Source of the DNA: Modestobacter sp. VKM Ac-2982 | GTDB taxonomy: Bacteria; Actinomycetota; Actinomycetes; Mycobacteriales; Geodermatophilaceae | Direction: 5' to 3' | Length of the DNA: 64,000 nucleotides | Assembly: GCF_026967935.1 (NCBI RefSeq) | Contig: NZ_JAPVBL010000001.1 | Location: 434,001 to 498,000, forward strand | Part shown: positions 1 to 64,000 of the stretch, in pieces | Layout: every line of letters begins with the position of its first letter | How positions within the stretch are numbered: position 1 is the stretch's first letter | Made by a program: the position numbers and the translations under genes | The notes under the pieces: model-generated | Seen by the model: only the letters and a program-made list of their open reading frames with translations | Database searches by the model: none | What the model was told of the DNA's origin: nothing

Positions 1-119
1 GGCTCGCGGGCGGGGTCGGCGCTCTCCGTGGGCAGCGCGACCCGGCGAGCCAGGTCGGTCAAGAAGGCGCCGGAGTCGAGCTGCTCGGCGGCGCGGGCGA
101 GGGCGGTCTGGCGGTCCAC
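1..119 (-). CDS. M20-family metallopeptidase, N-terminal fragment (cut by window edge)
   Basis: Only the first 39 or so residues lie in the window; the rest runs off the left edge. The visible protein begins MDRQTALARAAEQLDSGAF and continues with LARRVALPTES, the N-terminal pattern of M20/ArgE-DapE type zinc peptidases. The GTG at 119 was chosen because GGGGAAGG lies 8 bases upstream and an in-frame TGA precedes it a little further up. The catalytic residues are outside the window, so the family rests on the N-terminal helix alone. It is divergent from the MOSC gene. Confidence 0.5.
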   Translation of the reverse strand, partial: MDRQTALARAAEQLDSGAFLTDLARRVALPTESADPARE

Positions 120-147
120 GCCCGCAGCCTTCCCCACCGGTCACCCG

Positions 148-177
148 CAGGGGCCAAAACCGCGACTTTGGCCCCTG
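148..177. repeat. perfect 11-bp inverted repeat between divergent genes
   Basis: CAGGGGCCAAA (148-158) and TTTGGCCCCTG (167-177) form a perfect stem with an 8-base loop. It lies between the start of the M20 gene and the start of the MOSC gene, so it cannot terminate either. It may be an operator or a dispersed palindromic element. There is no T-run. Confidence 0.6.
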
Positions 178-192
178 GGGGACGATCGGCGG

Positions 193-804
193 GTGACGGA
201 CGACGACCTGCCGTACCGCTACGACGTCGAGGTCGTCGGGCTGCTCGCCTCGCCGGCGCACCGCTGGGACGGCCGGCCCGACCCCGCACTGGCCGGACCG
301 GTCGAGCGCACCGACCGGGTCGAGGTGCGGGCCGGACTGGGCATCGTCGGCGACCGCTACTTCGGCCGGCCCGCCCACCGGGACGCCTCGGTGACGGTGC
401 TCGCCGCCGAGGGCCTGGCGCGGCTGGCCGGCGAGCTGGGCAGCGGGCCGTTGGACCCGCTCGCCGCCCGGCGCAACGTCGTCCTGCGGGGCGCGGAGGT
501 CGAGGCGCTGCGCGGGCAGCCGTTCAGCCTGGACTGCGGGGAGGGGGTCGTCGTCCTGGCCGGTGGGCGGCCGGCCCACCCGTGCGCCTGGCTGGACCTC
601 GCGCTCACCCCCGGCGCACACCGCGGGCTCCGCGGGCGGGCGGGGGTCCGCTGCGCACCACGCTCGGACGGCGTCCTGCGGCTGGGCCCGGCCGTGCTGC
701 GCTCCGCCGTCCCCCTCGACCTGGCCCGGGCGGGTGCCGCCGTGCGGCCCGCGCCCCGTCCGCAGACGGGGCGCGGGCTCGATCAGCGGTCGGCGTCGGT
801 GTAG
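193..804 (+). CDS. MOSC domain-containing protein
   Basis: A 203-residue protein resembling the MOSC sulfurase domain found in molybdenum-cofactor sulfurases and YiiM-type proteins. Family-like features are GIVGDRYFGRPAHRDASVT near residues 53-71, RRNVVLRG, a HPCAWLDL cysteine segment of the kind that carries the persulfide-forming cysteine, and a terminal RGRAGVRC plus G-x-L-x-L-G strand. MOSC proteins transfer sulfur or handle molybdenum-dependent substrates; the exact substrate cannot be told. The GTG at 193 was chosen because similarity begins just after it. The reading frame stays open upstream, but that part looks non-coding and contains the hairpin. Its 3' end overlaps the convergent alcohol dehydrogenase by 22 bases. 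Confidence 0.65.
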   Translation: MTDDDLPYRYDVEVVGLLASPAHRWDGRPDPALAGPVERTDRVEVRAGLGIVGDRYFGRPAHRDASVTVLAAEGLARLAGELGSGPLDPLAARRNVVLRGAEVEALRGQPFSLDCGEGVVVLAGGRPAHPCAWLDLALTPGAHRGLRGRAGVRCAPRSDGVLRLGPAVLRSAVPLDLARAGAAVRPAPRPQTGRGLDQRSASV

Positions 805-1910
805 ACGATCATCCCGCGGATGTTCTTGCCGTCGCGCATGTCCTGGTACCCCTGGTTGATGTCGGCCAGCGAGTACTTCTGCGTGACCAGCCCGTCGAGC
901 TTGAGCTGACCTGCCTGGTAGAGGGCGAGCAGGGCGGGGATCTCCGCGCGCGGGTTCGCGCCGCCGAAGATCGCGCCCTGCAGGTCCTTCTGGAGCAGGG
1001 TGAACTCGAACAGGTTGAGCTTCACGTCCATGTTGGCCGCGTTGCCCATGCCGGTGACGACGACCCGGCCGCCCTTGCCGATCATCGAGACCGCGGCCTG
1101 GACGTCCTCCCCCTGGATGTCGCCGACGGTGATGATCGCCTTCTCCGCCATCCGGCCCCAGGTCATCTCGTTGACCACCGGCATGGCCTCCTCGACGGTG
1201 GAGAACACGTGGGTGGCGCCGAAGTCCTTGGCCCACTGGTGCTTCCCGGCGACCGGCTCGATCACCACCACCCGCAGCGCCCCGGCGGCCGCGGCGCCCT
1301 GGATGGCGTTCATGCCCACGCCGCCGGCGCCCATGATCACCACCGTCTCACCCGGACGGACGTCGGCCACCTTGGTCGCCGAGCCCCAGCCCGTGGTCAC
1401 GCCGCAGCCGACCAGCGCGGCCACCTCCAGCGGGATGCTCGGGTCGATCTTGACCACCGAGGCCTGGTGCACGGTGATGTAGGGGGCGAACGTGCCGAGC
1501 AGGCACATCGGGACGACGTCCTTGCCGCCGGCCTGGACCCGGTAGGAGCCGTCGGAGATCGACGTCCCGGCCAGCAGGCTGGCGCCGAGGTCGCAGAGGT
1601 TCTGGTGGCCGTTGGAACACGGCGGGCACTGCCCGCAGGCCGGGATGAACGCGGTGACGACGTGGTCGCCGACGGCCAGCCCGATGACGCCGGGGCCCAC
1701 CTCGGTGACGACACCGGCGCCCTCGTGCCCACCGAGCACCGGGTACGAGCCGACCGGGGTGCCCCCGGTGACCAGGTGCTCGTCGGAGTGGCACAGCCCG
1801 GAAGCCGCCAGCTCCACGGTGACCTCGTTGGCGCGGGGGTCCCCGATCTCGATCTCCTCGATCGACCACTCCTGGCCGACTCCCCACAGGATGGCGCCCT
1901 TGGTCTTCAA
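783..1910 (-). CDS. NDMA-dependent (mycofactocin-associated) alcohol dehydrogenase
   Basis: A 375-residue zinc-dependent medium-chain dehydrogenase of the nicotinoprotein type that keeps NAD(H) bound and is thought to need mycofactocin as external electron acceptor. Catalytic zinc ligands are C40 and H62 with E63; the structural zinc lobe is C92, C95, C98 and C106. The Rossmann motif GAGGVGMNA is clear. The opening [10 protein letters not shown] and the [20 protein letters not shown] stretch are typical of this subgroup rather than ordinary ADH. The start is TTG at 1910, with GGAGG 7 bases upstream; the ATG a few bases earlier is out of frame. A mycofactocin biosynthesis locus lies 8 kb to the right, which supports the assignment. 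It is divergent from a lactate permease across a 212-base gap with an operator-like palindrome. Confidence 0.88.
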
Positions 1911-1933
1911 CTCATGGCCTCCAGGTCTGCTGC

Positions 1934-1957
1934 GACCACATCGTCGTTGATGTGGTC
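1934..1957. promoter_or_regulatory. candidate operator between adh and lactate permease
   Basis: GACCACATC (1934-1942) and GATGTGGTC (1949-1957) are perfect 9-base arms with a 6-base spacer. The site is 24 bases upstream of the alcohol dehydrogenase start, in the shared region with the divergent permease. Spacing and symmetry suit a dimeric repressor, for example a GntR or TetR protein. No regulator gene is adjacent, so the identity is unknown. Confidence 0.45.
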
Positions 1958-2122
1958 TCGCTCACAGACTGCGGAGCCGGACCGGCGCCGTCAAGGTCAG
2001 GTGGCGGGGAGTGCATGCCAGCCGGGGCGGCAGGGGTGGCGGGCGACCATGCCGTGCGTCACAGTGCAGCAGCATCCGCACGGCACCCGATGGTGCGGAC
2101 TCTGCCGACGAGAGGCGTCAAC

Positions 2123-4021
2123 GTGGACAACCTCGCTGTGCTCAGCCTGCTGGCCCTGCTGCCGATCCTGGTGGTCGGCGTGCTGCTGGCCGGCCTCCGG
2201 TGGCCCGCCAAGCGGGCCATGCCGATCGGCTTCGTGGTGGTGGTCGTCATCGCCCTGTTCGTCTGGGAGATGAGTCCGACCGCGGTCGCCGCATCGGCGG
2301 TGCAGGGGCTGCTGCTGGCCCTGACGCTGCTCTACATCGTCTTCGGCGCGCTGCTGCTGCTGGAGACCCTCACCAAGAGCGGCGCGATGGCGACCATCCG
2401 CGCCGGCTTCACCAGCATCAGCCCCGACCGCCGGGTGCAGGCGATCATCATCGGCTGGCTGTTCGGCAGCTTCATCGAGGGTGCGTCCGGGTTCGGCACT
2501 CCCGCCGCCGTCGTCGCCCCGCTGCTGCTGGCGCTGGGCTTCCCGGCCATGGCCGCGGTCATGGTGGGCCTGATCATCCAGAGCACGCCGGTGAGCTTCG
2601 GCGCCGTCGGCACGCCCATCCTGGTCGGCGTCAGCGGCGGGCTGACCGGGTCGGACGCCGTCGAGGAGCGGACGGTGTTCCTCGGCATCGAGTTCCCCGA
2701 GTTCCTGGACCGGATCGGCTTCCAGGTGGCCGCCATCCACGCGACCATCGGCACGCTGATCCCGCTGATCCTCGCCTGCATGCTGTGCGGCTTCTTCGGC
2801 GAGCGGAAGCGGTTCGCCGACGGCCTGGCGATCTGGCCGTTCGCGCTCTTCGCGGCCTTCGCGATGACCGTGCCCTACGTGACCGTCGCGGCGGTGCTCG
2901 GGCCGGAGTTCCCGTCGCTGCTCGGCGGCCTGATCGGCCTGGTCATCGTGATGTTCGCGTCCAGCCGCGGCTTCCTGATGCCGAAGGAGATCTGGGACTT
3001 CCCGGCCCGGCAGCGGTGGGCGACCAACTGGATGGGCAACCTCTCCCCGGAGGACGAGAAGGACGTCGCCGGCAAGAAGATGAGCATCTGGCTGGCCTGG
3101 ACGCCGTACGTCATCGTCGCCGTCCTGCTGGTGCTGAGCCGGACCATCGACCCGATCACCGAGTTCCTGACCACCGGCTGGCGGGTCGTCACCGTGGACG
3201 ACATCTTCGGCACCGGCATCGCCCAGGCGCTGCAGATGGTCTACCTGCCCGGCTTCCTGTTCATCCTCACCTGCCTGATCACGTATGCCATCCACCGGAT
3301 GCGGCCGGCCGACATCGCCGCGTCGTGGAAGGTGGCCGGCAGTCAGTTGGCCGGTGCAGCGGTGGCGCTGCTCTTCGCGCTGCCGCTGGTCCGGGTGTTC
3401 ATCAACTCCGGGGCCGACTTCAACGAGTCCGGCCTGGCGTCGATGCCGCTGACGCTGGCCGAGGGCGCCGCGTCCATCGCGGGTGACACCTGGCCGGCGT
3501 TCGCCCCGTGGATCGGTGCGCTCGGGGCGTTCGTCGCCGGCAGCAACACGGTGAGCAACCTGATGTTCTCGCTCTTCCAGTTCTCCACCGCGGAGCAGAT
3601 CGGGGTGACCCCGGAGACGGTGGTCGCCACCCAGGCGGTCGGCGGTGCGGCCGGGAACATGATCACGGTGCACAACATCGTGGCGGCGTCGGCCACCGTC
3701 GGCCTGATCGGGCGGGAGGGCGACCTGATCCGCAAGACCGTCCTGCCGACGATCTACTACTGCCTGATGGCCGGTGGGATCTCGCTGGTGCTGATCTACG
3801 GGTTCGGGGCCAACCTGAGCACGCTGTGGCTGGCCGTCCTCCTGGTCGCGATCGCCGCGCTGATCATCGCGATGCGGCGGTCGCCCGGGAAGCCCAACAA
3901 CGAGCTCGTCGACACGGCCGGGTCGCCGGCGGACAGTCCCACGACCGGCCGGGCGCCCAGCGACGGCCGGGAGCACACGGACATGGTCCCCGACCCCAAC
4001 CGGACCCCCCGCGAGCCGTGA
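2123..4021 (+). CDS. lctP: L-lactate permease family transporter
   Basis: A 632-residue polytopic membrane protein of the LctP/LldP family, which imports lactate (sometimes glycolate) with protons. The family signature [12 protein letters not shown] is at residues 119-130 and is followed by [14 protein letters not shown] second conserved segment, [10 protein letters not shown], begins at residue 473. The C-terminal 40 residues are hydrophilic and Pro/Ser-rich, presumably cytoplasmic. The GTG at 2123 follows AGAGG by 7 bases; an in-frame ATG at 2090 would add 11 residues and has a weaker ribosome site. Its neighbour across the promoter gap is the NDMA-dependent dehydrogenase, so the two may serve oxidation of related hydroxylated substrates; that link is inference. 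Confidence 0.88.
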
Positions 4022-4027
4022 CCCGTC

Positions 4028-4062
4028 GACACCCCGCCCCGCCCCGGTCGGGGCGGGGTGTC
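4028..4062. terminator. bidirectional terminator hairpin after lactate permease
   Basis: GACACCCCGCCCCG (4028-4041) pairs perfectly with CGGGGCGGGGTGTC (4049-4062) around a 7-base loop. It sits between the convergent permease and DUF3224 genes and touches the stop codon of the latter. Confidence 0.7.
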
Positions 4063-4456
4063 AGTCGGGCAGGACGACGTCCAGGGTGAGCAGTTCGTGG
4101 GCGACCGTCCCCGTGCCGCTCAACCCGGTGAGCGCGGCGGTTCCCGAACCGGCGACCACCCGGGCCCACTGGGTGGTCTCCACGCCCTCGCCCATCGCAG
4201 CGCCGTGCTCCAGCACGAAGCTGCCCCGCCGGCCGGCCAGGGCGCCGGTGATCCGCTCCTGCGCCACGTAGGAGGCGCCCCGCTCGCCCTGGGTGGTGAG
4301 CACGTGGCCGGTGGCCGAGCCGGTGAGGTCCTCGCCCGCGTAGGTCTTCGCGAGCACGACCCGCCCGGTGGCCGGCGCGCCGGGCTCGGCGGGCTCCGGG
4401 TCACCGACCGTGTCCCAGGTGTCGATGGTGAACGGCGCGGTCAGGTGCAGGTCCAT
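4061..4456 (-). CDS. DUF3224 domain-containing protein
   Basis: A 131-residue soluble protein resembling the DUF3224 family, small beta-barrel proteins of unknown function (allene-oxide-cyclase-like fold). Visible features are the alternating beta pattern, TGSATGHVLTTQG, and a final GTGTVAHELLTLDVVLPD. The ATG at 4456 was chosen because AGGA lies about 7 bases upstream; an ATG at 4465 would place the ribosome site against the start codon. It converges on the lactate permease and is divergent from the flavin monooxygenase. No function can be assigned. Confidence 0.6.
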   Translation of the reverse strand: MDLHLTAPFTIDTWDTVGDPEPAEPGAPATGRVVLAKTYAGEDLTGSATGHVLTTQGERGASYVAQERITGALAGRRGSFVLEHGAAMGEGVETTQWARVVAGSGTAALTGLSGTGTVAHELLTLDVVLPD

Positions 4457-4521
4457 GCCGTGCATCCTGGCCCGCGGCCCGCCGGCTGTCCCGGGATCGG
4501 GCCACGGGCAGACTCATCGCC

Positions 4522-5925
4522 GTGACGGTGGTGGTGGTCGGTGCCGGGCCGGTCGGGGTGACGGCGGCGCTGCTGCTGGCCCGCCGGGGCGTCGAGGTCC
4601 TGGTGCTGGACCGGCACCCGGCCGCCTACCCGCAGCCGCGGGCGGTGCACCTGGACGACGAGTCGCTGCGGGTGCTGCAGGCCGCCGGCGTCGCCGAGGC
4701 GTTCGCCGCGGTCAGCCGGCCGATGGCCGGGCTGCGCCTGCTGGACGGCGAGCACCGCACGCTCGTGGAGTTCGGGCGCGGGGACGGCGAGCACGGCTGG
4801 CCGCAGGCGTCGATGTTCAGCCAGCCCGACCTCGAGGCAGTGCTGCGGACGGCGCTGGCCGCCGAGCCCCGGGCCCAGCTGCGTGGCGGGGTCGAGGTGT
4901 TGCACGTGGAACAACCCGGACCGGTCCGTCTCACCGTCCGCGACCGGACCACCGGCGTCGAGGAGGAGCTGGTCGCCGACGCCGTGCTGGGCTGCGACGG
5001 CGCGAACAGCACGGTGCGCCGGCTGATCGGGTCGTGGATGCACGACCTCGGCCCGGCCGAGCGCTGGCTGGTGGTCGACCTGGCCGCCGACGCCCCGCTG
5101 GACGTCTGGCCCGGCGTGCACCAGGTCTGCGACCCGGTCCGCCCGGCCACGTTCATGCCGATCGCCGGTGACCGCTACCGCGCGGAGTTCCGCCTGGCCG
5201 CGGGGGAGTCCGCCGCGGACCTCGACCTCCCGGCGCAGCTCGGCCGATTCGGGGCGCACGGGTGCACCGTCGTCCGGACCGCCGAGTACACCTACGCCGC
5301 CCAGGTGGCCGACCGGTGGCGCGACCGGCGGGTGCTGCTCTGCGGCGACGCCGCCCACCTGACCCCGCCGTTCATCGGCCAGGGGCTCGGCCTGGGCCTG
5401 CGCGACGTGCACCAGCTCACCTGGAAACTGGCGGCGGTGCTCGACGGCGCGGACGACGCCCTGCTCGACACCCACCAGGCCGAGCGGGCGCCGCACGCCC
5501 GGGCGCTGATCCGCGTGGCGGTGCTGCTCGGCCGGCTGATGACCGGAGGGGGAGACCGGGCGGCACTGGTGCGCCGGGCGGTGCTGACCGGGGTGCGCCG
5601 GCTGCCGCGGCTGGCCGCCTTCGCCGCCGCCAGCCGGACGCCGCCGTTGCGTCGCGGCCCGCTGGTGCGCCGGCCCCTCGTCGCACCCGGCTCGCCGGTC
5701 GGGTCGCTCGTGCCGCAGCCGCCGGTCCCTGGCAGCCCACGGCTGGACGACCTGCTCGGCCCCGGCTGGGCGGTGCTCAGCGCCGGCGGTCCGGTGCCTG
5801 CGGACTGGCCGGGCCCCGTGCTGCGGGCCGACCGGCTCGGCTCGCCGGAACTGGTCCACTGGCTCGGTGGCCGGTCGGTGCTGGTGCGCCCGGACCGGAT
5901 CGTGGCCGCCGCCTCCCGCGGCTAG
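4522..5925 (+). CDS. FAD-dependent aromatic hydroxylase, MhpA-like
   Basis: A 467-residue class A flavoprotein monooxygenase. The N-terminal Rossmann motif VVGAGPVGVTAALLLARRG (residues 5-23) binds FAD, a DGANS segment lies mid-protein, and the ribityl-binding GDAAH is at residues 275-279, followed by PPFIGQGLGLGLRD. The pattern LPHPR-like YPQPRAVHLDDESLR matches 3-(3-hydroxyphenyl)propionate hydroxylase (MhpA) relatives, which hydroxylate phenolic substrates with NAD(P)H and oxygen. The usual C-terminal thioredoxin-like domain appears short. No ring-cleavage gene is adjacent, so the substrate is unknown and it could be a tailoring hydroxylase. Confidence 0.75.
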   Translation: MTVVVVGAGPVGVTAALLLARRGVEVLVLDRHPAAYPQPRAVHLDDESLRVLQAAGVAEAFAAVSRPMAGLRLLDGEHRTLVEFGRGDGEHGWPQASMFSQPDLEAVLRTALAAEPRAQLRGGVEVLHVEQPGPVRLTVRDRTTGVEEELVADAVLGCDGANSTVRRLIGSWMHDLGPAERWLVVDLAADAPLDVWPGVHQVCDPVRPATFMPIAGDRYRAEFRLAAGESAADLDLPAQLGRFGAHGCTVVRTAEYTYAAQVADRWRDRRVLLCGDAAHLTPPFIGQGLGLGLRDVHQLTWKLAAVLDGADDALLDTHQAERAPHARALIRVAVLLGRLMTGGGDRAALVRRAVLTGVRRLPRLAAFAAASRTPPLRRGPLVRRPLVAPGSPVGSLVPQPPVPGSPRLDDLLGPGWAVLSAGGPVPADWPGPVLRADRLGSPELVHWLGGRSVLVRPDRIVAAASRG

Positions 5926-5934
5926 CGTGGCCGG

Positions 5935-7137
5935 GTGAGCTTCGACGTCGCAGCACTCCGCGCCCACTTCCCCGCCCTCACCGACGGCGCCGCGCACTTC
6001 GACGGCCCGGGCGGCTCGCAGACCCCCGACGTCGTCGCGCAGGCGGTCGCGGCCACGATGACCCAGCCGATGGCCAACCGCGGCTCGGTCACCCAGGCCG
6101 AGCGGAACGCCGACGCGGTGGTGCGGGAGGCCCGGCAGGCGGTCGCCGACCTGACCGGCGGCGATCCCGGCGGCGTGGTGTTCGGGCGCAGCGCCACCGC
6201 GCTGACCTACGACCTGTCCCGGGTGCTCTCCGCCGGCTGGGGGCCCGGCGACGAGGTGGTGGTGACCCGGCTGGACCACGACGCGAACATCCGCCCGTGG
6301 GTGCAGGCCGCTGAGGCCCGGGGCGCCACGGTGCGCTGGGCCGACTTCGCCCCGGCCACCGGCGAGCTCGACCCCGCGACCGTCGGGGCGCTGCTGTCCG
6401 AGCGGACCCGGTTGGTCGCCGTCACCGGCGCCTCCAACCTGATCGGCACCCGCCCCGACGTCGCCGCGATCACCGCCCTGGCGCACGAGGCCGGGGCGCT
6501 GACCTGGGTGGACGGCGTGCACCTGACCGCGCACGCGCCGGTCGACGTCACCGCGCTGGGGGCGGACTTCCTCGTCTGCTCGCCCTACAAGTTCCTCGGC
6601 CCGCACTGCGGCTGCCTGGTCGCCGCCCCGGAGCTGCTGGAGACCCTGCACCCGGACAAGCTGCTGCCCTCCAGCAACGCCGTCCCGGAGCGGTTCGAGC
6701 TGGGCACGCTCCCCTACGAACTGATGGCCGGCACCACCGCGGCGATCGACCTGCTCGCCGCCCAGGCCGGCCCCGAGGGCGATCGCCGCAGCCGGCTGGT
6801 CGCCGCGATGGCCGCGATCGAGCAGCACGAGGACCGGCTGCGGGAGCGGATCGAGGACGGCGTCCGGGAGCTGCCCGGCGTGACCGTGTGGTCGCGCGCG
6901 GCGCACCGCACGCCGACCCTGCTGCTCACCTTCGCCGGGCGCGACGCCGCAGACGCGTACCGGTTCCTGGCCGAGCGCGGGGTCAACGCCCCGGCCGGCT
7001 CGTTCTACGCGCTCGAGGCGAGCCGCCACCTGGGGCTGGGCGACACCGGTGGTCTGCGGGTCGGGCTCGCCCCGTACAGCGACGACGCCGACGTGGACCG
7101 GCTGCTCGCCGGGCTGCGGGAGCTCCTCGCCTCCTGA
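5935..7137 (+). CDS. cysteine desulfurase-like class V aminotransferase
   Basis: A 400-residue PLP enzyme. The PLP lysine is K219 in SPYKFLGPHCG; upstream are TRLDHDANIRPW and WVDGVHLTAHAPVD, in which the Asp and His positions hold the cofactor ring. It resembles the SufS-related subgroup often annotated as cysteine desulfurase-like, in which the mobile active-site cysteine loop is not obvious. It may therefore be a lyase or desulfurase acting on an unknown amino acid. It starts only 10 bases after the monooxygenase stop, so the two are probably co-transcribed. Confidence 0.75.
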   Translation: MSFDVAALRAHFPALTDGAAHFDGPGGSQTPDVVAQAVAATMTQPMANRGSVTQAERNADAVVREARQAVADLTGGDPGGVVFGRSATALTYDLSRVLSAGWGPGDEVVVTRLDHDANIRPWVQAAEARGATVRWADFAPATGELDPATVGALLSERTRLVAVTGASNLIGTRPDVAAITALAHEAGALTWVDGVHLTAHAPVDVTALGADFLVCSPYKFLGPHCGCLVAAPELLETLHPDKLLPSSNAVPERFELGTLPYELMAGTTAAIDLLAAQAGPEGDRRSRLVAAMAAIEQHEDRLRERIEDGVRELPGVTVWSRAAHRTPTLLLTFAGRDAADAYRFLAERGVNAPAGSFYALEASRHLGLGDTGGLRVGLAPYSDDADVDRLLAGLRELLAS

Positions 7138-7219
7138 CCGTGCGCGCTGGCCCTGGGTGCGCGGCACCCAGGTCCGGCGCGGCCTGGATGGCACCCGGTC
7201 CGGCCCGCAGGGTCGTGGC

Positions 7220-7939
7220 ATGACCACGGCCACGACACACCAGCTCAGCGACGACGTCCTCCCGGGGATCCTCGCCAACCAGGCAGGTGGGCGCCGCCCG
7301 CTGCTGTTCGCGCACGCGACGGTCTGCACGATGGACCCGCTGGTCGGTGTCCTCCCCGACGCCGACCTGCTCCTCCGCGGCAGCCACATCGCGCGGGTGG
7401 GGTCGGGGCTGTCCGTCGCCGCTGAGGACGACGACGCCCTGGTCGTCGACTGCACCGGGTTCACCATCGCGCCGGCGGGCATCGAGACCGGCGCAGTGGC
7501 CGGGCAGCGGGACCGCGTCGGCAGCCTGACGCCGGGAGACCCGGCCACCTTCGGCGTGGTCCCGTCCGCGCACACCGGACCGATCGAGCGGTTGGTCTGG
7601 TACACCGCCGATGCGGCGGCGATCGTCGCCGACGGCGTGCTCCAGCGGTGGAACGGGCGCCGACTCACCGCCCCGATCGACGAGACGGGCCCGGGCCGTG
7701 CGCCGGCCGACAGTCCACATCTCGGTGTGTGGGTCGACGAGACCGGGTCCATCCACCAGGAGATCACCGCCGACGGCCGGTACGACGAGACGCGGGGAGG
7801 TCGCCCGCACGCCTACCAGGGGGCGTTCTGGCTCAGCGGGGACCGCATCGTCTACCGCGACGACCTCGGGTTCTGGGCCTACGGCCGCTTCCAGGACGGC
7901 GTCCTCCACCACGGCGGGTACGTCTTCCGCCGCCGATGA
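7220..7939 (+). CDS. fusion of amidohydrolase-like N-terminal region with Atu4866 domain
   Basis: A 239-residue protein of two parts. Residues about 25-110 resemble the small beta sandwich that flanks amidohydrolase barrels (FAHATVCTMDPLVGVLPDADLLLRG is split here only by the reading; VDCTGFTIAPAGIETGAV follows), but the metal-binding HxH segment and the barrel are missing. Residues about 165-239 match the Atu4866 family: GVWVDETGSIHQEI, NGRYDE-like DGRYDETRGG, AYQGAFWL, and a closing LHHGGYVFRR. No enzymatic residues are visible in the first part, so it probably serves as a scaffold. Function is unknown. Confidence 0.6.
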   Translation: MTTATTHQLSDDVLPGILANQAGGRRPLLFAHATVCTMDPLVGVLPDADLLLRGSHIARVGSGLSVAAEDDDALVVDCTGFTIAPAGIETGAVAGQRDRVGSLTPGDPATFGVVPSAHTGPIERLVWYTADAAAIVADGVLQRWNGRRLTAPIDETGPGRAPADSPHLGVWVDETGSIHQEITADGRYDETRGGRPHAYQGAFWLSGDRIVYRDDLGFWAYGRFQDGVLHHGGYVFRRR

Positions 7940-8005
7940 CGGTCGCCGGCCACTCGTCCGAGGCGGCTGGGCGGGTGGACCGGACCCGGTGGACCGCCCC
8001 GCCGG

Positions 8006-8467
8006 TCAGGACTCGGCGATCCGCTTGATCGCGGCCAACGTCGCCGGGATGCTCTCGTGCGCCGAGCGGGTGCGGTCCTCGATCTGCGCCTGCGCGTCGG
8101 CGCCGTACCGCTCGGCGAAGAACTGCTGGCCGGCGGGGAGGAACTCCCAGGACTCGGTCAGCCGGGTGCCGCCCTCGACCGGCTCCATGGTGAAGCCCCA
8201 CCGGACCAGCTTCCCGCCGACCAGGAACGCGAACTCCCGGCCCGGCTCGGCGGCCACCACCTGGCTGCGGGTCTCCCAGGTGCGCCCGGGCACCTCGTTG
8301 TGCCCGGTGAACCAGGCGCCCACCTGGGCCGAGTGCCCCTCGTCCCACCAGCAGGAGGTGCAGATGGGGCTCCACTCGCCGGTCCGGGTCACGTCGGACA
8401 CGAGGTCGTAGAGCGCCTCCGGGGACGAGCGGACGACGACGGAGCCGGCATGGGTGAGGCTGTCCAT
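8006..8467 (-). CDS. SRPBCC family protein (START-like ligand-binding)
   Basis: A 153-residue protein with the SRPBCC/polyketide cyclase fold pattern: an N-terminal strand HAGSVVVRSSPEALYDLVSD, TRTGEWSPICTSCWWDEG, and a C-terminal long helix after GGTRLTESWEF. These domains bind hydrophobic ligands in a deep pocket; no catalytic residue can be named. The ATG at 8467 was chosen because the first beta strand starts right after it; the open frame extends upstream without similarity. It is divergent from the following membrane protein gene. Confidence 0.65.
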   Translation of the reverse strand: MDSLTHAGSVVVRSSPEALYDLVSDVTRTGEWSPICTSCWWDEGHSAQVGAWFTGHNEVPGRTWETRSQVVAAEPGREFAFLVGGKLVRWGFTMEPVEGGTRLTESWEFLPAGQQFFAERYGADAQAQIEDRTRSAHESIPATLAAIKRIAES

Positions 8468-8647
8468 CCGGGCATCTTCGCAGCGGACGGCCAGCGGGAC
8501 GACGCCGGTCGGCGGAGGGGACACAGACCCGTCGGCGAACGGACGGGTGCATCCGAGACCGGCGGGTACCGGGGGACCACGCAGACCGGGGTGGTCGCCC
8601 TCCTCGGTCGCCGACCGCTCACACGCTGCGATCCGAGGAGCCCCGCG

Positions 8648-9196
8648 ATGGCCCGCAACACCCTGTCCCGTTCCCTGCACGACGTCGGCCTCGCCGCCTG
8701 GTTCGGCGGCACGCTGGCCAACGCCGTCGCGCTGAACCCGGCCGCCGGCGAGGCGGGCAGCGCCCGCGGCACCGGCGCCGTCGCCAACGCCGGCTGGGAC
8801 CGGTGGACGCCGGTCAACGCCGCGGCCATCGGGGCGCACCTGATCGGCAGCATCGGCCAGCTGCAGGCCAACAAGCGGCGGCTCGCCGACCCTGGTGTGC
8901 GGGCCATGTCCACGGCGAAGACCGTGCTCACGGCGGCCGCGCTGGGCGTCACCGCCTACAGCCGGCTGCTCGGCAAGGTCGTCGACCAGGGCGGTGCCAC
9001 CCCGTCCAAGCGCGCCACCAAGCCCTCCAAGCGGGCGCGGGGCGAGATCGCGGCTGCCCAGGAGCGGCTCGACCAGCTGCAGTGGGTGGTGCCGGCGCTC
9101 ACCGGCGCGCTCGTCGTCGTCAGCTCGTACGCGGGCGAGCAGCAGCGTCCGTCGGAGGTGCAGCGCGCCATCACCGCGACGACCTCCACCGTCTGA
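8648..9196 (+). CDS. hypothetical membrane protein, Lys/Arg-rich loop
   Basis: A 182-residue protein with about four hydrophobic segments (near residues 10-30, 57-75, 95-112 and 150-168) and a basic loop TPSKRATKPSKRARGE between the third and fourth. GAGGAG lies 8 bases before the ATG. I do not recognise a named family. The first segment AAWFGGTLANAVALNP suggests a small DoxX-like or DUF-type integral membrane protein found next to mycofactocin loci only by chance. It converges on mftR across a hairpin. Confidence 0.55.
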   Translation: MARNTLSRSLHDVGLAAWFGGTLANAVALNPAAGEAGSARGTGAVANAGWDRWTPVNAAAIGAHLIGSIGQLQANKRRLADPGVRAMSTAKTVLTAAALGVTAYSRLLGKVVDQGGATPSKRATKPSKRARGEIAAAQERLDQLQWVVPALTGALVVVSSYAGEQQRPSEVQRAITATTSTV

Positions 9197-9197
9197 G

Positions 9198-9246
9198 CCG
9201 ACCGGCCCGCGACCGACCCGGCCGTTCAGGTCGCGGGCCGGGTCGG
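9198..9246. terminator. bidirectional hairpin between membrane protein gene and mftR
   Basis: Positions 9198-9214 pair with 9229-9246 (core GGCCCGCGACC / GGTCGCGGGCC) with one bulged base and a 14-base loop. It fills the 60-base gap between two convergent genes, fitting a shared terminator. Confidence 0.55.
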
Positions 9247-9256
9247 TGCCGGCCGG

Positions 9257-9859
9257 TCAGCGCAGGCTGGGGAAGCCGGCGGCCAGCTCGTCGAAGGCCT
9301 GGTGCAGCGCGGCACCCAGGGTGATCCGGCCGTCGGCCAGCCAGAGCTCGAACGCCGTCGTCGCCGCGGCCCGGGTGCTCGTCGCGACCAGCCGCGGCAC
9401 CAGCGCGTCCGGCGCAACACCGGTCCGCCGCGCCACGTGGGCGGCGACGACCCGGTCGACGTCGGCGTAGCGGAGCTGCGAGTGCGCCAGCAACGCCGGC
9501 TCGGTCAGGATCAGCCGCATCCGCTGGCGGAGCATCGGCAGGTCGGCCGCGGCGTAGTCGTTGACCTCGACGTAGGCGGCGTAGACCGAGGCGAGCACCG
9601 GCTGGTCGGCCGCAGCGGCGGCGAGCATCCCCTCCAGCCGGACGACGTGGCCGTCGAACTGGCCCCAGACCGCGTCGGCCTTGGTGCTGCAGTACCGGAA
9701 GAAGGTGCGCCGGCTGATGCCGGCGGCGTCAGCCACCTCGTCGATGGTCACCGCCTCGAACCCCTGCGCGGTGAACAGGTCCAGAGCAGCCTGCTCGATC
9801 CGGGCGCGGGTCTCCTCGCGGGCATCGGCCGCGACCATCGTCTCGGTCACGGCCTCCAT
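9257..9859 (-). CDS. mftR: TetR-family mycofactocin regulator MftR
   Basis: A 200-residue TetR repressor. The DNA-binding helix-turn-helix covers roughly residues 37-57 (VTIDEVADAAGISRRTFFRY), with CSTKADAVWG after it, as in the regulator that stands divergent from mftA in actinobacteria. The C-terminal part is a ligand-binding helical bundle; the known mycobacterial homologue responds to long-chain acyl-CoA. The ATG at 9859 (GGGGCAGG just upstream) was chosen because the 26 residues before it are low-complexity and basic. Divergent position and a palindrome in the mftA promoter support autoregulated control of the cluster. Confidence 0.82.
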   Translation of the reverse strand: MEAVTETMVAADAREETRARIEQAALDLFTAQGFEAVTIDEVADAAGISRRTFFRYCSTKADAVWGQFDGHVVRLEGMLAAAAADQPVLASVYAAYVEVNDYAAADLPMLRQRMRLILTEPALLAHSQLRYADVDRVVAAHVARRTGVAPDALVPRLVATSTRAAATTAFELWLADGRITLGAALHQAFDELAAGFPSLR

Positions 9860-9914
9860 CCTGCCCCTCTGCGGTGGGGTGACCGCCCGGCGCTGCGCTC
9901 GCCTGTCGCAGCGC

Positions 9915-9944
9915 TTGCCGGTGGCACTGGGTGTCACCTACGGT
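9915..9944 (+). promoter_or_regulatory. candidate mftA promoter
   Basis: TTGCCG (9915-9920) and TACGGT (9939-9944) are separated by 18 bases and lie about 40 bases upstream of the mftA start. Both hexamers are acceptable for an actinobacterial housekeeping sigma factor. No other pair in the 126-base mftR-mftA gap looks better. Confidence 0.4.
9920..9938. promoter_or_regulatory. candidate MftR operator
   Basis: GGTGGCAC (9920-9927) and GTGTCACC (9931-9938) form an 8-base imperfect palindrome (one mismatch, 3-base centre) that fills the spacer of the proposed mftA promoter. Size and position match a TetR operator that would block polymerase. Confidence 0.45.
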
Positions 9945-9985
9945 CTGCCGAGTCAGGTCCGTGACCCAGCTCACCCGGAGGAATC

Positions 9986-10105
9986 GTGCCCGAGACGACG
10001 CAGGACGAGCTCACCGTCGAGACCCCCGCAGCCGCCGAGGAGGTGCTCGTCGAGGAGTCCCTCGTGGAGGAGGTCTCCATCGACGGCATGTGCGGCGTCT
10101 ACTGA
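9986..10105 (+). CDS. mftA: mycofactocin precursor peptide MftA
   Basis: A 39-residue precursor. The C-terminal core IDGMCGVY is the invariant MftA ending; its last Val and Tyr are decarboxylated and cross-linked by MftC and become the redox pharmacophore. The leader is acidic (many Glu) and ends LVEESLVEEVS, the segment expected to be held by MftB. The GTG at 9986 is preceded by GGAGGAATC, a strong but closely spaced ribosome site. It is too short for most gene callers. It leads an operon with mftB 10 bases downstream. Confidence 0.95.
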   Translation: MPETTQDELTVETPAAAEEVLVEESLVEEVSIDGMCGVY

Positions 10106-10115
10106 TCCCCGCCCG

Positions 10116-10439
10116 ATGACCTCGCCCGCTCCGGCCTCCTCGACGACCGACGCAGCGGTGACCGACCCCTCGGTGTTCGACCCGGAGCTGCCGTGGCAGC
10201 GCGCCCGGTCGGTGGCGCTGCGGCCGGAGCCCTTCGGGGCGCTGGTGTACCACTTCGGCACCCGGAAGCTGTCCTTCCTGAAGTCGAAGACGCTGGTCCG
10301 GGTCGTGGAGACCCTCGCCGACCACCCCACCGCCACGGCCGCCCTGCTCGCCTGCGAGGTGCCGGAGGCCCAGCGCCCCACCTACGTCAGGGCGCTCGCC
10401 GACCTGGCCCGATCGCAGATGATCGAGACGAGGACCTGA
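10116..10439 (+). CDS. mftB: mycofactocin leader-binding chaperone MftB
   Basis: A 107-residue RiPP recognition element protein. After a disordered 20-residue start it reads FDPELPWQRARSVALRPEPFGALVYHFGTRKL, then SFLKSKTLVRVVETL and a winged-helix-like end, the PqqD-type fold that grips the MftA leader and presents it to MftC. The ATG at 10116 follows mftA by 10 bases. The stop overlaps the mftC start (ATGA), so the two proteins are translationally coupled. Confidence 0.93.
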   Translation: MTSPAPASSTTDAAVTDPSVFDPELPWQRARSVALRPEPFGALVYHFGTRKLSFLKSKTLVRVVETLADHPTATAALLACEVPEAQRPTYVRALADLARSQMIETRT

Positions 10440-11671
10440 TGACCGCCGTCCTGCCTTCCCGCCCCGCCGTGGAACGACCCACCGGCGGGCGGCTGATCGA
10501 CCAGTTCGAGTACGGCCTGGACGCCCCGATCTGCCTGACCTGGGAGCTCACCTACGCCTGCAACCTGGCGTGCGTGCACTGCCTGTCCTCCTCCGGGCGG
10601 CGGGACCCCCGGGAGCTGTCGACAGCCGAGGCCGAGGCGGTCATCGACGAGCTGCAGCGGATGCAGGTCTTCTACGTCAACGTCGGCGGCGGCGAGCCCA
10701 CGGTGCGGCCGGACTTCTGGCACCTGCTGGACTACGCGATCGGGCACGACGTCGGGGTCAAGTTCTCCACCAACGGCGTGAAGCTGGACAAGGTCCGGGC
10801 CGCGCAGCTGGCCCGGACCGACTACGTCGACGTGCAGATCTCCCTGGACGGCGCCACCGCCGAGGTCAACGACCGGGTCCGCGGCGCCGGCTCGTTCGCC
10901 ACCGCCACGAAGGCGCTGGAGAACCTGGCCGAGGCGGGGATGAAGGACTTCAAGGTCTCCGTCGTCGTCACCCGGGAGAACGCCGGGCAGCTGGACGAGT
11001 TCAAGGCGCTCACCGACTCCTACGGGGCCCAGCTGCGGATCACCCGGTTGCGGCCCTCGGGCCGCGGGGCCGACGTCTGGGAGCAGCTGCACCCCACGAT
11101 GGCCCAGCAGAAGGACCTGTACTCCTGGCTGCTGGCCAACGGCGAACACGTGCTCACCGGCGACTCGTTCTTCCACCTGTCCGCGTTCGGGGAGGCCCTG
11201 CCGGGGCTGAACCTGTGCGGCGCGGGCCGGGTCGTCTGCCTGATCGACCCGGTCGGGGACGTCTACGCCTGCCCGTTCGCCATCCACGAGGACTTCCTGG
11301 CCGGCAACGTGCGCTCCCCCGGCGGGTTCCAGCAGGTCTGGCAGCAGTCGGAGCTGTTCGCCGACCTGCGCAACCCGCAGACCGGCGGCGCCTGCACCAA
11401 GTGCCAGCACTTCGACTCCTGCCGCGGCGGCTGCATGGCGGCGAAGTTCTTCACCGGCCTGCCGCTGGACGGGCCCGACCCCGAGTGCGTGCAGGGCTAC
11501 GGGGAGAGCGCGCTGGCCGCCCGCGACACCGAGCTGGTCACGCCCAGGAGCCACCTCGACCACTCCCACACCGGCCCGGTGCGCGGTCAGCCCACGCTGC
11601 TGGGCATGCCCGCGATCCCGCCCGCCAAGATCTGCGACGAGTCGCCGCTGGCCGGCCTGCAGCTCGGCTGA
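10439..11671 (+). CDS. mftC: mycofactocin radical SAM maturase MftC
   Basis: A 410-residue radical SAM/SPASM enzyme. The [4Fe-4S]-SAM motif is C41-x3-C45-x2-C48 (CNLACVHC), with GGGEP further on. The C-terminal SPASM region carries CGAGRVVCLIDPVGDVYAC, and CTKCQHFDSCRGGC, which bind two auxiliary clusters. MftC decarboxylates the C-terminal Tyr of MftA and then forms the Val-Tyr carbon-carbon bond. The protein ends with PAKICDESPLAGLQLG, usual for the family. Length is normal. The next canonical gene, mftD, is absent here. Confidence 0.95.
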   Translation: MTAVLPSRPAVERPTGGRLIDQFEYGLDAPICLTWELTYACNLACVHCLSSSGRRDPRELSTAEAEAVIDELQRMQVFYVNVGGGEPTVRPDFWHLLDYAIGHDVGVKFSTNGVKLDKVRAAQLARTDYVDVQISLDGATAEVNDRVRGAGSFATATKALENLAEAGMKDFKVSVVVTRENAGQLDEFKALTDSYGAQLRITRLRPSGRGADVWEQLHPTMAQQKDLYSWLLANGEHVLTGDSFFHLSAFGEALPGLNLCGAGRVVCLIDPVGDVYACPFAIHEDFLAGNVRSPGGFQQVWQQSELFADLRNPQTGGACTKCQHFDSCRGGCMAAKFFTGLPLDGPDPECVQGYGESALAARDTELVTPRSHLDHSHTGPVRGQPTLLGMPAIPPAKICDESPLAGLQLG

Positions 11672-11700
11672 CCGTTCGCCCCCCGGCAGGGGCGCCGAGC

Positions 11701-11835
11701 TCAGCGGAGCGGAGCGACCAGGCCGGGGGCGTCGGGCTGGTGGGGCAGCAGGTCGGCCACGGTGAGCAGGGCGAAGAACGCGGCGAGGACGGCGACGGTG
11801 ACCATCAGGACCTCCAGGGGTGGGCGGACCTCCAC
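11701..11835 (-). CDS. possible 44-residue single-span membrane protein
   Basis: An open frame in the gap after mftC reads from GTG (11835) to TGA (11701). The product has a basic-acidic start (VEVRPPLEV), one hydrophobic helix (LMVTVAVLAAFFALLTVADLL, split by length) at about residues 9-29, and a Pro-rich tail ending VAPLR. The codons are GC-rich in third position as in real genes. There is no strong ribosome site, though it follows CCACC/GGGG sequence. It could be a real small protein or chance. No homologue is known to me. Confidence 0.3.
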   Translation of the reverse strand: MEVRPPLEVLMVTVAVLAAFFALLTVADLLPHQPDAPGLVAPLR

Positions 11836-11910
11836 GGTCCCCCCACCCACTGGACGTCGGCGGTGCGTTCCCTGTGGCCCTGCTGGCAGCGTCGGTCAGA
11901 GCGCGGTCGG

Positions 11911-12420
11911 TCAGAGCGTGACGGTCTCGTTCTCCCCGCCGGAGTACGGCTGCCCGGTGACCTTGGCCTTTGCGAAGCTGAAGACGCTGGCCAGCCGCCC
12001 GCCGGGGGAGTCCCAGTACTCGGCGGAGGCGGCGTCCACCCGGAGCAGCACCACGTCGGGGTCCTCGGGTCCGTTCGGGAACCAGGCCTCGACCACGGGG
12101 TTCCACAGCTGCTGCTTCTTCGCCAGGTCGTCGAACACCACGGCGTGCCCGGTCAGCGAGACCCAGCTGTCGCTGCCCGAGGTGGCCACGTTGACCTGCG
12201 GGTTGGCGGTCACCTGGGCGACCTTGCGGGAGCTCCGGCTGGCGAAGAACCAGAGGTCGCCGTCGAACTCGACCTGCTGCATGGACATCGGCCGGCTCAT
12301 CAGCGTGCCGTCGGGGGTGATCGTGGTGAACACGGCGATCCGCTCGTCCTTCAGCAGCTCCGCGACCTTGCGGGTGTCGGCAGCGCGCGTGTCCTCAGCG
12401 CGGGTGTCCTCAGTGGTCAT
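11911..12420 (-). CDS. pyridoxamine 5'-phosphate oxidase-like general stress protein
   Basis: A 169-residue split-barrel flavin-binding protein of the GSP26 group. Features are IAVFTTITPDGTLMSRPM, VEFDGDLWFFASRSSRKVAQV, PQVNVATSGSDSWVSLTGHA and a closing SFAKAKVTGQPY. The short N-terminus repeats EDTRAEDTRAADTR. Such proteins bind FMN, FAD or F420 and have been linked to stress; no substrate is certain. It occupies, on the opposite strand, the place between mftC and mftE where mftD normally lies, but it is not an MftD (no lactate-dehydrogenase-type FMN barrel). Confidence 0.72.
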   Translation of the reverse strand: MTTEDTRAEDTRAADTRKVAELLKDERIAVFTTITPDGTLMSRPMSMQQVEFDGDLWFFASRSSRKVAQVTANPQVNVATSGSDSWVSLTGHAVVFDDLAKKQQLWNPVVEAWFPNGPEDPDVVLLRVDAASAEYWDSPGGRLASVFSFAKAKVTGQPYSGGENETVTL

Positions 12421-12480
12421 GCAGCTGACCTGCCCGCAAGGGCGGCCGGCGACACCCCCGGTCTGGCAGGGTGCCCGGCC

Positions 12481-13185
12481 GTGGGCGACGGCGTGCGGCT
12501 GACCGGGGCGACCTGGCCCGACCTGGAGGGTCACCCCCTGCTCGTGGTCCCGCTCGGGTCGGTCGAGCAGCACGGCCGGCACCTGCCGCTGACCACCGAC
12601 ACCGTGGTCGCGCAGGCGGTGGCGGAGGCCGCCGTCGCGGAGCTGGACGGCGCGGTGCTCGCTCCTCCCCTCGCCTACGGCGCCAGCGGTGAGCACGAGG
12701 GGTTCCCGGGCACGATCTCGATCGGCACCGCAGCGCTGACCACCGTGCTGGTCGAGTACGGCCGCTCGGCCGGACGCTGGGCGGGCCGGCTGCTCGTCGT
12801 CAACGGGCACGGCGGCAACCTCGACGCCCTGCGGACGGCGGTGCCGCAGCTGCGGGCCGAGGGCCGGGAGGTCGTCTGGTTCCCCTGCGGTGTGGCCGGG
12901 GGCGATGCGCACGCCGGGCGCACCGAGACGTCACTGATGTTGCACGTGGAACCTGGTGGGGTCCGTGCGGAGCTCGCCGCCGCGGGGGAGACCGCGCCGA
13001 TCGCGCAGCTGTTGCCCCGGCTGCGGGCCGAGGGCGTGCGCGCGGTGAGCCCGGACGGCGTCCTCGGCGACCCCGCCGGTGCGTCGGCGGCCGAGGGGGC
13101 GCAGCTCGTGCGCTCGCTCGCCGGGCGGCTGGTGGCCGCCGTCCGGGCCTGGGACGCCGACGCCGCCGGGCGGCTCCTGGGCTGA
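12481..13185 (+). CDS. mftE: mycofactocin peptidase MftE (creatininase family)
   Basis: A 234-residue creatininase-fold metallopeptidase that trims the matured MftA C-terminus to release the Val-Tyr derived core AHDP. Metal ligands line up as E29, H31 (SVEQHG), D40, H110 (VVNGHGGN) and E149 (GRTETS). The GTG at 12481 gives the normal length. It is separated from mftC by 0.8 kb holding a gene on the other strand, so it probably has its own promoter. Creatininase-family paralogues exist outside mycofactocin loci, but the context makes MftE the best call. Confidence 0.85.
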   Translation: MGDGVRLTGATWPDLEGHPLLVVPLGSVEQHGRHLPLTTDTVVAQAVAEAAVAELDGAVLAPPLAYGASGEHEGFPGTISIGTAALTTVLVEYGRSAGRWAGRLLVVNGHGGNLDALRTAVPQLRAEGREVVWFPCGVAGGDAHAGRTETSLMLHVEPGGVRAELAAAGETAPIAQLLPRLRAEGVRAVSPDGVLGDPAGASAAEGAQLVRSLAGRLVAAVRAWDADAAGRLLG

Positions 13186-13232
13186 ACCAGGGCTGCCCGG
13201 CGGCGCCGGTTCGATCAGGTGGTGGGGTGCGA

Positions 13233-14231
13233 TCAGCCGAGTGCGTCGGCGAACTGCGGGACGGCGTTCTCCAGGGCGTACTGGATGCCCAGCGGGGTGC
13301 CGCTGGAGAAGGCGTTGGCCAGCGTCTGGTCGTCGAGCACCAGGGCGTTGCCGGCCTGCACAGAGGGGATCGCCTGCCACAGCGGGTTCCCGGTGATCTC
13401 GCTGGCCTCGACGAAGATCGGGAAGGCGACGGTGAGGCCGGCGTCCAGCAGCGGGAGCTGCTCCTCGCTCACCGGCACGTAGAAGCTGTCGGTGGCCAGC
13501 TCCTCGATCGCCGGCTTGTTCACGAAGCCGAGCTGCTCCATGAAGTCGACCCGCGAGTCGCCACGGACGTAGGCGCCGAAGCCCTCGGCGGTGTAGGCGG
13601 CCACGGCCACCTCGGTGCCGTCGAACGCGGGGTTCGCGGCGGCGGCGTCGGCGAAGTCCTGGTCGACCTCGGCCTCGAGCTCGTCGGCCGCCTCCTCCTT
13701 GCCCAGCGCCTGGCCGACCAGATCGAGCTGCTGCTGCCAGGAGGTCTGGTACTGCTCGACGCCCTCGGGCTGGCCGATGGTCGGCGCGATCTGGCTGAGC
13801 GCGTCGTAGCGCTCCTGGGTGGCGGCGGACCGGGTGTCCAGGATCAGGTCGGGGTCCAGCGCGGCGATCGCCTCGATGCTGGGCTCCAGCGTCTCGATGA
13901 TCTCCGGGGCCTCGTCGTACAGCCCCTCGGCCCACGGGCCCACGCCCTCGCCGCCGAAGCCGAGCCAGTCGCTGGCGCCGACCGGCTGGACGCCGAGGGC
14001 CAGGGCCGTCTCGGCGTCGCCCCAGCCGAGGGCGACGACCCGGGTCGGCTCCTCCTCGACGGTCACGTCACCGAAGGCGGTCTCGACGGTGACGGGGAAG
14101 GCGCCGTCCGACGAACCGGTCGCGGGTGCCGTGCCCTCGGCGGTGGTGTCATCGCCGGTGTCGGAGCCGCAGCTGGTGATGACGAGCGCGGCGGCCAGCA
14201 GGGCGGTGCCGCGGAGGGTGTGGCGGGACAT
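13233..14231 (-). CDS. iron-siderophore substrate-binding lipoprotein
   Basis: A 332-residue periplasmic-type binding lipoprotein of the FecB/FepB class. A signal peptide ends in a lipobox with the lipid-carrying cysteine at C21 (LVITSCGSD). Two lobes follow, with TRVVALGWGDAETALALGV, ALDPDLILDTRSA, and a C-terminal LVLDDQTLANAFSSGTPLG. It delivers ferric siderophores to an ABC importer. No permease or ATPase is beside it; the fep-type importer at the right end of the window is 47 kb away and may have its own binding protein. A DtxR/IdeR-type iron box lies about 20 bases upstream of the start. RBS GGAG is 6 bases before the ATG. Confidence 0.85.
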   Translation of the reverse strand: MSRHTLRGTALLAAALVITSCGSDTGDDTTAEGTAPATGSSDGAFPVTVETAFGDVTVEEEPTRVVALGWGDAETALALGVQPVGASDWLGFGGEGVGPWAEGLYDEAPEIIETLEPSIEAIAALDPDLILDTRSAATQERYDALSQIAPTIGQPEGVEQYQTSWQQQLDLVGQALGKEEAADELEAEVDQDFADAAAANPAFDGTEVAVAAYTAEGFGAYVRGDSRVDFMEQLGFVNKPAIEELATDSFYVPVSEEQLPLLDAGLTVAFPIFVEASEITGNPLWQAIPSVQAGNALVLDDQTLANAFSSGTPLGIQYALENAVPQFADALG

Positions 14232-14249
14232 GCGAGCTCCTTCGGTGGG

Positions 14250-14268
14250 TCAGGTGAGGCTGACCTAA
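14250..14268. promoter_or_regulatory. DtxR/IdeR-type iron box upstream of the siderophore-binding lipoprotein
   Basis: TCAGGTGAGGCTGACCTAA matches the mycobacterial/corynebacterial iron-box consensus TTAGGTTAGSCTAACCTAA at 16 of 19 positions and is itself an imperfect palindrome. It lies 19-37 bases before the start codon, where a bound Fe(II)-regulator would block transcription. Confidence 0.7.
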
Positions 14269-14448
14269 CCACACGGAGGTCACGGTCCGGTCACCGTCGG
14301 CTGAGACCGCAGCGGCTCCCCGGAACGCGGTGGCCCCGGAACGCCCGGCCCCTGGAACACCCGACCCCCCAAGGTGGTTGACCCAGACAGTCGCGATCAG
14401 CCCGCCCCACCGGGGGTGGACGTCCCGCGCAGACCGAGAGGACCAGCC

Positions 14449-14700
14449 ATGCAGAACGGCATCCACCCCGAGTACCGCACCGTCGTGTTCCAGGACACCG
14501 CGACCGGGGCCACCTTCCGCACCCGCAGCACCGTGCAGACCAGCCGGACCATCGAGCTGGACGGCGAGACGCTGCCGGTGGTCCCGGTCGAGATCAGCGC
14601 CTCCTCGCACCCGTTCTGGACCGGCAACCAGCGGGTGCTCGACACCGCCGGCCGGGTCGAGAAGTTCAACCAGCGGTACGGCGCGCGCGCCCGCAGCTGA
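14449..14700 (+). CDS. rpmE2: 50S ribosomal protein L31 type B
   Basis: An 83-residue L31. It has the type B pattern [34 protein letters not shown] and a terminal EKFNQRYG. It lacks the CxxC zinc-binding cysteines of type A L31, so it is the zinc-independent paralogue that replaces L31A when zinc is scarce in many bacteria. GAGAGGACC lies just upstream of the ATG. I see no clear Zur box. It shares the upstream region with the iron-regulated binding-protein gene, so two metal-stress genes are neighbours. Confidence 0.92.
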
Positions 14701-14713
14701 CGCACCGTTCCTC

Positions 14714-14753
14714 CGACGCCCTCGTCGGCCCACCCGGGCCGGCGGGGGCGTCG
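14714..14753. terminator. hairpin terminator after rpmE2
   Basis: CGACGCCC (14714-14721) pairs with GGGCGTCG (14746-14753); an inner GGCC/GGCC pair strengthens it. It fills the gap between the convergent rpmE2 and membrane-protein genes. Confidence 0.5.
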
Positions 14754-14758
14754 TCGTG

Positions 14759-15730
14759 TCAGCGGTCGGCCGGCACCACCGGCAGGGCGCGGACGGCGCG
14801 CAGCCCGACGACGCCGGTGACGACCGCGGTGGCCGCGGCGGCGAGGGTGGCCAGCACCACGACGGTTGCGTAGCCGGGCGGGGTCTCGTACGGCCAGCGG
14901 CTGGCCAGCGCGGGGAGCGTCGCCGTGGCCAGCACCGCGACCGCCAGCTCGGCCGGCCCCCGCGCCCGCCCGCGGCGCAGCAGCAGCACGGCGCCGGCCA
15001 CGGTCGTCAGCAGCGCCCACTGCACCACCGGGTCGAAGAGCCCCCAGGTCCACTCCGGCGGCTCGCCCGGGCGGAGCGCCGCCACCGAGACCGAGGCGAC
15101 GAGCGGGATCGGGACCAGCCACAGCGGCCGGTGCAGCGGGCGGCCCGGGGGCATCAGTGCGGCCGCCACCAGCGGGACGGCGATCGTCAGCTGGACCAGC
15201 AGCTCCAGCGGACGGATCATCCCGGGCAGCGTCGTCCCGAGCTGCCCGACCAGCACGACGACGGCCAGGGGGCCGGTGGCGGCCAGCCCCCGGACGGCGC
15301 AGACCGCCAGAGCGACGGTGAGCACGCTGACCACCGTGAAGAGGGCGTCCCACGGCCCCCACCCGGGGGTCCCGCCCACGTCGGGGGCGTCGACCAGCGG
15401 GAGCGCGCCGTGCAGCCACGCCGTCGAGAACAGCCCGAGCAGGGCCAGCGAGGCGAGTGCCACCGTGCCGGCGACGGCCACCAGCCGCACGGTCTGCCCG
15501 GTCGCGACCGCGCGCACCGAGGCGCCCGGCGCGCCGAGCCGGAGGCGCAGGGCCAGCCGGGCGACGTCCAGCCGGTCGGTCAGCGACGGGCTGCCGAACT
15601 CCGCGTACTCGGGGTCGTCGGCGGTCTCCACCTGCAGGTACGTCTGGGTCATGTCGTCGGCCCAGCGCGACCGGGCCGGCTCGGGCAGCCAGGTCAGCAG
15701 CCGCCGGTAGCGCTCCTCCAGCGGGCTCAT
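14759..15730 (-). CDS. PadR-linked membrane protein
   Basis: A 323-residue protein with a soluble N-terminal 70 residues (MSPLEERYRRLLTWLPEPAR, then DDMTQTYLQVETADDPEYAEFG) and about seven or eight transmembrane helices behind it. This N-terminal pattern resembles the HAAS-type region of membrane proteins encoded right after PadR regulators. Its start overlaps the padR stop (ATGA), so the two are one operon. It may be the target that PadR controls, such as a small export or sensing protein; nothing in the sequence gives a substrate. Confidence 0.6.
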   Translation of the reverse strand: MSPLEERYRRLLTWLPEPARSRWADDMTQTYLQVETADDPEYAEFGSPSLTDRLDVARLALRLRLGAPGASVRAVATGQTVRLVAVAGTVALASLALLGLFSTAWLHGALPLVDAPDVGGTPGWGPWDALFTVVSVLTVALAVCAVRGLAATGPLAVVVLVGQLGTTLPGMIRPLELLVQLTIAVPLVAAALMPPGRPLHRPLWLVPIPLVASVSVAALRPGEPPEWTWGLFDPVVQWALLTTVAGAVLLLRRGRARGPAELAVAVLATATLPALASRWPYETPPGYATVVVLATLAAAATAVVTGVVGLRAVRALPVVPADR

Positions 15731-16053
15731 GCCGGCCGCACCGCCAGCCGGGTCCGGGCGGCGCGGGCGTTGGCCTCCTGCCGGGCGACCTCCGTCTCCA
15801 GCGCCAGCCGGCCGGCGTCGGTGAGCCGGAAGTAGCGGCGCAGCCGGCCGGCGTGCACCTCCTCCCGGTCCAGCGTCACCTGGCCCTCGGCGACCAACCG
15901 GTCGAGCACCCCGTAGAGCGTGCCGACCCGCAGCGTCACCCGGCCGCCGGACAGCCCCTGGACCTCGGCGATCACCCCGTACCCGTGCCGCGGCTGGTCG
16001 GCGAGGGCCGCCAGCACGAAGAAGGTCGGCTCGGTGAGCGGCCGGACGTCCAT
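15727..16053 (-). CDS. PadR-family transcriptional regulator
   Basis: A 108-residue winged-helix repressor: PTFFVLAALADQPRHGYGVI, LRVGTLYGVLDRLVAEGQV and RRYFRLTDAGRLAL mark the HTH, recognition helix and wing of PadR. The C-terminal helix used for dimerisation is present. It is the first gene of a two-gene operon with the membrane protein downstream, and divergent from the NCS1 permease. A PadR-like palindrome starts 20 bases upstream of its ATG, so autoregulation is likely. Confidence 0.85.
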   Translation of the reverse strand: MDVRPLTEPTFFVLAALADQPRHGYGVIAEVQGLSGGRVTLRVGTLYGVLDRLVAEGQVTLDREEVHAGRLRRYFRLTDAGRLALETEVARQEANARAARTRLAVRPA

Positions 16054-16072
16054 GGCGGGACGCTAGCGCGCC

Positions 16073-16093
16073 ATGCATCGGCTGTCGATGCAT
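16073..16093. promoter_or_regulatory. candidate PadR operator
   Basis: ATGCATCG (16073-16080) and CGATGCAT (16086-16093) are perfect arms around GCTGT. PadR proteins bind AT-ended dyads of this length (ATGN8-12CAT class). It lies in the 135-base gap between padR and the divergent permease and could act on both. Confidence 0.6.
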
Positions 16094-16188
16094 CGGCGCG
16101 CGGAGTCCGGTGCGGTGTCGGCGCCCGCGGTTAGGGTCCGGCACCGGGAGCGGGGCGCGAGCACCGCGGGCGAGGACGGAGCACGCGG

Positions 16189-17667
16189 ATGGCGCACCAG
16201 GCGACGGGGGAGACCGGGCCCCCGGCGGCGGCCCCGACCCCGCGGGTGGCGGTGGAGACCAACGGCATCAACGTGATCGCCGAGGCCGAGCGCAAGGGCA
16301 CCCCGCGCCAGCTGTTCTGGCCGTGGTTCGGCGCGAACGTCAGCGTCCTCGGCCTGGCCTACGGCGCGTTCGTCCTCGGTTTCGGCATCTCGTTCTGGCA
16401 GGCCGTCGTCGCCGGCGTCGTCGGGATCGTGCTCAGTTTCGGGCTCTGCGGCCTGATCGCCATCGCCGGCAAGCGGGGCTCGGCGCCCACCCTCGTGCTC
16501 AGCCGCGCCGCGTTCGGGGTCACCGGCGGCCGGGTGCCGGCCTTCCTCTCCTGGGTCCTCACCGTCGGCTGGGAGACGGTGCTCGCCTCGCTGGCCACCC
16601 TCGCCACTGCGACGGTGTTCACCCAGCTCGGCTGGGGCGGCGGGACGACGACCCAGGTCGTCGCCCTGCTGGTCGTGGCCGCGCTGGTGGTCGTCGGCGG
16701 CGTGCTCGGCTTCGACCTGATCATGCGGATGCAGACGGTGATCACCGTCGTCACCGGCGTGCTGACCGTCGGCTACCTCTTCCTGGTCGCCGACGAGATC
16801 GACTGGGCGGTGGTCAGCGACCTGCCCGCCGGCTCGACGCAGGCGTTCATCGGCGCGCTGGTGTTCGTCATGACCGGCTACGGGTTCGGCTGGGTCAACG
16901 CCGCGGCCGACTACTCCCGCTACCTGCCGCGCACCGCCTCCACCCGCGGGGTCGTGGGCTGGACGACGTTCGGCTCCGCGCTCGCCCCGGTCGTCCTGCT
17001 GGTCGTCGGGCTGCTGCTGGCCGGGTCGTCCACCGACCTGGCGGCGGCGATCAGCGCCGACCCGGTCGGTGCGCTGGCCGCCCTGCTGCCCACCTGGTTC
17101 CTGGTGCCCTTCGCCCTGGTCGCCGTCCTGGGGCTGGTCGGCGGCGCGCTGCTGGACATCTACTCCTCCGGCCTGTCCCTGCTCGCCGCCGGCGTGCGGG
17201 TCCCCCGCCCGGTCGCCGCCTCGATCGACGGCCTGCTCATGGTGCTCGGCGCCATCTGGGTCGTCTTCCTCGCCGAGGGGGACTTCTTCGTCCAGTTCCA
17301 GGGCTTCCTGATCACCCTCGGCGTCCCGGTCGCGGCCTGGTGCGGGATCGTGCTGGCCGACCTGCTGCTGCGCCGACGCGACTACGCCGAGGCCGACCTC
17401 TACGACCCGCGGGGCCGCTACGGATCGGTGCCCCCCGTCCCGCTGGCCCTCCTCGGGCTGGGCACGGTGCTCGGCTGGGGGCTGGTCACCAACACCTACG
17501 CCACCTGGCTGACCTGGCAGGGCTACCTGCTCGGCCCGGTGGGCCTGGGTGGCAAGGACGGCGACTGGGCCTTCGCCAACCTCGGTGTCCTGGTCGCGCT
17601 GGTGATCGGGTTCGCCGGCACGCTGCTGCTGCGCCGCGGTGCCGTGCGGGACGAGGAGGCCGGGTGA
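16189..17667 (+). CDS. NCS1-family purine/cytosine-type permease
   Basis: A 492-residue, 12-helix transporter of the nucleobase-cation-symport-1 family (CodB-like cytosine, purine, hydantoin or thiamine uptake). Features are a soluble N-terminus with NGINVIAEAERKGTPRQLFWPWFGAN, SFWQAVVAGVVG, TVGWETV, and VNAAADYSRYLPRTAS, which corresponds to the conserved middle loop. GGAG precedes the ATG by 7 bases. It ends 19 bases before mftF and they may share a transcript. The substrate cannot be told, and a link to mycofactocin is not proven. Confidence 0.85.
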   Translation: MAHQATGETGPPAAAPTPRVAVETNGINVIAEAERKGTPRQLFWPWFGANVSVLGLAYGAFVLGFGISFWQAVVAGVVGIVLSFGLCGLIAIAGKRGSAPTLVLSRAAFGVTGGRVPAFLSWVLTVGWETVLASLATLATATVFTQLGWGGGTTTQVVALLVVAALVVVGGVLGFDLIMRMQTVITVVTGVLTVGYLFLVADEIDWAVVSDLPAGSTQAFIGALVFVMTGYGFGWVNAAADYSRYLPRTASTRGVVGWTTFGSALAPVVLLVVGLLLAGSSTDLAAAISADPVGALAALLPTWFLVPFALVAVLGLVGGALLDIYSSGLSLLAAGVRVPRPVAASIDGLLMVLGAIWVVFLAEGDFFVQFQGFLITLGVPVAAWCGIVLADLLLRRRDYAEADLYDPRGRYGSVPPVPLALLGLGTVLGWGLVTNTYATWLTWQGYLLGPVGLGGKDGDWAFANLGVLVALVIGFAGTLLLRRGAVRDEEAG

Positions 17668-17686
17668 GCGCCCTGCTCGCCGGCCG

Positions 17687-19120
17687 ATGAGCCTGCCCGC
17701 GCCGCCCCCGGACCGGCTGCCCGACGGCTTCACCGTCCTCCTCGGACCCGGCGTCGAGCGACGGGAGCGCGGGACGGCGCTGCTCGGCGGCTCCCCGGCC
17801 CGGCTGCTCCGCCTCGCCCCCGCCGCGCAGGCGCTGCTGACCGGCGACCGGCTGGCGGTCACCGACGCCCGTAGCGCGGCGCTGGCGGCCCGGCTGCTCG
17901 AGGCGGGCGTCGCGGTCCCGGAGGCCGTGGCGGTGCCGCAGCCCGACGTCACGATCGTCGTCCCGGTCAAGGACCGGACCGACGGGCTGGCCCGGCTGCT
18001 GACCGCTCTGCGCGCCGACCCCGGCACGGCCGGGTGCCCGGTGGTGGTCGTGGACGACGGCTCGGCCGACCCCGCCGCGGTGGCCGCGGTGGCCGCCGGG
18101 GCGCGGCTGATCCGGCACGAGCGCCCCCGCGGCCCGGCCGCCGCCCGCAACGCCGGCCTGCGGGTGGCCGGCACCGAGGCGGTGGCCTTCGTCGACTCCG
18201 ACTGCGTGCCCGAGGCCGGCTGGCTGGGCACGCTCGCCGGGCACCTGGCCGATCCACGGCTGGCCCTGGTCGCGCCGCGGATCACCGCCCTCGACCCCGC
18301 GCAGCCCGGCTGGGTGGCCCGGTACGAGGAGCTGGCCAGCGCCCTGGACATGGGCCCGGCCGCAGCGCCGGTCGCTCCCGGCACCGGCGTCTCCTACGTG
18401 CCCAGCGCGGCGCTGCTGGCCCGGCGGACGGCGCTGGGTGGCGGCTTCGACGAGACGATGCCGGTCGCCGAGGACGTCGACCTGGTCTGGCGGCTGACCG
18501 GCGCGGGCTGGCGGGTGCGCTACGAGCCGGCCGCCCGGGTCGCCCACGACCACCGGGTGGAGCTGCGTGACTGGCTCCGACGCCGGGCCTTCTACGGCAC
18601 CGGCGCTGCGCTGCTCGCCCAGCGGCACGGCGCGGCGGTCGCCCCGCTGGTGATCTCCCCCTGGTCGCTGGCGGCCTGGGCGCTCCCGGTGCTCGGCGGC
18701 CGGCTGGGGCTGCTGGGCAGCGTCGGCGTGCTGGGCCGGGCGAGCGTGCTGCTCGCCCGGCGGGTGGCCGCACCCGGCCAACCGCCGCCGATCGGCTGGG
18801 CGGCCGGCCTGGTGCTGCGCGGGACGGCGTCGTCCGGTCGGGCGCTGGGCCGCACGGTGACCCGCCACCACTGGCCGCTGACCGTGGCCGCGGCGGTCGT
18901 CTCCCGCCGGGCCCGGCGGGCGGCCGGTGCGATCGCCGTCGCCGACGCGGTGGCCGGCTGGTGGCCCCGCCGCCGGGAGATCGACCTGCCCGCCTTCGCG
19001 GCCGGCCGCCGGCTGGAGGACCTGGCCTACGGGGCCGGGCTCTGGTGGGGGGTCCTGCGGGCCCGCGACGTCCGCGCGCTGCTGCCGGCCGCGCCGGCGC
19101 CGGTCGCCCCGCGGGGGTGA
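17687..19120 (+). CDS. mftF: mycofactocin glycosyltransferase MftF
   Basis: A 477-residue protein. Residues 1-85 form the N-terminal domain (DGFTVLLGPGVERRERG, LLGGSPARLLRL) that looks PqqD/MftB-like and is characteristic of MftF. The GT2 domain follows: VTIVVPVKDRTDGL from 88, DDGS at 123-126, DSD at 170-172 and a later AEDVDLVWRL. The C-terminal third has hydrophobic helices. MftF adds beta-1,4-glucose units to premycofactocin. The ATG at 17687 gives family length. Unlike the usual C-D-E-F order, it stands 4.5 kb from mftE, behind the NCS1 permease. Confidence 0.9.
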   Translation: MSLPAPPPDRLPDGFTVLLGPGVERRERGTALLGGSPARLLRLAPAAQALLTGDRLAVTDARSAALAARLLEAGVAVPEAVAVPQPDVTIVVPVKDRTDGLARLLTALRADPGTAGCPVVVVDDGSADPAAVAAVAAGARLIRHERPRGPAAARNAGLRVAGTEAVAFVDSDCVPEAGWLGTLAGHLADPRLALVAPRITALDPAQPGWVARYEELASALDMGPAAAPVAPGTGVSYVPSAALLARRTALGGGFDETMPVAEDVDLVWRLTGAGWRVRYEPAARVAHDHRVELRDWLRRRAFYGTGAALLAQRHGAAVAPLVISPWSLAAWALPVLGGRLGLLGSVGVLGRASVLLARRVAAPGQPPPIGWAAGLVLRGTASSGRALGRTVTRHHWPLTVAAAVVSRRARRAAGAIAVADAVAGWWPRRREIDLPAFAAGRRLEDLAYGAGLWWGVLRARDVRALLPAAPAPVAPRG

Positions 19121-19252
19121 CGTCGGGGTGACGTGCGACTGAACACTGCCTCCGGCAGGAATGCAGTTGCATCGTGCAGCCTTGTCGCCGAGGAACTGCG
19201 AACGTGGCCAGCGTCGGTCCCGCGGGAGCACAGCACCGACCAGGGGGACCCG

Positions 19253-20587
19253 ATGACCGCCACACAGCACTCCGCACGAGCGGACCAGGCCGCGCCCGAC
19301 CTGACCGTGCCCGACCGGGCCGCCGGCGCCCCGGTCGACGTCTCCGGGCTGCCCGACCCGCAGGTGGAGAAGCCGAAGACCGCCCGGCTCGCGCTGACCC
19401 TTGGCGCGTTCGTGGCCCTCGGGCCGCTGACCATCGACATGTACCTGCCGGCCCTGCCGACGATCGCCACCGAGCTGGAGACGACCTCCGCGGCCGTGCA
19501 GCTCACGCTCACCGGCACGCTGATCGGCCTCGCGCTCGGCCAGCTCGTGCTCGGCCCGCTGTCCGACCGGTTCGGCCGTCGCCGTCCGCTGCTGGCCGGC
19601 ACCGCGGTGCACGTGATCGCGTCGCTGCTGGTCCTGCTCGCGCCGAACATCGCCGTCCTGGGTGCCTTGCGGGTGCTGCAGGGCATGGGCACCGCCGCCG
19701 GTGCGGTGATCGCGATCGCCGTCGTCCGCGACCTGTTCGTCGGCCGGGCGGCGGCGACCATGCTGTCCCGGCTCTTCCTGGTGCTCGGGGCCGCGCCGGT
19801 GCTGGCGCCCACCATCGGTGGTGAGGTGCTCCGCTTCACCTCATGGCGCGGGGTCTTCCTGATCCTCGCCCTCTACGGGGTGGCGCTGCTGGCCATCGGC
19901 TTCTTCCTGATCCGGGAGACCCTGCCGCCCGAGCGGCGCAGCACCGAGGGCGTCGGCGGCACGCTGCGCGGCTACCGGTCGCTGTTCGGTGACCGCACCT
20001 ACGTCGGCCTGGTGCTGGTCGCCGGCCTGACGATGGCGGGTCTGTTCGCCTACGTCTCCGGCTCCTCCTTCGTCTACCAGCGCCAGTTCGGCCTGGACGA
20101 GCAGCAGTTCGGGCTGCTCTTCGGCGCCGGCGCGTTCTGGCTGATCGCCGCCACCCAGCTCAACCCGCTGCTGCTGCGCTGGTTCTCCCCCGCGCAGGTG
20201 CTGGTCGCCGGCACCATCGCCGGCGCGCTCTCCGGACTGACCCTCACGGTGCTCGCGGCCACCGAGACCGGCGGGTTGTTCGCGGTCGCGATCCCGCTGT
20301 GGGCGGTGCTGTTCGCCTGCGGGCTGGCGCTGCCCAACGCCCCGGCGCTCGCGCTGTCCCGGCACGGCGAGGCGGCGGGCACCGCAGCCGCGTTGCTCGG
20401 CGCCGTGCAGTTCGGCGTGGGGGCCGCGGTCTCCCCGCTGGTCGGCCTGCTGGGCAACGACGCGGTGGCGATGGGTGCGGTGATCGTGGGCTCGCTGTCG
20501 CTGGCGATCGTCGTCCTGGTGGTCGTCGTCCGGCCGTGGGAGCTCGAGGAGCCCGACGCCGAGGTGGCTGCCGTCGTCGCGCACTGA
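19253..20587 (+). CDS. Bcr/CflA-type multidrug MFS exporter
   Basis: A 444-residue, 12-helix major facilitator. The signature LGPLTIDMYLPALPTIATEL and loop GPLSDRFGRRRPLL place it in the Bcr/CflA drug:H+ antiporter group (DHA1). The first 45 residues are hydrophilic. GGGGA lies before the ATG at 19253. A 132-base leader upstream contains TGCAGTTGCATCGTGCAG, a set of TGCA half-sites that might bind a repressor. Substrate unknown. Confidence 0.82.
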   Translation: MTATQHSARADQAAPDLTVPDRAAGAPVDVSGLPDPQVEKPKTARLALTLGAFVALGPLTIDMYLPALPTIATELETTSAAVQLTLTGTLIGLALGQLVLGPLSDRFGRRRPLLAGTAVHVIASLLVLLAPNIAVLGALRVLQGMGTAAGAVIAIAVVRDLFVGRAAATMLSRLFLVLGAAPVLAPTIGGEVLRFTSWRGVFLILALYGVALLAIGFFLIRETLPPERRSTEGVGGTLRGYRSLFGDRTYVGLVLVAGLTMAGLFAYVSGSSFVYQRQFGLDEQQFGLLFGAGAFWLIAATQLNPLLLRWFSPAQVLVAGTIAGALSGLTLTVLAATETGGLFAVAIPLWAVLFACGLALPNAPALALSRHGEAAGTAAALLGAVQFGVGAAVSPLVGLLGNDAVAMGAVIVGSLSLAIVVLVVVVRPWELEEPDAEVAAVVAH

Positions 20588-20600
20588 GCGGCGACCCCGG

Positions 20601-21329
20601 TCAGCCGATGACGACGGCGCCGGTCGTGCCCACCTGCACCAGCCGGGTCACCCCGGTGCTGGCGCTGGTCACCTGCTCCTCGAACCAGAAGACGTAGGGC
20701 TCGCCGGGGGTGAGCCCGTCGACGGTGACGGTCATCGGCTGGCAGCCCTCGACCTGGGCGACGGCCCGCACCACCGGCGGGGGCTGCTCCCCACCGACCA
20801 GGCGCTGGCTGACCGCCTGCACCCGGTACCCGACCACCTCGGGCCGGTTGTCCGACATCCAGTCCAGGGTCGCCGACCCAGGCCCGGGGACGACGCCGGG
20901 GACGATCCGGCGGGGCGTGGTGCCGGCGCCACCGCAGCCGTCGGGCCGCAGTTCGTACACCGGCGCTCTGCCGATCGACGCGTTCGGCATGATCGAGATC
21001 CGTCCTGGCCGCGGTGGCTGGGGCACCACCAGCCCGCCGTCGGTTGCGACGTCGGCGCGGGTGGCGGCGACGTCGGCGAGGGTGCCCACGCCCTGCGCCT
21101 CCGCGAGGACGGGCGCTGGGGCAGGGGCGGCGGGCACCTGCACCACTCGTGAGTCCGTCGCGGTCAGGTCGACCAGCACCGGGGTGAGCTGCGGGGCGAG
21201 CACGACCGCGCCGACGGTCACGGCCAGCAGCGGGACCAGCCAGCGGGTGTGGTCCCGGCGCCGCCGGACGGGGGCGCGCCGCCGGGCCACGGGGCGGCTG
21301 CCCGCGGTGCGTCGTCTCTGCTCGGCCAT
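20601..21329 (-). CDS. membrane-anchored protein with fibronectin III-like domain
   Basis: A 242-residue protein. The first 27 residues are strongly basic (RRR runs), then one membrane helix (about 28-48, WLVPLLAVTVGAVVLAPQL) holds the rest outside. A Pro/Ala stretch leads to a beta domain with PGSATLDWMSDNRPEVVGYRVQA and TVTVDGLTPGEPYVFWFEEQV, the strand and loop pattern of fibronectin type III. It probably mediates extracellular protein contact. It converges on the MFS exporter (13 bases apart). No specific family recognised. Confidence 0.6.
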   Translation of the reverse strand: MAEQRRRTAGSRPVARRRAPVRRRRDHTRWLVPLLAVTVGAVVLAPQLTPVLVDLTATDSRVVQVPAAPAPAPVLAEAQGVGTLADVAATRADVATDGGLVVPQPPRPGRISIMPNASIGRAPVYELRPDGCGGAGTTPRRIVPGVVPGPGSATLDWMSDNRPEVVGYRVQAVSQRLVGGEQPPPVVRAVAQVEGCQPMTVTVDGLTPGEPYVFWFEEQVTSASTGVTRLVQVGTTGAVVIG

Positions 21330-21449
21330 GACAGCTCCCTCCCGGTGCTCAGGTGAGCATCGGCACCGAGGCGCCCCGGCTCGCGCCGAACCACCCGAAC
21401 GGGTCGCGGTGACGGGAATGGGTGCGCCGGGCGACGTCTTGGGCCAGCT

Positions 21450-22667
21450 GTGAGCGCTCCCCCCGCCGTCTCGACGACGTCGGCCCCCACCGCACCCTCC
21501 ACCCGCACCGCGGTGCTGGCGATCGTCGCCCTCGCGCTCGGTGGGTTCGCCATCGGCACCACCGAGTTCGTGACCATGGGGCTGCTCCCCGACATCGCCC
21601 GCGGGGTCGACGCGAGCATCCCCGAGGCCGGGCACGTCATCTCCGCCTACGCCCTCGGCGTCGTCGTCGGCGCCCCGGTGCTCGCTGCGCTCGGCGCCCG
21701 GCTGCCCCGCCGGCGCCTGGCGATGGGGCTGATGGTGGCGTTCGTCGTCGGCAACACCCTCAGCGCGCTGGCCCCCGGCTACGGCTCCCTGGTGCTCTCC
21801 CGCTTCGTCGCCGGCCTGCCGCACGGCGCCTACTTCGGCGTCGCCTCGCTGATCGCCGCGTCCCTGGTGCCGGCCCACCTGCGTGGCCGCGCGGTCAGCT
21901 CGGTGATGCTCGGGTTGGCGGCGGCCAACGTCGCCGGGGTGCCCGCCGCAACCTGGCTGGGCCAGCAGCTGGGCTGGCGGTCGGCCTACTGGGCGGTCGT
22001 GGTCATCGGCGCGCTGACGTTGCTGGCCGTGCTCACCGTCGTCCCCTCGGTGCCCGGGCGGTCGGAGGCGACCATCCGCACGGAGCTGGGCGCCCTGCGC
22101 CGTCCCCAGGTGATCCTGACCCTGCTGGTCGCCACCGTCGGGTTCGGCGGCATGTTCGCCATGTACAGCTACATCGCGCCGATCGTCACCGACGTGGCCG
22201 GCCGGTCGGCCGGCTTCGTGCCGGTCGTGCTGCTGGCCTTCGGGGTGGGGGGCGTGCTCGGGACGGTGCTGGGCGGGCGGCTCGCCGACCGGGCGCTGTT
22301 CCGCTCGCTGGTCGGCGCCACGGTCGCCACCGGCGTGCTGCTCGGCATCATGGCCGTGGCCGCCGGCAACGCGCTGGCGCTGATCGTCACGGTGTTCACC
22401 ATCGCCGCGGCCGCCTCCACGATGGTCGTGCTGCTCCAGCTGCGGCTGATGGAGGTCGCCGGTGAGGCGCAGATGCTCGGCGCTGCGCTGAACCACTCCG
22501 CGCTCAACGCCGCCAACGCCCTGGGCGCCTGGCTCGGTGGTCTGGTCATCGCCGCGGGCCTGGGCTACCGGGCGCCGAGCGTGGTCGGCGCCGGGCTCGC
22601 CGTCCTCGGGTTGGGCTTCCTGCTGGCCTCGGCCGTGCTGCGGCGCCGGGAGCTGCGCGCTCCCTGA
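21450..22667 (+). CDS. MFS exporter, AraJ/YdhP-like DHA1 family
   Basis: A 405-residue 12-helix transporter. The first helix reads LALGGFAIGTTEFVTMGLLPDIARGV, the diagnostic start of the sugar-efflux/purine-ribonucleoside exporter group, and the central loop has LHGRAVSS-type LRGRAVSSVML. Substrate could be sugars, nucleosides or drugs. The GTG at 21450 begins just before the hydrophilic tail. It is divergent from the secreted fibronectin-like gene. Confidence 0.78.
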   Translation: MSAPPAVSTTSAPTAPSTRTAVLAIVALALGGFAIGTTEFVTMGLLPDIARGVDASIPEAGHVISAYALGVVVGAPVLAALGARLPRRRLAMGLMVAFVVGNTLSALAPGYGSLVLSRFVAGLPHGAYFGVASLIAASLVPAHLRGRAVSSVMLGLAAANVAGVPAATWLGQQLGWRSAYWAVVVIGALTLLAVLTVVPSVPGRSEATIRTELGALRRPQVILTLLVATVGFGGMFAMYSYIAPIVTDVAGRSAGFVPVVLLAFGVGGVLGTVLGGRLADRALFRSLVGATVATGVLLGIMAVAAGNALALIVTVFTIAAAASTMVVLLQLRLMEVAGEAQMLGAALNHSALNAANALGAWLGGLVIAAGLGYRAPSVVGAGLAVLGLGFLLASAVLRRRELRAP

Positions 22668-22759
22668 TCCAGCTGAGCCGTGGCCGACCTGCTGGCGCCA
22701 TCCGGTGACAGCGGTCACGATGGGGCCACCATGAGCCTCAGCCCCGGGGATCCCGCGTC

Positions 22760-24073
22760 GTGCCGGCCCTGAACCCGTGGCTGGCGCTCCCCGACGGGGG
22801 GCCGAGCCCGGTGCTGGCCCGGCGGCTGCGGGCCGCGCACGAGTCGCTGGTCACCCAGGTCCCCGGCGATGCGCCGGCCGTCGGCCACGTGCGCTCGGTG
22901 GTGTGGGACTCCTGGCGACGGTCGCAGGACAGCGGCGTCGACCCCGACGGGACGGCACCGCCGGTCGACCTGCTGGACGACGACCTGCTCTCCTACCGGG
23001 CCGCCCACCCGCTGGCGGCGGTGATGCCGGTGATCCGCCGGCTGCTGGTGGCCGACGCCGAGGTCGACCGGATGATCGTGGCGGTCACCGACGCCGCCGG
23101 CCGGATGCTGTGGGTCGAGGGCGACGCGCGGCTGCGGGACCGGGCCGCCGGGATGCACTTCGTCGAGGGCGCCTCGTGGGGTGAGGACGTCGCCGGCACC
23201 AACGCCCCGGGCACGGCGCTGGCGCTGGACCACGCCGTCCAGATCTACGGCGGCGAGCACTTCCGGCGGCCGGTCCAGCCCTGGAGCTGCTCGGCGGCGC
23301 CGGTGCACGACCCGAACACCGGCGCCCTGCTCGGGGCCATCGACGTCACCGGCGGCGACCACGTGGCGAGCCCGCACGTCCTCACCCTCGTCCGGGCCAC
23401 CGCGGCGGCGGCGGAGGCCGAGCTGCGGTGGCTGTCCCGGCACCACCCCGCGCCGGTCGGCCCCCGGCCCGCGGCCGTACGGCTGGAGGTGCTGGGCCGG
23501 GACCGGGCCCGGCTGACCACGTCGACGACCGTGCAGGAGCTGTCGCTGCGGCACTCGGAGCTCCTGGTGCTGCTCGCCGAGGCGGCCGCCCGGGGCGAGG
23601 GGCGGACGGCCGAGCAGCTGGCCGCGGAGTGCCACGACGGTGCCGCGGCGACGGTCACCGTGCGCGCCGAGCTCTCCCGGCTCCGCCGGCTGGTGGGCGG
23701 TGACGTGGTCGGGTCCCGGCCGTACCGGCTGCTCGGACCGGTGCGCACCGACGTCGAGGAGGTGCGCGCCCAGCTCACCCGGGGCGCCCCGGCTGCCGCG
23801 CTGGACCGGTACCGCGGCCCGCTGCTGCCGGGGTCCCGGGCTCCGGGCGTGCGCGTCGCCCGCGCCCGGCTGGCCGACGACCTGCGGGGGGCCGTGCTGG
23901 CCGCCGGCCGACCGGACCTCCTCCTCCGCTACAGCGAACGGCCCGAGGCGGCCGAGGACCTGGCGGTCTGGCAGGCCTGCCTGGCGCTCCTGCCGCCCGG
24001 GGGACGGCGGAACGCTGCCGCCGCCCAGGTCCAGCGGCTGCGGGCGGGCGTGCGCGCCGCCGCCCGCCGCTGA
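22760..24073 (+). CDS. GAF-domain transcriptional regulator
   Basis: A 437-residue protein. Residues 30-75 resemble the start of sigma54-activator-like GAF regulators (VRSVVWDSWRRSQDSGVDP), followed by a GAF sensor domain to about 215 (RMIVAVTDAAGRMLWVEGD, GASWGEDVAGTNAPGTALA, CSAAPVHDPNTGALLGAIDVTG). The C-terminal part has a winged-helix region (SLRHSELLVLLAEAA, ATVTVRAELSRLRRLVG) and a helical tail. No AAA+ domain is present. Such regulators often sit before aldehyde or CO-dehydrogenase-like operons, as here (cox genes 216 bases downstream). Direct repeats in that gap could be its target. Confidence 0.72.
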   Translation: MPALNPWLALPDGGPSPVLARRLRAAHESLVTQVPGDAPAVGHVRSVVWDSWRRSQDSGVDPDGTAPPVDLLDDDLLSYRAAHPLAAVMPVIRRLLVADAEVDRMIVAVTDAAGRMLWVEGDARLRDRAAGMHFVEGASWGEDVAGTNAPGTALALDHAVQIYGGEHFRRPVQPWSCSAAPVHDPNTGALLGAIDVTGGDHVASPHVLTLVRATAAAAEAELRWLSRHHPAPVGPRPAAVRLEVLGRDRARLTTSTTVQELSLRHSELLVLLAEAAARGEGRTAEQLAAECHDGAAATVTVRAELSRLRRLVGGDVVGSRPYRLLGPVRTDVEEVRAQLTRGAPAAALDRYRGPLLPGSRAPGVRVARARLADDLRGAVLAAGRPDLLLRYSERPEAAEDLAVWQACLALLPPGGRRNAAAAQVQRLRAGVRAAARR

Positions 24074-24087
24074 GCTCCGCCCCGGAC

Positions 24088-24108
24088 TGCAACGCGGTGC
24101 AACGTTGC
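24088..24108. promoter_or_regulatory. TGCAACG direct repeats plus GCAACGTTGC palindrome before coxS
   Basis: TGCAACG occurs at 24088 and 24098, 10 bases apart, and the second copy is part of the palindrome GCAACGTTGC (24099-24108). Spacing by one helical turn suggests a bound protein; the neighbouring GAF regulator is the natural candidate. Confidence 0.4.
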
Positions 24109-24194
24109 CGACGGGGGTGCGCAGCCCCGGAGATCCGCGTGTCGAGGGCCTGCTGCGTCGTCGTCCCAGGTCCCGGCGGGTCCGGTGCCAGGAA

Positions 24195-24214
24195 GTGAGT
24201 GTGGCCTAACTCAC
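24195..24214. promoter_or_regulatory. GTGAGT...ACTCAC inverted repeat in coxS leader
   Basis: GTGAGT (24195-24200) and ACTCAC (24209-24214) flank 8 bases, some 76 bases before coxS. This may be a second operator; arms are short, so chance is possible. Confidence 0.25.
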
Positions 24215-24289
24215 GTGTCGGTTGTCACACTGCCGACGGACCCGCGGGACGACCGCGGTGCACAGCCGAAGCAACGATGCGGAGGACAC

Positions 24290-24844
24290 GTGACCCAGAT
24301 CAACGTGCGGGTCGACGGGGCGTCCTACACGGACGACGTCGAGCCACGGACCCTGTTGGTCCACTACCTGAGGGAACAGCTCGGCAAGGTCGGCACGGTC
24401 GTCGGGTGCGACACCAGCAACTGCGGCGCCTGCACCGTGCACCTGGACGGGCAGGCGGTGAAGTCCTGCACCGTGTTCGCCGTGCAGGCCGACGGCTGCC
24501 AGGTCACCACGATCGAGGGCGTCGCGACCGGTGAGGGCGAGAGCGCGACCCTGCACCCGGTGCAGCGGGCCTTCCACGAGATGCACGGCCTCCAGTGCGG
24601 CTTCTGCACGCCGGGGATGATCATGGCCTCGATCGACCTGCTGAAGGAGAACCCCGACCCCAGCGACGAGGAGGTCCGGGAGGGCATCGAGGGCAACCTC
24701 TGCCGCTGCACCGGCTACCAGAACATCGTCCGGGCGGTACGCCAGGCCGCGGCGGAGATGTCGGGCAAGGCCGCCGACGACCCGCAGGCCGAGCCGGCCG
24801 CTGTCGACACGGCCGCTGCCGACCACGTGGCGGCCCAGGCATGA
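24290..24844 (+). CDS. coxS: CO-dehydrogenase-like small subunit (2Fe-2S)
   Basis: A 184-residue iron-sulfur subunit of the xanthine oxidase/CO dehydrogenase family. First [2Fe-2S] cluster: C40, C45, C48 and C60; second: C103, C106, C138 and C140 ([11 protein letters not shown] and [11 protein letters not shown]). It carries electrons from the Mo subunit to the FAD subunit. The family ends near residue 160; here a 25-residue Ala/Asp-rich tail is added. The GTG follows GGAGGACAC. It overlaps coxL by ATGA. Gene order S-L-M is that of form II enzymes. Confidence 0.88.
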
Positions 24845-27321
24845 CCGCCGTCGAGGACCCGACCTCCGCGGTCGACCTGCCGCCGGCGAAGGAGGTCGGC
24901 CAGGCGCGTCGCCGCAAGGAGGACGCCCGGCTGATCACCGGCAAGACCACCTGGACCGACAACATGGTGCTTCCCGGCATGCTGCACCTGGCGGTGCTGC
25001 GCAGCCCGGTGGCGCACGGTCGGATCACCCACCTGGACGTCAGCGCCGCCAAGGAGCGGCCGAACGTCGTCGCCGTCTACACCGGGCGCGACCTCGCCGA
25101 GGAGCAGGGCTCGCTGCCCTGTGCCTGGCCGGTCACCCCCGACATGGTCAACCCGGGGCACCCCTCGATCGCGGTCGAGCAGATCAACCACGTGGGCGAG
25201 GCGGTCGCGATCGTCGTGGCCCGCAGCCGCACCGCTGCCGCCGACGCTCTCGAGGCGATCGACGTCGACTACGAGCCGCTGCCGGTCGTGCTGGACATGG
25301 AGCAGGCGGTGCAGGAGGGCTCGCCCCTGGTGCACGACTCCACCACGTCGAACACCAGCTACCACTTCGTCTTCGACGCCGGGGAGGCCGGCACGGGCGG
25401 GGACACCGAGCAGGCGTTCGCCGACGCCGAGGTCACGGTCAGCCGCCGGTTCGTCCAGCAGCGGCTGATCCCGGCGTTCATGGAGCCCCGCTCGGTCGTC
25501 GTCCAGCCCTCCGGGGACAGCTACACGATGTGGTCGGCCACCCAGATCCCGCACATCCTGCGGGTGATGGCCGCGATGGTCACCGGCATCCCGGAGCACA
25601 AGCTGCGGGTGATCGCCCCCGACGTCGGTGGCGGGTTCGGCGGGAAGCTGCAGGTCAACCCGGAGGAGATCCTCTGCCTGCTCATCGCCCGGCGGCTGGG
25701 CAAGCCGGTGAAGTGGACCGAGACCCGCGGTGAGTCGCTGATGACCGCCCACCACGGCCGCGACCAGGTGCAGTTCATCGACGTCGCCGCCGACCGGGAC
25801 GGCACCGTGCGCGGCCTGCGGGTGCGGCTGCTGGCCGACATGGGTGCCTACCTGCGGCTGATCACCCCCGGCGTCCCGGCCCTGGGCGCGTTCATGTTCC
25901 CGGGGATCTACAAGTTCCCGGCCTACCGGTTCGAGTGCGACGGCGTCTTCACCAACAAGGTGCCCACCGACGCCTACCGCGGCGCCGGCCGGCCCGAGGC
26001 GACGTTCGCGATCGAGCGGATCATGGACGAGCTCGCCGTCGAGCTGGACATGGACCCGCTGGAGCTGCGCCGGAAGAACTGGATCAACACCGAGGAGTTC
26101 CCGTTCACCACGGTCGCCGGCCTGGAGTACGACTCAGGTGACTACCACCAGGCGACCGAGCAGGCGCTGGAGCTGCTCGGCTACGACGAGCTGCGGGCCG
26201 AGCAGAAGCGCCGCCGCGACTCGAACGACCCGGTCCAGCTGGGCATCGGCTTCTCCACCTTCACCGAGATGTGCGGGCTGGCCCCCTCCCGGGTGCTCGG
26301 CTCGCTCGCCTTCGGCGCGGGTGGCTGGGAGCAGGCGTCGATCCGGATGCTCCCCACCGGCAAGGTCGAGGTGGTCACCGGCTCCACGCCGCACGGCCAG
26401 GGCCACGAGACGGCGTGGAGCCAGATCGTCGCCGACGAGCTGGGTGTGCCGTTCGAGGACGTCGAGGTGCTGCACGGCGACACCGCGATCTCCTCCCGCG
26501 GGCTGGACACCTACGGTTCCCGTTCGCTGGTCGTCGGGGGCACGGCGGTGGTGAAGGCCGCGGAGAAGGTGGTGGAGAAGGCCCGGGTGATCGCCGCCCA
26601 CCTGCTGGAGGCCAACGCCGACGACCTGGAGTTCACCGGCGGGAAGTTCACCGTGCGGGGGACGCCGGGCGCCGGGGTCGGCATCCAGGAGGTCGCCCTG
26701 GCGATCTTCGCCGCGCACGACTACCCGGAGGGCGTCGAACCGACCATCGACGCCGAGGCCACCTTCGACCCGGAGAACTTCTCCTTCCCGCACGGCACGC
26801 ACATCTGCGCGATGGAGATCGACACCGAGACCGGGTTCGCCAAGATCCGCAAGTACGCCTGCGTCGACGACGTCGGCACGATCGTCAACCCGCTCATCGT
26901 CGAGGGACAGGTGCACGGCGGCCTGGCCCAGGGCATCGCCCAGGCGATGTACGAGGAGGCGATCTACGACGCCGAGGGCAACCTGACCACCGGCAGCTTC
27001 GTCGACTACCTGGTCCCGGCCGCCTCGGACCTGCCGCACTTCGACACCGGCAACACCGTGCACGTGGCGACCAGCAACCCGCTGGGCGCCAAGGGCGTCG
27101 GGGAGGCCGGCTGCATCGCCAGCACCCCGGCGGTGGTCAACGCCGCGCTGGACGCCGTCCGGCACCTCGGCGTCACCGACATCCGGATGCCGCTCACCCC
27201 GGAACGGGTGTGGCGGGCGATCCACGCCGGCGGGGACGGCGGCGACCGCGCCGCCCAGGGCAGCAACGCCTACGGCGGTGCCCGCACGACCGAGTCCGGC
27301 ATCCAGGAGGCAGCGCAGTGA
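24841..27321 (+). CDS. coxL: molybdopterin large subunit, form II CODH-like
   Basis: An 826-residue molybdenum hydroxylase catalytic subunit. The motif before the active site is AYRGAGR (residues 378-384), the mark of form II (BMS-type) enzymes, not the AYRCSFR loop with the copper-binding cysteine of true CO dehydrogenase. Other molybdopterin contacts are GGGFGGK, GQGHET and the C-terminal GVGEAG with the catalytic Glu at 755. It may oxidise an aldehyde, N-heterocycle or (disputed) CO. It is the second gene of the coxSLM operon. Confidence 0.86.
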
Positions 27322-27349
27322 TCCGCCGAAGCGACTCTGGAGCGAAGCC

Positions 27350-28207
27350 ATGATCCCCGCACCCTTCGCCTACGCCCGCCCGAGCACGATCGAGGAGGCC
27401 CTGCAGGCGATCGCCGACGGCGGTGAGGACGTCAAGGTCCTCGCCGGTGGGCAGTCGCTGATCCCGGTCATGCGGCTGCGGCTCGCCGCACCCGAGACGC
27501 TCGTCGACCTGACCCGGGTGGCCGAGCTCCGCGGCGTGCGCGAGGACGGCGACATGCTGGTCATCGGGGCGATGACCACGCACGCCGACGTCCTCACCGA
27601 CCCGTTGCTGGCGCAGTACGGCCAGCTGATCGTGCAGGCCACCGAGACCGTGGCCGATCGGCAGGTGCGCCGGCGCGGCACGTTCGGCGGCGCGCTGGCG
27701 CACGCCGACCCGGCCGGGGACCTCCCGGCGGTGGCGCTCGCCCTGGACGCGGAGTTCGTGCTCGCCGGGCCGGGCGGGCGGCGCACCGTGCCCGCTGCGG
27801 AGTTCTTCGTCGACTACCTCACCACCGCCCTCGAGGAGGGGGAGCTGCTGGTCGAGATCCGGGTGCCGAAGCTCGGCGAGGGCTGGGGCGTGCGGTACGA
27901 GAAGTTCAACCGGGTGGTCCAGGCCTGGTCGATCGTCGCGGTCGCCGCTGCCGTCCGGCGGGAGGGCGGCCGGATCGCCGAGGCGCGGATCGGGCTGACC
28001 AACATGGGGCCGACCCCGCTGCGGGCGTCGGCCACCGAGGCGGCGCTGGTCGGGGTGGACGTCAGTCTGGAGACGGTGACCGCGGCGGCGGCGCAGGCCG
28101 CTGAGGGCACGAGCCCGAGCAACGACCTCAACGCCCAGGCCGACTACCGCCAGCACCTGGCCCAGGTCCTGACCCGGCGGGCGGTGGCCGCCGCAGCCGG
28201 CCTCTGA
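27350..28207 (+). CDS. coxM: CO-dehydrogenase-like FAD medium subunit
   Basis: A 285-residue FAD-binding subunit. FAD pyrophosphate motifs are AGGQS (32-36) and the TFGGALAHADPAGD loop (from residue 111). The C-terminal CO-dehydrogenase flavoprotein domain is complete. It passes electrons from CoxS to the respiratory chain or another acceptor. GGAG lies 8 bases before the ATG; it follows coxL by 28 bases. A stem-loop ends the coxSLM unit about 8 bases after its stop. Confidence 0.88.
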   Translation: MIPAPFAYARPSTIEEALQAIADGGEDVKVLAGGQSLIPVMRLRLAAPETLVDLTRVAELRGVREDGDMLVIGAMTTHADVLTDPLLAQYGQLIVQATETVADRQVRRRGTFGGALAHADPAGDLPAVALALDAEFVLAGPGGRRTVPAAEFFVDYLTTALEEGELLVEIRVPKLGEGWGVRYEKFNRVVQAWSIVAVAAAVRREGGRIAEARIGLTNMGPTPLRASATEAALVGVDVSLETVTAAAAQAAEGTSPSNDLNAQADYRQHLAQVLTRRAVAAAAGL

Positions 28208-28214
28208 CGGCGAG

Positions 28215-28255
28215 GCCGGACCGGTCCGTCACGCCAGTGACGTGACCGGTCCGGC
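28215..28255 (+). terminator. hairpin terminator after coxM
   Basis: GCCGGACCGGTC (28215-28226) pairs with GACCGGTCCGGC (28244-28255), extended inward by CGTCAC/GTGACG with one bulged base and loop GCCA. Eighteen pairs in all, just after the coxM stop. It could also reduce rather than stop readthrough into the coxG-like gene. Confidence 0.6.
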
Positions 28256-28422
28256 GCGCCGTCGGCGTCCCACCTGCGGGGACGCCGCGGTCGTGATCGG
28301 ATGTCAGGGGGCAGCGGGGGCGCGGTAACGTCGCCGTCTCGCCTCGATCACCGCACGACCCGGACGGGCTGTCGCCGACTCGTCGCCTCCCGCCCGGGCT
28401 GCCCACACCCGGAGGTCCTGCA

Positions 28423-29640
28423 GTGCAGCTCGAGAACGCGTTCACCGTGCCGGTGCCGATCGACGAAGCGTGGCGGGTGCTGCTGGACATCGAGCGCATC
28501 GCCCCCTGCATGCCGGGTGCCGCCCTGGACTCGGTGACCGGCGACGACTTCACCGGCCGGGTCAAGGTCAAGCTCGGTCCGATCAACCTGACCTACCAGG
28601 GCAAGGCGTCCTTCGTGGAGAAGGACGACGAGACCCATCGTGCGGTCATCGACGCCCGCGGGAAGGACCAGCGCGGCAACGGCACCGCGGCGGCCGTCAT
28701 CACCGCCACGCTCGCGGCCGAGGGCGACACCACCCGCGTCGACGTCCTGACCGACCTGAACATCACCGGCCGGCCCGCCCAGTTCGGCCGCGGCGTCATG
28801 ACCGACGTCGGCAACAAGCTGCTCGGCCAGTTCGCCGACAAGCTCTCCGCCCAGCTGGCCAGCGGCGACGCCGAGGGCGACGCCACCCGGGCCGCGGCCG
28901 CTGCGGGCTCGCAGGAGCCGACCGTCGCAGGGAAGGCCACCGCCGCTGCGGCCAAGGGCGCCGCGACCACCGCGGGCGTGGTGGAGGAGGCCGCGGCCAG
29001 CGTCGAGGGCGTCGCCGGCGACCCCCCGGCGGCCGGCGCGGCCAAGAAGGCCGGCGCCGCGGCGAAGAAGACCGCCGCCGCAGCGGCGGACAAGGCAGCA
29101 GCAGCGGAGGAGGCGGCGGCACCGGCGAAGCCGACCAAGAAGGCCGCTCCCGCCGCGAGCGCGCCGGCCGGGAGCGCGCCGGCCGAGGCGCCGGTGCCCG
29201 ACCCGCTGGCCCCGCCGACGAAGAGCACGCCGGCCGCTGCCGCCACTGCGGCCGGCGACACGGCCCCGGCTGCCGGTGACACGGCCCCGGCCGCGGGAGA
29301 CGCAGCGCCGTTCTCCGGCACCGGGACGGTGGAGGACCAGGCGCCCGACGCCGAGCCCGCCTCCACCACGGCGCCCGACGCCGCCGTCGGTACCCCCCGC
29401 AAGGCGCCGAGCAAGCCGCCGGCCGGCACCACCGCCCCGCCGAACCGCCCGGCCGGTGGGGGCCCCGCGCGCAGCACCCCGAGCTCGCCGCCGCGGCAGC
29501 TGACCCCGGCCGAGCCGGAGCCGATCGACCTGCTCGAGGTGGCCGGTGGTGCGGCGGTCATCCGGTACGCCGCCCCGGCGGCCGGGGTCACGGTCCTGGC
29601 CCTGCTCATCGCCCTGCTCGTGCGCCGCCGCCGGCGCTGA
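28423..29640 (+). CDS. coxG: CoxG-like protein with long Ala/Pro tail and C-terminal membrane helix
   Basis: A 405-residue protein. Residues 1-150 are an SRPBCC/CoxG domain (FTVPVPIDEAWRVLLDIERI, CMPGAALDSVTGDDFTG, GPINLTYQGKA). Residues 150-375 are a disordered tail of Ala, Lys, Glu and then Pro, Thr, with three TAPAAGD-like repeats. A membrane helix (about 380-400) and a terminal run of arginines follow. CoxG is the membrane-recruiting partner of CO dehydrogenase, and work in mycobacteria links it to quinone delivery. Here the tail would tether the domain about 20 nm from the bilayer. GTG with GGAGG 7 bases upstream. It follows coxM by 216 bases, with a hairpin between. Confidence 0.75.
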   Translation: MQLENAFTVPVPIDEAWRVLLDIERIAPCMPGAALDSVTGDDFTGRVKVKLGPINLTYQGKASFVEKDDETHRAVIDARGKDQRGNGTAAAVITATLAAEGDTTRVDVLTDLNITGRPAQFGRGVMTDVGNKLLGQFADKLSAQLASGDAEGDATRAAAAAGSQEPTVAGKATAAAAKGAATTAGVVEEAAASVEGVAGDPPAAGAAKKAGAAAKKTAAAAADKAAAAEEAAAPAKPTKKAAPAASAPAGSAPAEAPVPDPLAPPTKSTPAAAATAAGDTAPAAGDTAPAAGDAAPFSGTGTVEDQAPDAEPASTTAPDAAVGTPRKAPSKPPAGTTAPPNRPAGGGPARSTPSSPPRQLTPAEPEPIDLLEVAGGAAVIRYAAPAAGVTVLALLIALLVRRRRR

Positions 29641-29682
29641 CCGCACCCCGGGCGTGAGCCCGGACGGGGAGCACGCTGCGGC

Positions 29683-29723
29683 CGCTTGTGCTCTGCTCAC
29701 TCCTGGTGAGCAGAGCACAAGCG
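29683..29723. terminator. perfect 18-bp hairpin between coxG and hydrolase genes
   Basis: CGCTTGTGCTCTGCTCAC (29683-29700) pairs with GTGAGCAGAGCACAAGCG (29706-29723) around TCCTG. It lies 43 bases past the coxG stop and 33 bases before the convergent hydrolase stop. The AT content of the stem is higher than in the surroundings. It has no T-run, so termination is an assumption; it may be a mobile palindrome. Confidence 0.6.
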
Positions 29724-29755
29724 CTCGGGGTCCTTCCTGGCTGGCCCGGCAGGCG

Positions 29756-30436
29756 TCAGTGGGCTGGGTCCGAGCTCACGGGGCTGTTCGGAGAGGGCAC
29801 CTGGCGGGAGTGGTCCCACGGCTGCCCGGTCAGCCAGTCCGCGACGGCGGCAGCGACCAGGTCGGGGTCCTTGCTCAGCCCGTGGTCGCCCGGAACGGCC
29901 CGGACCTCCCCCGGGTGGCCGGCCAGCGCGGTGACCACCTCCGCGGGGCGCCCGAACGCGTCGGTGGCGCCCTGCACCACCAGCAGCGGGACGGCGACCT
30001 GGTGCAGCTCCGCCGCGCGGCTCTTCTCCGGCCGGCCCGGTGGGTGCAGCGGAAAGGCCAGGGCCAGCACGGCGGCGGCCCCCTGTGCCGTCGCGGTCCG
30101 GCAGGCCACCCGGGCGCCGGCGCTGCGCCCGCCCAGCACCAGTGGGCCGGTCAGCAGGCCGTCGGCGCGCAGCACGGCGAGCGCCGCCGTCCAGCCCTCG
30201 TCCAGCCGGGCCGGGGCGGGGGCGATCCGCTTCCCGGCGACCACCCACGGCTGGTCGACGCGGAGCACCCGCCAGCCGGCCGCGCCGGCGGCGGCGGTGA
30301 CGGCCAGCAGGTCCGCGGAGCCGGACCCGCCGCCGGCGCCGTGGCCCAGCACCAGGGTGCCGCGGACGTCGCCTGCGGGCTCCGTGCGGTGCACCCGGGC
30401 CGGGCCGAGCGGGGTGGGGACCTCCCCGGTGGTCAC
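29756..30436 (-). CDS. alpha/beta hydrolase (KANL3/Tex30-like)
   Basis: A 226-residue alpha/beta hydrolase. Key parts are VLGHGAGGGSGSADLL (oxyanion region), GGRSAGARVAC with the nucleophile serine, PLLVVQGATDAFGRP and GDHGLSKDP with the catalytic histidine. The domain resembles the dienelactone-hydrolase-like Tex30/KANL3 group; substrate unknown. Its GTG overlaps the stop of the upstream dehalogenase (GTGA), so it is the last gene of a three-gene unit dedA-like, HAD, hydrolase. Confidence 0.7.
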   Translation of the reverse strand: MTTGEVPTPLGPARVHRTEPAGDVRGTLVLGHGAGGGSGSADLLAVTAAAGAAGWRVLRVDQPWVVAGKRIAPAPARLDEGWTAALAVLRADGLLTGPLVLGGRSAGARVACRTATAQGAAAVLALAFPLHPPGRPEKSRAAELHQVAVPLLVVQGATDAFGRPAEVVTALAGHPGEVRAVPGDHGLSKDPDLVAAAVADWLTGQPWDHSRQVPSPNSPVSSDPAH

Positions 30437-31113
30437 ACCGGCGGCAGGGCGAGCAGACCCTCGACCACCTCGACCAGCGACCCGCCCTGCACGTGCGGCG
30501 GCGCGTAGACGCCGGCGAACACCTTCTCCGACCGGCCGGAGGTGAAGCCGGTGGTGAGCCCGGCCCGCCCGGCACCCAGCACGTCCCAGGAGTGCGCCGC
30601 GACGAGCGCCATCCGCTCCGGTGCCACGTCGCAGACGCCGGCCGCCCACAGGTAGGCCTCCCGGTTCGGCTTCCACGCGCGGATCGACTCCGAGGTCAGC
30701 GTCCGTTCCACCAGCGCGGCCACCCCGCCGCGGGTCAGGCCCGCCTCGGCGACTCCGGGCGACCCGTGGCTCAGCGTCACCACCCGGACCCCGGCCGCGG
30801 TGAGCAGGCGGAGGGCGGGTTCGACGTCCGGGTGGGGGGACAGCTCCATGAAGGAGTCGGCCACCGTGGAGCAGGCGGTCGGCGGCAACCCGGTCACCTG
30901 CGCGACCGAGGTCTCGAACGCGGCCCGGAAGGGGAACCAGGTGCCGGCCGTCGTGGCGGCGAACCCGGTCAGCAGGGCGCGGGAGAAGACGGCGGGCAGC
31001 AGGTCGGCCGACTGGCCCTGCTCGGCCAGGGCCGCCCCGAGGGGGCTGATGTCGAGCAGGGTCTCGTTGACGTCGAAGGCGACGACGTCCGGCCGGGTGC
31101 GCGGGGTGCTCAT
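30433..31113 (-). CDS. type II haloacid dehalogenase-like hydrolase
   Basis: A 226-residue HAD-superfamily protein. The nucleophile motif is FDVNETLLD (D14), motif II SHGS (THS/LSHG), lysine in AWKPNREAYLW, and motif IV HSWDVLGAGRAG. This ordering matches L-2-haloacid dehalogenase type II, which hydrolyses the carbon-halogen bond of 2-haloacids, though many homologues have other substrates. Stop overlaps the next gene and start overlaps the DedA stop, so translation is coupled on both sides. Confidence 0.78.
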   Translation of the reverse strand: MSTPRTRPDVVAFDVNETLLDISPLGAALAEQGQSADLLPAVFSRALLTGFAATTAGTWFPFRAAFETSVAQVTGLPPTACSTVADSFMELSPHPDVEPALRLLTAAGVRVVTLSHGSPGVAEAGLTRGGVAALVERTLTSESIRAWKPNREAYLWAAGVCDVAPERMALVAAHSWDVLGAGRAGLTTGFTSGRSEKVFAGVYAPPHVQGGSLVEVVEGLLALPPV

Positions 31114-31787
31114 GCCTGGTCCCGCTCGTCGACGGGCAGGTCGGCACCGGCCGTGGGCGGGCGCCGGAACTGCCCGGTCGCCTTCTTGTAGACGAACCAG
31201 GCCACCGCGGCGACCGCCACGACCACCACCACGTAGTCCAGGTACTGGAGGTTGGCCTGCACGAAGTCGCCCGCGGCGACGCCCAGGCCGATGAGCAGGC
31301 TGTTCCAGAGCAGGCTGCCGGCGGCGGTGAAGAGCAGGAACTGCGGCATCGGCATCTTCACGACGCCGGCCGGGACCGAGACGAAGCTGCGCACGATCGG
31401 CACCATCCGGCCGAAGAAGACGGCGGCGCGACCGTGCCGGGCGAACCACTCGAAGGACCGGTCCACGTCGGCGGTCTCGACCAGCGGCAGCCGGTCGAGG
31501 AACGCGTGCGACCGGCGGGGACCGAACAGCCGGCCCACCCAGTAGAGGACCAGCGCCCCGAGCACCGAGCCGACGGTGGCCCAGATGATGACCGGCACGA
31601 GGGACATCCGCCCGTCGTTGATCAGCACCCCGGCGGCCCCGAGCACGACCTCGCTGGGGATCGGCGGGATGACCGTCTCGATCAGGATGGTCAGGCCGAC
31701 GCCCACCGCCCCGAGCCGGTCGATGAGGTCGAGCAGGAAGCCGGTGATACCGCCTTCGTCGGATGCGGCGGCGGCGAGGACGGACAT
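31110..31787 (-). CDS. DedA-family membrane protein
   Basis: A 225-residue inner membrane protein with the DedA/VTT domain: the hairpin LIDRLGAVGVGLTILIETVIPPIPSEVVL, then GSVLGALVLYWVGRLFG and GRMVPIVRSFVSVPAGV with the conserved arginine. DedA proteins are polyprenyl- or phospholipid-flippase-like and affect membrane homeostasis. The ATG at 31787 was chosen since the upstream frame shows no conserved coding. It is the first gene of an overlapping three-gene unit and divergent from the deaminase. Confidence 0.85.
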   Translation of the reverse strand: MSVLAAAASDEGGITGFLLDLIDRLGAVGVGLTILIETVIPPIPSEVVLGAAGVLINDGRMSLVPVIIWATVGSVLGALVLYWVGRLFGPRRSHAFLDRLPLVETADVDRSFEWFARHGRAAVFFGRMVPIVRSFVSVPAGVVKMPMPQFLLFTAAGSLLWNSLLIGLGVAAGDFVQANLQYLDYVVVVVAVAAVAWFVYKKATGQFRRPPTAGADLPVDERDQA

Positions 31788-31859
31788 GAGCCCCACGGTA
31801 TCGGCGGCGCCTGTGCGCCGCCCTGCTGCCGGGGTGGACCGGCCGTAGGGTCTGCGCTC

Positions 31860-33152
31860 ATGGCGCACCGCTTCACCGCTCGCGCCGTCGTGGTCGGGGA
31901 CCGCGCCGGCACCGTCGTCCCCGATGCCGTGCTGGACGTCGAGGACGGTCTGATCAGCTGGGTCGGGCCGGCTGCCGAGGCCCCGCCGGCCGGGGACGCC
32001 GAGGTCACCGCGCTGCCCGGGGTGCTCACCCCCGGCATGGTGAACACCCACTCGCACGCGCCGATGGTGCTGTTCCGCGGCCAGGGCGAGGGGCTGCCGC
32101 TGGACCGGTGGCTGAACGAGGTGATGTGGCCGCGAGAGGCTCGGCTCACCCCCGAGGAGGTCGAGGTGGCGATGACCGCCGCGTCGGCGGAGATGCTGCG
32201 GCACGGCGTGACCACCAGCGTGGAGATGTACTTCCACCCCGACCGGATGGCCGCGGCGGTGCGGCGCACCGGCGCCCGCGGGGTCATCACCCACCCGCTG
32301 ATCGGCCTCCCCGGCTTCGGCACCTTCGACGAGCAGCTCGCCCGCGCCACGGAGTCCGCCGGCACCGGTGACGAGCAGGTCGAGTGGGGCATCGGCCCGC
32401 ACTCGGCCTACACCGTGCCGCTGCCGGTGCTCACCCAGGCGGCCGAGATGGCGCGCGAGCACGGCCTGCTGCTGACCACCCACGTCGCCGAGACCAGCAC
32501 CGAGGGCGCGGGGCTGCTGGCCCAGCACGGCCAGAGCGTGCCGCAGCTGCTCGCCGCGCACGACGTGCTCGGTGGGCGGGTGCTGGCCGCCCACTGCGTG
32601 CACATGGACGACGGCGACCTGGAGCTGTGGCGGGAGTACGACGTCGCCGTCGCGCACTGCCCGAGCAGCAACACCAAGCTGGCCAGCGGCACCGCCCGGC
32701 TGCGGGACATGCTCGACCTCGGCATCCGGGTGGGCATGGGCACCGACGGGCCGGCGTCGAACGACAACCTCGACCTGTTCGCGGACCTCCGGCTCGCCGC
32801 GCAGCTGGCCCGGCTGCGCGAGCGGGACGCCACCGCGCTCACCGCCCCGGAGGCGTTCTGGCTGGCCACCGGCGGGGCGGCCGCAGCGATCGGCCGGGAC
32901 GACCTCGGCCAGCTGACCGCCGGACGGCGCGCGGACCTGGTGCACGTGGACACCGAGGACATCGCCTTCGTGCCGGTCGGCGAGATCACCGACCTGCTGA
33001 CCCACCTGGTCTGGTCGGTCGGCTCCCGGCACGTGCGCGACACCTGGGTCGCCGGCCGGCAGGTGCTGGCCGACGGGGTCTCCACCACGGTCGACGAAGC
33101 GGAACTGCGCGCCGACGTCCAGACCCGGGCGATGCGCCTGGCCGGCCGCTGA
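31860..33152 (+). CDS. amidohydrolase, MTA/SAH deaminase-like
   Basis: A 430-residue cyclic-amidohydrolase of the SsnA/MtaD type. The metal-binding THSH is at residues 63-66 (H64 and H66), with THVAETSTEG, AHCVHMDD and the metal aspartate in GTDGPASNDN. These enzymes deaminate S-adenosylhomocysteine, 5-methylthioadenosine or guanine-like substrates. GTD and the loop DRWLNEVMWPREA favour the MTA/SAH group. The 3' end of the gene is partly duplicated (see repeat). Not in an operon with its neighbours. Confidence 0.78.
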   Translation: MAHRFTARAVVVGDRAGTVVPDAVLDVEDGLISWVGPAAEAPPAGDAEVTALPGVLTPGMVNTHSHAPMVLFRGQGEGLPLDRWLNEVMWPREARLTPEEVEVAMTAASAEMLRHGVTTSVEMYFHPDRMAAAVRRTGARGVITHPLIGLPGFGTFDEQLARATESAGTGDEQVEWGIGPHSAYTVPLPVLTQAAEMAREHGLLLTTHVAETSTEGAGLLAQHGQSVPQLLAAHDVLGGRVLAAHCVHMDDGDLELWREYDVAVAHCPSSNTKLASGTARLRDMLDLGIRVGMGTDGPASNDNLDLFADLRLAAQLARLRERDATALTAPEAFWLATGGAAAAIGRDDLGQLTAGRRADLVHVDTEDIAFVPVGEITDLLTHLVWSVGSRHVRDTWVAGRQVLADGVSTTVDEAELRADVQTRAMRLAGR

Positions 33153-33185
33153 GCGGAGGGCCGTGCGCCTGGCCGGGCGCTGAGC
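33133..33185 (+). repeat. tandem duplication of the deaminase gene 3' end
   Basis: TGCGCCTGGCCGGCCGCTGAGC (33133-33154; split by one base) recurs at 33164-33185 with one mismatch. The first copy encodes the final MRLAGR and the stop; the second lies just after it. Unit spacing is 31 bases. Confidence 0.8.
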
Positions 33186-33193
33186 AGGGGCCC

Positions 33194-33580
33194 TCACTCC
33201 TCCGCGGAGAAGCGGTAGTGCACGTCCTCGAAGGAGTCGGTCGGGAAGGCGTAGACACACCGCAGCGGGCCCGTGCCGGTGTTGCGGATGCCGTGCTCGG
33301 TGTCGCCGGGGGTGAAGACCGCCGACCCGGCGGCCACCGGGTGCTCCTGGCCGTCGAGGACGACGACGCCGCTGCCCTCGATGAGGTGGTAGACCTCCGT
33401 CGCGGTGTGCCGGTGCAGGCCGAGCCAGCCGTCGACGGGCAGTTCGGCCAGGCCGGTGTAGAGCCGGGCCGTCGGCGTCCGGTCCTGGCTGAACACCACC
33501 TGGAAGGAGACCTTCCCCCGCACCGGGTCATCCCAGGTCTCTGTCTCGATCTCCGCGCTGTCGCGGACCACGGGAGGCAT
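33194..33580 (-). CDS. cupin-domain protein
   Basis: A 128-residue single cupin. The two motifs are visible: GLHRHTATEVYHLIEGSG (with H, H and E metal ligands) and PGDTEHGIRNTG (with the last histidine). It begins with MPPVVRDSAEIET. Single cupins of this type range from sugar isomerases to oxygenases; no substrate can be named. The ATG at 33580 is the first in the frame and gives the usual length. It converges on the deaminase. Confidence 0.72.
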   Translation of the reverse strand: MPPVVRDSAEIETETWDDPVRGKVSFQVVFSQDRTPTARLYTGLAELPVDGWLGLHRHTATEVYHLIEGSGVVVLDGQEHPVAAGSAVFTPGDTEHGIRNTGTGPLRCVYAFPTDSFEDVHYRFSAEE

Positions 33581-33628
33581 GACCGCTGAGTTCCCCCGAC
33601 GCGGCGTGCGTACGCAGGGACCGCCGGA

Positions 33629-34096
33629 TCAGCCGCGCGTCTGGTCGTCGGTCCAGGCGTAGAGCTGGTCGCCGAGCACGACGGTGACCCAGCCGTCGCA
33701 CAGGTGCGCCTCGTCGCCGAGGTCGGGCCATCGGCCCCCGCCGTCGAACGGCATCCCCACCTGGTCCAGCGGGGTGCAGTGCGCGGGGAGCGTCGTCCCG
33801 CTGGTCAGCGTCATGTGCACCCGGACGCTGCCGGCGTCGTCACCAGCGGCCTCCCCCGGCCGGACGACCGTCACATCGGAGCCGACGGCCCGGGTCCAGG
33901 CCGGCACGTCCTCGCGGGGTGCGACGTCGGCGGTGGCGTGGTCGGCGGTCTGGGTGTGGCCCTGCAGCTCGGCGAACGCGGCGCCGGGGCCGTCCACGCC
34001 GGACGGCATGGTGAGCGCGATCGCCGCGGCTCCCGAGCCGACCACGCCGACCAGCGCCGTCACGGCGCCGAGGACGACCTTCTTCGTGCTGACCAC
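33629..34096 (-). CDS. hypothetical secreted or anchored protein
   Basis: A 155-residue protein with an N-terminal membrane helix or signal (residues about 6-28, VVLGAVTALVGVVGSGAAAIAL), followed by a beta-rich exported part that contains two cysteines in PAHCTPLDQ and EAHLCDGWV, which could form a disulfide. The GTG at 34096 has GGAGG 6 bases upstream; a GTG at 34123 lacks one. No family recognised. It is divergent from the radical SAM gene. Confidence 0.5.
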   Translation of the reverse strand: MVSTKKVVLGAVTALVGVVGSGAAAIALTMPSGVDGPGAAFAELQGHTQTADHATADVAPREDVPAWTRAVGSDVTVVRPGEAAGDDAGSVRVHMTLTSGTTLPAHCTPLDQVGMPFDGGGRWPDLGDEAHLCDGWVTVVLGDQLYAWTDDQTRG

Positions 34097-34116
34097 CGGG
34101 TGCCTCCACTCGTTCT

Positions 34117-34136
34117 CCGCCACCGGTCGGTGGCGG
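34117..34136. promoter_or_regulatory. 9-bp inverted repeat in shared promoter region
   Basis: CCGCCACCG (34117-34125) and CGGTGGCGG (34128-34136) are perfect arms around GT. It lies between the divergent secreted protein and radical SAM genes, 21 bases before the former's start. Candidate operator or attenuator; no direct support. Confidence 0.3.
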
Positions 34137-34294
34137 GACCAGCATCGGTCGCGACGTCGTCCTCGGGCGTCGGTCGTGCGGCTGATCTGTCCAGGTCAGC
34201 GGGTCATCCCGGGGGCTGAGCGCAGCCGGTGGACCGGTCGTGCCGCAGCTACCGTGGGTGGGCGTGCCGAAGGCGCGCGTGAGGGGAGACTGCG

Positions 34295-35695
34295 ATGACG
34301 CTGCTCGGACGACTGCGGGACCTCGCCGCCCGCACCCGCCCGGTGCACCCGGAGACGGCGCGAGCGCTCGCCGAGCGGTGGGCGGCGCTGCCGGCGCACG
34401 TGCAGACCCCCGCGCAGAGCCTGGGCCGGCACGCGGTCGGCTGCGAGGGCACGCACGGCGTGTTCCCGAAGTGCAACCTCACCTGCACGCCCTGCTACCA
34501 CTCCGCCGACGCCAACAAGGTGCGCATCGACGGGCAGCACACCGTCGACCAGGTCGAGCAGCAGATGGCCTACCTGGAGCAGCGGCGCGGCCCCTACGCC
34601 CACGCCCAGTTGATCGGCGGTGAGGTGAGCCTGCTGCCGCCGGACGACCACGCCGCGGCGCTGCTCGCGATGCGGGCGCACGGGCGGTCGCCGATGTCGA
34701 TGACCCACGGTGACTTCGACCCCGAGTACCTGCGCGCGCTGGTGACCGACGGCGAGGGGCGGCTGCGGTTCGACCGGGTGAGCTTCGCGGCGCACTTCGA
34801 CATGCTGATGCGGGGCCGCCGTGGCGCGGTCAAGCCCCGGTCGGAGGCCGAGCTGGATCCGTTCCGCGAGCGGTTCGTGCAGATGTTCCGCGACCTGCGC
34901 GCCGAGACGGGCCTGCGGTACTACCTGGCGCACAACATGACGGTCACCCCGGCCAACCTCGACCAGGTGGCCGAGACGGTGCGCGCGGTGCTGCCGATGG
35001 GCTTCTCGATGATGAGCTTCCAGCCGGCCGCGCACGTCGGGGACGACCGCCGGTGGAAGGAGTCCTACACCGCAGTGGACGTCGATGCGGTCTGGGCGCA
35101 GCTGGAGCAGGCGCTGGGGCACCGGGTGCCGCACGAGGGGATCGAGTTCGGCGACCCGCGGTGCAACCGGGTCGCCTTCGGCTTCCTGGTCGCCGGCCGC
35201 TGGCGCGGGCTGATCGACCCGGACGACGCCCGTGACCGCGCGGCCCGCGACCGGTTCTTCGCGCACTTCGGCGGGGTGGCCTTCAGCGGGACGCCGCCGC
35301 TGCTGCTGGTCGGCAAGGTGCTCCGGGTGCTGCGCCGGCACCCCGGCGACCTGCCGGTCGCGCTCGGTTGGGCGCGGCGCACGGTGCGCCGGGCCGGCGG
35401 CGCCCGGGCGCTGGTGCGGGCCGCCCGCACCGGTGCGCTGGGGCTGATGACCTTCGAGGTGCACAGCTTCATGGACGCCGAGCAGGTCGGCCCGGCCTGG
35501 GAGCTGATGCAGCGCGGGGAGCAGGCCACCGACCCGCAGCTGCGCGCCACCCAGGAACGGCTCGCCGCCTGCACCTACTCGATGGCCCACCCCGAGACCG
35601 GCCAGCTGGTGCCGGCCTGCGCGCAGCACTCCGTACTCGACCTGGCGGAGAACGCGCAGCTGCGGAGGCTGCTACCGCTGACGGTCGTGGGCTGA
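34295..35695 (+). CDS. uncharacterised radical SAM protein
   Basis: A 466-residue radical SAM enzyme. The cluster motif is C60-x3-C64-x2-C67 (KCNLTCTPCYHSADANKV), with an extra C50 ten residues earlier. Features include the GGEVSLLPPDDH segment in place of the GGEP motif, a histidine-rich TMTHGDFDPEYL and HFDMLMRG stretch, and C-terminal cysteines in LAACTYSMAHP and LVPACAQHS that may bind a second cluster. I do not know a characterised homologue. It is not SPASM-like MftC. Its stop overlaps the convergent YnjD-like gene by 24 bases. Strong GAGGGGA before the ATG. Confidence 0.72.
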   Translation: MTLLGRLRDLAARTRPVHPETARALAERWAALPAHVQTPAQSLGRHAVGCEGTHGVFPKCNLTCTPCYHSADANKVRIDGQHTVDQVEQQMAYLEQRRGPYAHAQLIGGEVSLLPPDDHAAALLAMRAHGRSPMSMTHGDFDPEYLRALVTDGEGRLRFDRVSFAAHFDMLMRGRRGAVKPRSEAELDPFRERFVQMFRDLRAETGLRYYLAHNMTVTPANLDQVAETVRAVLPMGFSMMSFQPAAHVGDDRRWKESYTAVDVDAVWAQLEQALGHRVPHEGIEFGDPRCNRVAFGFLVAGRWRGLIDPDDARDRAARDRFFAHFGGVAFSGTPPLLLVGKVLRVLRRHPGDLPVALGWARRTVRRAGGARALVRAARTGALGLMTFEVHSFMDAEQVGPAWELMQRGEQATDPQLRATQERLAACTYSMAHPETGQLVPACAQHSVLDLAENAQLRRLLPLTVVG

Positions 35696-36772
35696 GGCGC
35701 CCTCCCGCGCGTCCGCCAGGCCGGCCGGGGGGACGACGCACCGGGCGGTGACCGGGATGCGCAGCCCGACCTCGGCGCCGACCGCGACCTCCTCGCCGGG
35801 CGACAGCTCGGCGGCCACGGCAGCCGGCTCGGTCCCGCGGCCGGCCACCTCGACGGTGACCAGCGCCCGCAGCCCGCGCCGGCGGACCTGCACCACGGTG
35901 CCGCGGGCGTCGGCGTCCGCCGCGGCGACGAGGGTGACCGCCTCCGGGCGGACGACGAGCACCCCGGGGCCCTCCGGGGCCGGGGCCGGGAGCTCGAGCT
36001 CGCCGAGTGCGGAGCGGTGCCGCCCGCCGGTGACGGTCCCGGGCACCTCGGTGCGCCCGCCGAGCAGCCGGCTGACCGCCAGGGACCGGGGCCGCGCGTA
36101 CAGCTCCCGCATCGGCCCCAGCTGCTGCAGCCGGCCGGCGGCCAGCACCGCGACGGTGTCGGCCAGCGCGTCGGCCTCCGCCGGGTCGTGGGTGACCAGC
36201 AGCACCGTCGGGGCCAGCCGCAGCCGGAGGTCGGCCAGCAGCTCGTGCATCTCCTGACGCAGCCCGGTGTCCAGCGCGCTGAACGGCTCGTCCAGCAGCA
36301 GCACCCGGGGCTCGGCGGCGAGCGCCCGGGCCAGCGCCACCCGCTGCGCCTGGCCGCCGGACAGCGCCCGCGCCGGCCGGCTGCCGAACCCGCCCAGCTG
36401 GACCAGCTCGAGGTGGTGCTCGGCGCGCTCGCGCGCCTGCCGCCGGGGCAGGCCGCGCACCCGGTCGGCGAAGCCGACGTTGTCCCGCACCGACAGGTGG
36501 GGGAACAGCAGCGGGCGCTGGAAGACCATCGCCATCCCGCGTCGCTCCGGGACGACGCCGGCCAGGTCCCGGCCGTCGAGGTGCACGCTGCCCCGGGTCG
36601 GGGTGTCCAGCCCGGCGGTCAGCCGGAGCACCGTGCTCTTCCCCGAGCCGGACGGGCCGAGCACCGCCACGCACGACCCGGCCGGGACGGCGAGGGTCAG
36701 GTCGTCCAGGGCCGGCGGGGCCCCGGCGGCGTGCACGCGGGTGAGCCCGGTCAGCTGCAGGGAGCCGCTCAC
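35672..36772 (-). CDS. ynjD: YnjD-like ABC transporter ATPase
   Basis: A 366-residue ABC ATPase. Walker A GPSGSGKST at 39-47, signature LSGGQ (ALSGGQAQRVALARAL), Walker B VLLLDEP, and a C-terminal TOBE-like beta domain (VLVVRPEAVTLVAA). It belongs to the importer class with binding protein and two permeases, here YnjB and YnjC-type. GTGA overlap with the upstream permease; stop overlaps the radical SAM gene on the other strand. The C-terminal domain is longer than in E. coli YnjD, whose family is called by operon structure. Confidence 0.75.
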   Translation of the reverse strand: MSGSLQLTGLTRVHAAGAPPALDDLTLAVPAGSCVAVLGPSGSGKSTVLRLTAGLDTPTRGSVHLDGRDLAGVVPERRGMAMVFQRPLLFPHLSVRDNVGFADRVRGLPRRQARERAEHHLELVQLGGFGSRPARALSGGQAQRVALARALAAEPRVLLLDEPFSALDTGLRQEMHELLADLRLRLAPTVLLVTHDPAEADALADTVAVLAAGRLQQLGPMRELYARPRSLAVSRLLGGRTEVPGTVTGGRHRSALGELELPAPAPEGPGVLVVRPEAVTLVAAADADARGTVVQVRRRGLRALVTVEVAGRGTEPAAVAAELSPGEEVAVGAEVGLRIPVTARCVVPPAGLADAREGASAHDRQR

Positions 36773-37560
36773 CGCCGGGCCCGCCGGCCGATCGAGCCGA
36801 TCACGACGAGCAGCGCGACCGGCGGCAGCACCGCCGACAGCGCCAGCACCGCCACCTGGGCGTCGTTGCCGGTGGCCGAGGCGGCGGCGCCGACCAGCAG
36901 CGGCAGGGTGACCAGCCGGCCACCGCCGACGAGCAGGGTCACGACGTAGTCGCTCCACCCCACCAGGAACGCCAGGAACGCCGCGCCCGCGACCGCCGGG
37001 GCCAGCAGCGGCAGGTGCACCGAGCGCACCACCCGCCAGGCGGAGGCGCCGAGCAGCCGGGCCTCCTCGTCGTGGTGCCGGTCGTGCGCGGCGTACGCGG
37101 CCCGCATCACCACGGTCGTGTACGGGATCGCCGCCACGGTCAGCAGCAGCACCAGACCGACCTCCGCCGGCACCCGCAGCCGCAGCAGCAGCACGTCCAG
37201 CCCGAGCGCGACGGCGAAGGGCGGGAGCACCAGCGGGGAGAGCAGCACCGCGAACACCAGCCCGGGCGCGCGCAGCGCCCCCGAGGTCAGCGCCCGGCCG
37301 GCCAGCGCGCCCAGCGGGGTGGCCAGCACGGCCACCGCCGTCCCGAGCACCGCCGACCGGACGGCGGCGGCACCGGCGCCGGCGGCGCGGGCCTCGGCCA
37401 GCCCGGTCGTCCCCCAGGCCTGGGGCAGCAGGGCCGGCGCCGACCAGCGGTCGGCGGCGGCCCACAGCAGCAGCGGCACGAGCGGGAGCACCAGCCAGAA
37501 GGCGAGCGCGCCGCGCCCCAGTCGGGAGCCGAGGCGGGAGACGAGCAGCGGTGCGCTCAC
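36769..37560 (-). CDS. YnjC-type ABC permease, second half
   Basis: A 263-residue inner membrane permease with six or so helices. The permease EAA-like loop is DEEARLLGASAWRVVRSVHLPLLAPA. It corresponds to the C-terminal half of the long E. coli YnjC; here the permease is split into two overlapping genes. GTGA overlaps the upstream gene's stop, and its own stop overlaps the ATPase start. So the two halves and the ATPase are tightly coupled. Confidence 0.7.
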   Translation of the reverse strand: MSAPLLVSRLGSRLGRGALAFWLVLPLVPLLLWAAADRWSAPALLPQAWGTTGLAEARAAGAGAAAVRSAVLGTAVAVLATPLGALAGRALTSGALRAPGLVFAVLLSPLVLPPFAVALGLDVLLLRLRVPAEVGLVLLLTVAAIPYTTVVMRAAYAAHDRHHDEEARLLGASAWRVVRSVHLPLLAPAVAGAAFLAFLVGWSDYVVTLLVGGGRLVTLPLLVGAAASATGNDAQVAVLALSAVLPPVALLVVIGSIGRRARR

Positions 37561-38411
37561 TGCTCGGCCGCCAGCCGGCGCAGCGACCGCAGCGAGACCA
37601 GCACGGCCACCAGCCCCAGCGCCGACGTGGTGACCGCGACCGCGGCGGCCTGGGGCCGTGCGGCGAGGTCGATGGAGGTGAACAGCCGGACGGCGAGCAC
37701 CGGCAGCGGCTCCGGTGACGGGCGGCCCAGCAGGGCGGCGACCTCGTAGGAGCCCAGCGTGTAGACGAAGCTCACCGCCGCGGAGGCGCCCAGCGCCGGG
37801 GCGGCCAGCGGGAGGGTGACGTGCCGGAACCGGGCCCACCGGCCGGCGCCCAGCAGCGCGGCGGTCTCGGTGTAGGAGGCCACCCGGCTGCTCAGCACAC
37901 CGGCGACCACCAGGGCGATGAACGCCGACTCCTTCCAGGCGTACTCGGCACCGACCGCGATCCACCAGCGGCCGCCCACCAGCGCCGGCCAGTCCGCGGG
38001 GGCGATGCCCAGCAGCCGGGGCAGGAACCCGGCGTCGGCCAGCAGCAGCCCCATCGCCGCCGCGCCCACCAGGTGCGGGACGGGGATGGTCAGCGAGCTG
38101 AGCGTGGCCAGCAGCCGGCTCCGCCGCGCCCCGGCGGTCACCGCCAGCGCCAGGCAGAGCCCGACCACCGTGGCCACCGCCGTCGCCCCGGCCGCGATCG
38201 CCAGCGACAGCCGGATCGAGGTGCCGAGCTCGGTGGCCCGCCAGGCGTCCAGGGACAGCTCCGGCCGGCCGACCAGCGGGGTCAGGCCCAGGCTCAGCAG
38301 GACGGCGGAGGTCAGGGCGGCACCGACGACGACCACCACCGGCACCACCGCGGGCAGCACCAGCAGGGTCGCGCGGCGGGACCCGGCGCCGGCCCGGCCG
38401 GCTGCGGTCAC
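37557..38411 (-). CDS. YnjC-type ABC permease, first half
   Basis: A 284-residue inner membrane permease with about six helices, with an EAA-like loop TETAALLGAGRWARFRHVTLPLAAPALG. It resembles the first half of YnjC (COG4135). The GTG at 38411 overlaps the binding-protein stop (GTGA). It forms the channel with the following permease. A basic start (AGRAGAGSRR) precedes the first helix. Confidence 0.7.
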   Translation of the reverse strand: MTAAGRAGAGSRRATLLVLPAVVPVVVVVGAALTSAVLLSLGLTPLVGRPELSLDAWRATELGTSIRLSLAIAAGATAVATVVGLCLALAVTAGARRSRLLATLSSLTIPVPHLVGAAAMGLLLADAGFLPRLLGIAPADWPALVGGRWWIAVGAEYAWKESAFIALVVAGVLSSRVASYTETAALLGAGRWARFRHVTLPLAAPALGASAAVSFVYTLGSYEVAALLGRPSPEPLPVLAVRLFTSIDLAARPQAAAVAVTTSALGLVAVLVSLRSLRRLAAEQ

Positions 38412-39649
38412 CCGGCCGCGACCTCGCGCCGCCACCCGTCGTCCAACGGCGTCACCCAGCCGGCCGAGAGCTCCGGGTCCGCGCCGGCGGAGAGCTCCTC
38501 GTAGCTGGGCACCACCGCGGAGTCGGGCAGCGCCTCGAACCCGGCGCGCGCGTCGTCGCCGAGCCGGTCCAGGTCCAGCACGGTGAACTGCCCCCAGACC
38601 TCAGGGCGTGCCTTGGCCAGCTGCTGCTCCGGCGAGAGCGCCAGGTCGGCCACCACCATCGCGCCGGCCTGGTCATCGGAGGTCGAGGGGATGGCCAGGA
38701 AGCTGGCGTTGCCGAGCGTGCCCTCGTCCAGGGTGAGCACCCGGGTGGTCTCGGGGAAGGTGCCGTCGGCGACCAGGTCGTCGACGGTCGCCGGGCCGTA
38801 GGTCATGGTCATGTCCACCTGGCCGTCGGCGAACAGCTGGTCGAGCTCCTGCTGGCTCTGCGGGTAGGTGTCACCCTCCCGCCACAGCGCGGGCGCCAGC
38901 TCGGCGAGCCGGTCGTAGAGCGCTGGGCTCAGCTCCTCGTAGGCCTCGTCCGAGTGCTCCAGCGGCACCTCGTCGACGCCGCCGGACACGCTGTAGAGCA
39001 CCTGGCGCAGGAACGCCGAGCCGGTGAAGTCCGGCGGGGCCGGGTAGGTGAACCGGCCCGGGTTCACCTCCGCCCAGTCGAGCACCCCGGCCAGCGTCGT
39101 CGGCGGGTCGGGCACCCGGGCGGCGTCGTAGACCAGGCTGAACTGGGCCTTGTGCCAGGGCGCCTCGCAGCCGTCGACCGGGGTGCCGAAGTCGCTGGTC
39201 AGCAGCGGGTCGTCGGGGTCGGTGCCGGCGATGTTCGGCAGCATCGACGTCCAGTCGCACAACCAGGCGCCGGCCTGGCGACCGGTGGCGAAGTTGTCGC
39301 CGTTCACCCAGACCAGGTCCACCTCGCCCTCGGTGACGCCGGCCTGCCGCTCGGAGAGGACGCGGTTGACCGCGTCCCCGGTGTCGGCGATCGGCACCCG
39401 GCGCAGGGTCACCCCGAGCTCGGCCGCCGCGCGAGCAAGCACGTCGTCGACGTAGGCGTTGCCCTGCACGTCGCCGCCGTACATCCACAGGTCGACCGTC
39501 TGCCCCTCGGCCTCGGCGAGCACGTCGTCCCACGAGCGGTCCTCCGCCACCGGCGCCGCCGCGTCCGGCGCGGCACACCCGGTGAGGACGGCGACCGAGG
39601 CGCACGCCGCGACGAGCACGCCGCCGTGCCAGCGGTGGAGCACGGTCAC
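38408..39649 (-). CDS. ynjB: YnjB-like substrate-binding lipoprotein
   Basis: A 413-residue extracytoplasmic binding protein with lipobox ending at C25 (AVLTGCAAP). The order SWDDVLAEAEGQTVDLWMYGGD, LRRVPIADTGDAVNRVLSER and EGEVDLVWVNGDNFATGRQ corresponds closely to E. coli YnjB (COG4134). Later are NPGRFTYPAPPDFTGSAFLRQ and FADGQVDMTMTYGPA. The ligand is not known; family members resemble polyamine/thiamine or iron binders. GGGAGG lies 9 bases before the GTG. It is the first gene of the import operon and divergent from the YnjF-like gene. Confidence 0.82.
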   Translation of the reverse strand: MTVLHRWHGGVLVAACASVAVLTGCAAPDAAAPVAEDRSWDDVLAEAEGQTVDLWMYGGDVQGNAYVDDVLARAAAELGVTLRRVPIADTGDAVNRVLSERQAGVTEGEVDLVWVNGDNFATGRQAGAWLCDWTSMLPNIAGTDPDDPLLTSDFGTPVDGCEAPWHKAQFSLVYDAARVPDPPTTLAGVLDWAEVNPGRFTYPAPPDFTGSAFLRQVLYSVSGGVDEVPLEHSDEAYEELSPALYDRLAELAPALWREGDTYPQSQQELDQLFADGQVDMTMTYGPATVDDLVADGTFPETTRVLTLDEGTLGNASFLAIPSTSDDQAGAMVVADLALSPEQQLAKARPEVWGQFTVLDLDRLGDDARAGFEALPDSAVVPSYEELSAGADPELSAGWVTPLDDGWRREVAAG

Positions 39650-39781
39650 GTGTGGCGCCTCCCTGACGTCGGTCCGCCCCTGCCGGCGGGTGGCCGCGGC
39701 CCAGGGGCTGCGCCAAGATCGTGCCCCACCCGATGGTGCCCCGCCACCGGGTCGACGTGCTGCCGAGGATCGGAGACCCGG

Positions 39782-40408
39782 GTGCTCGACGCTGCCGCGC
39801 GGCGGGTGCTCGACCGGCCGCTCGCCCGGGTGGCCGGTGTGCTGGACCGCCCGTGGATGAGCCCGGACCGGCTGACCGCCGCCGGGCTGGTGCTCGGCCT
39901 GGGCAGCGCCGCCGCCGCGGCGGCGACGCTGTGGTGGCCGGCGCTGGTGCTCTGGCTGTTCTCCCGGCTCGCCGACGGGCTGGACGGCCCGCTGGCCCGG
40001 CGGCGTCGCGCGGCCGGCGCGCCCGGGGACGCCGGCGCCGGCGGGTTCTTCGACATCACCGCGGACTTCCTGGTCTACGGCGCCGGCGTGCTCGGCGTCG
40101 CCCTCGGGGTGACCGCCGAGCGGGGCGACCCGTGGGAGCCGTTCGCCGCCGTCCTGCTCGCCTACTACGTCAACGGCGCTGCGTTCCTGGCCTTCTCCTC
40201 GCTCGCCGAGCGGGCCGGTCGGCAGCTGGACGACGGCCGGTCGCTGTCCTCCCTCGGCGGGCTGGCGGAGGGCACCGAGACGATCGTGGTGCACGCGCTG
40301 TGGCTGCTGCTGCCGGCGTTCGCCTGGCAACTGGCCTGGGTCTGGGCGGTGGTGGTCGGCATCAGCGCCGTCCACCGGATGTGGGCGGGTCACCGCGCGC
40401 TGCGCTGA
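39782..40408 (+). CDS. ynjF: CDP-alcohol phosphatidyltransferase, YnjF-like
   Basis: A 208-residue polytopic membrane enzyme. The CDP-OH-P motif is present: DGLDGPLAR, then FFDITADF (D-G-x2-A-R ... G-x3-D-x3-D). It transfers phosphatidyl from CDP-diacylglycerol to an alcohol; the alcohol is not known. It is 132 bases from ynjB, divergent, matching the E. coli habit of keeping ynjF by ynjBCD. GTG with GGAG before it. The 3' end overlaps the convergent oxidoreductase by 19 bases. Confidence 0.8.
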   Translation: MLDAAARRVLDRPLARVAGVLDRPWMSPDRLTAAGLVLGLGSAAAAAATLWWPALVLWLFSRLADGLDGPLARRRRAAGAPGDAGAGGFFDITADFLVYGAGVLGVALGVTAERGDPWEPFAAVLLAYYVNGAAFLAFSSLAERAGRQLDDGRSLSSLGGLAEGTETIVVHALWLLLPAFAWQLAWVWAVVVGISAVHRMWAGHRALR

Positions 40409-41853
40409 GCCTCCCGGCGGTCGGTGAGCACGGCACGGAGCCGGACGAAGAGCCGCAGCGCGATCCGGACCACCGGGGCGCGGAGCCGGGCGCGCACGTC
40501 GGCGATGGCGGCGTTCCACGCCGCGTCGTTGTAGGTCGGGTAGGGGTGCGTGGTGCCGGCGACGTCCTGCACCCGCAGCCCCTGCCGGACGGCGAGGGTC
40601 AGCTCGCCGAGGCTCTCCCCGGCCCGGGGGCCGATCACGGTCGCTCCGCGCAGCCGCCCGCGCCGGTCGTGCACCAGCGTCGCGGAGCCGGCGGTGAGGT
40701 CCTCGGCGATGGCCCGGTCGATCTCGGTGTGCGGGAGGCGCCGGACGGTCAGCCCGGCGGCCGCTCCCTCGGCGGGGCTCATGCCGACCGAGGCCACCTC
40801 CGGGGAGGTGTAGGTGACCCGGGGGACGACGGGGTCGACCCGGCGACGCAGCCCGAGCACCGCGTTGCTCGCGGCCAGGCTGCCGCGCACGCCGGCGACG
40901 TGGGTGAACCGCGGGCCGCCGGTGACGTCGCCGGCCGCCCGGATCCGCGGGTTGCCGGTGCGCAGGGCGTCGTCGACGACCACGCTGCCGTCCTCGGCCA
41001 GCTCCACCCCGGCCGCGGCGCAGCCCAGGCCCTCGGTGCGGGCCCGGCGCCCCACGGCGACCAGCAGCCGGTCGAAGGGCACGGTGCCGCCGTCGGCCAG
41101 CTGGAGCTCACCGCCGTCCCGGTCGCCGGTGACCTCGACCGCCCGAGCGCCGTTCCGCACGTCGACGCCGTCGCGGACCAGCGCGGCGGTGACCAGCTCG
41201 GATGCCTCCTCGCTCTCCACGGCCAGCAACCGGTCGGCGGAGTTGACCACCGTGACCTGCGCGCCGAACCGGGCGAACGCCTGTCCGAGCTCGCAGCCGA
41301 TCGGTCCGCCACCGAGGACCGCCAGCCGGGGAGGCAGCGTCGTCAGGCCCCACACGGTCTCGTTGGTGAGCGGGTCGACGCCGGCCAGGCCAGGGACGGG
41401 CGGGAGCGCCGGACCCGAGCCGGTGGCGATGACCGCGGCCCGGAACCTCATCTCCCGACCGTCGACGGTGGCCCGGTCGGGCCCGGTGAACACGGCATCG
41501 CCGGTCAGCACGGTCACGCCCTTGCTGCGCAGCGTCTCCGGGGAGTCGACCGGCTCGATCGTGGCGATGGCCTGTTTCACGTGGATCATGACCCGGGCGA
41601 AGTCCACCTCGACGCCGGCGACGTCCACCCCGAGCCGGGCGGCCGCGCGAGCGTCGGCCGCCGCTGTGGCCGAGGCCAGCAGCGCCTTCGACGGCACGCA
41701 CCCGGTCCACAGGCAGTCACCGCCGGTGCGTTCCCGCTCGGTCAGCAGAACCCGGGCGCCCAGGGCGGCGGCGGTCGTCGCCGCCACGATCCCGGCGGTG
41801 CCACCGCCGATGACGAGCAGGTCCCACGTCCGTCCTCGGGTCACCGCGCCCAC
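40390..41853 (-). CDS. mercuric-reductase-like FAD disulfide oxidoreductase
   Basis: A 487-residue flavoprotein of the pyridine-nucleotide disulfide class. FAD motif LVIGGGTAGIVAATTAA; redox-active cysteines C47 and C52 (GGDCLWTGCVPSKALL); NAD motif LAVLGGGPIGCELGQAFARFG; C-terminal dimerisation with PYPTYND, in place of the HPT/HxxxxE of dihydrolipoamide dehydrogenase. A basic, helical C-terminal extension of about 25 residues may touch the membrane. Not MerA itself: the N-terminal heavy-metal domain and Cys-Cys C-terminus are absent. Substrate unknown. It overlaps ynjF. Confidence 0.75.
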   Translation of the reverse strand: MGAVTRGRTWDLLVIGGGTAGIVAATTAAALGARVLLTERERTGGDCLWTGCVPSKALLASATAAADARAAARLGVDVAGVEVDFARVMIHVKQAIATIEPVDSPETLRSKGVTVLTGDAVFTGPDRATVDGREMRFRAAVIATGSGPALPPVPGLAGVDPLTNETVWGLTTLPPRLAVLGGGPIGCELGQAFARFGAQVTVVNSADRLLAVESEEASELVTAALVRDGVDVRNGARAVEVTGDRDGGELQLADGGTVPFDRLLVAVGRRARTEGLGCAAAGVELAEDGSVVVDDALRTGNPRIRAAGDVTGGPRFTHVAGVRGSLAASNAVLGLRRRVDPVVPRVTYTSPEVASVGMSPAEGAAAGLTVRRLPHTEIDRAIAEDLTAGSATLVHDRRGRLRGATVIGPRAGESLGELTLAVRQGLRVQDVAGTTHPYPTYNDAAWNAAIADVRARLRAPVVRIALRLFVRLRAVLTDRREAQRSAR

Positions 41854-41904
41854 GCTAGGCGGGCACCCGGCGCGGCGCCGTCCGGTCGGGGGAGGATCGA
41901 CGGC

Positions 41905-42975
41905 GTGGCAGACCGGGTGCACGACGTGCTGGTGGTCGGTGCGGGCCAGGCCGGCCTGGGCACGGCCTGGTGGCTGGCCCGAAAGGGCGTTCGCGATGTG
42001 GTGGTGGTCGACGCCGCCGAGGTCGGGGGCAGCTGGCTGCGCCGCTGGGAGAGCCTGCAGCTGTTCACGCCCCGCCGGTTCAGCAGCCTGCCCGGGATGG
42101 CCTTCCCGGCCGGGCCGACACCGACGCCGGACCGGGTCGAGATGGCGGACCACCTGCACCGCTACGCCCGCCGGCTCGACGTCCCGGTGCGCCCCTGGAC
42201 CCCGGTCACCCGGCTGACGCCGGACCCGGTGGGCTTCCGCGCCGAGACGCGGGAGGGGCCGGTGCTGGCCCGGCAGGTGGTGCTGGCCACCGGCCCGTTC
42301 ACCCGGCCGCGGGTGCCGGCCGCGGCCCAGGAGCTGGACCCGGCGGTCGCCCAGTTGCACTCCGCGGACTACTGCCGACCCGCCGACCTCCCCGCGGGGC
42401 CGGTGCTGGTCGTCGGCGGCGGCAACTCGGCGGCGCAGCTGGCCGTGGAGCTGTCGGCCACCCACGAGGTCACCGTGGTCAGCCCGCGGGAACCCCGGTT
42501 CTTGCCGGAGCGGGTGCTCGGCGTGAGCGTCTACTGGTGGCTGCTGCTGTCCGGGGTGCTCAACGCCGGCAGCGACAGCTGGGTGGCCCGGGGCATCCGC
42601 CGGCGCGGCGACGCGATCATCGGCCGGGAACTGCGCCGACTCCGGGACGACGGCGTCATCGGCTGGCGCACCGGGCGGGTGGTCGGCGCGGAGGGCGACC
42701 GGGTGCACCTGGAGGACGGGCGGACCGAGCAGGTGTCCGCCGTGCTGTGGTGCACCGGCTTCCTGCCCGAGACCGGCTGGATCGACGTCCCGGGCGCGCT
42801 GGGCGCCGACGGCCTGCCGGTCCACCGCTGCGGGGCCTCGCCGGTGGCCGGGCTGCACTGGATGGGGCTGCCGTGGCAGACCCGGGTCAACTCCTCGATC
42901 ATCGACGGCGTCGACCGGGACGCCCGGCGCACCGCCCGGCGGATCAGGCGTCAGGCCCGCAGCGAGACCGTCTGA
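41905..42975 (+). CDS. flavin-containing monooxygenase-like NAD(P)-binding protein
   Basis: A 356-residue flavoprotein. FAD motif LVVGAGQAGLGTAWWLARKG near the start, GGSWLRRWESLQLFTPRRFSSLPG, then NADP motif VLVVGGGNSAAQLAVELS, and a CTGFLPETGWI near the end. It fits the class B flavin monooxygenase/trimethylamine-monooxygenase type. The GTG at 41905 was chosen; GGAGG is about 10 bases upstream, and a GTG 12 bases on is an alternative. It overlaps the convergent MBL gene by 25 bases. Substrate not known. Confidence 0.75.
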   Translation: MADRVHDVLVVGAGQAGLGTAWWLARKGVRDVVVVDAAEVGGSWLRRWESLQLFTPRRFSSLPGMAFPAGPTPTPDRVEMADHLHRYARRLDVPVRPWTPVTRLTPDPVGFRAETREGPVLARQVVLATGPFTRPRVPAAAQELDPAVAQLHSADYCRPADLPAGPVLVVGGGNSAAQLAVELSATHEVTVVSPREPRFLPERVLGVSVYWWLLLSGVLNAGSDSWVARGIRRRGDAIIGRELRRLRDDGVIGWRTGRVVGAEGDRVHLEDGRTEQVSAVLWCTGFLPETGWIDVPGALGADGLPVHRCGASPVAGLHWMGLPWQTRVNSSIIDGVDRDARRTARRIRRQARSETV

Positions 42976-43754
42976 CCCCGGCCGACGGTGCGGATCTCGC
43001 CCGGGGCCCGGCGGGCGGCCACCTCGGCGACGAAGTTCCCCAGCGGGTCCTTGAACAGGCCGTAGTCGTCGTAGTGCACCGGCACGGTCACCGGGGGCGT
43101 GAGCAGCTCGACCAGGTCGGCGCCCTGCCGGGCGTCCATCGTCACCGTGATGCCGGCGACCTTGGTGCCACCCAGGTGCGGGATCATCGCGTCCAGCGGA
43201 CCGCAGCGCTGCAGCACCTCGCCGAGCGCCGGCCGGAACAGCGTGTCGCCGCTGACGTACCCCCGCCAGGTGACGGCGCCGTCGCGGACCAGCTCGAGCA
43301 CGCTGCCCATCACCTGCGGCAGCAAGCGGGCGAGCGGTCCGGGGCCGTGGACCCCGGGGACGCTGGTGATCCGCAGGGTGTCGCCGCCCCGGCTGAGCTC
43401 GTGGGTCTGCCAGGGCCGCAGGTCGGAGGTCTGGGTGAAGCCCCGCTTCGCCAGGCAGCCGGCGGCCTCCGGGGTGGTCACCACCGGGGTCTCCTTGGGC
43501 AGCGACCGGGTGGCCACCCGGTCCCAGTGGTCGCCGTGCATGTGGCTGAGCAGGACGGCGTCCAGCGCCGGCAGCTGGGCGGGCACGAGCGCCGGGTCGG
43601 TCAGCCGCCGGCTGCGCAGCCCGTAGCCCAGGTGCGCCCACTGGCCCCGGTGCAGGAAGTTCGGGTCGGTCAGCAGGGCGAAGGGCCCGATCCGCAGCAG
43701 GGTGGTCGCGGTGCCGCCGAAGGTGAGCGTGACGTCGTCCCCAGGAGCGGTCAT
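42951..43754 (-). CDS. metallo-beta-lactamase-fold hydrolase
   Basis: A 267-residue MBL-fold protein. The metal motif is LSHMHGDHWD (H71, H73, D75, H76), followed by VPGVHGPG, YVSGDTLF and the last HYDDYG. Short loops and a C-terminal ARRAPGEIRT place it in the UlaG/RomA-like (L-ascorbate lactonase type) group, which hydrolyses phosphodiesters or lactones. It converges on the monooxygenase. Confidence 0.72.
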   Translation of the reverse strand: MTAPGDDVTLTFGGTATTLLRIGPFALLTDPNFLHRGQWAHLGYGLRSRRLTDPALVPAQLPALDAVLLSHMHGDHWDRVATRSLPKETPVVTTPEAAGCLAKRGFTQTSDLRPWQTHELSRGGDTLRITSVPGVHGPGPLARLLPQVMGSVLELVRDGAVTWRGYVSGDTLFRPALGEVLQRCGPLDAMIPHLGGTKVAGITVTMDARQGADLVELLTPPVTVPVHYDDYGLFKDPLGNFVAEVAARRAPGEIRTVGRGQTVSLRA

Positions 43755-43906
43755 GCGGGGCCGGTACCCGGACCCCCCGCCGGGGATGCGCCGTTGGTCA
43801 CCGGATGCGCTCTCCCGCGCCCGGAAGGTGCAGTGGGTGACCGACGGCGTCGGCCGGATCGGTAGCGGGGCTCACCAACTCCCTCCCCGGCTGGTAGACA
43901 CGGGAC

Positions 43907-45417
<1,511 letters not shown>

Positions 45418-45421
<4 letters not shown>

Positions 45422-46806
45422 GCTCCCAGACCCCGCAGCAGCTCGTCGAGGCCGCGCTGGCGGCGTCCACGGTGGACGGGCAGATCACCTACGTCACCGA
45501 CAGCTCGGAGGCCAACCTCCGCTGGGCGAGCAACAGCCTGACCACCAACGGCGCGATGCGCTCCCGGCAGGTCGTCGTCATCTCCTTCGTCGACGGCGGC
45601 GCCGGCATGGCGACCGGCACGGTGGCCCGCACCGGCACCCCGGACGTCGCCGAGCTGGTGCGGATGAGCGAGCAGGCCGCGCGGGACGCCGGGCCGGCCG
45701 AGGACGCCATGCCGCTGATCAGCGAGGCGCCCCCGGGCGCCGGCGACTGGGACGCCGAGCCGGCCGAGACCTCGATCAACGTCTTCGCCGAGTTCGCCCC
45801 GGCGCTGGGCGAGGCCTTCGCCGCTGCGCGCAGCCGCGAGGAGCTGCTCTTCGGGTTCGCCGAGCACCAGCTGTCCACCACCTACCTGGGCACCTCCACC
45901 GGACTGCGGCTGCGGCTCGACCAGCCCACCGGGCGGGTCGAGCTGAACGGGAAGAGCACCGACTTCGGCCGGTCCGTCTGGGCGGGCGTCGGCACCCGCG
46001 ACTTCACCGACGTCTCGGTGGCCGACCTCGCCGCCGAGGTGCAGCAGAAGATGGCCTGGTCGCAGCGGCGGGTCGAGCTGCCGGCCGGGCGGTACGAGAC
46101 GCTGCTGCCGCCGTCCACGGTCAGCGACCTGATGATCCCCACCTACTGGGCGATGGAGGCCCGGGACGCCGACGAGGGCCGCAGCGTGTACGCCCGAGCC
46201 GGGGGCGGCAACCGGATCGGGGACCGGCTGGCGCAGCTCCCGCTGACCCTGCGCAGCGACCCGTACGCGCCGGGGCTGGAGACCGCGCCGTTCCAGGTGG
46301 TCGGCGGCTCCTCGGGGTCGGCCTCGGTCTTCGACAACGGCATGGCGACGCCGGCCGTCGACTGGATCCGCGACGGCGTGCTGACCAACCTGATCCGGCC
46401 CCGGGCCTGGGCGCTGAAGACGACGGCACCGGCGACCGCGGCGGTGGACAACCTCGTCCTGGAGGACCCGAACGCCACCGCGACCCAGGCGGAGATGATC
46501 GGCCGCACCGAGCGCGGGCTGCTGCTGACCACGCTCTGGTACATCCGGGAGGTCGACCCGCAGACACTGCTGGTCACCGGCCTCACCCGCGACGGCGTCT
46601 TCCTCGTGGAGGACGGCGAGGTGACCGGCGCGGTGAACAACTTCCGGTTCAACGAGTCGCCGGTCGACCTGCTGGGCCGGGCCACCGAGGCCAGCCGTAG
46701 CGTGCGGACCCTGCCGCGGGAGTGGAACGACTGGTTCACCCGGGCCTCGATGCCGATGCTCCGGGTCCCCGACTTCAACATGAGCTCGGTCAGCCCGGCC
46801 AGCTGA
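45418..46806 (+). CDS. tldE: metalloprotease subunit TldE (PmbA)
   Basis: A 462-residue PmbA/TldE protein, the non-catalytic partner of TldD with the same fold but without the HExxxH zinc motif. Homology-defining segments include ATGTVARTGTPDVAELV, ELNGKSTDFGRSVWAG and VGGSSGSASVFDNGMATPA. Overlapping start with tldD shows the operon. A perfect stem-loop lies 7 bases behind its stop. Confidence 0.92.
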
Positions 46807-46813
46807 CGGGCGA

Positions 46814-46847
46814 CCCGTCCGGGCGGCCGGTGTGCCGCCCGGACGGG
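46814..46847. terminator. hairpin terminator after tldE
   Basis: CCCGTCCGGGCGGC (46814-46827) pairs perfectly with GCCGCCCGGACGGG (46834-46847) around CGGTGT. It separates tldE from the convergent small gene. Confidence 0.7.
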
Positions 46848-46848
46848 C

Positions 46849-47004
46849 TCAGTCCTCGCGGCGGTCGCGGCCGGTCTGGCCGGGGTCCGGGCTCGAGGTG
46901 GCGACCGCCGGGTCGACGGGTTCACCGGTCGGTTCGGGGCCCTGCACGGCGGCGTCCGTGGAGGTGGGTTCGGTGGCCGGGTCGGAGCCGGCGGGTTCGG
47001 TCAT
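46849..47004 (-). CDS. small acidic Pro-rich protein
   Basis: A 51-residue frame from ATG (47004) to TGA. The product starts MTEPAGSDPATEPTSTDAAV, is rich in Pro, Glu, Asp and Thr, and ends GQTGRDRRED. It has no hydrophobic core, so it would be disordered. A similar 76-residue acidic protein lies just upstream on the same strand. Its stop codon touches the tldE terminator. No function known. Confidence 0.4.
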   Translation of the reverse strand: MTEPAGSDPATEPTSTDAAVQGPEPTGEPVDPAVATSSPDPGQTGRDRRED

Positions 47005-47040
47005 GCCGGCCGGGTACCCCCGCGCGGCTCGGCCGAACGG

Positions 47041-47271
47041 TCAGGGCGTGACGGGTCCGCGGCCGACGTCGTCCGGGTCGGGGGTCTGGAAGGCCGTCTC
47101 GGTGGGCGGCGCGGCCTCGGCGTCGTCCGAGCCCTGCTCGGGGGCAGCCGGCTCCTCTCCCTCGACGCCGAAGCCGTCAGCAGTCTGCGGCGCCCCCGCA
47201 CCGGGGTCGGCGGCGGGGATCCCGTCGTCCGGGTTCGACGGGAAGGGGTCCAGCGGTGCGTTCATCGACAT
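47041..47271 (-). CDS. small acidic disordered protein
   Basis: A 76-residue product: MSMNAPLDPFPSNPDDG, then Ala/Pro/Glu-rich with EGEEPAAPEQGSDDAEAAP, ending DVGRGPVTP. Acidic, no hydrophobic helix, no cysteine. The ATG at 47271 was used; a second ATG two codons on is possible. It seems related in composition to the 51-residue gene 37 bases downstream. Unknown function. Confidence 0.5.
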   Translation of the reverse strand: MSMNAPLDPFPSNPDDGIPAADPGAGAPQTADGFGVEGEEPAAPEQGSDDAEAAPPTETAFQTPDPDDVGRGPVTP

Positions 47272-47382
47272 GGCCGGGCCCTACCCCGCTCCTCGTCGGC
47301 GGATGCACCGGCGCGTACGGCGGGCGATCGCTGGGACGGTCGGGATGCGCGTGACAGGTGGGTGCAGTGCGTCGTCCAAACC

Positions 47383-47417
47383 GCGTTTCATGCCCCGCTG
47401 TCACGGACCTGAAACGC
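47383..47417. promoter_or_regulatory. GCGTTTCA...TGAAACGC inverted repeat
   Basis: Perfect 8-base arms (47383-47390 and 47410-47417), 19 bases apart, in the 220-base gap upstream of the cysteine-rich gene. Likely a regulatory dyad or stem; the remaining gap holds no gene I can see. Confidence 0.35.
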
Positions 47418-47491
47418 AACTCGTGTCTACTTCCCCACGAACGCCGACGACTACCCCCTGCCTCCCGGCAGGACGGCGAGGGGAGCACCAC

Positions 47492-47797
47492 ATGACGTAC
47501 CGCCAGAAGCCCTCGATCTTCCAGGTGGGCAAGGTCCACGACAACGGCCCGGCCGTGATCGTCTCCGGCTGGGGCCTGGGCATGTGCGCCTCGCTGTGCC
47601 GGTGCCACCGCAACCCGGAGGACGGTCAGCTCTCCCTCGCCGAGGACCAGGCCGGCGGCAGCCTCGGCCTGCGCAGCTTCAGCGACACCGGCGACTGCGA
47701 CTGCTGTGAGGCATGGACGTCGACGGAGCTCTCTGCGATCCTGCGCGACATCGCTGCGGTGGAGGCCCTGGACGCCTCGGAGCCGGCCGCCGGCTGA
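47492..47797 (+). CDS. small cysteine-rich, probably metal-binding protein
   Basis: A 101-residue protein with two cysteine groups: C32-x3-C36-x-C38-H39 and C69-x-C71-C72. Between them is a short acidic stretch. The first part reads KPSIFQVGKVHDNGPAVIV. Seven metal-type ligands in two groups suggest zinc or iron-sulfur binding, but no known family is evident. GGGGAG lies 5 bases before the ATG. A strong terminator follows. Confidence 0.55.
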   Translation: MTYRQKPSIFQVGKVHDNGPAVIVSGWGLGMCASLCRCHRNPEDGQLSLAEDQAGGSLGLRSFSDTGDCDCCEAWTSTELSAILRDIAAVEALDASEPAAG

Positions 47798-47814
47798 GCT
47801 CCACCAGATCCGAC

Positions 47815-47848
47815 CGAGCCGCCCACCGGGGAACCGGTGGGCGGCTCG
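47815..47848 (+). terminator. intrinsic terminator after the cysteine-rich gene
   Basis: CGAGCCGCCCACCGG (47815-47829) pairs perfectly with CCGGTGGGCGGCTCG (47834-47848) around GGAA and is followed by TCGTCTTTG. It ends the cysteine-rich gene before the next gene's promoter. Confidence 0.8.
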
Positions 47849-47888
47849 TCGTCTTTGCCCGGCCTGCGGCCCGGGTAGCCCGTGGCCC

Positions 47889-48368
47889 ATGTGGGCGAGA
47901 GCAGCGGTACGCGGAGCGGTGGCCGGGCTGGCCGGGGTGGCGGTCATGACGGCGGGGGAGAAGCTGGAACAGCAGCTGACGGGGCGGCCGAACAGCTACG
48001 TCCCCGCCCGGACGCTGACCGCGCTGGCGACCGGACGACGGCTGCCCGGGTCGGCGCGCCCGCCGGTGCGCAACCACCTCATGCACTGGGGCACCGGGGC
48101 CGCCGTCGGTGCGCTGCGCGGGGTCTGGGCTGCGGCCGGGCTGCGCGGCGTGCGCGCGTCCGCCTGGCACACCTCCGTGCGGCTGGCGGTCGACCAGACC
48201 CTGGAGAACGTCACCGGGGTGGGCGCTCCGCCGTGGACCTGGTCACGCCGTGACCAGGTCGTCGACGTCGCGCACAAGGCCGTCTACTCCTTCGCCACCG
48301 GCGCCGTCGCCGACCGCATCGTGCCGTCCGCGCGGGACGGGAGGGGCGCACGAGGCCTGTGGGACTGA
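47889..48368 (+). CDS. hypothetical membrane protein, DUF1440-like
   Basis: A 159-residue protein. A short N-terminal helix RAAVRGAVAGLAGVAVMTAGEK, then PNSYVPARTLTAL, NHLMHWGTGAAVGALRGVWAAAGLRG and a C-terminal VVDVAHKAVYSFATGAVADR. It looks like a small four-helix inner membrane protein such as the YagU/DUF1440 type. No function. It follows the terminator of the preceding gene and precedes an apparent TTGACA promoter of the NlpC gene. Confidence 0.5.
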   Translation: MWARAAVRGAVAGLAGVAVMTAGEKLEQQLTGRPNSYVPARTLTALATGRRLPGSARPPVRNHLMHWGTGAAVGALRGVWAAAGLRGVRASAWHTSVRLAVDQTLENVTGVGAPPWTWSRRDQVVDVAHKAVYSFATGAVADRIVPSARDGRGARGLWD

Positions 48369-48408
48369 GGTCCACTGTGGACCGATCGGTCCCGGCGCGC
48401 CGCGCCTC

Positions 48409-48435
48409 TTGACAAGAGCGCGATCTCCCTACCGT
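48409..48435 (+). promoter_or_regulatory. candidate promoter of the NlpC/P60 gene
   Basis: TTGACA (48409-48414) and TACCGT (48430-48435), 15 bases apart. The -35 is perfect, but the spacer is one or two bases short. It lies 65 bases before the GTG at 48500. Confidence 0.35.
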
Positions 48436-48499
48436 CCGTCGAGACGTGCACGGAGTCCCTCGCCCCTCCCCGGGCGGAACGTGCGCAGACGGAGGCCCA

Positions 48500-49504
48500 G
48501 TGAACCGATCGACCAACCGGCGGTGGACGCGCGCTGCCGCCCTCGCGCTGACCGTCGGCGCGGCCGTCGTCCTGACCCCGTCGATCGGCGCCGCCGCCCC
48601 GACCACCGCGGCCGAGGCCCGGAAGGCCGTCACCGACGCCGGGCTGGAGATCACCGCCCTGGACGAGCAGGTCCACGAGGCGGAGGCCGCCGCGGAGGAG
48701 CACCAGGCCGCCGCGGACGCCGCCGCTGCCACCGCCGCCCAGGCGCAGGCGCAGCTCGCCGCGCTGGAGCCGCAGCTGCGGGCGATCGCCCAGACCGGGT
48801 ACGTCGGCACCACCCGCGGCCGGCTCGCCGCCTTCCTGACCAGCGGCTCGGCCGACGCGCTGATCCAGCAGATGAACACCCTGGACCAGCTGGCCACGCA
48901 CGCGGACGCCATCGTCGCCACGGCCGCCACCGCACGGTCCGCCGCCGAGCAGGCGCACCAGGACGCCGCCGCTGCCGCAGCGGCCGCAACGGCGGCGCAG
49001 GCCGAGCTGCGGGCGCAGAAGGACCAGCTGGAGGGCGAGCTCGCCGGCTACCAGGCCGACCTCGCCCGGCTGTCGGCCGCCGACCAGGTGCGGGTGCACA
49101 ACGTCATCTCCGGGCCCGAGGTCGCCGCCCCCGCCCCCGCACCGGCCCCCACCGCGGCCGCCGGGGTCGCCGTGCAGACCGCGCTCGCCCAGATCGGCGA
49201 CATGTACGGCATCGGTGCCGAGGGCCCGGACTCCTTCGACTGCTCCGGCCTGACCCAGTACGCCTACGCCGCGGCCGGGATCTCGCTGCCGCACTCCAGC
49301 CGCGCGCAGTCGGGGATGGGCGTCGCCGTGTCACGCGCCGACCTGCAGCCCGGCGACCTGGTCTTCTTCTACTCGCCGATCAGCCACGTGGGCATGTACA
49401 TCGGCAACGGCCAGATGGTGCACGCCAGCGTCTCCGGCCGGCCTGTCGCGGTCACCAGCGTGGACAAGGGCGGCTACGTCAGCGCCCGCCGCGTCACCGG
49501 CTGA
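48500..49504 (+). CDS. secreted NlpC/P60 peptidoglycan hydrolase
   Basis: A 334-residue exported enzyme. A signal peptide covers residues 1-33 (cleavage after AAA). Residues 35-205 are a coiled coil (many Ala, Glu, Gln) of the RipA/CwlO kind. The C-terminal NlpC/P60 domain has the catalytic C248 (DSFDCSGLTQYAY) and H296 (ISHVGMYIGNG), with a third polar residue after. It cleaves D-gamma-glutamyl-meso-DAP links in cell wall peptides. GGAGG is 4 bases before the GTG. Confidence 0.88.
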   Translation: MNRSTNRRWTRAAALALTVGAAVVLTPSIGAAAPTTAAEARKAVTDAGLEITALDEQVHEAEAAAEEHQAAADAAAATAAQAQAQLAALEPQLRAIAQTGYVGTTRGRLAAFLTSGSADALIQQMNTLDQLATHADAIVATAATARSAAEQAHQDAAAAAAAATAAQAELRAQKDQLEGELAGYQADLARLSAADQVRVHNVISGPEVAAPAPAPAPTAAAGVAVQTALAQIGDMYGIGAEGPDSFDCSGLTQYAYAAAGISLPHSSRAQSGMGVAVSRADLQPGDLVFFYSPISHVGMYIGNGQMVHASVSGRPVAVTSVDKGGYVSARRVTG

Positions 49505-49530
49505 CCCCAGCTCCAGCCCCGGCCCTCAAC

Positions 49531-49553
49531 GGTGATCAGGTGGCCTGATCACC
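49531..49553. repeat. 10-bp palindrome GGTGATCAGG-TGG-CCTGATCACC
   Basis: Perfect arms 49531-49540 and 49544-49553 around a 3-base loop, 27 bases past the NlpC stop. The first of three palindromes in the 135-base convergent gap. A partner with GATCAGG/CCTGATC lies at 49597-49613. Confidence 0.6.
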
Positions 49554-49559
49554 GAGTGT

Positions 49560-49587
49560 CCCCCCGCACCAACGTTGGTGCGGGGGG
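49560..49587. terminator. perfect 28-bp palindromic terminator
   Basis: CCCCCCGCACCAAC (49560-49573) is followed directly by GTTGGTGCGGGGGG (49574-49587), then AGTGTTTT. Fourteen pairs in the continuous palindrome; it serves the NlpC gene and perhaps the convergent gene. Confidence 0.75.
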
Positions 49588-49596
49588 AGTGTTTTC

Positions 49597-49613
49597 GATC
49601 AGGGCACCTGATC
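49597..49613. repeat. GATCAGG-GCA-CCTGATC palindrome
   Basis: Seven-base arms (49597-49603, 49607-49613) around GCA. It mirrors the palindrome at 49531-49553, so the terminator is framed by two related hairpins. Confidence 0.45.
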
Positions 49614-49639
49614 ACCGCTGGGCTCAGTAGGCGCTGGGC

Positions 49640-50230
49640 TCAGTCGTGGATGCGGCGCCCGTCAGCGAGCAGCTGGACGCAGGCCGCGATCCGCTTGGCC
49701 CGGGTCTGCGGGGTCGCGGCGGTGTGCACCCGCCACAGCACGGCGTACCGGTTCGCCCCGTCGAGCCCGGCGAACGCCTCGGCGGCCCCCGGGACGGCGG
49801 CCAGCGCGGCGGTCAGGTCCTCGGGCACGGTGATGGTGGCCGGGCCGGCGTAGGCCCGGTCCCAGCGGCCGTCGGCCTGTGCGGCCTCGACCGCGGCCAG
49901 CCCCGCCGGGCGCATCCGGCCCTCGGCGGTCAGCCGGGCCACCGACTGCACGTTCTTCTGCGACCAGACGCTCTTGGGTCGCCGCGGCGTGTACCGGACG
50001 GTGAACCAGTCGTCGTCCACCCGGTTGGCCCGGCCGTCGATCCAGCCGTGGCACAACGCCACCTCGACCGCCTCGGCCGCGGTCAGCGACGGGATGCCCG
50101 CCGACTTCTTGGCCACCTTGAGGAACAGCCCCGGCGCCCGGTCGTGCTCGGCGGCCAGCCAGGCGTCGAAGTCGGCGGCGGTGGCGAACGCCCGCGTCTG
50201 GAACGTGCTCTCGTCGGCCACGCCGGTCAT
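49640..50230 (-). CDS. YdeI/OmpD-associated domain protein
   Basis: A 196-residue protein with the YdeI family order: FDAWLAAEHDRAPGLFLKVAKK, SLTAAEAVEVALCHGWIDG, YTPRRPKSVWSQKNVQSVARL and a C-terminal DLTAALAAVPGAAEAFAGL plus RRAKRI-type tail. These are small cytoplasmic proteins linked to antimicrobial peptide resistance in enterobacteria but of uncertain biochemistry. It converges on NlpC and is divergent from the phosphatase. Confidence 0.78.
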   Translation of the reverse strand: MTGVADESTFQTRAFATAADFDAWLAAEHDRAPGLFLKVAKKSAGIPSLTAAEAVEVALCHGWIDGRANRVDDDWFTVRYTPRRPKSVWSQKNVQSVARLTAEGRMRPAGLAAVEAAQADGRWDRAYAGPATITVPEDLTAALAAVPGAAEAFAGLDGANRYAVLWRVHTAATPQTRAKRIAACVQLLADGRRIHD

Positions 50231-50351
50231 CGTCCGCAGCCGCGCCCGCGCCGTCCAGGGGGACCGGCGTGCGGTTTGTCCGGGCGGCCGGTCGGCTACC
50301 GCAGGGCGGACGGCGCTCAGCAGGGGCGCCGCGACGACGACGGGACGACCG

Positions 50352-51107
50352 ATGGCACGGGCACCTGGTCCCACCGCCCTGTGGCTGGTGCGGCACGGCG
50401 AGAGCGTGGGCAACCTGGCCGATGCGCACGCGCACGAGACCGGGTCGGGCCGACTCGAGCTCGACGTCCGTGACCCCGACGTCCCGCTGTCGGACACCGG
50501 CGAACGCCAGGCCGACGCCCTCGGGGCGTGGCTGGCGGCGCTGCCGGCGGACGAGCGCCCCACCACGGTGCTGAGCTCGCCGTTCAGCCGCGCGGCCGAG
50601 ACCGCCCGGCGGGCGGTGGCGGCCAGCGGACTGGACCTGACCATCCGCTACGACGAGCGGCTGCGAGAGCGGGACTTCGGCGTCTTCGACGGGATGACCC
50701 GGCACGGGATCCGCGAGGAGCACCCGGACGAGGCGGGGCGGCGCGAGCTGCTGGGCAAGTTCTACTACCGGCCTCCGGGCGGGGAGAGCTGGGCCGACGT
50801 CGCCCTGCGGGTCCGCAGCCTGCTGGCCACCGAGGCGCTGCGGCACGACGGCGAGCGGCTGCTCTGCGTCTCGCACCAGGCCGTGATCATGGTCTTCCGG
50901 TACGTGCTGGAGGAGCTCTCCGAGCAGCAGCTGCTGGACATCGACCGGGCCGAGCAGGTCGCCAACACCTCCGTGACCCGCTACGAGTCGGCCCACGGCG
51001 GGCAGTTCCGGCTGGCCCGGTTCAACGACGTCGACCACCTGGACGACGCCGACCCGGCGGGCGGCGCGCCCGTGACCGAGGAGACCGATGTCCCGACCCC
51101 GGCCTGA
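50352..51107 (+). CDS. histidine phosphatase family protein
   Basis: A 251-residue phosphoglycerate-mutase-like phosphatase. The active-site motif is LVRHGES (R14, H15), with SSPFSRAAETARR, ERDFGVFDG and VSHQAVIMV, whose histidine closes the site. The C-terminal tail (residues 225-251) is acidic. It has a 20-base overlap with nnrD, so both are translated together, suggesting a nucleotide-repair context. Confidence 0.82.
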   Translation: MARAPGPTALWLVRHGESVGNLADAHAHETGSGRLELDVRDPDVPLSDTGERQADALGAWLAALPADERPTTVLSSPFSRAAETARRAVAASGLDLTIRYDERLRERDFGVFDGMTRHGIREEHPDEAGRRELLGKFYYRPPGGESWADVALRVRSLLATEALRHDGERLLCVSHQAVIMVFRYVLEELSEQQLLDIDRAEQVANTSVTRYESAHGGQFRLARFNDVDHLDDADPAGGAPVTEETDVPTPA

Positions 51108-51978
51108 CCACACCCTGGTCAGCCCCCAGGTGCTCCGCGACTGGCGGCTGCCCGAGCCGACCGGCGGCAAGGAGGCCCGCGGCTCGATCCTGGTGGTCGG
51201 GGGCAGCACCGAGACCGTGGGTGCGGTGCTGCTGGCCGCCGAGGCCGCGCTGCGGTCGGGCGCCGGCAAGCTCCAGGTCGTCGTGCCCTCGAAGGTCGCC
51301 CCGCACGTGTCGATCTCGCTCCCCGAGGCGCTGGTCCGTGGCGTGCCGTCGACCGAGGCCGGCGCCATCCGGGGCTCCTCGGCCGAGCTGCTCCTCGACC
51401 TGGCCCAGCAGGCCTCCGCAGTGCTGATCGGGCCGGGCATGGCCGACGAGCCGGAGACCCGGCGCCTGGTGGAGGAGCTGCTGCCCGAGCTGCAGGGGCC
51501 GGTCGCCCTGGACGCGCTGGGGCTGGCCGCCGTCACCGCCGACCCGGCCTGCCTGCACCACCTGGGCGGCAACGTGGTGCTCACCCCGAACCCCACGGAG
51601 CTGGCGATCGCGTTGCACGCGGGACAACAGGAGCTGGACGACGACCTGGCGGGTGCCGCGCAGCGACTGGCCGAGCAGGCCCACGCCGTCGTCGCACTGG
51701 GCGGGGCGACCAGCTGGATCGCGGTGCCCGACGGTCGGCTCTGGGCGGACGAGAGCGGCGGTGCCGGGCTCGGCGTCTCCGGCTCCGGTGACGTGCGGGC
51801 CGGGATCGTCGCCGGGCTGCTGGCCCGCGGTGCGGAGCCCGCCCAGGCCGCCGTCTGGGCCGCGCACGTGCACGGCCGGGCCGGTGAGCGGCTGGCCGCG
51901 ACGGTCGGGCGGTTGGGCTTCCTGGCCCGGGAGCTGCCGCCGGAGATCCCCCGGGTGATGGCCGAGGTGGACCTCTGA
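51088..51978 (+). CDS. nnrD: ADP-dependent NAD(P)H-hydrate dehydratase
   Basis: A 296-residue ribokinase-like dehydratase that repairs the hydrated, damaged NAD(P)HX to NAD(P)H using ADP. Landmarks are RGSILVVGGSTETVGAV, AALRSGAGKLQVVVP, VLTPNPTELAI and GLGVSGSGDVRAG, the anion-hole glycine loop. The epimerase half (NnrE) is not fused to it. The start ATG lies inside the end of the phosphatase gene. Confidence 0.86.
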   Translation: MSRPRPDHTLVSPQVLRDWRLPEPTGGKEARGSILVVGGSTETVGAVLLAAEAALRSGAGKLQVVVPSKVAPHVSISLPEALVRGVPSTEAGAIRGSSAELLLDLAQQASAVLIGPGMADEPETRRLVEELLPELQGPVALDALGLAAVTADPACLHHLGGNVVLTPNPTELAIALHAGQQELDDDLAGAAQRLAEQAHAVVALGGATSWIAVPDGRLWADESGGAGLGVSGSGDVRAGIVAGLLARGAEPAQAAVWAAHVHGRAGERLAATVGRLGFLARELPPEIPRVMAEVDL

Positions 51979-51996
51979 CCGTCGTGTGAAGCACGC

Positions 51997-52025
51997 TTGA
52001 CACCCGACCGCAGGACTGGTCGACT
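51997..52025 (+). promoter_or_regulatory. promoter of the small membrane protein/XRE pair
   Basis: TTGACA (51997-52002) and TCGACT (52020-52025), 17 bases apart. The -35 overlaps the half-site GCTTGACA (51995-52002). Transcription would begin at about 52032, inside the second operator. Confidence 0.5.
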
Positions 52026-52030
52026 GCACA

Positions 52031-52048
52031 TGTCAAGCGAGCTTGTCA
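52031..52048. promoter_or_regulatory. operator of the XRE repressor
   Basis: TGTCAAGC (52031-52038) and GCTTGTCA (52041-52048) form an 8-base imperfect palindrome (one mismatch). A third half-site GCTTGACA overlaps the -35 at 51995. The small XRE protein downstream is the likely binder. Confidence 0.55.
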
Positions 52049-52062
52049 CCGAGGAGTCGTCC

Positions 52063-52467
52063 ATGGTCCGCCGTCACGTCGCCGCCGCGCTCACCGGACT
52101 GCTGATCGCCGGCGGGATCGGTGTTCTCGCAGGCGCCTTCGAACCCGACGAGTTCTGGTTGCGCGCCGTCGTCTTCGCCTCCTGCACGGTCGGACCGGCC
52201 TACGGCGTGGGCTGGCTGGTGTTCCTCGCCGGCGTGACGGGAGAGGACCCGCCGGCGCACGTCGAGGAGACGATCGAGCACCAGTGGTTGCAGCAGAGCA
52301 CCTCCGCTGCCTTCCTCGACCTGGTGATCGTCGCCGGATTCGGCGCGTTCGCGCTGGCGGTCACGGACCTGGACCTGCCGGCCTCCTCGGTGCTCATGTG
52401 GCTGCTCCTCTTCGGCTTCGCCGACGTCGCTGTGCGGCTGACCGTGCTGCGCCGCCGCGCCGCCTGA
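52063..52467 (+). CDS. small membrane protein of a DUF2178-like/XRE pair
   Basis: A 134-residue protein with four hydrophobic segments (about 6-24, 35-57, 80-98, 107-125) and a charged loop EDPPAHVEETIEHQW. The ATG at 52063 has GAGGAG 8 bases upstream; an ATG at 52030 would be leaderless relative to the promoter, so it was rejected. It ends directly at the GTG of the XRE gene (TGA then GTG). The pairing of a small four-helix protein with a short XRE protein is common in actinobacteria. Function unknown. Confidence 0.65.
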   Translation: MVRRHVAAALTGLLIAGGIGVLAGAFEPDEFWLRAVVFASCTVGPAYGVGWLVFLAGVTGEDPPAHVEETIEHQWLQQSTSAAFLDLVIVAGFGAFALAVTDLDLPASSVLMWLLLFGFADVAVRLTVLRRRAA

Positions 52468-52665
52468 GTGCGCAACGACCTGGCCGACCGGCGGCAGGCC
52501 CGCGGCTGGTCGCAGGGGCGGCTGGCGGAGGAGCTGGGCGTCTCCCGGCAGACGGTGATCTCCCTGGAGAAGGGGCGGTTCGACCCCAGCTTGCCGCTCG
52601 CCTTCCGGATCGCCGCGCTCTTCGGCTGCCGGATCGAGGACGTGTTCGACCCGGACGGCGAGTGA
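52468..52665 (+). CDS. small XRE-type transcriptional regulator
   Basis: A 65-residue single-domain HTH protein: VRNDLADRRQARGWSQGRL, ELGVSRQTVISLEKGRFDP and a short tail FGCRIEDVFDPDGE. This size and the YozG/Cro-like end are typical of small repressors with a membrane partner. The operator set upstream of the gene pair suggests autoregulation. GTG follows the previous stop with no gap. Confidence 0.85.
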   Translation: MRNDLADRRQARGWSQGRLAEELGVSRQTVISLEKGRFDPSLPLAFRIAALFGCRIEDVFDPDGE

Positions 52666-52738
52666 CGCCGCGCCCCGGTGTGATCTGCTGCGCCCAGCAG
52701 CGGGAACCGCCCGCGACCTCGGTGAGGAGTGCAGCAAC

Positions 52739-53278
52739 GTGGCTGACAGCTACATCGGAGCCCTCGACTTCGGTGCCCCGGAGATCGACGAACAGGCGTT
52801 CATCGCCCCCACGGCCGTCGTCGTCGGCAAGGTGGTCATGGGCCCGCGCGCCAGCATCTGGTACGGCGCCATCGCCCGGGCCGACTCGGAGGTCATCGAG
52901 ATCGGTGCGGACTCCAACGTCCAGGACGGTTCCACCCTGCACAGCGACCCCGGGCACCCGCTGGTGATCGGCCGCGGCGTGACCGTCGGCCACAACGTCG
53001 TGCTGCACGGCGCCCGGGTCGACGACGACGTGCTGGTCGGCATGGGCAGCACCGTGCTCAACGGCGCGCACATCGGCTCCGGTTCGATCGTCGCCGCCGG
53101 CGCGGTGGTCATGCAGGGTGCGCAGATCCCGCCGAACTCCTTGGTGGCCGGGGTGCCGGCCAAGGTGCGGCGGGAGACCACCGAGGACGACCGGACGGCG
53201 ATCGCGCTGAACGCGAAGAGCTACACCGACCGGCTCGACCAGCACCGCGCCGTCCGGCGGGTGCAGGGGGCGGGCTGA
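52739..53278 (+). CDS. gamma-type carbonic anhydrase-like protein
   Basis: A 179-residue left-handed beta-helix protein. Hexapeptide repeats run from AVVVGKVVMGP to the end; the metal histidines are H68 (TLHSD), H85 and H90 (GHNVVLH). It may hydrate CO2 or act as a transferase-like protein of the PaaY/CaiE kind; the two cannot be separated from sequence. GTG with GGAG upstream. It is 74 bases after the XRE gene. Confidence 0.84.
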   Translation: MADSYIGALDFGAPEIDEQAFIAPTAVVVGKVVMGPRASIWYGAIARADSEVIEIGADSNVQDGSTLHSDPGHPLVIGRGVTVGHNVVLHGARVDDDVLVGMGSTVLNGAHIGSGSIVAAGAVVMQGAQIPPNSLVAGVPAKVRRETTEDDRTAIALNAKSYTDRLDQHRAVRRVQGAG

Positions 53279-53282
53279 GCCG

Positions 53283-53780
53283 GTGAGCGCCGAGGAGCTG
53301 CGCCGTCAGGTCTCCTGGACCGTCGATGACACCTCAGCGGCCCTTCGGGCCGGCCGGTTCCTCGGCGGGGTCGTCCACCTGGTCTCCGCGCTGGCGACCC
53401 TGGGCGCGGACGCCGGGATCGGCGCTCGTCGACCCGGGTGGACCGTGCCGGCCGACCCGGACGACTACCTGGACCTCGGCCCGCTGACCCTGCGGCTGCC
53501 CGACTCCGGCCCGTCCGAGCCGGTGCAGGCGACCCGGACCGGGGTCTGGGCGACCCCGGCAGGGAGGCCGGCGCGACGGCTCCCGGTGGAGGCGTGGCGG
53601 GTGGTGGAGGCGGTGCCGGGCACCGGCTCGCGCTCGCCCCGCCACCCGGAGGCGGAGTGGCGACTGGTCGTGAGTGACGGGTCGGACCGGGGTTCGCTGA
53701 CCGGTGCCTGGCTGGCCCTTGCGTGGATCGGGCACCTGGCCGGCTGGTCCGAGCCGGTGGCGTCGCCCGGGCACGGATGA
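53283..53780 (+). CDS. hypothetical protein
   Basis: A 165-residue cytoplasmic protein: an N-terminal helical part (SAEELRRQVSWTVDDTSAAL, GRFLGGVVHLVSALAT), Pro/Asp-rich middle and a C-terminal hydrophobic segment GSLTGAWLALAWIGHLAGW. No family recognised. Its stop overlaps the ATG of the sigma factor gene, so the two are coupled; it might be a regulatory partner. Confidence 0.5.
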   Translation: MSAEELRRQVSWTVDDTSAALRAGRFLGGVVHLVSALATLGADAGIGARRPGWTVPADPDDYLDLGPLTLRLPDSGPSEPVQATRTGVWATPAGRPARRLPVEAWRVVEAVPGTGSRSPRHPEAEWRLVVSDGSDRGSLTGAWLALAWIGHLAGWSEPVASPGHG

Positions 53781-54451
53781 GCGCCGGGTCGTTCGAGGAG
53801 TTCGTCGCCGCGGTGTCGGTGGCGTCCTTCCGCACGGCCCATCTGCTCACCGGTGACCGCCGGGCCGCCGAGGACCTGCAGCAGGAGGCGTTGATCGCCG
53901 TCCACCGCCGCTGGGACCGGTTCGCCGACCGGACGGAGGCGCTGGCCGCCGTCCGGCGGGAGCTGGTGGCCGCCCACCTGGGCCGGCGGTGGAGCCGGGT
54001 GGGCGAGTCGTTCGCCCACTCCCCGCTGTTCGCCGGTGCCGCCGGCGTCCCCGGCTTCGCTCCGGCGAGACCAGACCCTGTCCCGCCGGACGAGACCGCC
54101 GCCGCGCTGGCGCAGCTGGCCCCGGTGGAGCGGGTGGCCGTGGTGCTCCGGCACGGCACGCGGCTCACGGAGGAGCAGGCAGCCGACGCGCTCGGTGCCT
54201 CGGCGGACGACGTCCGGGCGCTGGTCGAGCGGGCGTCGACCTCGCTCGGCGAGGTCCTCGAGGTGGACGGCGCGCAGGCCGGGGTGCGGGTGCGGGAGCT
54301 GGCCGCGCGGACCCCCGCCGAGCCCGACGGCGTCCACACCCGGGTGCTGGACGGCGAGCGGTCGCAGCGGCGTCACCGGGCCGGGCTGATCGCCCTGGCG
54401 GGGTTCCTCGTCCTCGTCGTCCTGCTGGTGCTGGTGCTGGTCACCGGGTGA
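53777..54451 (+). CDS. SigE-type ECF-like sigma factor with C-terminal membrane helix
   Basis: A 224-residue protein. N-terminal region 2 resembles actinobacterial SigE-family sigma factors (SFEEFVAAVSVASFRTAHLLTGDRRAAEDLQQEAL); region 4 is LAPVERVAVVLRHGTRLTEEQAADALGASADDV. A single membrane helix, about residues 199-222 (GLIALAGFLVLVVLLVLV), ends the protein; ordinary sigma factors have none. No anti-sigma gene is near. It could be a self-sequestering sigma factor or a derived membrane protein. The ATG at 53777 overlaps the preceding stop. Confidence 0.65.
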   Translation: MSAGSFEEFVAAVSVASFRTAHLLTGDRRAAEDLQQEALIAVHRRWDRFADRTEALAAVRRELVAAHLGRRWSRVGESFAHSPLFAGAAGVPGFAPARPDPVPPDETAAALAQLAPVERVAVVLRHGTRLTEEQAADALGASADDVRALVERASTSLGEVLEVDGAQAGVRVRELAARTPAEPDGVHTRVLDGERSQRRHRAGLIALAGFLVLVVLLVLVLVTG

Positions 54452-54472
54452 CTGAGGAACCCCGCGAGAGCG

Positions 54473-55579
54473 TCAGTTCCGGGTCGACGCCGTCAGCGGG
54501 CAGACGAACGGGTCGCGCTCGCCGAGCCCGACGCGGTTGAGGTACTGGACGACGATCCGGTAGGAGCCCACCAGCGACGTCTCGGTGTAGCTGATCCCGT
54601 GCTCGGCGCAGTGCGCGCGCACCATCGGCTGGACCTTCTTCAGGTTCGGCCGCGGCATGCTCGGGAAGAGGTGGTGCTCGATCTGGTAGTTCAGGCCGCC
54701 CATCATGAAGTCGGTGACCCGGCCGCCCTTGATGTTGCGCGACATGAGCACCTGACGGCGCAGGAAGTCGACCTTGGCGTTCTTCGGGACGATCGGCATG
54801 CCCTTGTGGTTGGGCGCGAACGAGCCCCCGAGCAGCAGACCGAACACGGCCTGCTGGACCAGGATGAAGGCCACGGCCAGCAGCGGCGGCATGATCAGGA
54901 AGACGGCGGCGACGAACAGCCCGAGCCGGACCGCGATGATCGCGATCTCCAGCCGGCGGTGCGGCATCGTCTTCTCCCGGGCCAGCGTCGCGACGCTGTT
55001 GGCGTGCAGGGCCGCGCCCTCGAAGCACAGCAGCGGGAAGAACGCCCAGCCCTGGTGCCGGGTCCACCAGCCGCGCAGGCCGGTCATCCGCTCCTCGGCG
55101 TCGTCCGGCGTGAAGGCCAGGACCGCGGACTCGATGTCAGGGTCCTTGCCCATCTGGTTCGGGGCGTTGTGGTGCCGGTTGTGCTTCTGCATCCACCAGC
55201 CGTAGCCGATGCCGGCGAAGCCGCAGGAGAGCACCCGGGAGCTCCACTCGTTGGCCCGGTGCGAACCGAAGGCCTGCCGGTGCGCGGTGTCGTGGCCCAG
55301 GAAGCCGAACTGCGTGCACACCAGCGAGAGGACGACGGCCAGGCCCAGCTGCCACCAGGAGTCGCCCAGCGCCACGATCGCGACCCAGACCCCGGCGAAG
55401 GCGGCCACGGTCAGCGCGATCGAGACCACGTAGTACGGGCGGCGGCGGTTCAGCAGCCCGGCGTCCTTCACCTGCTGGGAGAGCGCGGCGTAGACGCTGA
55501 CCTGGCGGTCGCGGGGGCGCTCGGAGCGGGGCTGCCGAGCGGGCGGAGGCGTGGAGCCCTCCAGGGTGGTTGCGGTCAT
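54473..55579 (-). CDS. membrane fatty acid desaturase (front-end type)
   Basis: A 368-residue integral membrane desaturase. His boxes: HDTAH (96-100), HNRHH (133-137) and QIEHH (299-303). The third box starting with Gln is the mark of front-end (delta-5/6 type) desaturases, or of linoleoyl-CoA-like desaturases. The N-terminal 50 residues are Pro-rich and cytoplasmic. It introduces a double bond into membrane lipid acyl chains with electrons from a ferredoxin or reductase not in the window. It is convergent with the sigma factor gene. Confidence 0.82.
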   Translation of the reverse strand: MTATTLEGSTPPPARQPRSERPRDRQVSVYAALSQQVKDAGLLNRRRPYYVVSIALTVAAFAGVWVAIVALGDSWWQLGLAVVLSLVCTQFGFLGHDTAHRQAFGSHRANEWSSRVLSCGFAGIGYGWWMQKHNRHHNAPNQMGKDPDIESAVLAFTPDDAEERMTGLRGWWTRHQGWAFFPLLCFEGAALHANSVATLAREKTMPHRRLEIAIIAVRLGLFVAAVFLIMPPLLAVAFILVQQAVFGLLLGGSFAPNHKGMPIVPKNAKVDFLRRQVLMSRNIKGGRVTDFMMGGLNYQIEHHLFPSMPRPNLKKVQPMVRAHCAEHGISYTETSLVGSYRIVVQYLNRVGLGERDPFVCPLTASTRN

Positions 55580-55803
55580 CTGCTCTCTCAGGCTGGTCCC
55601 GGGCTGTTCCGGGTGCGCCGGGGTGGCCGGCGAGGACAGGAGGCCGCGCTACGTCTGGATGGAGCACCGCGTGCCGCCGACGGTAGGCGACAGAGCACAC
55701 CTGTGCCACGCGGGTCCTGCGGGGTGGTACGCGGGAGGAGCCGGACACACCGGCCCAGAGGGGCCGGTGCGGTGGCCCCGGCCCCACGGGGGAGGCTGTC
55801 GGG

Positions 55804-56832
55804 GTGCGTGCTCTGGTGTTCGAGGAGTTCGGTGGTCCGCTGACGGTCCGGTCGGTTCCCGACCCCGCGCCCGGCCGGGACGGCGTGGTCGTCCGGGTGG
55901 GCGCCAGCGGCATCTGCCGCAGCGACTGGCACGGCTGGTCCGGCCACGACCCCGACGTCGTCCTGCCGCACGTCCCCGGCCACGAGCTGGCCGGCACGGT
56001 GGCCGCGGTCGGCGACCGGGTGCGGACGTGGTCGGTGGGCGATCGGGTGACCGTGCCGTTCGTCTGCGCGTGCGGGCACTGCGGGCCGTGCCGGGACGGC
56101 GACGGGCAGGTCTGCGTGGACCAGACCCAGCCCGGGTTCACGCACTGGGGCTCACTCGCCGAGTTCGTCGCCCTGGACGCCGCCGACGTCAACCTGGTCC
56201 CGCTGCCTGCGGACATGCCCTTCGCCACCGCGGCCGGGCTGGGCTGCCGGTTCGCCACCGCCTTCCGGGCCGTCACCGGTGTCGGCCGGGTGCGCCCCGG
56301 GGAGTGGGTGGCGGTGCACGGCTGCGGCGGTGTCGGGCTGTCCGCGGTGCAGGTGGCGGTGGCCGCGGGTGCCCGGGTGGTGGCCGTCGACGTGGCGCCC
56401 GGAGCGCTGGAGCTGGCCCGGGCCTGCGGCGCCGAGCACACGGTGGACGGCGCCGGTGACGTCCCCGCCGCGGTCGCCGAACTGACCGGTGGCGGTGCGC
56501 ACGTCTCGCTGGACGCCCTCGGCGCCGCGGTGACCTGCCTGAACTCGATCCGCAGCCTGCGCCCGCGCGGCCGGCACGTGCAGGTGGGCCTGCTGCCGCC
56601 CGCGCTCGGCCGCCCGGAGATCCCGATGGACCGGGTGATCGCCGGTGAGCTGGCCCTGCTGGGCAGCCACGGCATGGCCGCGGCCGACTACCCGGCGATG
56701 CTCTCGCTGATCACGGCCGGCCGGCTGCGCCCGGAGCTGCTGGTCACCCGCCAGCTCGGCCTGGACGACGCCGGGGCGGCGCTGGTCGCCGTGGGCCGGG
56801 ACCCGGGGATCGCCGTCGTCACCTCGTTCTGA
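55804..56832 (+). CDS. zinc-dependent alcohol dehydrogenase
   Basis: A 342-residue medium-chain dehydrogenase. Catalytic zinc residues in GICRSDWHGW and PGHELAG; structural zinc CACGHCGPCRDGDGQVC; nucleotide motif HGCGGVGLSAVQVA. It does not show the NDMA-type opening of the enzyme at 783-1910, so it is a normal NAD(P)-dependent one. Substrate unknown. The 224 bases before it hold no gene I can see, only a GC-rich palindromic stretch. Confidence 0.82.
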   Translation: MRALVFEEFGGPLTVRSVPDPAPGRDGVVVRVGASGICRSDWHGWSGHDPDVVLPHVPGHELAGTVAAVGDRVRTWSVGDRVTVPFVCACGHCGPCRDGDGQVCVDQTQPGFTHWGSLAEFVALDAADVNLVPLPADMPFATAAGLGCRFATAFRAVTGVGRVRPGEWVAVHGCGGVGLSAVQVAVAAGARVVAVDVAPGALELARACGAEHTVDGAGDVPAAVAELTGGGAHVSLDALGAAVTCLNSIRSLRPRGRHVQVGLLPPALGRPEIPMDRVIAGELALLGSHGMAAADYPAMLSLITAGRLRPELLVTRQLGLDDAGAALVAVGRDPGIAVVTSF

Positions 56833-56834
56833 GC

Positions 56835-57371
56835 TCAGTCGGTCGGGTCGGCCGTCGTCTCGTCCGCGGTGGTGGGGGTCGGCTCGGACTCCGTCGTCTC
56901 GTCGTCGGTCGGCTCCTCCTCGGTCGTCGCGGTGGTCGGCGACGGCGCCCGGGTCGGCGTCGGGGTCGACGCCGGTGCGCGGGTGGTGGGGCGGGACGGC
57001 GTGGTCACCGGCTCCTCGTCTTCCGTCGGCACCTCGCTGCTCGGCGCCGTCGGGGTGCTCGTCGGCGTCGGGGTCGTCGTGGTGCGGGCGTCGCTCGGCA
57101 GCAGCGAGTTGGGCACGGCGATCGTCTCCCCGCTGGGCAGGACCACCGGCGACGTTCCGCTGTCCGGCTGGGGCAGGAGGAGGTTCAGCACGAACAGCAC
57201 CACGAACAGGACCCCGAGGACCACGCTCGAGGTCCGGAACCGCCCGATGTGCGCGGGCACCGAGCTCGGCCAGCCCGGTGTGCGCCGGGTGGCCGGGGCG
57301 GCGTGCGCCGGTGGCTCGGCGGTGGTCTGCGGCAGCACCTTGGTGGGCTGGTCGTCCGATGACGTGCTCAT
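56835..57371 (-). CDS. membrane-anchored protein with Thr/Pro/Glu-rich extracellular tail
   Basis: A 178-residue protein. A cytoplasmic start of 45 residues, a membrane helix at about 49-66 (SVVLGVLFVVLFVLNLLL), and an outer tail of low complexity with TTTTPTPTSTPT and TTESEPTPTTADETT. The tail could be a glycosylated stalk. Its start overlaps the MscS stop (ATGA), so it is the second gene of that operon and may be a partner of the channel. No family recognised. Confidence 0.6.
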   Translation of the reverse strand: MSTSSDDQPTKVLPQTTAEPPAHAAPATRRTPGWPSSVPAHIGRFRTSSVVLGVLFVVLFVLNLLLPQPDSGTSPVVLPSGETIAVPNSLLPSDARTTTTPTPTSTPTAPSSEVPTEDEEPVTTPSRPTTRAPASTPTPTRAPSPTTATTEEEPTDDETTESEPTPTTADETTADPTD

Positions 57372-58297
57372 GCCGCGCCTCCGCTCCGTGCCCGGTCCTC
57401 GGCCAGTGCCTCGTCCTGGATGCTCACGCCGTCCTGCACGGTGGTGGCGCGCACCGACACGCCCTCGCGGGACAGCGCCAGCGCCACCCGGGCCCGGAGG
57501 TCGCGGCCCACGTCGAACTGCTTGCCCGGCAGCGTACGGGCGACGACCCGCAGGTTGACCTCGTCCAGGGAGAGGCTCTCCACGCCCATCACGCTGGGCT
57601 CGTCGAGCAGCAGCTTGTGCAGCCGCGGGTCGGCGAAGGCCTGCTGCCCGACCTCCCGCAGCACCTCCTGCACCCGCGTGACGTCCGCGGTCGCGGGCAC
57701 CGGCACGTCGACGACGGCCCGGGCCCAGTCGCGCGAGAGGTTGGTGACCTTCACGATCTGGCCGTTGGGCACGATCACCACCTCCCCGTCCACCGAGCGC
57801 ACCCGGGTGATCCGCAGGGTGACGTCCTCGACCGTGCCCTCGGCGGGCTCCATGCCGCCGACCACCTGGATGGAGACGACGTCGCCGAAGCCGTACTGCC
57901 GCTCGGTGATCAGGAAGAAGCCGGCCAGCACGTCCCCGACGACCCGCTGGGCCCCGAAGCCGAGCCCGACGCCGAGCACGGTGGCGGGGGCGACCAGACC
58001 GGTGACCGGCAGCCCCAGCCGGTCGAGGGCGAAGATGACCGCGATCGACCAGATCAGCACGATCGCCGCCCAGGTCAGCACCTGCGTCAGCGAGTGCCGG
58101 TGCTTGGCCGCCTCGGAGCGCACGAGGGCGTCGGAGTCGGTCGCGGCGGCGTCGATGCGGTCGGTGATCAGGTTGCCGGCCCAGCTGATCAGCCGGGCCA
58201 GCAGCAGGGCGCCCAGCACGATCAGGAGGGCGTCGAGGGCGGGTCCGCGGATCCAGTAGAAGAAGTCGGTGACCGGTCCGGCGGCGAGCAGGTTCAT
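57368..58297 (-). CDS. mscS: small-conductance mechanosensitive channel (MscS)
   Basis: A 309-residue MscS-type channel. Two N-terminal helices, then TM3 pore GLVAPATVLGVGLGFGAQRVVGD, the beta domain (FGDVVSIQ, GTVEDVTLRITRVRSVDGEVVIVPNGQI) and a C-terminal alpha/beta domain. It releases solutes at hypo-osmotic shock. It is divergent from a betaine transporter over 213 bases, so osmotic uptake and release are regulated from one region. Confidence 0.88.
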   Translation of the reverse strand: MNLLAAGPVTDFFYWIRGPALDALLIVLGALLLARLISWAGNLITDRIDAAATDSDALVRSEAAKHRHSLTQVLTWAAIVLIWSIAVIFALDRLGLPVTGLVAPATVLGVGLGFGAQRVVGDVLAGFFLITERQYGFGDVVSIQVVGGMEPAEGTVEDVTLRITRVRSVDGEVVIVPNGQIVKVTNLSRDWARAVVDVPVPATADVTRVQEVLREVGQQAFADPRLHKLLLDEPSVMGVESLSLDEVNLRVVARTLPGKQFDVGRDLRARVALALSREGVSVRATTVQDGVSIQDEALAEDRARSGGAA

Positions 58298-58510
58298 CGA
58301 CGTCCAGTGTGGCCCGTCGGGCTGTGTACCGGTCGCCTGGGTGGTGTGCGGGAGCTGGGTGGGACAGCTGGGCTCGGGGGGTCAGGATTTGCATCCTGGC
58401 CCGTCTGCCCCGACCGTGGATCTCTGCAACCAGCTGTCCACGCAGCGACCATCGCGCTGGACCTGCGCACCGACCTGGAGGGGAGGGGCGCCGAGCAGGC
58501 GCCGCACCAC

Positions 58511-60385
58511 GTGACGAAGCCATCGAACGACCCGCCCGGTCAGCCGCTGCCCGGCTCGACCAGCGCCGCCGTGACCCCAGGTCACGACGAGACCGCGGCC
58601 CCTGACGCCACGCCGTCAGAGCAGACGATCGACGACGTGCTCGACCCCGACGTCCCCAGCGAGACCCACCCGGCGATCGCCCAGCCGCCGACCCAGGAGC
58701 ACGACCGCCGCCCGCGGTTGGACCGGACGGTCTTCGGGGTCGCGGCCGTCATCTCCCTGGCCTTCCTCGCCTGGGGCTTCCTCAGCCCCACCGGCCTCGG
58801 CTCGGCCAGCGGCAGCGCCCTGGGCTGGATCGAGGGGAACCTCGGCTGGTTCTTCGTGCTGCTCGCCTCCGCCGTGGTGATCTTCGTGCTGTGGATCGCC
58901 GCCAGCGCCTACGGCCGCATCCCGCTCGGCGCGGACGGCGAACGGCCGGAGTTCCGGACGATCAGCTGGATCGCGATGATGTTCAGCGCCGGGATGGGCA
59001 TCGGGTTGATGTTCTTCGGCGTCGCCGAGCCGCTGTCGCACTACGTGTCGCCCCCGCCGGGCACCGTTCCCGGCGAGACCGACGAGGCCGTCACCACGGC
59101 CCTGGCCACCACGCTGTTCCACTGGACGCTGCACCCGTGGGCGCTGTACGCGCTGGTCGGGCTGGCGGTCGCCTACGGCACCTACCGCCGGGGCCGGGGC
59201 CAGCTGCTGTCCTCCGCGTTCACCTCGCTGTTCGGCCGTGGCGTGGCCGAGGGTCCGGCCGGCAAGGTGATCGACGTCCTGGCCATCTTCGCCACGCTCT
59301 TCGGCACGGCCGCCTCCCTCGGGCTCGGGGCCCTGCAGATCGGCAGTGGGCTGGAGATCCTCGGCTGGCTCGGCCCGGTCGGCAACGCGGCCACCGTCGG
59401 CATCATCGCGGTGCTGACCGCGGCGTTCGTCGCCTCCGCCTTCTCCGGCATCGCCCGCGGCATCCAGTGGCTGTCCAACATCAACGTCGTCCTGGCGTTC
59501 GTGCTGGCGCTGTTCGTCTTCGTGGTGGGCCCCACGGTCTTCATCCTCAACCTGGTGCCGACCGCGCTGGGCTCCTACCTGGCCGACCTCCCGGAGCTGG
59601 CCGCCCGCACGAACGCCTCGGGCGGGGACGCCGTCGCCGAGTGGCTGTCGGGCTGGACGGTCTTCTACTGGGCCTGGTGGATCTCCTGGACGCCGTTCGT
59701 CGGCGTCTTCCTCGCCCGGATCAGCCGGGGCCGGACGATCCGGGAGTTCATCACCGGTGTGCTCCTGGTGCCCAGCGTCGTGACGCTGTTCTGGTTCGCG
59801 GTCTTCGGCGGTGCCGGGATCGCCGCCCAGCGGTCGGGCCAGGACCTCGCCGGGCAGGCGACGCCCGAGGGTCAGCTGTTCGGGCTGCTCCAGGAGCTGC
59901 CGGTCCCCACGATCACCAGCGTGATCGTGATGCTGCTGGTCGGGATCTTCTTCGTCACCGGCGCGGACTCCGCCTCGATCGTGATGGCCTCGCTGTCCGA
60001 GCGTGGCACCCGCGAGCCGACCTCGAAGATGGTCGTCTTCTGGGGGCTGCTGACCGGTGGTGTCGCCGCGGTGATGCTGCTGGTCGGCGGGGACGAGGCG
60101 CTGCAGGGACTGCGGAACCTGACGATCATCGCCGCGCTGCCGTTCGCGGTCGTGATGATCGGGCTGGCGGTCGCGTTGACCAAGGACCTGCGGTCGGACC
60201 CGATGGTGCTGCGCCGCACGTACGCCAGCGAGGCCGTCGAGCAGGCGGTCGTCGACGGGATCACCCGGCACGGTGACGACTTCGAGCTGGTCGTCCGGCA
60301 GAGCCCGGACGGCCACACCGAGGCGCACCCCGAGCCCACCCGGCCCACCGAGCCCACTCCGCCCACCCAGCCCACTCAGCGGTGA
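58511..60385 (+). CDS. BCCT-family glycine betaine/choline transporter
   Basis: A 624-residue transporter of the betaine/carnitine/choline family. After a long hydrophilic N-terminus (residues 1-75), twelve helices are seen. Signatures are GMGIGLMFFGVAEPL and FYWAWWISWTPFVGVFLARISRGRTIREF, which includes the tryptophan ligand box. The C-terminal tail is Pro/Thr-rich with HPEPTRPTEPTPPTQP. It imports compatible solutes with sodium. The GTG at 58511 gives a normal family start. A strong palindrome touches its stop codon. Confidence 0.9.
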   Translation: MTKPSNDPPGQPLPGSTSAAVTPGHDETAAPDATPSEQTIDDVLDPDVPSETHPAIAQPPTQEHDRRPRLDRTVFGVAAVISLAFLAWGFLSPTGLGSASGSALGWIEGNLGWFFVLLASAVVIFVLWIAASAYGRIPLGADGERPEFRTISWIAMMFSAGMGIGLMFFGVAEPLSHYVSPPPGTVPGETDEAVTTALATTLFHWTLHPWALYALVGLAVAYGTYRRGRGQLLSSAFTSLFGRGVAEGPAGKVIDVLAIFATLFGTAASLGLGALQIGSGLEILGWLGPVGNAATVGIIAVLTAAFVASAFSGIARGIQWLSNINVVLAFVLALFVFVVGPTVFILNLVPTALGSYLADLPELAARTNASGGDAVAEWLSGWTVFYWAWWISWTPFVGVFLARISRGRTIREFITGVLLVPSVVTLFWFAVFGGAGIAAQRSGQDLAGQATPEGQLFGLLQELPVPTITSVIVMLLVGIFFVTGADSASIVMASLSERGTREPTSKMVVFWGLLTGGVAAVMLLVGGDEALQGLRNLTIIAALPFAVVMIGLAVALTKDLRSDPMVLRRTYASEAVEQAVVDGITRHGDDFELVVRQSPDGHTEAHPEPTRPTEPTPPTQPTQR

Positions 60386-60449
60386 TCATGGAGCTGGCGT
60401 GGCGACCCGCCGGTGCACTCCGGCGGGTCGCCACCGCAGCTCCATGATC
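60384..60449. repeat. 66-bp palindromic element after the BCCT gene
   Basis: Arms 60384-60413 and 60420-60449 (30 bases) match except for two positions in the middle, around TGCACT. Outer arms are GATCATGGAGCTG and CAGCTCCATGATC. It starts inside the BCCT stop codon. It works as a terminator by position and is related to the element at 61431-61498. Confidence 0.75.
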
Positions 60450-60533
60450 GTCTGCTCATCCACCGGCTGAGGGGCTGTCCACAGATCCTGTGTGTGGTGG
60501 GAGTGGTGGGCTCCTGGCTCGGACGCTGCCGGG

Positions 60534-61430
60534 ATGGACTTCGCGCTCTATCGCACGATCGCCGCGCAGCAGGGCGTCTTCACCACCGCCCAGGCCCGGG
60601 AGAGCCACTCCGAGTGGGAGATCCGGGTGCTGGTGGCCGCGGGGCGGTGGCGGCGGTCGCCGTGGCGGGGCGTGCTGGTGGACGGCGACCTGCCCGACTC
60701 CCCGGCGCTCCACGTCCGGGCTGCGGCGCTGGCGGTCGGACCCGACCTGGTCGCCTGCCACAGCACCGCGGCCGCACTCTGGGGCTTCGACGTCCTCGGT
60801 CCGGCGGCACTGCACTTCCTCGGCCCGCCGCAGCTGGCCAACCGCAGCCGGCCGGGCATCCGGGTCCACCCCTCCAGCCTCGGCACGGACGACGCGGTCC
60901 TCGTGGACGGCGTCTGGGCGACCCCGGCGGCGCGCACGGCCTGCGACGTCGTCCGGTTGACCGCGCCGGTGCACGGGCTGGCGACCCTCGACGCAGCGCT
61001 GCGCGCCGGAGCCTGCACCCGAGAGGAGCTGCTCGCCGCCAGCGCCGCACAGGCCGGGCTCCGTGGGGTGGCGCGGCTGCGTGACCTCGTACCGCTGGCC
61101 GACTCCCGGGCCGCTTCGCCGATGGAGTCCCGGATGCGGTGGCGCTTCATCGACGGTGGGTTGCCCGCCCCGGACCTGCAGATCGAGGTGCCGGTCGACG
61201 GGATGCGCCGCTTCCTGGACACCGGGTGGCGGCAGTGGCGGGTGGGCGCCGAGTACGACGGCCTCATCGCCCACGGCAGCCGGGAGCAGCTCCGCTCCGA
61301 CCGCTACCGCGCCAATCAGCTCACCGGGACCCGGTGGACCCTGCTGCACTTCACCGACCACGACGTCTACCGCCGTCCAGCCGAGATGGTCACCACCGTG
61401 GCCCGGGCCTTCGGGATGGGCCGCCGGTGA
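60534..61430 (+). CDS. AbiEi-type HTH plus endonuclease-like domain protein
   Basis: A 298-residue protein. The N-terminal region resembles the AbiEi antitoxin winged helix (AAQQGVFTTAQARESHSEWEIRVLVAAG, then RWRRSPWRGVLV). The C-terminal half (residues 200-298) looks like a DUF559/Vsr-type PD-(D/E)XK nuclease: ESRMRWRFIDGGLP, an EYDG pair, and RANQLTGTRWTLLHFTDHDV. No AbiEii toxin gene is adjacent. Such fused proteins are common in actinobacteria with unknown role. Flanked by two palindromic elements. Confidence 0.65.
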   Translation: MDFALYRTIAAQQGVFTTAQARESHSEWEIRVLVAAGRWRRSPWRGVLVDGDLPDSPALHVRAAALAVGPDLVACHSTAAALWGFDVLGPAALHFLGPPQLANRSRPGIRVHPSSLGTDDAVLVDGVWATPAARTACDVVRLTAPVHGLATLDAALRAGACTREELLAASAAQAGLRGVARLRDLVPLADSRAASPMESRMRWRFIDGGLPAPDLQIEVPVDGMRRFLDTGWRQWRVGAEYDGLIAHGSREQLRSDRYRANQLTGTRWTLLHFTDHDVYRRPAEMVTTVARAFGMGRR

Positions 61431-61498
61431 CGATCATGGGGTCAGCGTGCCGACACGCCGATCGCCGAGGGCCTGTCGCCCCGCCAGCTCCATGATCG
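61431..61498. repeat. 68-bp palindromic element after the AbiEi-type gene
   Basis: CGATCATGG (61431-61439) and CCATGATCG (61490-61498) are perfect ends; the interior is GC-rich and folds further. Its right end CAGCTCCATGATCG equals that of the element at 60384-60450. It begins right after the nuclease-like gene's stop. Confidence 0.65.
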
Positions 61499-61544
61499 TT
61501 CCCGCCTGGGGCGGGCGGGGCGGGGCGGGGGGGAGGTGGGGGTG

Positions 61545-62384
61545 CTAGCGGAGGCGGCGGATCGGGACCACCATCGGGGTGCCGGTCACCGGGTCGGGGA
61601 CCACCCGGGCCTCCAGCTCGAAGACGTCGGCCAGCAGCTGCTCGGTGAGCACCTCCTGCGGGGTGCCCGAGGCGACCAGGACGCCGTCCTTCATCGCGAC
61701 CAGCCGCTCGGCGTACCGGGCGGCCAGGTTCAGGTCGTGCAGGACGACGACGACCGTCCGGCCCTTCTCCGCGTGCAGCCGGCTCACCAGCTCCAGCACG
61801 TCGACCTGGTGGGCGAGGTCGAGGTAGGTCGTCGGCTCGTCGAGCAGCAGCAGGTCGGTGCCCTGGGCCAGCGCCATGGAGATCCAGGCCCGCTGCCGCT
61901 GCCCCCCGGACAGCGCGTCGACCGGGGAGTCGGCGTGGTCGGCCATGTCGGTCCAGCTCAGCGCCTCGGTGACCACGGCCTCGTCGTCGGAGGACCACTG
62001 CCGCAGCCAGCTCTGGTGCGGGTGCCGCCCCCGGGCGACCAGGTCGGCGACGGTGAGCCCCTCGGGCGCCAGCGGCGTCTGCGGCAGCAGGCCCAGCACC
62101 TTGGCGACCTCGCGGGTCGGGGTGCTGGTGATCGCCCGGCCGTCGAGCAGCACGGTGCCCGAGGTGGGGCGCAGCAGCCTCCCCAGCGCCTTCAGCAGCG
62201 TGGACTTGCCGCAGCCGTTGGGGCCGATGATCGCGGTGAACGACCCGTCGAGGAGCTGGAGGTCCAGGTCGTCGACGACCACGTTGTCGCCGTAGGCCAG
62301 CCGGACGCCCTCGGCGGCCAGCCGGACGGCCGGGGGCTGGCCGAGGCCGGCGGGGGAGTCGGTGCGGGAGTCGGTCACGGTCAC
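61545..62384 (-). CDS. fepC: siderophore ABC importer ATPase
   Basis: A 279-residue ABC ATPase of the iron-siderophore/cobalamin class. Walker A GPNGCGKST at 54-62, signature LSGGQRQRAWIS, Walker B DLLLLDEPTTYLDLAHQ (the last part is class-specific). It ends with the short tail of the FepC type. The GTG at 62384 overlaps the permease stop (GTGA). It drives uptake together with the two FecCD permeases upstream. Confidence 0.87.
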   Translation of the reverse strand: MTVTDSRTDSPAGLGQPPAVRLAAEGVRLAYGDNVVVDDLDLQLLDGSFTAIIGPNGCGKSTLLKALGRLLRPTSGTVLLDGRAITSTPTREVAKVLGLLPQTPLAPEGLTVADLVARGRHPHQSWLRQWSSDDEAVVTEALSWTDMADHADSPVDALSGGQRQRAWISMALAQGTDLLLLDEPTTYLDLAHQVDVLELVSRLHAEKGRTVVVVLHDLNLAARYAERLVAMKDGVLVASGTPQEVLTEQLLADVFELEARVVPDPVTGTPMVVPIRRLR

Positions 62385-63475
62385 AGGGTCGATCGCCGCC
62401 TTCCGCGGACGAGGAGCCAGAGCAGGTACGGGGCGCCGACGATCGCGGTGATCACGCCGACGGGGAAGGACTCGGGCAGCACGGTCCGGGCGACCAGGTC
62501 GCTGCTGACCAGCAACAGTGCGCCCAGCAGGGCGGAGGTGATCAGCGGGGGGCGTGAGCCGGCGGTCAGCCGGACGGCGATCTGCGGGACGACGAGGGCG
62601 ACGAACTGGATCGGCCCGGCCGCCGAGACGGCGAAGGCGGCCAGGCAGACCGCGACCACCACGACGACGCCCTGGGCCAGCGGGACGCGCACGCCGAGCG
62701 CCCGCGCCGTCTCGTCCCCGTACTGCAGGACGCCGAGCACCCGGCTGAGCGCGAGGGCTGCCGGGAGGAGCACCAGGAGCGCCACGGCCAGGGGCAGCGC
62801 CTGGTCCCAGCCACGGCCGTTCAGCGACCCGGTGATCCACACGTTGGCGGCGGCGGCGTCCCAGATGGCGCTGCGGGTGAGCAGGTAGTTGACGATCGCG
62901 TGGGCCATCGCGGACAGCGCGATGCCGATGAGCACCAGCCGGTAGCCATCGACCCCCTGCCGCCAGGCGAGCCCGAAGACCAGGAAGGCCACCACCATGC
63001 CGCCGAGCAGGGCCGCGGCGGGGACGCCGATCCCGCCCAGCACGCCGGCGGCGGTGGTGCCGGTGCCGCCCAGCACGATCACGCTCACCGCGCCGATCGC
63101 GGCCCCGCCGGTGACGCCCAGGATGTCGGGGCTGGCGAGCGGGTTGCGGGCGAAGGTCTGGATGAGCGCGCCGGACAGGCCGAGGGCCACGCCGACGAGC
63201 ACGGCCACCGCGATCCGGGGCGCGCGCAGCTCCAGCACGACCAGCCGCTGGGTCTCGTCGCCCAGCCCGACCAGGGTGCCGAGCACGTCGGGCACGCCGA
63301 TCGGGTAGTCGCCGCGACCGAGACTGACCGCGGCGGCCAGCACCAGGACCAGCAGGACCGCGATCGGCACCAGCACGTCGCGCACCCGGTAGGTGGTGGA
63401 GACGCGACCGAGCCGCAACGGCCGGCGGGGCCGGGAGCGGGGGGTGGTGGCCCGGACGGGCGCCGTGGCGCTCAC
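62381..63475 (-). CDS. fepG: FecCD-family siderophore permease
   Basis: A 364-residue permease with about ten helices. The family segment is RAPRIAVAVLVGVALGLSGALIQTFARNPLASPDILGVTGGAAIGA, read here in parts, and ARALGVRVPLAQG. It corresponds to the second FecCD permease. GTGA overlap with the upstream permease at 63472. It forms the pore with the partial permease. Specificity for a siderophore is not known. Confidence 0.86.
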   Translation of the reverse strand: MSATAPVRATTPRSRPRRPLRLGRVSTTYRVRDVLVPIAVLLVLVLAAAVSLGRGDYPIGVPDVLGTLVGLGDETQRLVVLELRAPRIAVAVLVGVALGLSGALIQTFARNPLASPDILGVTGGAAIGAVSVIVLGGTGTTAAGVLGGIGVPAAALLGGMVVAFLVFGLAWRQGVDGYRLVLIGIALSAMAHAIVNYLLTRSAIWDAAAANVWITGSLNGRGWDQALPLAVALLVLLPAALALSRVLGVLQYGDETARALGVRVPLAQGVVVVVAVCLAAFAVSAAGPIQFVALVVPQIAVRLTAGSRPPLITSALLGALLLVSSDLVARTVLPESFPVGVITAIVGAPYLLWLLVRGRRRSTL

Positions 63476-64000
63476 AGCTGTACCAGCCGGCGGCGGCGGA
63501 TCAGCGCGATGAAGAACGGCGCGCCGACGACGGCCAGCACGATGCCGACCTGCAGCTCACCCGGCCGGGCCAGGACCCGGCCCAGCACGTCGGCCAGCAG
63601 CAGGAGAACCACGCCGAGCAGCGTGGAGTACGGGACCAGCCAGCGGTGGTCGGGGCCGGTGATCGCCCGGGCGACGTGCGGCACCACCAGCCCGACGAAG
63701 GCGATCGGGCCGCAGGCGGCGGTGGCGGCCCCGGTGAGCAGGGTGATCGCGCCCAGCCCCACCACGCGGGCCAGCCAGATCCGCTGGCCCAGGCCCCGGG
63801 CGACGTCCTCCCCGAGGCCCAGCAGGTTCAGCGCCGGGGCGTTGACCATGGCGAGCACCAGGCCCACCACGATGAAGGGGGCGACCTGGGTGAGGACCTC
63901 GGCGTCCCGCCCGGCCAGCGCGCCCACCACCCAGAAGCGGTAGGCGTCCAGCGCGGTCGTCTCGCGGATCGTGACCGCCTGCACCAGGGCGTAGAGCAGG
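63472..64000 (-). CDS. fepD: FecCD-family siderophore permease (start beyond window)
   Basis: The C-terminal 175 residues of a second permease; the start lies past the right edge and the frame remains open to it. The visible part has FWVVGALAGRD, VNAPALNLLGLGEDVARGLGQ, TAACGPIAFVGLVVPH and a closing GAPFFIALIRRRRLV. The stop overlaps the GTG of the next gene. It is the first or second gene of the iron-uptake operon whose promoter is outside the window. Confidence 0.82.
   Translation of the reverse strand, partial: LLYALVQAVTIRETTALDAYRFWVVGALAGRDAEVLTQVAPFIVVGLVLAMVNAPALNLLGLGEDVARGLGQRIWLARVVGLGAITLLTGAATAACGPIAFVGLVVPHVARAITGPDHRWLVPYSTLLGVVLLLLADVLGRVLARPGELQVGIVLAVVGAPFFIALIRRRRLVQL

Follow-up and report, generated by a model that had tools for sequence, protein, structure and literature searches.

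The locus studied here raises the question of whether a radical SAM enzyme (rSAM) and a flavoprotein belong with the YnjB-, YnjC-, YnjD- and YnjF-like genes that lie between them, and what such a gene set might do. It is located in the window, i.e., the whole stretch of 64,000 nucleotides of Modestobacter DNA that was analyzed, and comprises the following features:

34295..35695, plus strand: radical SAM enzyme (rSAM, P0001), 466 aa; PF04055
35672..36772, minus strand: YnjD-like ABC ATPase with a TOBE domain at the C-terminus; PF00005, PF08402
36769..37560, minus strand: YnjC-like permease 2; PF00528; GTGA overlap with the ATPase start
37557..38411, minus strand: YnjC-like permease 1; PF00528; GTGA overlap
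38408..39649, minus strand: YnjB-like solute-binding lipoprotein; NF008633
39650..39781, no strand: divergent YnjB/YnjF intergenic region of 132 bases, free of copies of the ECF motif (see below) in the window scan
39782..40408, plus strand: YnjF-like predicted CDP-alcohol phosphatidyltransferase; PF01066, complete motif
40390..41853, minus strand: FAD-dependent class I oxidoreductase (the flavoprotein, P0007), closest to PRK06370; Pyr_redox_2 and dimerization domains; alternative start at 41844

The gene anatomy was as the preliminary description had it. The ATPase stop at 35672 falls inside the plus-strand rSAM gene (34295-35695), giving a convergent overlap of 24 bases; the flavoprotein and ynjF genes, with stops at 40390 and 40408, converge with an overlap of 19 bases; and the divergent starts of YnjB (39649) and YnjF (39782) are 132 bases apart. 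YnjB/YnjC1, YnjC1/YnjC2 and YnjC2/YnjD are each joined by a 4-base GTGA overlap, a pattern as in a translationally coupled operon, which these genes may well form. The gene families that had been named also agreed with the Pfam and NCBIfam profile matches.

With regard to the importer, YnjB scored 451.6 bits against NF008633 (curated cut-off 203), shares 35% identity with E. coli YnjB and carries the sequence LTGC, which we take to be lipobox-like. Its structural model (pLDDT 89.4) adopts a periplasmic-binding-protein fold, the top matches of which were a Salmonella solute-binding protein and PotD-, thiamine-, iron- and dinucleotide-binding proteins (TM about 0.5–0.6). Judged from the model, the fold alone appears to resemble binders of many ligand types and does not single out a cargo. 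Profile searches against solved structures gave no match for alignment A2 and one weak match (E 0.0037) for alignment A4.

YnjF exceeded the Pfam cut-off (PF01066, 26.0 vs. 22 bits) and its motif, DGLDGPLAR...GGFFDITAD, is complete with respect to DXXDG(X)2AR...G(X)3D(X)3D, which we take to be the CDP-alcohol phosphatidyltransferase signature. The strict pattern was present in 12 of the 14 aligned sequences, those of the window and E. coli among them, with a longer motif spacer in the window protein than in the E. coli one. YnjF is thus a predicted CDP-alcohol phosphatidyltransferase with an intact catalytic motif. Short ubiquitin matches at residues 149-173 were considered to be due to chance.

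The mercuric-reductase likeness claimed for the flavoprotein did not extend to family membership, as its TIGR02053 score (350.2 bits) was below the cut-off of 454.45; the score against NF004991 (427.7 bits) was likewise short of the cut-off of 620. The C-terminal vicinal cysteine pair, presumably a MerA feature and present in the MerA encoded in locus L183 (which ends SCCAG), is missing from the C-terminus of P0007, which has a basic tail; the redox pair is of the CX4C type. A tyrosine was nevertheless found, as in MerA, at the site of the catalytic histidine of dihydrolipoyl dehydrogenase (HPYPTYND in the flavoprotein, HAHPSLSE in lipoamide dehydrogenase, APYLTMAE in MerA; HPTxxE was assumed to be the motif holding this histidine), and YPT was present in 10/10 aligned flavoprotein sequences.

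Co-occurrence of the rSAM and flavoprotein genes with ynjBCD/ynjF in other genomes, chosen beforehand in the preliminary description as the point on which the association should stand or fall, was observed in a gene-neighborhood survey. Among 296 genomes of the class, YnjB was encoded in 5/5 genomes with rSAM vs. 2/291 without it (Fisher p 1e-9, with kinship ignored), and it lay 0.8–4.8 kb from each of the six rSAM copies. Among 59 relatives, the nine genomes with a YnjB orthologue were also the nine with a YnjF orthologue, and all were rSAM-positive. Further, the best 79 of 250 rSAM loci were inspected by tblastn, with matches excluded if E was >1e-15 or, in the case of YnjD and flavoprotein, if identity was below 45%. 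At 52 of these 79 loci, YnjB, YnjC1, YnjC2, YnjD, YnjF and the flavoprotein were all present, in six gene orders; YnjB was found at 58 loci and YnjF at 57, and without the identity filter YnjD reached 61 and the flavoprotein 65. These genes therefore stay linked, in varying order, in several bacterial families, a linkage that is well supported, and the window locus would best be read as a single instance of a conserved module that moves horizontally.

The claim that rSAM belongs to the locus stood as an association, with the qualification that the enzyme is not obligatory: genome G286 carries the other module genes without it. In addition, rSAM occurs outside Ynj clusters, in loci referred to here as type B, where it is accompanied by the flavoprotein, TIGR04283/TIGR04282 glycosyltransferases and an MTAP-like phosphorylase, and YnjF is missing. 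Since it is dispensable in the former and present in the latter, rSAM looks like an interchangeable tailoring enzyme rather than the module core. Cupin, FMO, MBL, DedA, amidohydrolase and TldD neighbors were rejected as module parts on their counts and their near restriction to Geodermatophilaceae. Among the best 79 of 250 loci, amidohydrolase was found at 15 (four of them at only 26–27% identity), DedA at 11, MBL at 10 and TldD at nine, all confined to that family apart from the four weak matches; the flavin-monooxygenase-like (FMO) gene at 41905-42975 had counterparts at 12 loci, all in Geodermatophilaceae.

The preliminary description had stated that E. coli keeps ynjF with ynjBCD, and, in 20 kb of K-12, two VTT (DedA-superfamily) proteins, an AhpD-like protein, YnjBCD and YnjF were indeed found in one stretch. 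The window locus is best explained as corresponding, in actinobacteria, to E. coli ydjXYZ-ynjABCD/ynjF, enlarged by rSAM and by an FAD oxidoreductase that is not fused. Common to both are YnjB, YnjD, YnjF and the two halves of the YnjC permease. The best matches between E. coli and the actinobacterial relatives were at 40% (E 1e-36) for YnjF and 39% (E 5e-31) for YnjD, and weak for YnjC against permeases 1 and 2 (E 3e-10 and 3e-8). YdjX/YdjZ (VTT) and YnjA (AhpD-like) have counterparts in part of the relatives, although the actinobacterial CMD proteins, while of YnjA's Pfam family, gave no BLAST match with it at E 1e-4. Unlike the window module, the E. coli stretch ydjXYZ-ynjABCD-ynjE/ynjF has YdjY and YnjE, a single YnjC chain of 511 aa in place of two permeases and a shorter YnjD (217 aa), whereas neither rSAM nor a MerA-like flavoprotein was found within the 20 kb examined.

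A proteobacterial comparison was performed with 4 of the 193 records with a YnjB match. Plasmid clusters of Klebsiella, Pseudoalteromonas and Falsirhodobacter encode the transporter, transferase and flavoprotein families of the window, with VTT and flavoprotein fused into one gene for a bifunctional TVP38-FAD oxidoreductase (two of the three were compared by sequence), and no rSAM annotated within the stretches examined. The fourth cluster, from Aliiroseovarius, lacks the fusion.

Among the open-access PMC papers listed in the literature searches, none dealt with the module or with YnjB/YnjF biochemistry. A 2022 paper terms YnjBCD an uncharacterized transport system. Two papers tie ynjC changes to colistin, neither giving a mechanism (PMC9184624, PMC8767333). 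The former describes higher fitness under colistin upon a change in E. coli ynjC and reports that, of two cationic dyes, one was taken up less after ynjC deletion; YnjC bears a putative annotation as thiamine/sulfate-type. A ynjB deletion appears in a tolerance screen (PMC13131330). The colistin and dye effects are compatible with an effect on the membrane.

Taken as a whole, the module is best explained, albeit tentatively, by attachment of a polar head group to lipid at the membrane, and the order of importer, phosphatidyltransferase and tailoring suggested in the preliminary description is compatible with the gene anatomy. In the mechanism that we infer, including its ligand, lipid product, order of steps and roles of VTT and flavoprotein, YnjB would capture a polar alcohol, possibly phosphorylated, which YnjC1C2D would import. 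The alcohol would be tailored by rSAM, perhaps at the surface of the membrane, and also by a methyltransferase in some relatives; YnjF would couple the alcohol to the phosphatidyl moiety of CDP-diacylglycerol, and the flavoprotein would supply or recycle a redox step. Where present, the VTT-family protein may redistribute the lipid. As type B loci have rSAM and flavoprotein without YnjF, the lipid step would not be common to all rSAM contexts.

Several of these partners are encoded elsewhere: among the best 79 of 250 rSAM loci, VTT was found at 41, a methyltransferase at 29, and an AhpD-like protein and an ECF sigma factor gene at 11 each, and none of the four lies inside the window's module. 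In some relatives, the ECF sigma factor is accompanied by an anti-sigma-like zf-HC2 partner, and clusters of both the Ynj and type B kinds can be preceded by a promoter motif, GGGAA[GT]-N16-[CT]G[GT]GTTC. At spacing 16, 14 sites were observed vs. 0.4 per shuffle, and the motif occurred at 8/11 loci with the ECF gene vs. 2/68 others (same 79 loci). Sigma factor, partner and shared motif would control the cluster in these relatives, where they point to thiol- or metal-stress control. Motif scans found no copy in the window or in the whole genome from which it comes. At the window locus, the lack of ECF gene, ECF motif, VTT and methyltransferase speaks against the mechanism.

This regulation bears on a rather unlikely alternative, in which the module would serve against thiol/soft-metal or reactive-chlorine stress with no dedicated lipid product. 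The MerA-like flavoprotein would reduce the stressor, assisted by AhpD-like and redoxin genes, YnjBCD would take up a protective or chelating solute, and YnjF and VTT would merely adjust the membrane. The ECF/zf-HC2 pair and the MerA-like tyrosine fit this scheme, as does genome G145, where the motif also lies upstream of a genuine SigR/RsrA operon and where one copy has neighbors encoding MerA proper, a regulator of the MerR family and a glutaredoxin. In E. coli, ynjA and ynjB are listed as members of the regulon of BaeR (envelope stress), and ydjXYZ-ynjABCD as belonging to that of FNR. However, stress defense leaves unexplained both the presence of rSAM and the retention of YnjF, as tight as that of the importer (57 vs. 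58 of the 79 loci).

A further set of clusters concerns arsenic. Distant rSAM homologues (25–27% to the window's) were found beside ArsS in Burkholderia glumae (of 44 records, one was examined) and in Cupriavidus, where ArsS was over and an ArsM-like gene below cut-off. These ArsS-type clusters share with Ynj modules the FAD oxidoreductase group and VTT-like and AhpD-like genes, the Cupriavidus one adding TIGR04283 and MTAP, whereas no YnjBCD or YnjF was found in the stretches examined (L135, L136). It seems quite unlikely, though conceivable, that the two are sisters built on a shared rSAM/PRK06370-like flavoprotein/VTT/AhpD-like core with exchangeable halves: MTAP and glycosyltransferases building a sugar-bearing product, or YnjBCD and YnjF salvaging a head group and anchoring it to phospholipid.

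We consider it very unlikely that the pathway is organoarsenical (arsenosugar-like), with an organoarsenic head group as the substrate of rSAM and flavoprotein and its transfer to lipid by YnjF. In favor of it, besides the ArsS neighbors, the type B loci tested had TIGR04283/TIGR04282 matches over cut-off, and ArsM was over cut-off in two of three relatives with such a locus (G031, G045). Nevertheless, ArsS was over cut-off in 0/59 relatives and P0001 is not ArsS (TIGR04167, cut-off 300 bits, was absent among its families at E 0.01); ArsM was over cut-off in 18/59 relatives but in 1/9 of those with YnjB and YnjF; and TIGR04283 was over cut-off solely in rSAM-carrying genomes with a type B locus, three in all. 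The window's genome has neither ArsS over cut-off nor an ArsM match at E 1e-30, both being needed for an arsenosugar gene cluster, and an arsenical product there is disfavored.

As to rSAM itself, it belongs to the radical SAM superfamily (PF04055, 31.2 vs. 29.5 bits), and no curated family model was found that scored it above cut-off; TrsS (NF045646, 19.9 bits, cut-off 490) and Tes (NF045702, 14.6 bits, cut-off 450) showed weak profile likeness, two distant homologues scoring 100–106 and 71–90 bits. The CX3CX2C cysteines (C60/C64/C67) were invariant in 52/52 aligned homologues, as were C50, C290, C426 and C442, and all seven are retained in the aligned Burkholderia, Roseomonas and Cupriavidus homologues. 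A G-G-E motif is present, and region 330-385 is basic (net charge +5 to +12 in 52/52 aligned rows). Foldseek matches of its model (pLDDT 84.8) include SkfB, SuiB and anSME, which would suit a maturase for a small peptide or protein substrate near the cluster, with an indirect link to the lipid genes; given TM-scores of ~0.3 by query length and no conserved short peptide gene among neighbor clusters (ORFs >=60 aa called), this reading is highly improbable. Finally, convergent overlapping gene ends are common in GC-rich genomes, but a chance neighborhood is refuted by co-occurrence across several families and gene orders and has a negligible probability.

Head-group attachment at the membrane thus remains the tentative choice, and an unsolved E. 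coli gene cluster is linked to a new radical enzyme and a suggested membrane pathway. The ynj locus gains co-selected partners and a promoter motif, a candidate inducer class (thiol/metal stress) from some relatives, and remote ties, at the genome level, to the chemistry of arsenosugars. If the two cluster types were sisters, YnjF-type enzymes would supply the lipid-anchoring step that is missing for unusual sugar lipids, which are possibly element-bearing, and the locus of E. coli would be a reduced form of this pathway. An orphan locus thereby becomes accessible to knock-out, lipidomic and binding experiments.

Each of the ynjBCD, ynjF, radical SAM (rSAM) and flavoprotein features that the preliminary description had placed in the window was found at the coordinates claimed. 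The ABC genes overlap by 4 bases at three GTGA junctions, YnjB scored 451.6 bits, far above the NCBIfam cut-off of 203, and the alignment of YnjF showed a complete CDP-alcohol phosphatidyltransferase motif. Within the best 80 of 250 rSAM relatives retrieved by scanning the genome collection, the closest named relatives of the window rSAM were those of Modestobacter sp. VKM Ac-2984 (96%) and VKM Ac-2985 (95%), and a Modestobacter origin of the window is very probable.

The co-occurrence of these genes was determined in two sets of genomes. Among 59 relatives, rSAM was present in 12, while orthologues of YnjB (E < 1e-180) and YnjF (E < 1e-80) were each present in the same nine genomes, all of them rSAM-positive; two weak YnjB-like matches (22–27% identity) and one weak YnjF-like match were left out of these counts. 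Paralogues of the flavoprotein family occurred in all 59 relatives, and close ones (at least 58% identity) were restricted, among the matches listed, to the nine YnjB/YnjF genomes and four others without a YnjB orthologue, two with rSAM (G003 and G045) and two without it (G017 and G018). In a 296-genome even sample of the class, with at most five first-look candidates scored per listed genome, rSAM was detected in five genomes and YnjB (E < 1e-100) in seven, one extra weak YnjB match (G176) being excluded. All five rSAM genomes were YnjB-positive (one-sided Fisher p = 1e-9, uncorrected for kinship), and all six rSAM copies had YnjB on the same contig, 0.8–4.8 kb away.

We also analyzed the gene content around the best 80 of the 250 rSAM relatives, which correspond to 79 loci and are biased to close kin of the window rSAM. 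YnjB and the permease YnjC1 were each found in 58 loci, the permease YnjC2 in 59, the ATPase YnjD in 60, YnjF in 57 and the flavoprotein in 60. All six partners lay beside rSAM in 52 loci; in this count rSAM stood alone in 11, and the 79 include several short contigs. Among the 60 loci at least 16 kb long, 47 carried all six partners and ten carried fewer than four. The 52 complete sets showed six gene orders, the window's being shared by 42. Flanking genes served as an internal control: an amidohydrolase was found in 15 of the 79 loci, FMO in 12, DedA in 11, MBL in 10 and TldD in 9, all confined to Geodermatophilaceae except for four amidohydrolases at 26–27% identity. The proposed association of rSAM and the flavoprotein with ynjBCD/ynjF thus survived the co-occurrence test in the 59 relatives, the 296 genomes and the 79 loci, and linkage of the module genes is past reasonable doubt.

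Beside the module, the window encodes a flavin-monooxygenase-like protein (41905–42975), an MBL-fold protein (42951–43754) and, at 43907–46806, a TldD-like protein with a second gene behind it. The flavin-monooxygenase-like, MBL-fold and TldD-like genes adjoin the module only in Geodermatophilaceae across the 79 loci.

When sorted by context, 58 of the 79 loci were type A (at least three Ynj genes), seven partial A, eight type B and six neither; type B loci carry a glycosyltransferase resembling TIGR04283 or TIGR04282, an MTAP-like phosphorylase, a metallophosphatase–radical SAM fusion or a MauE-like protein. The flavoprotein was present in six of the eight type B loci, and one of these (L099) also held YnjD and part of YnjC2 at a contig end. 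TIGR04283 scored above cut-off in exactly three of the 59 relatives (G003, G031 and G045), all rSAM-positive and without a YnjB orthologue, on contigs shared with rSAM or an rSAM fragment; G031 additionally has one truncated type A contig (L047). In the rSAM tree, obtained with a quick method and SH-aLRT support without bootstrap, the type B locus L118 (Modestobacter) was nested within Geodermatophilaceae type A loci (support 98), the type A locus L125, with a divergent YnjB (44%), fell inside the main B clade (support 96), and the topology required a minimum of four switches between the two types. The rSAM of locus L115, labelled Planococcus, paired with a Microbacterium rSAM, and this record is probably mislabelled or contaminated. 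Two type B clusters that include TIGR04283 encode a fusion of a metallophosphatase with a radical SAM domain similar to Rv1681 (L118:13566–15248 and L051:14614–16293), possibly another undescribed enzyme.

Distant rSAM homologues (25–27% identity) were detected on 46 plasmids, 44 of them from Burkholderia, those listed all being B. glumae. One B. glumae record combines the homologue with ArsS, DUF547, DUF427, an ECF sigma factor and a zf-HC2 protein; in Roseomonas it occurs with TIGR04282, DUF547, VTT and FAD oxidoreductases, and in Cupriavidus the order is ArsM-like, AhpD-like, ArsS, FAD oxidoreductase, VTT-like, TIGR04283, MTAP, rSAM and DUF547. All seven conserved rSAM cysteines are retained in these three homologues. 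A link between the module and arsenosugar chemistry exists through the distant homologues and the type B loci. In the window's own genome, neither ArsS above cut-off nor an ArsM match at E 1e-30 was found.

Clustering of neighbouring genes in the 79 loci revealed further partners: a VTT-domain (DedA-superfamily) membrane protein in 41, usually directly ahead of YnjF, a class I methyltransferase in 29, a Crp-type regulator in 15, an AhpD/CMD protein and an ECF sigma factor in 11 each, DUF427 proteins in two clusters (11 and 5 loci) and zf-HC2 proteins in two (5 and 3). One locus (L094) shows a local duplication: behind both of its rSAM genes come a hydrolase-like gene, CMD, Crp and a gene for a membrane protein. 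E. coli K-12 holds ydjX and ydjZ (both VTT), ynjA (AhpD-like), ynjB, ynjC, ynjD and a reversed ynjF within one stretch. YnjB also matched 193 plasmid records; in three of four examined, VTT and an FAD oxidoreductase were fused beside YnjBCD and a CDP-alcohol phosphatidyltransferase, the oxidoreductase half (two compared) sharing 40–43% with the actinobacterial flavoprotein, whereas an Aliiroseovarius record carried YnjBCD and the transferase without an annotated VTT or such flavoprotein adjoining. One of the three records with the fusion, a Klebsiella plasmid (L140), bears a YnjBCD and YnjF-type cluster with the VTT–FAD fusion, an ECF sigma factor and CMD, adjoining DUF2282/DUF692/DoxX genes and an IS element.

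In a blind search of 14 loci with ECF genes, a dyad was common to ten (best of 10 shuffles, six), and a subsequent weight-matrix scan yielded the motif GGGAA[GT]-N16-[CT]G[GT]GTTC. Bearing in mind that some of these loci had also served to build the pattern and that related loci are not independent, the 79 loci contained 14 copies at spacing 16 (0.4 per shuffle) and 0–3 at other spacings (10 to 23), the motif occurring in 8 of 11 loci with a called ECF gene vs. 2 of 68 without. A looser scan of 84 loci gave 66 matches vs. 19 in one shuffle, lying upstream of YnjB (nine), rSAM (six), ECF itself (four), the flavoprotein (two) and TIGR04283 (one) across types A and B; 26 had no near downstream gene. 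Genome-wide, nine of ten strict sites in G145 were on the two contigs bearing module copies and four of five in G003 within the type B cluster; G021 had a single site, ahead of YnjB, G031 one on another contig, and G000 (the window's genome), G045 and G286 none. The reversed control pattern occurred once over seven genomes. Since the tenth G145 site lies ahead of a genuine SigR/RsrA operon, the motif overlaps a SigR-type promoter. SigR/RsrA responds to thiol stress. The module ECF of G145 is a factor distinct from SigR, scoring 86.5 bits on TIGR02947, whose cut-off is 251.55. Near a module copy in G145 (L183/L161) lie genes for a genuine MerA (508 bits, cut-off 454.45), a MerR-family regulator, glutaredoxin and glucose-6-phosphate dehydrogenase, the last two each with a motif copy immediately upstream. 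As for E. coli, two reports list ydjXYZ-ynjABCD among FNR targets (PMC3688515) and ynjA/ynjB among BaeR-regulated genes (PMC2731931).

The predicted rSAM structure had a confident overall pLDDT of 84.8, low at residues ~51–80 (cluster ligands) and in some other loops, and the Foldseek matches were all either radical SAM proteins of a generic kind or unrelated barrels (TM ~0.3 by query length). In each of the 52 homologues aligned, region 330–385 has a net charge between +5 and +12, which is compatible with, though no proof of, membrane contact. According to the alignment, the flavoprotein retains the redox disulphide and, like MerA, has Tyr at the position of the lipoamide dehydrogenase catalytic His.

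With regard to membrane phenotypes, an E. coli study relates a ynjC change to higher fitness under colistin and reports that deleting ynjC reduced the uptake of one cationic dye out of two (PMC9184624), and a Klebsiella survey places ynjC under selection and proposes a colistin link (PMC8767333). These phenotypes fit a membrane role and do not tell a lipid product from uptake. For the combination of importer, phosphatidyltransferase and VTT, the most economical reading is that YnjBCD would import a polar alcohol, rSAM and others would tailor it, and YnjF would join the polar head group to lipid. A role of the module in stress defence is a close rival to this lipid head-group model, and the two may hold together.
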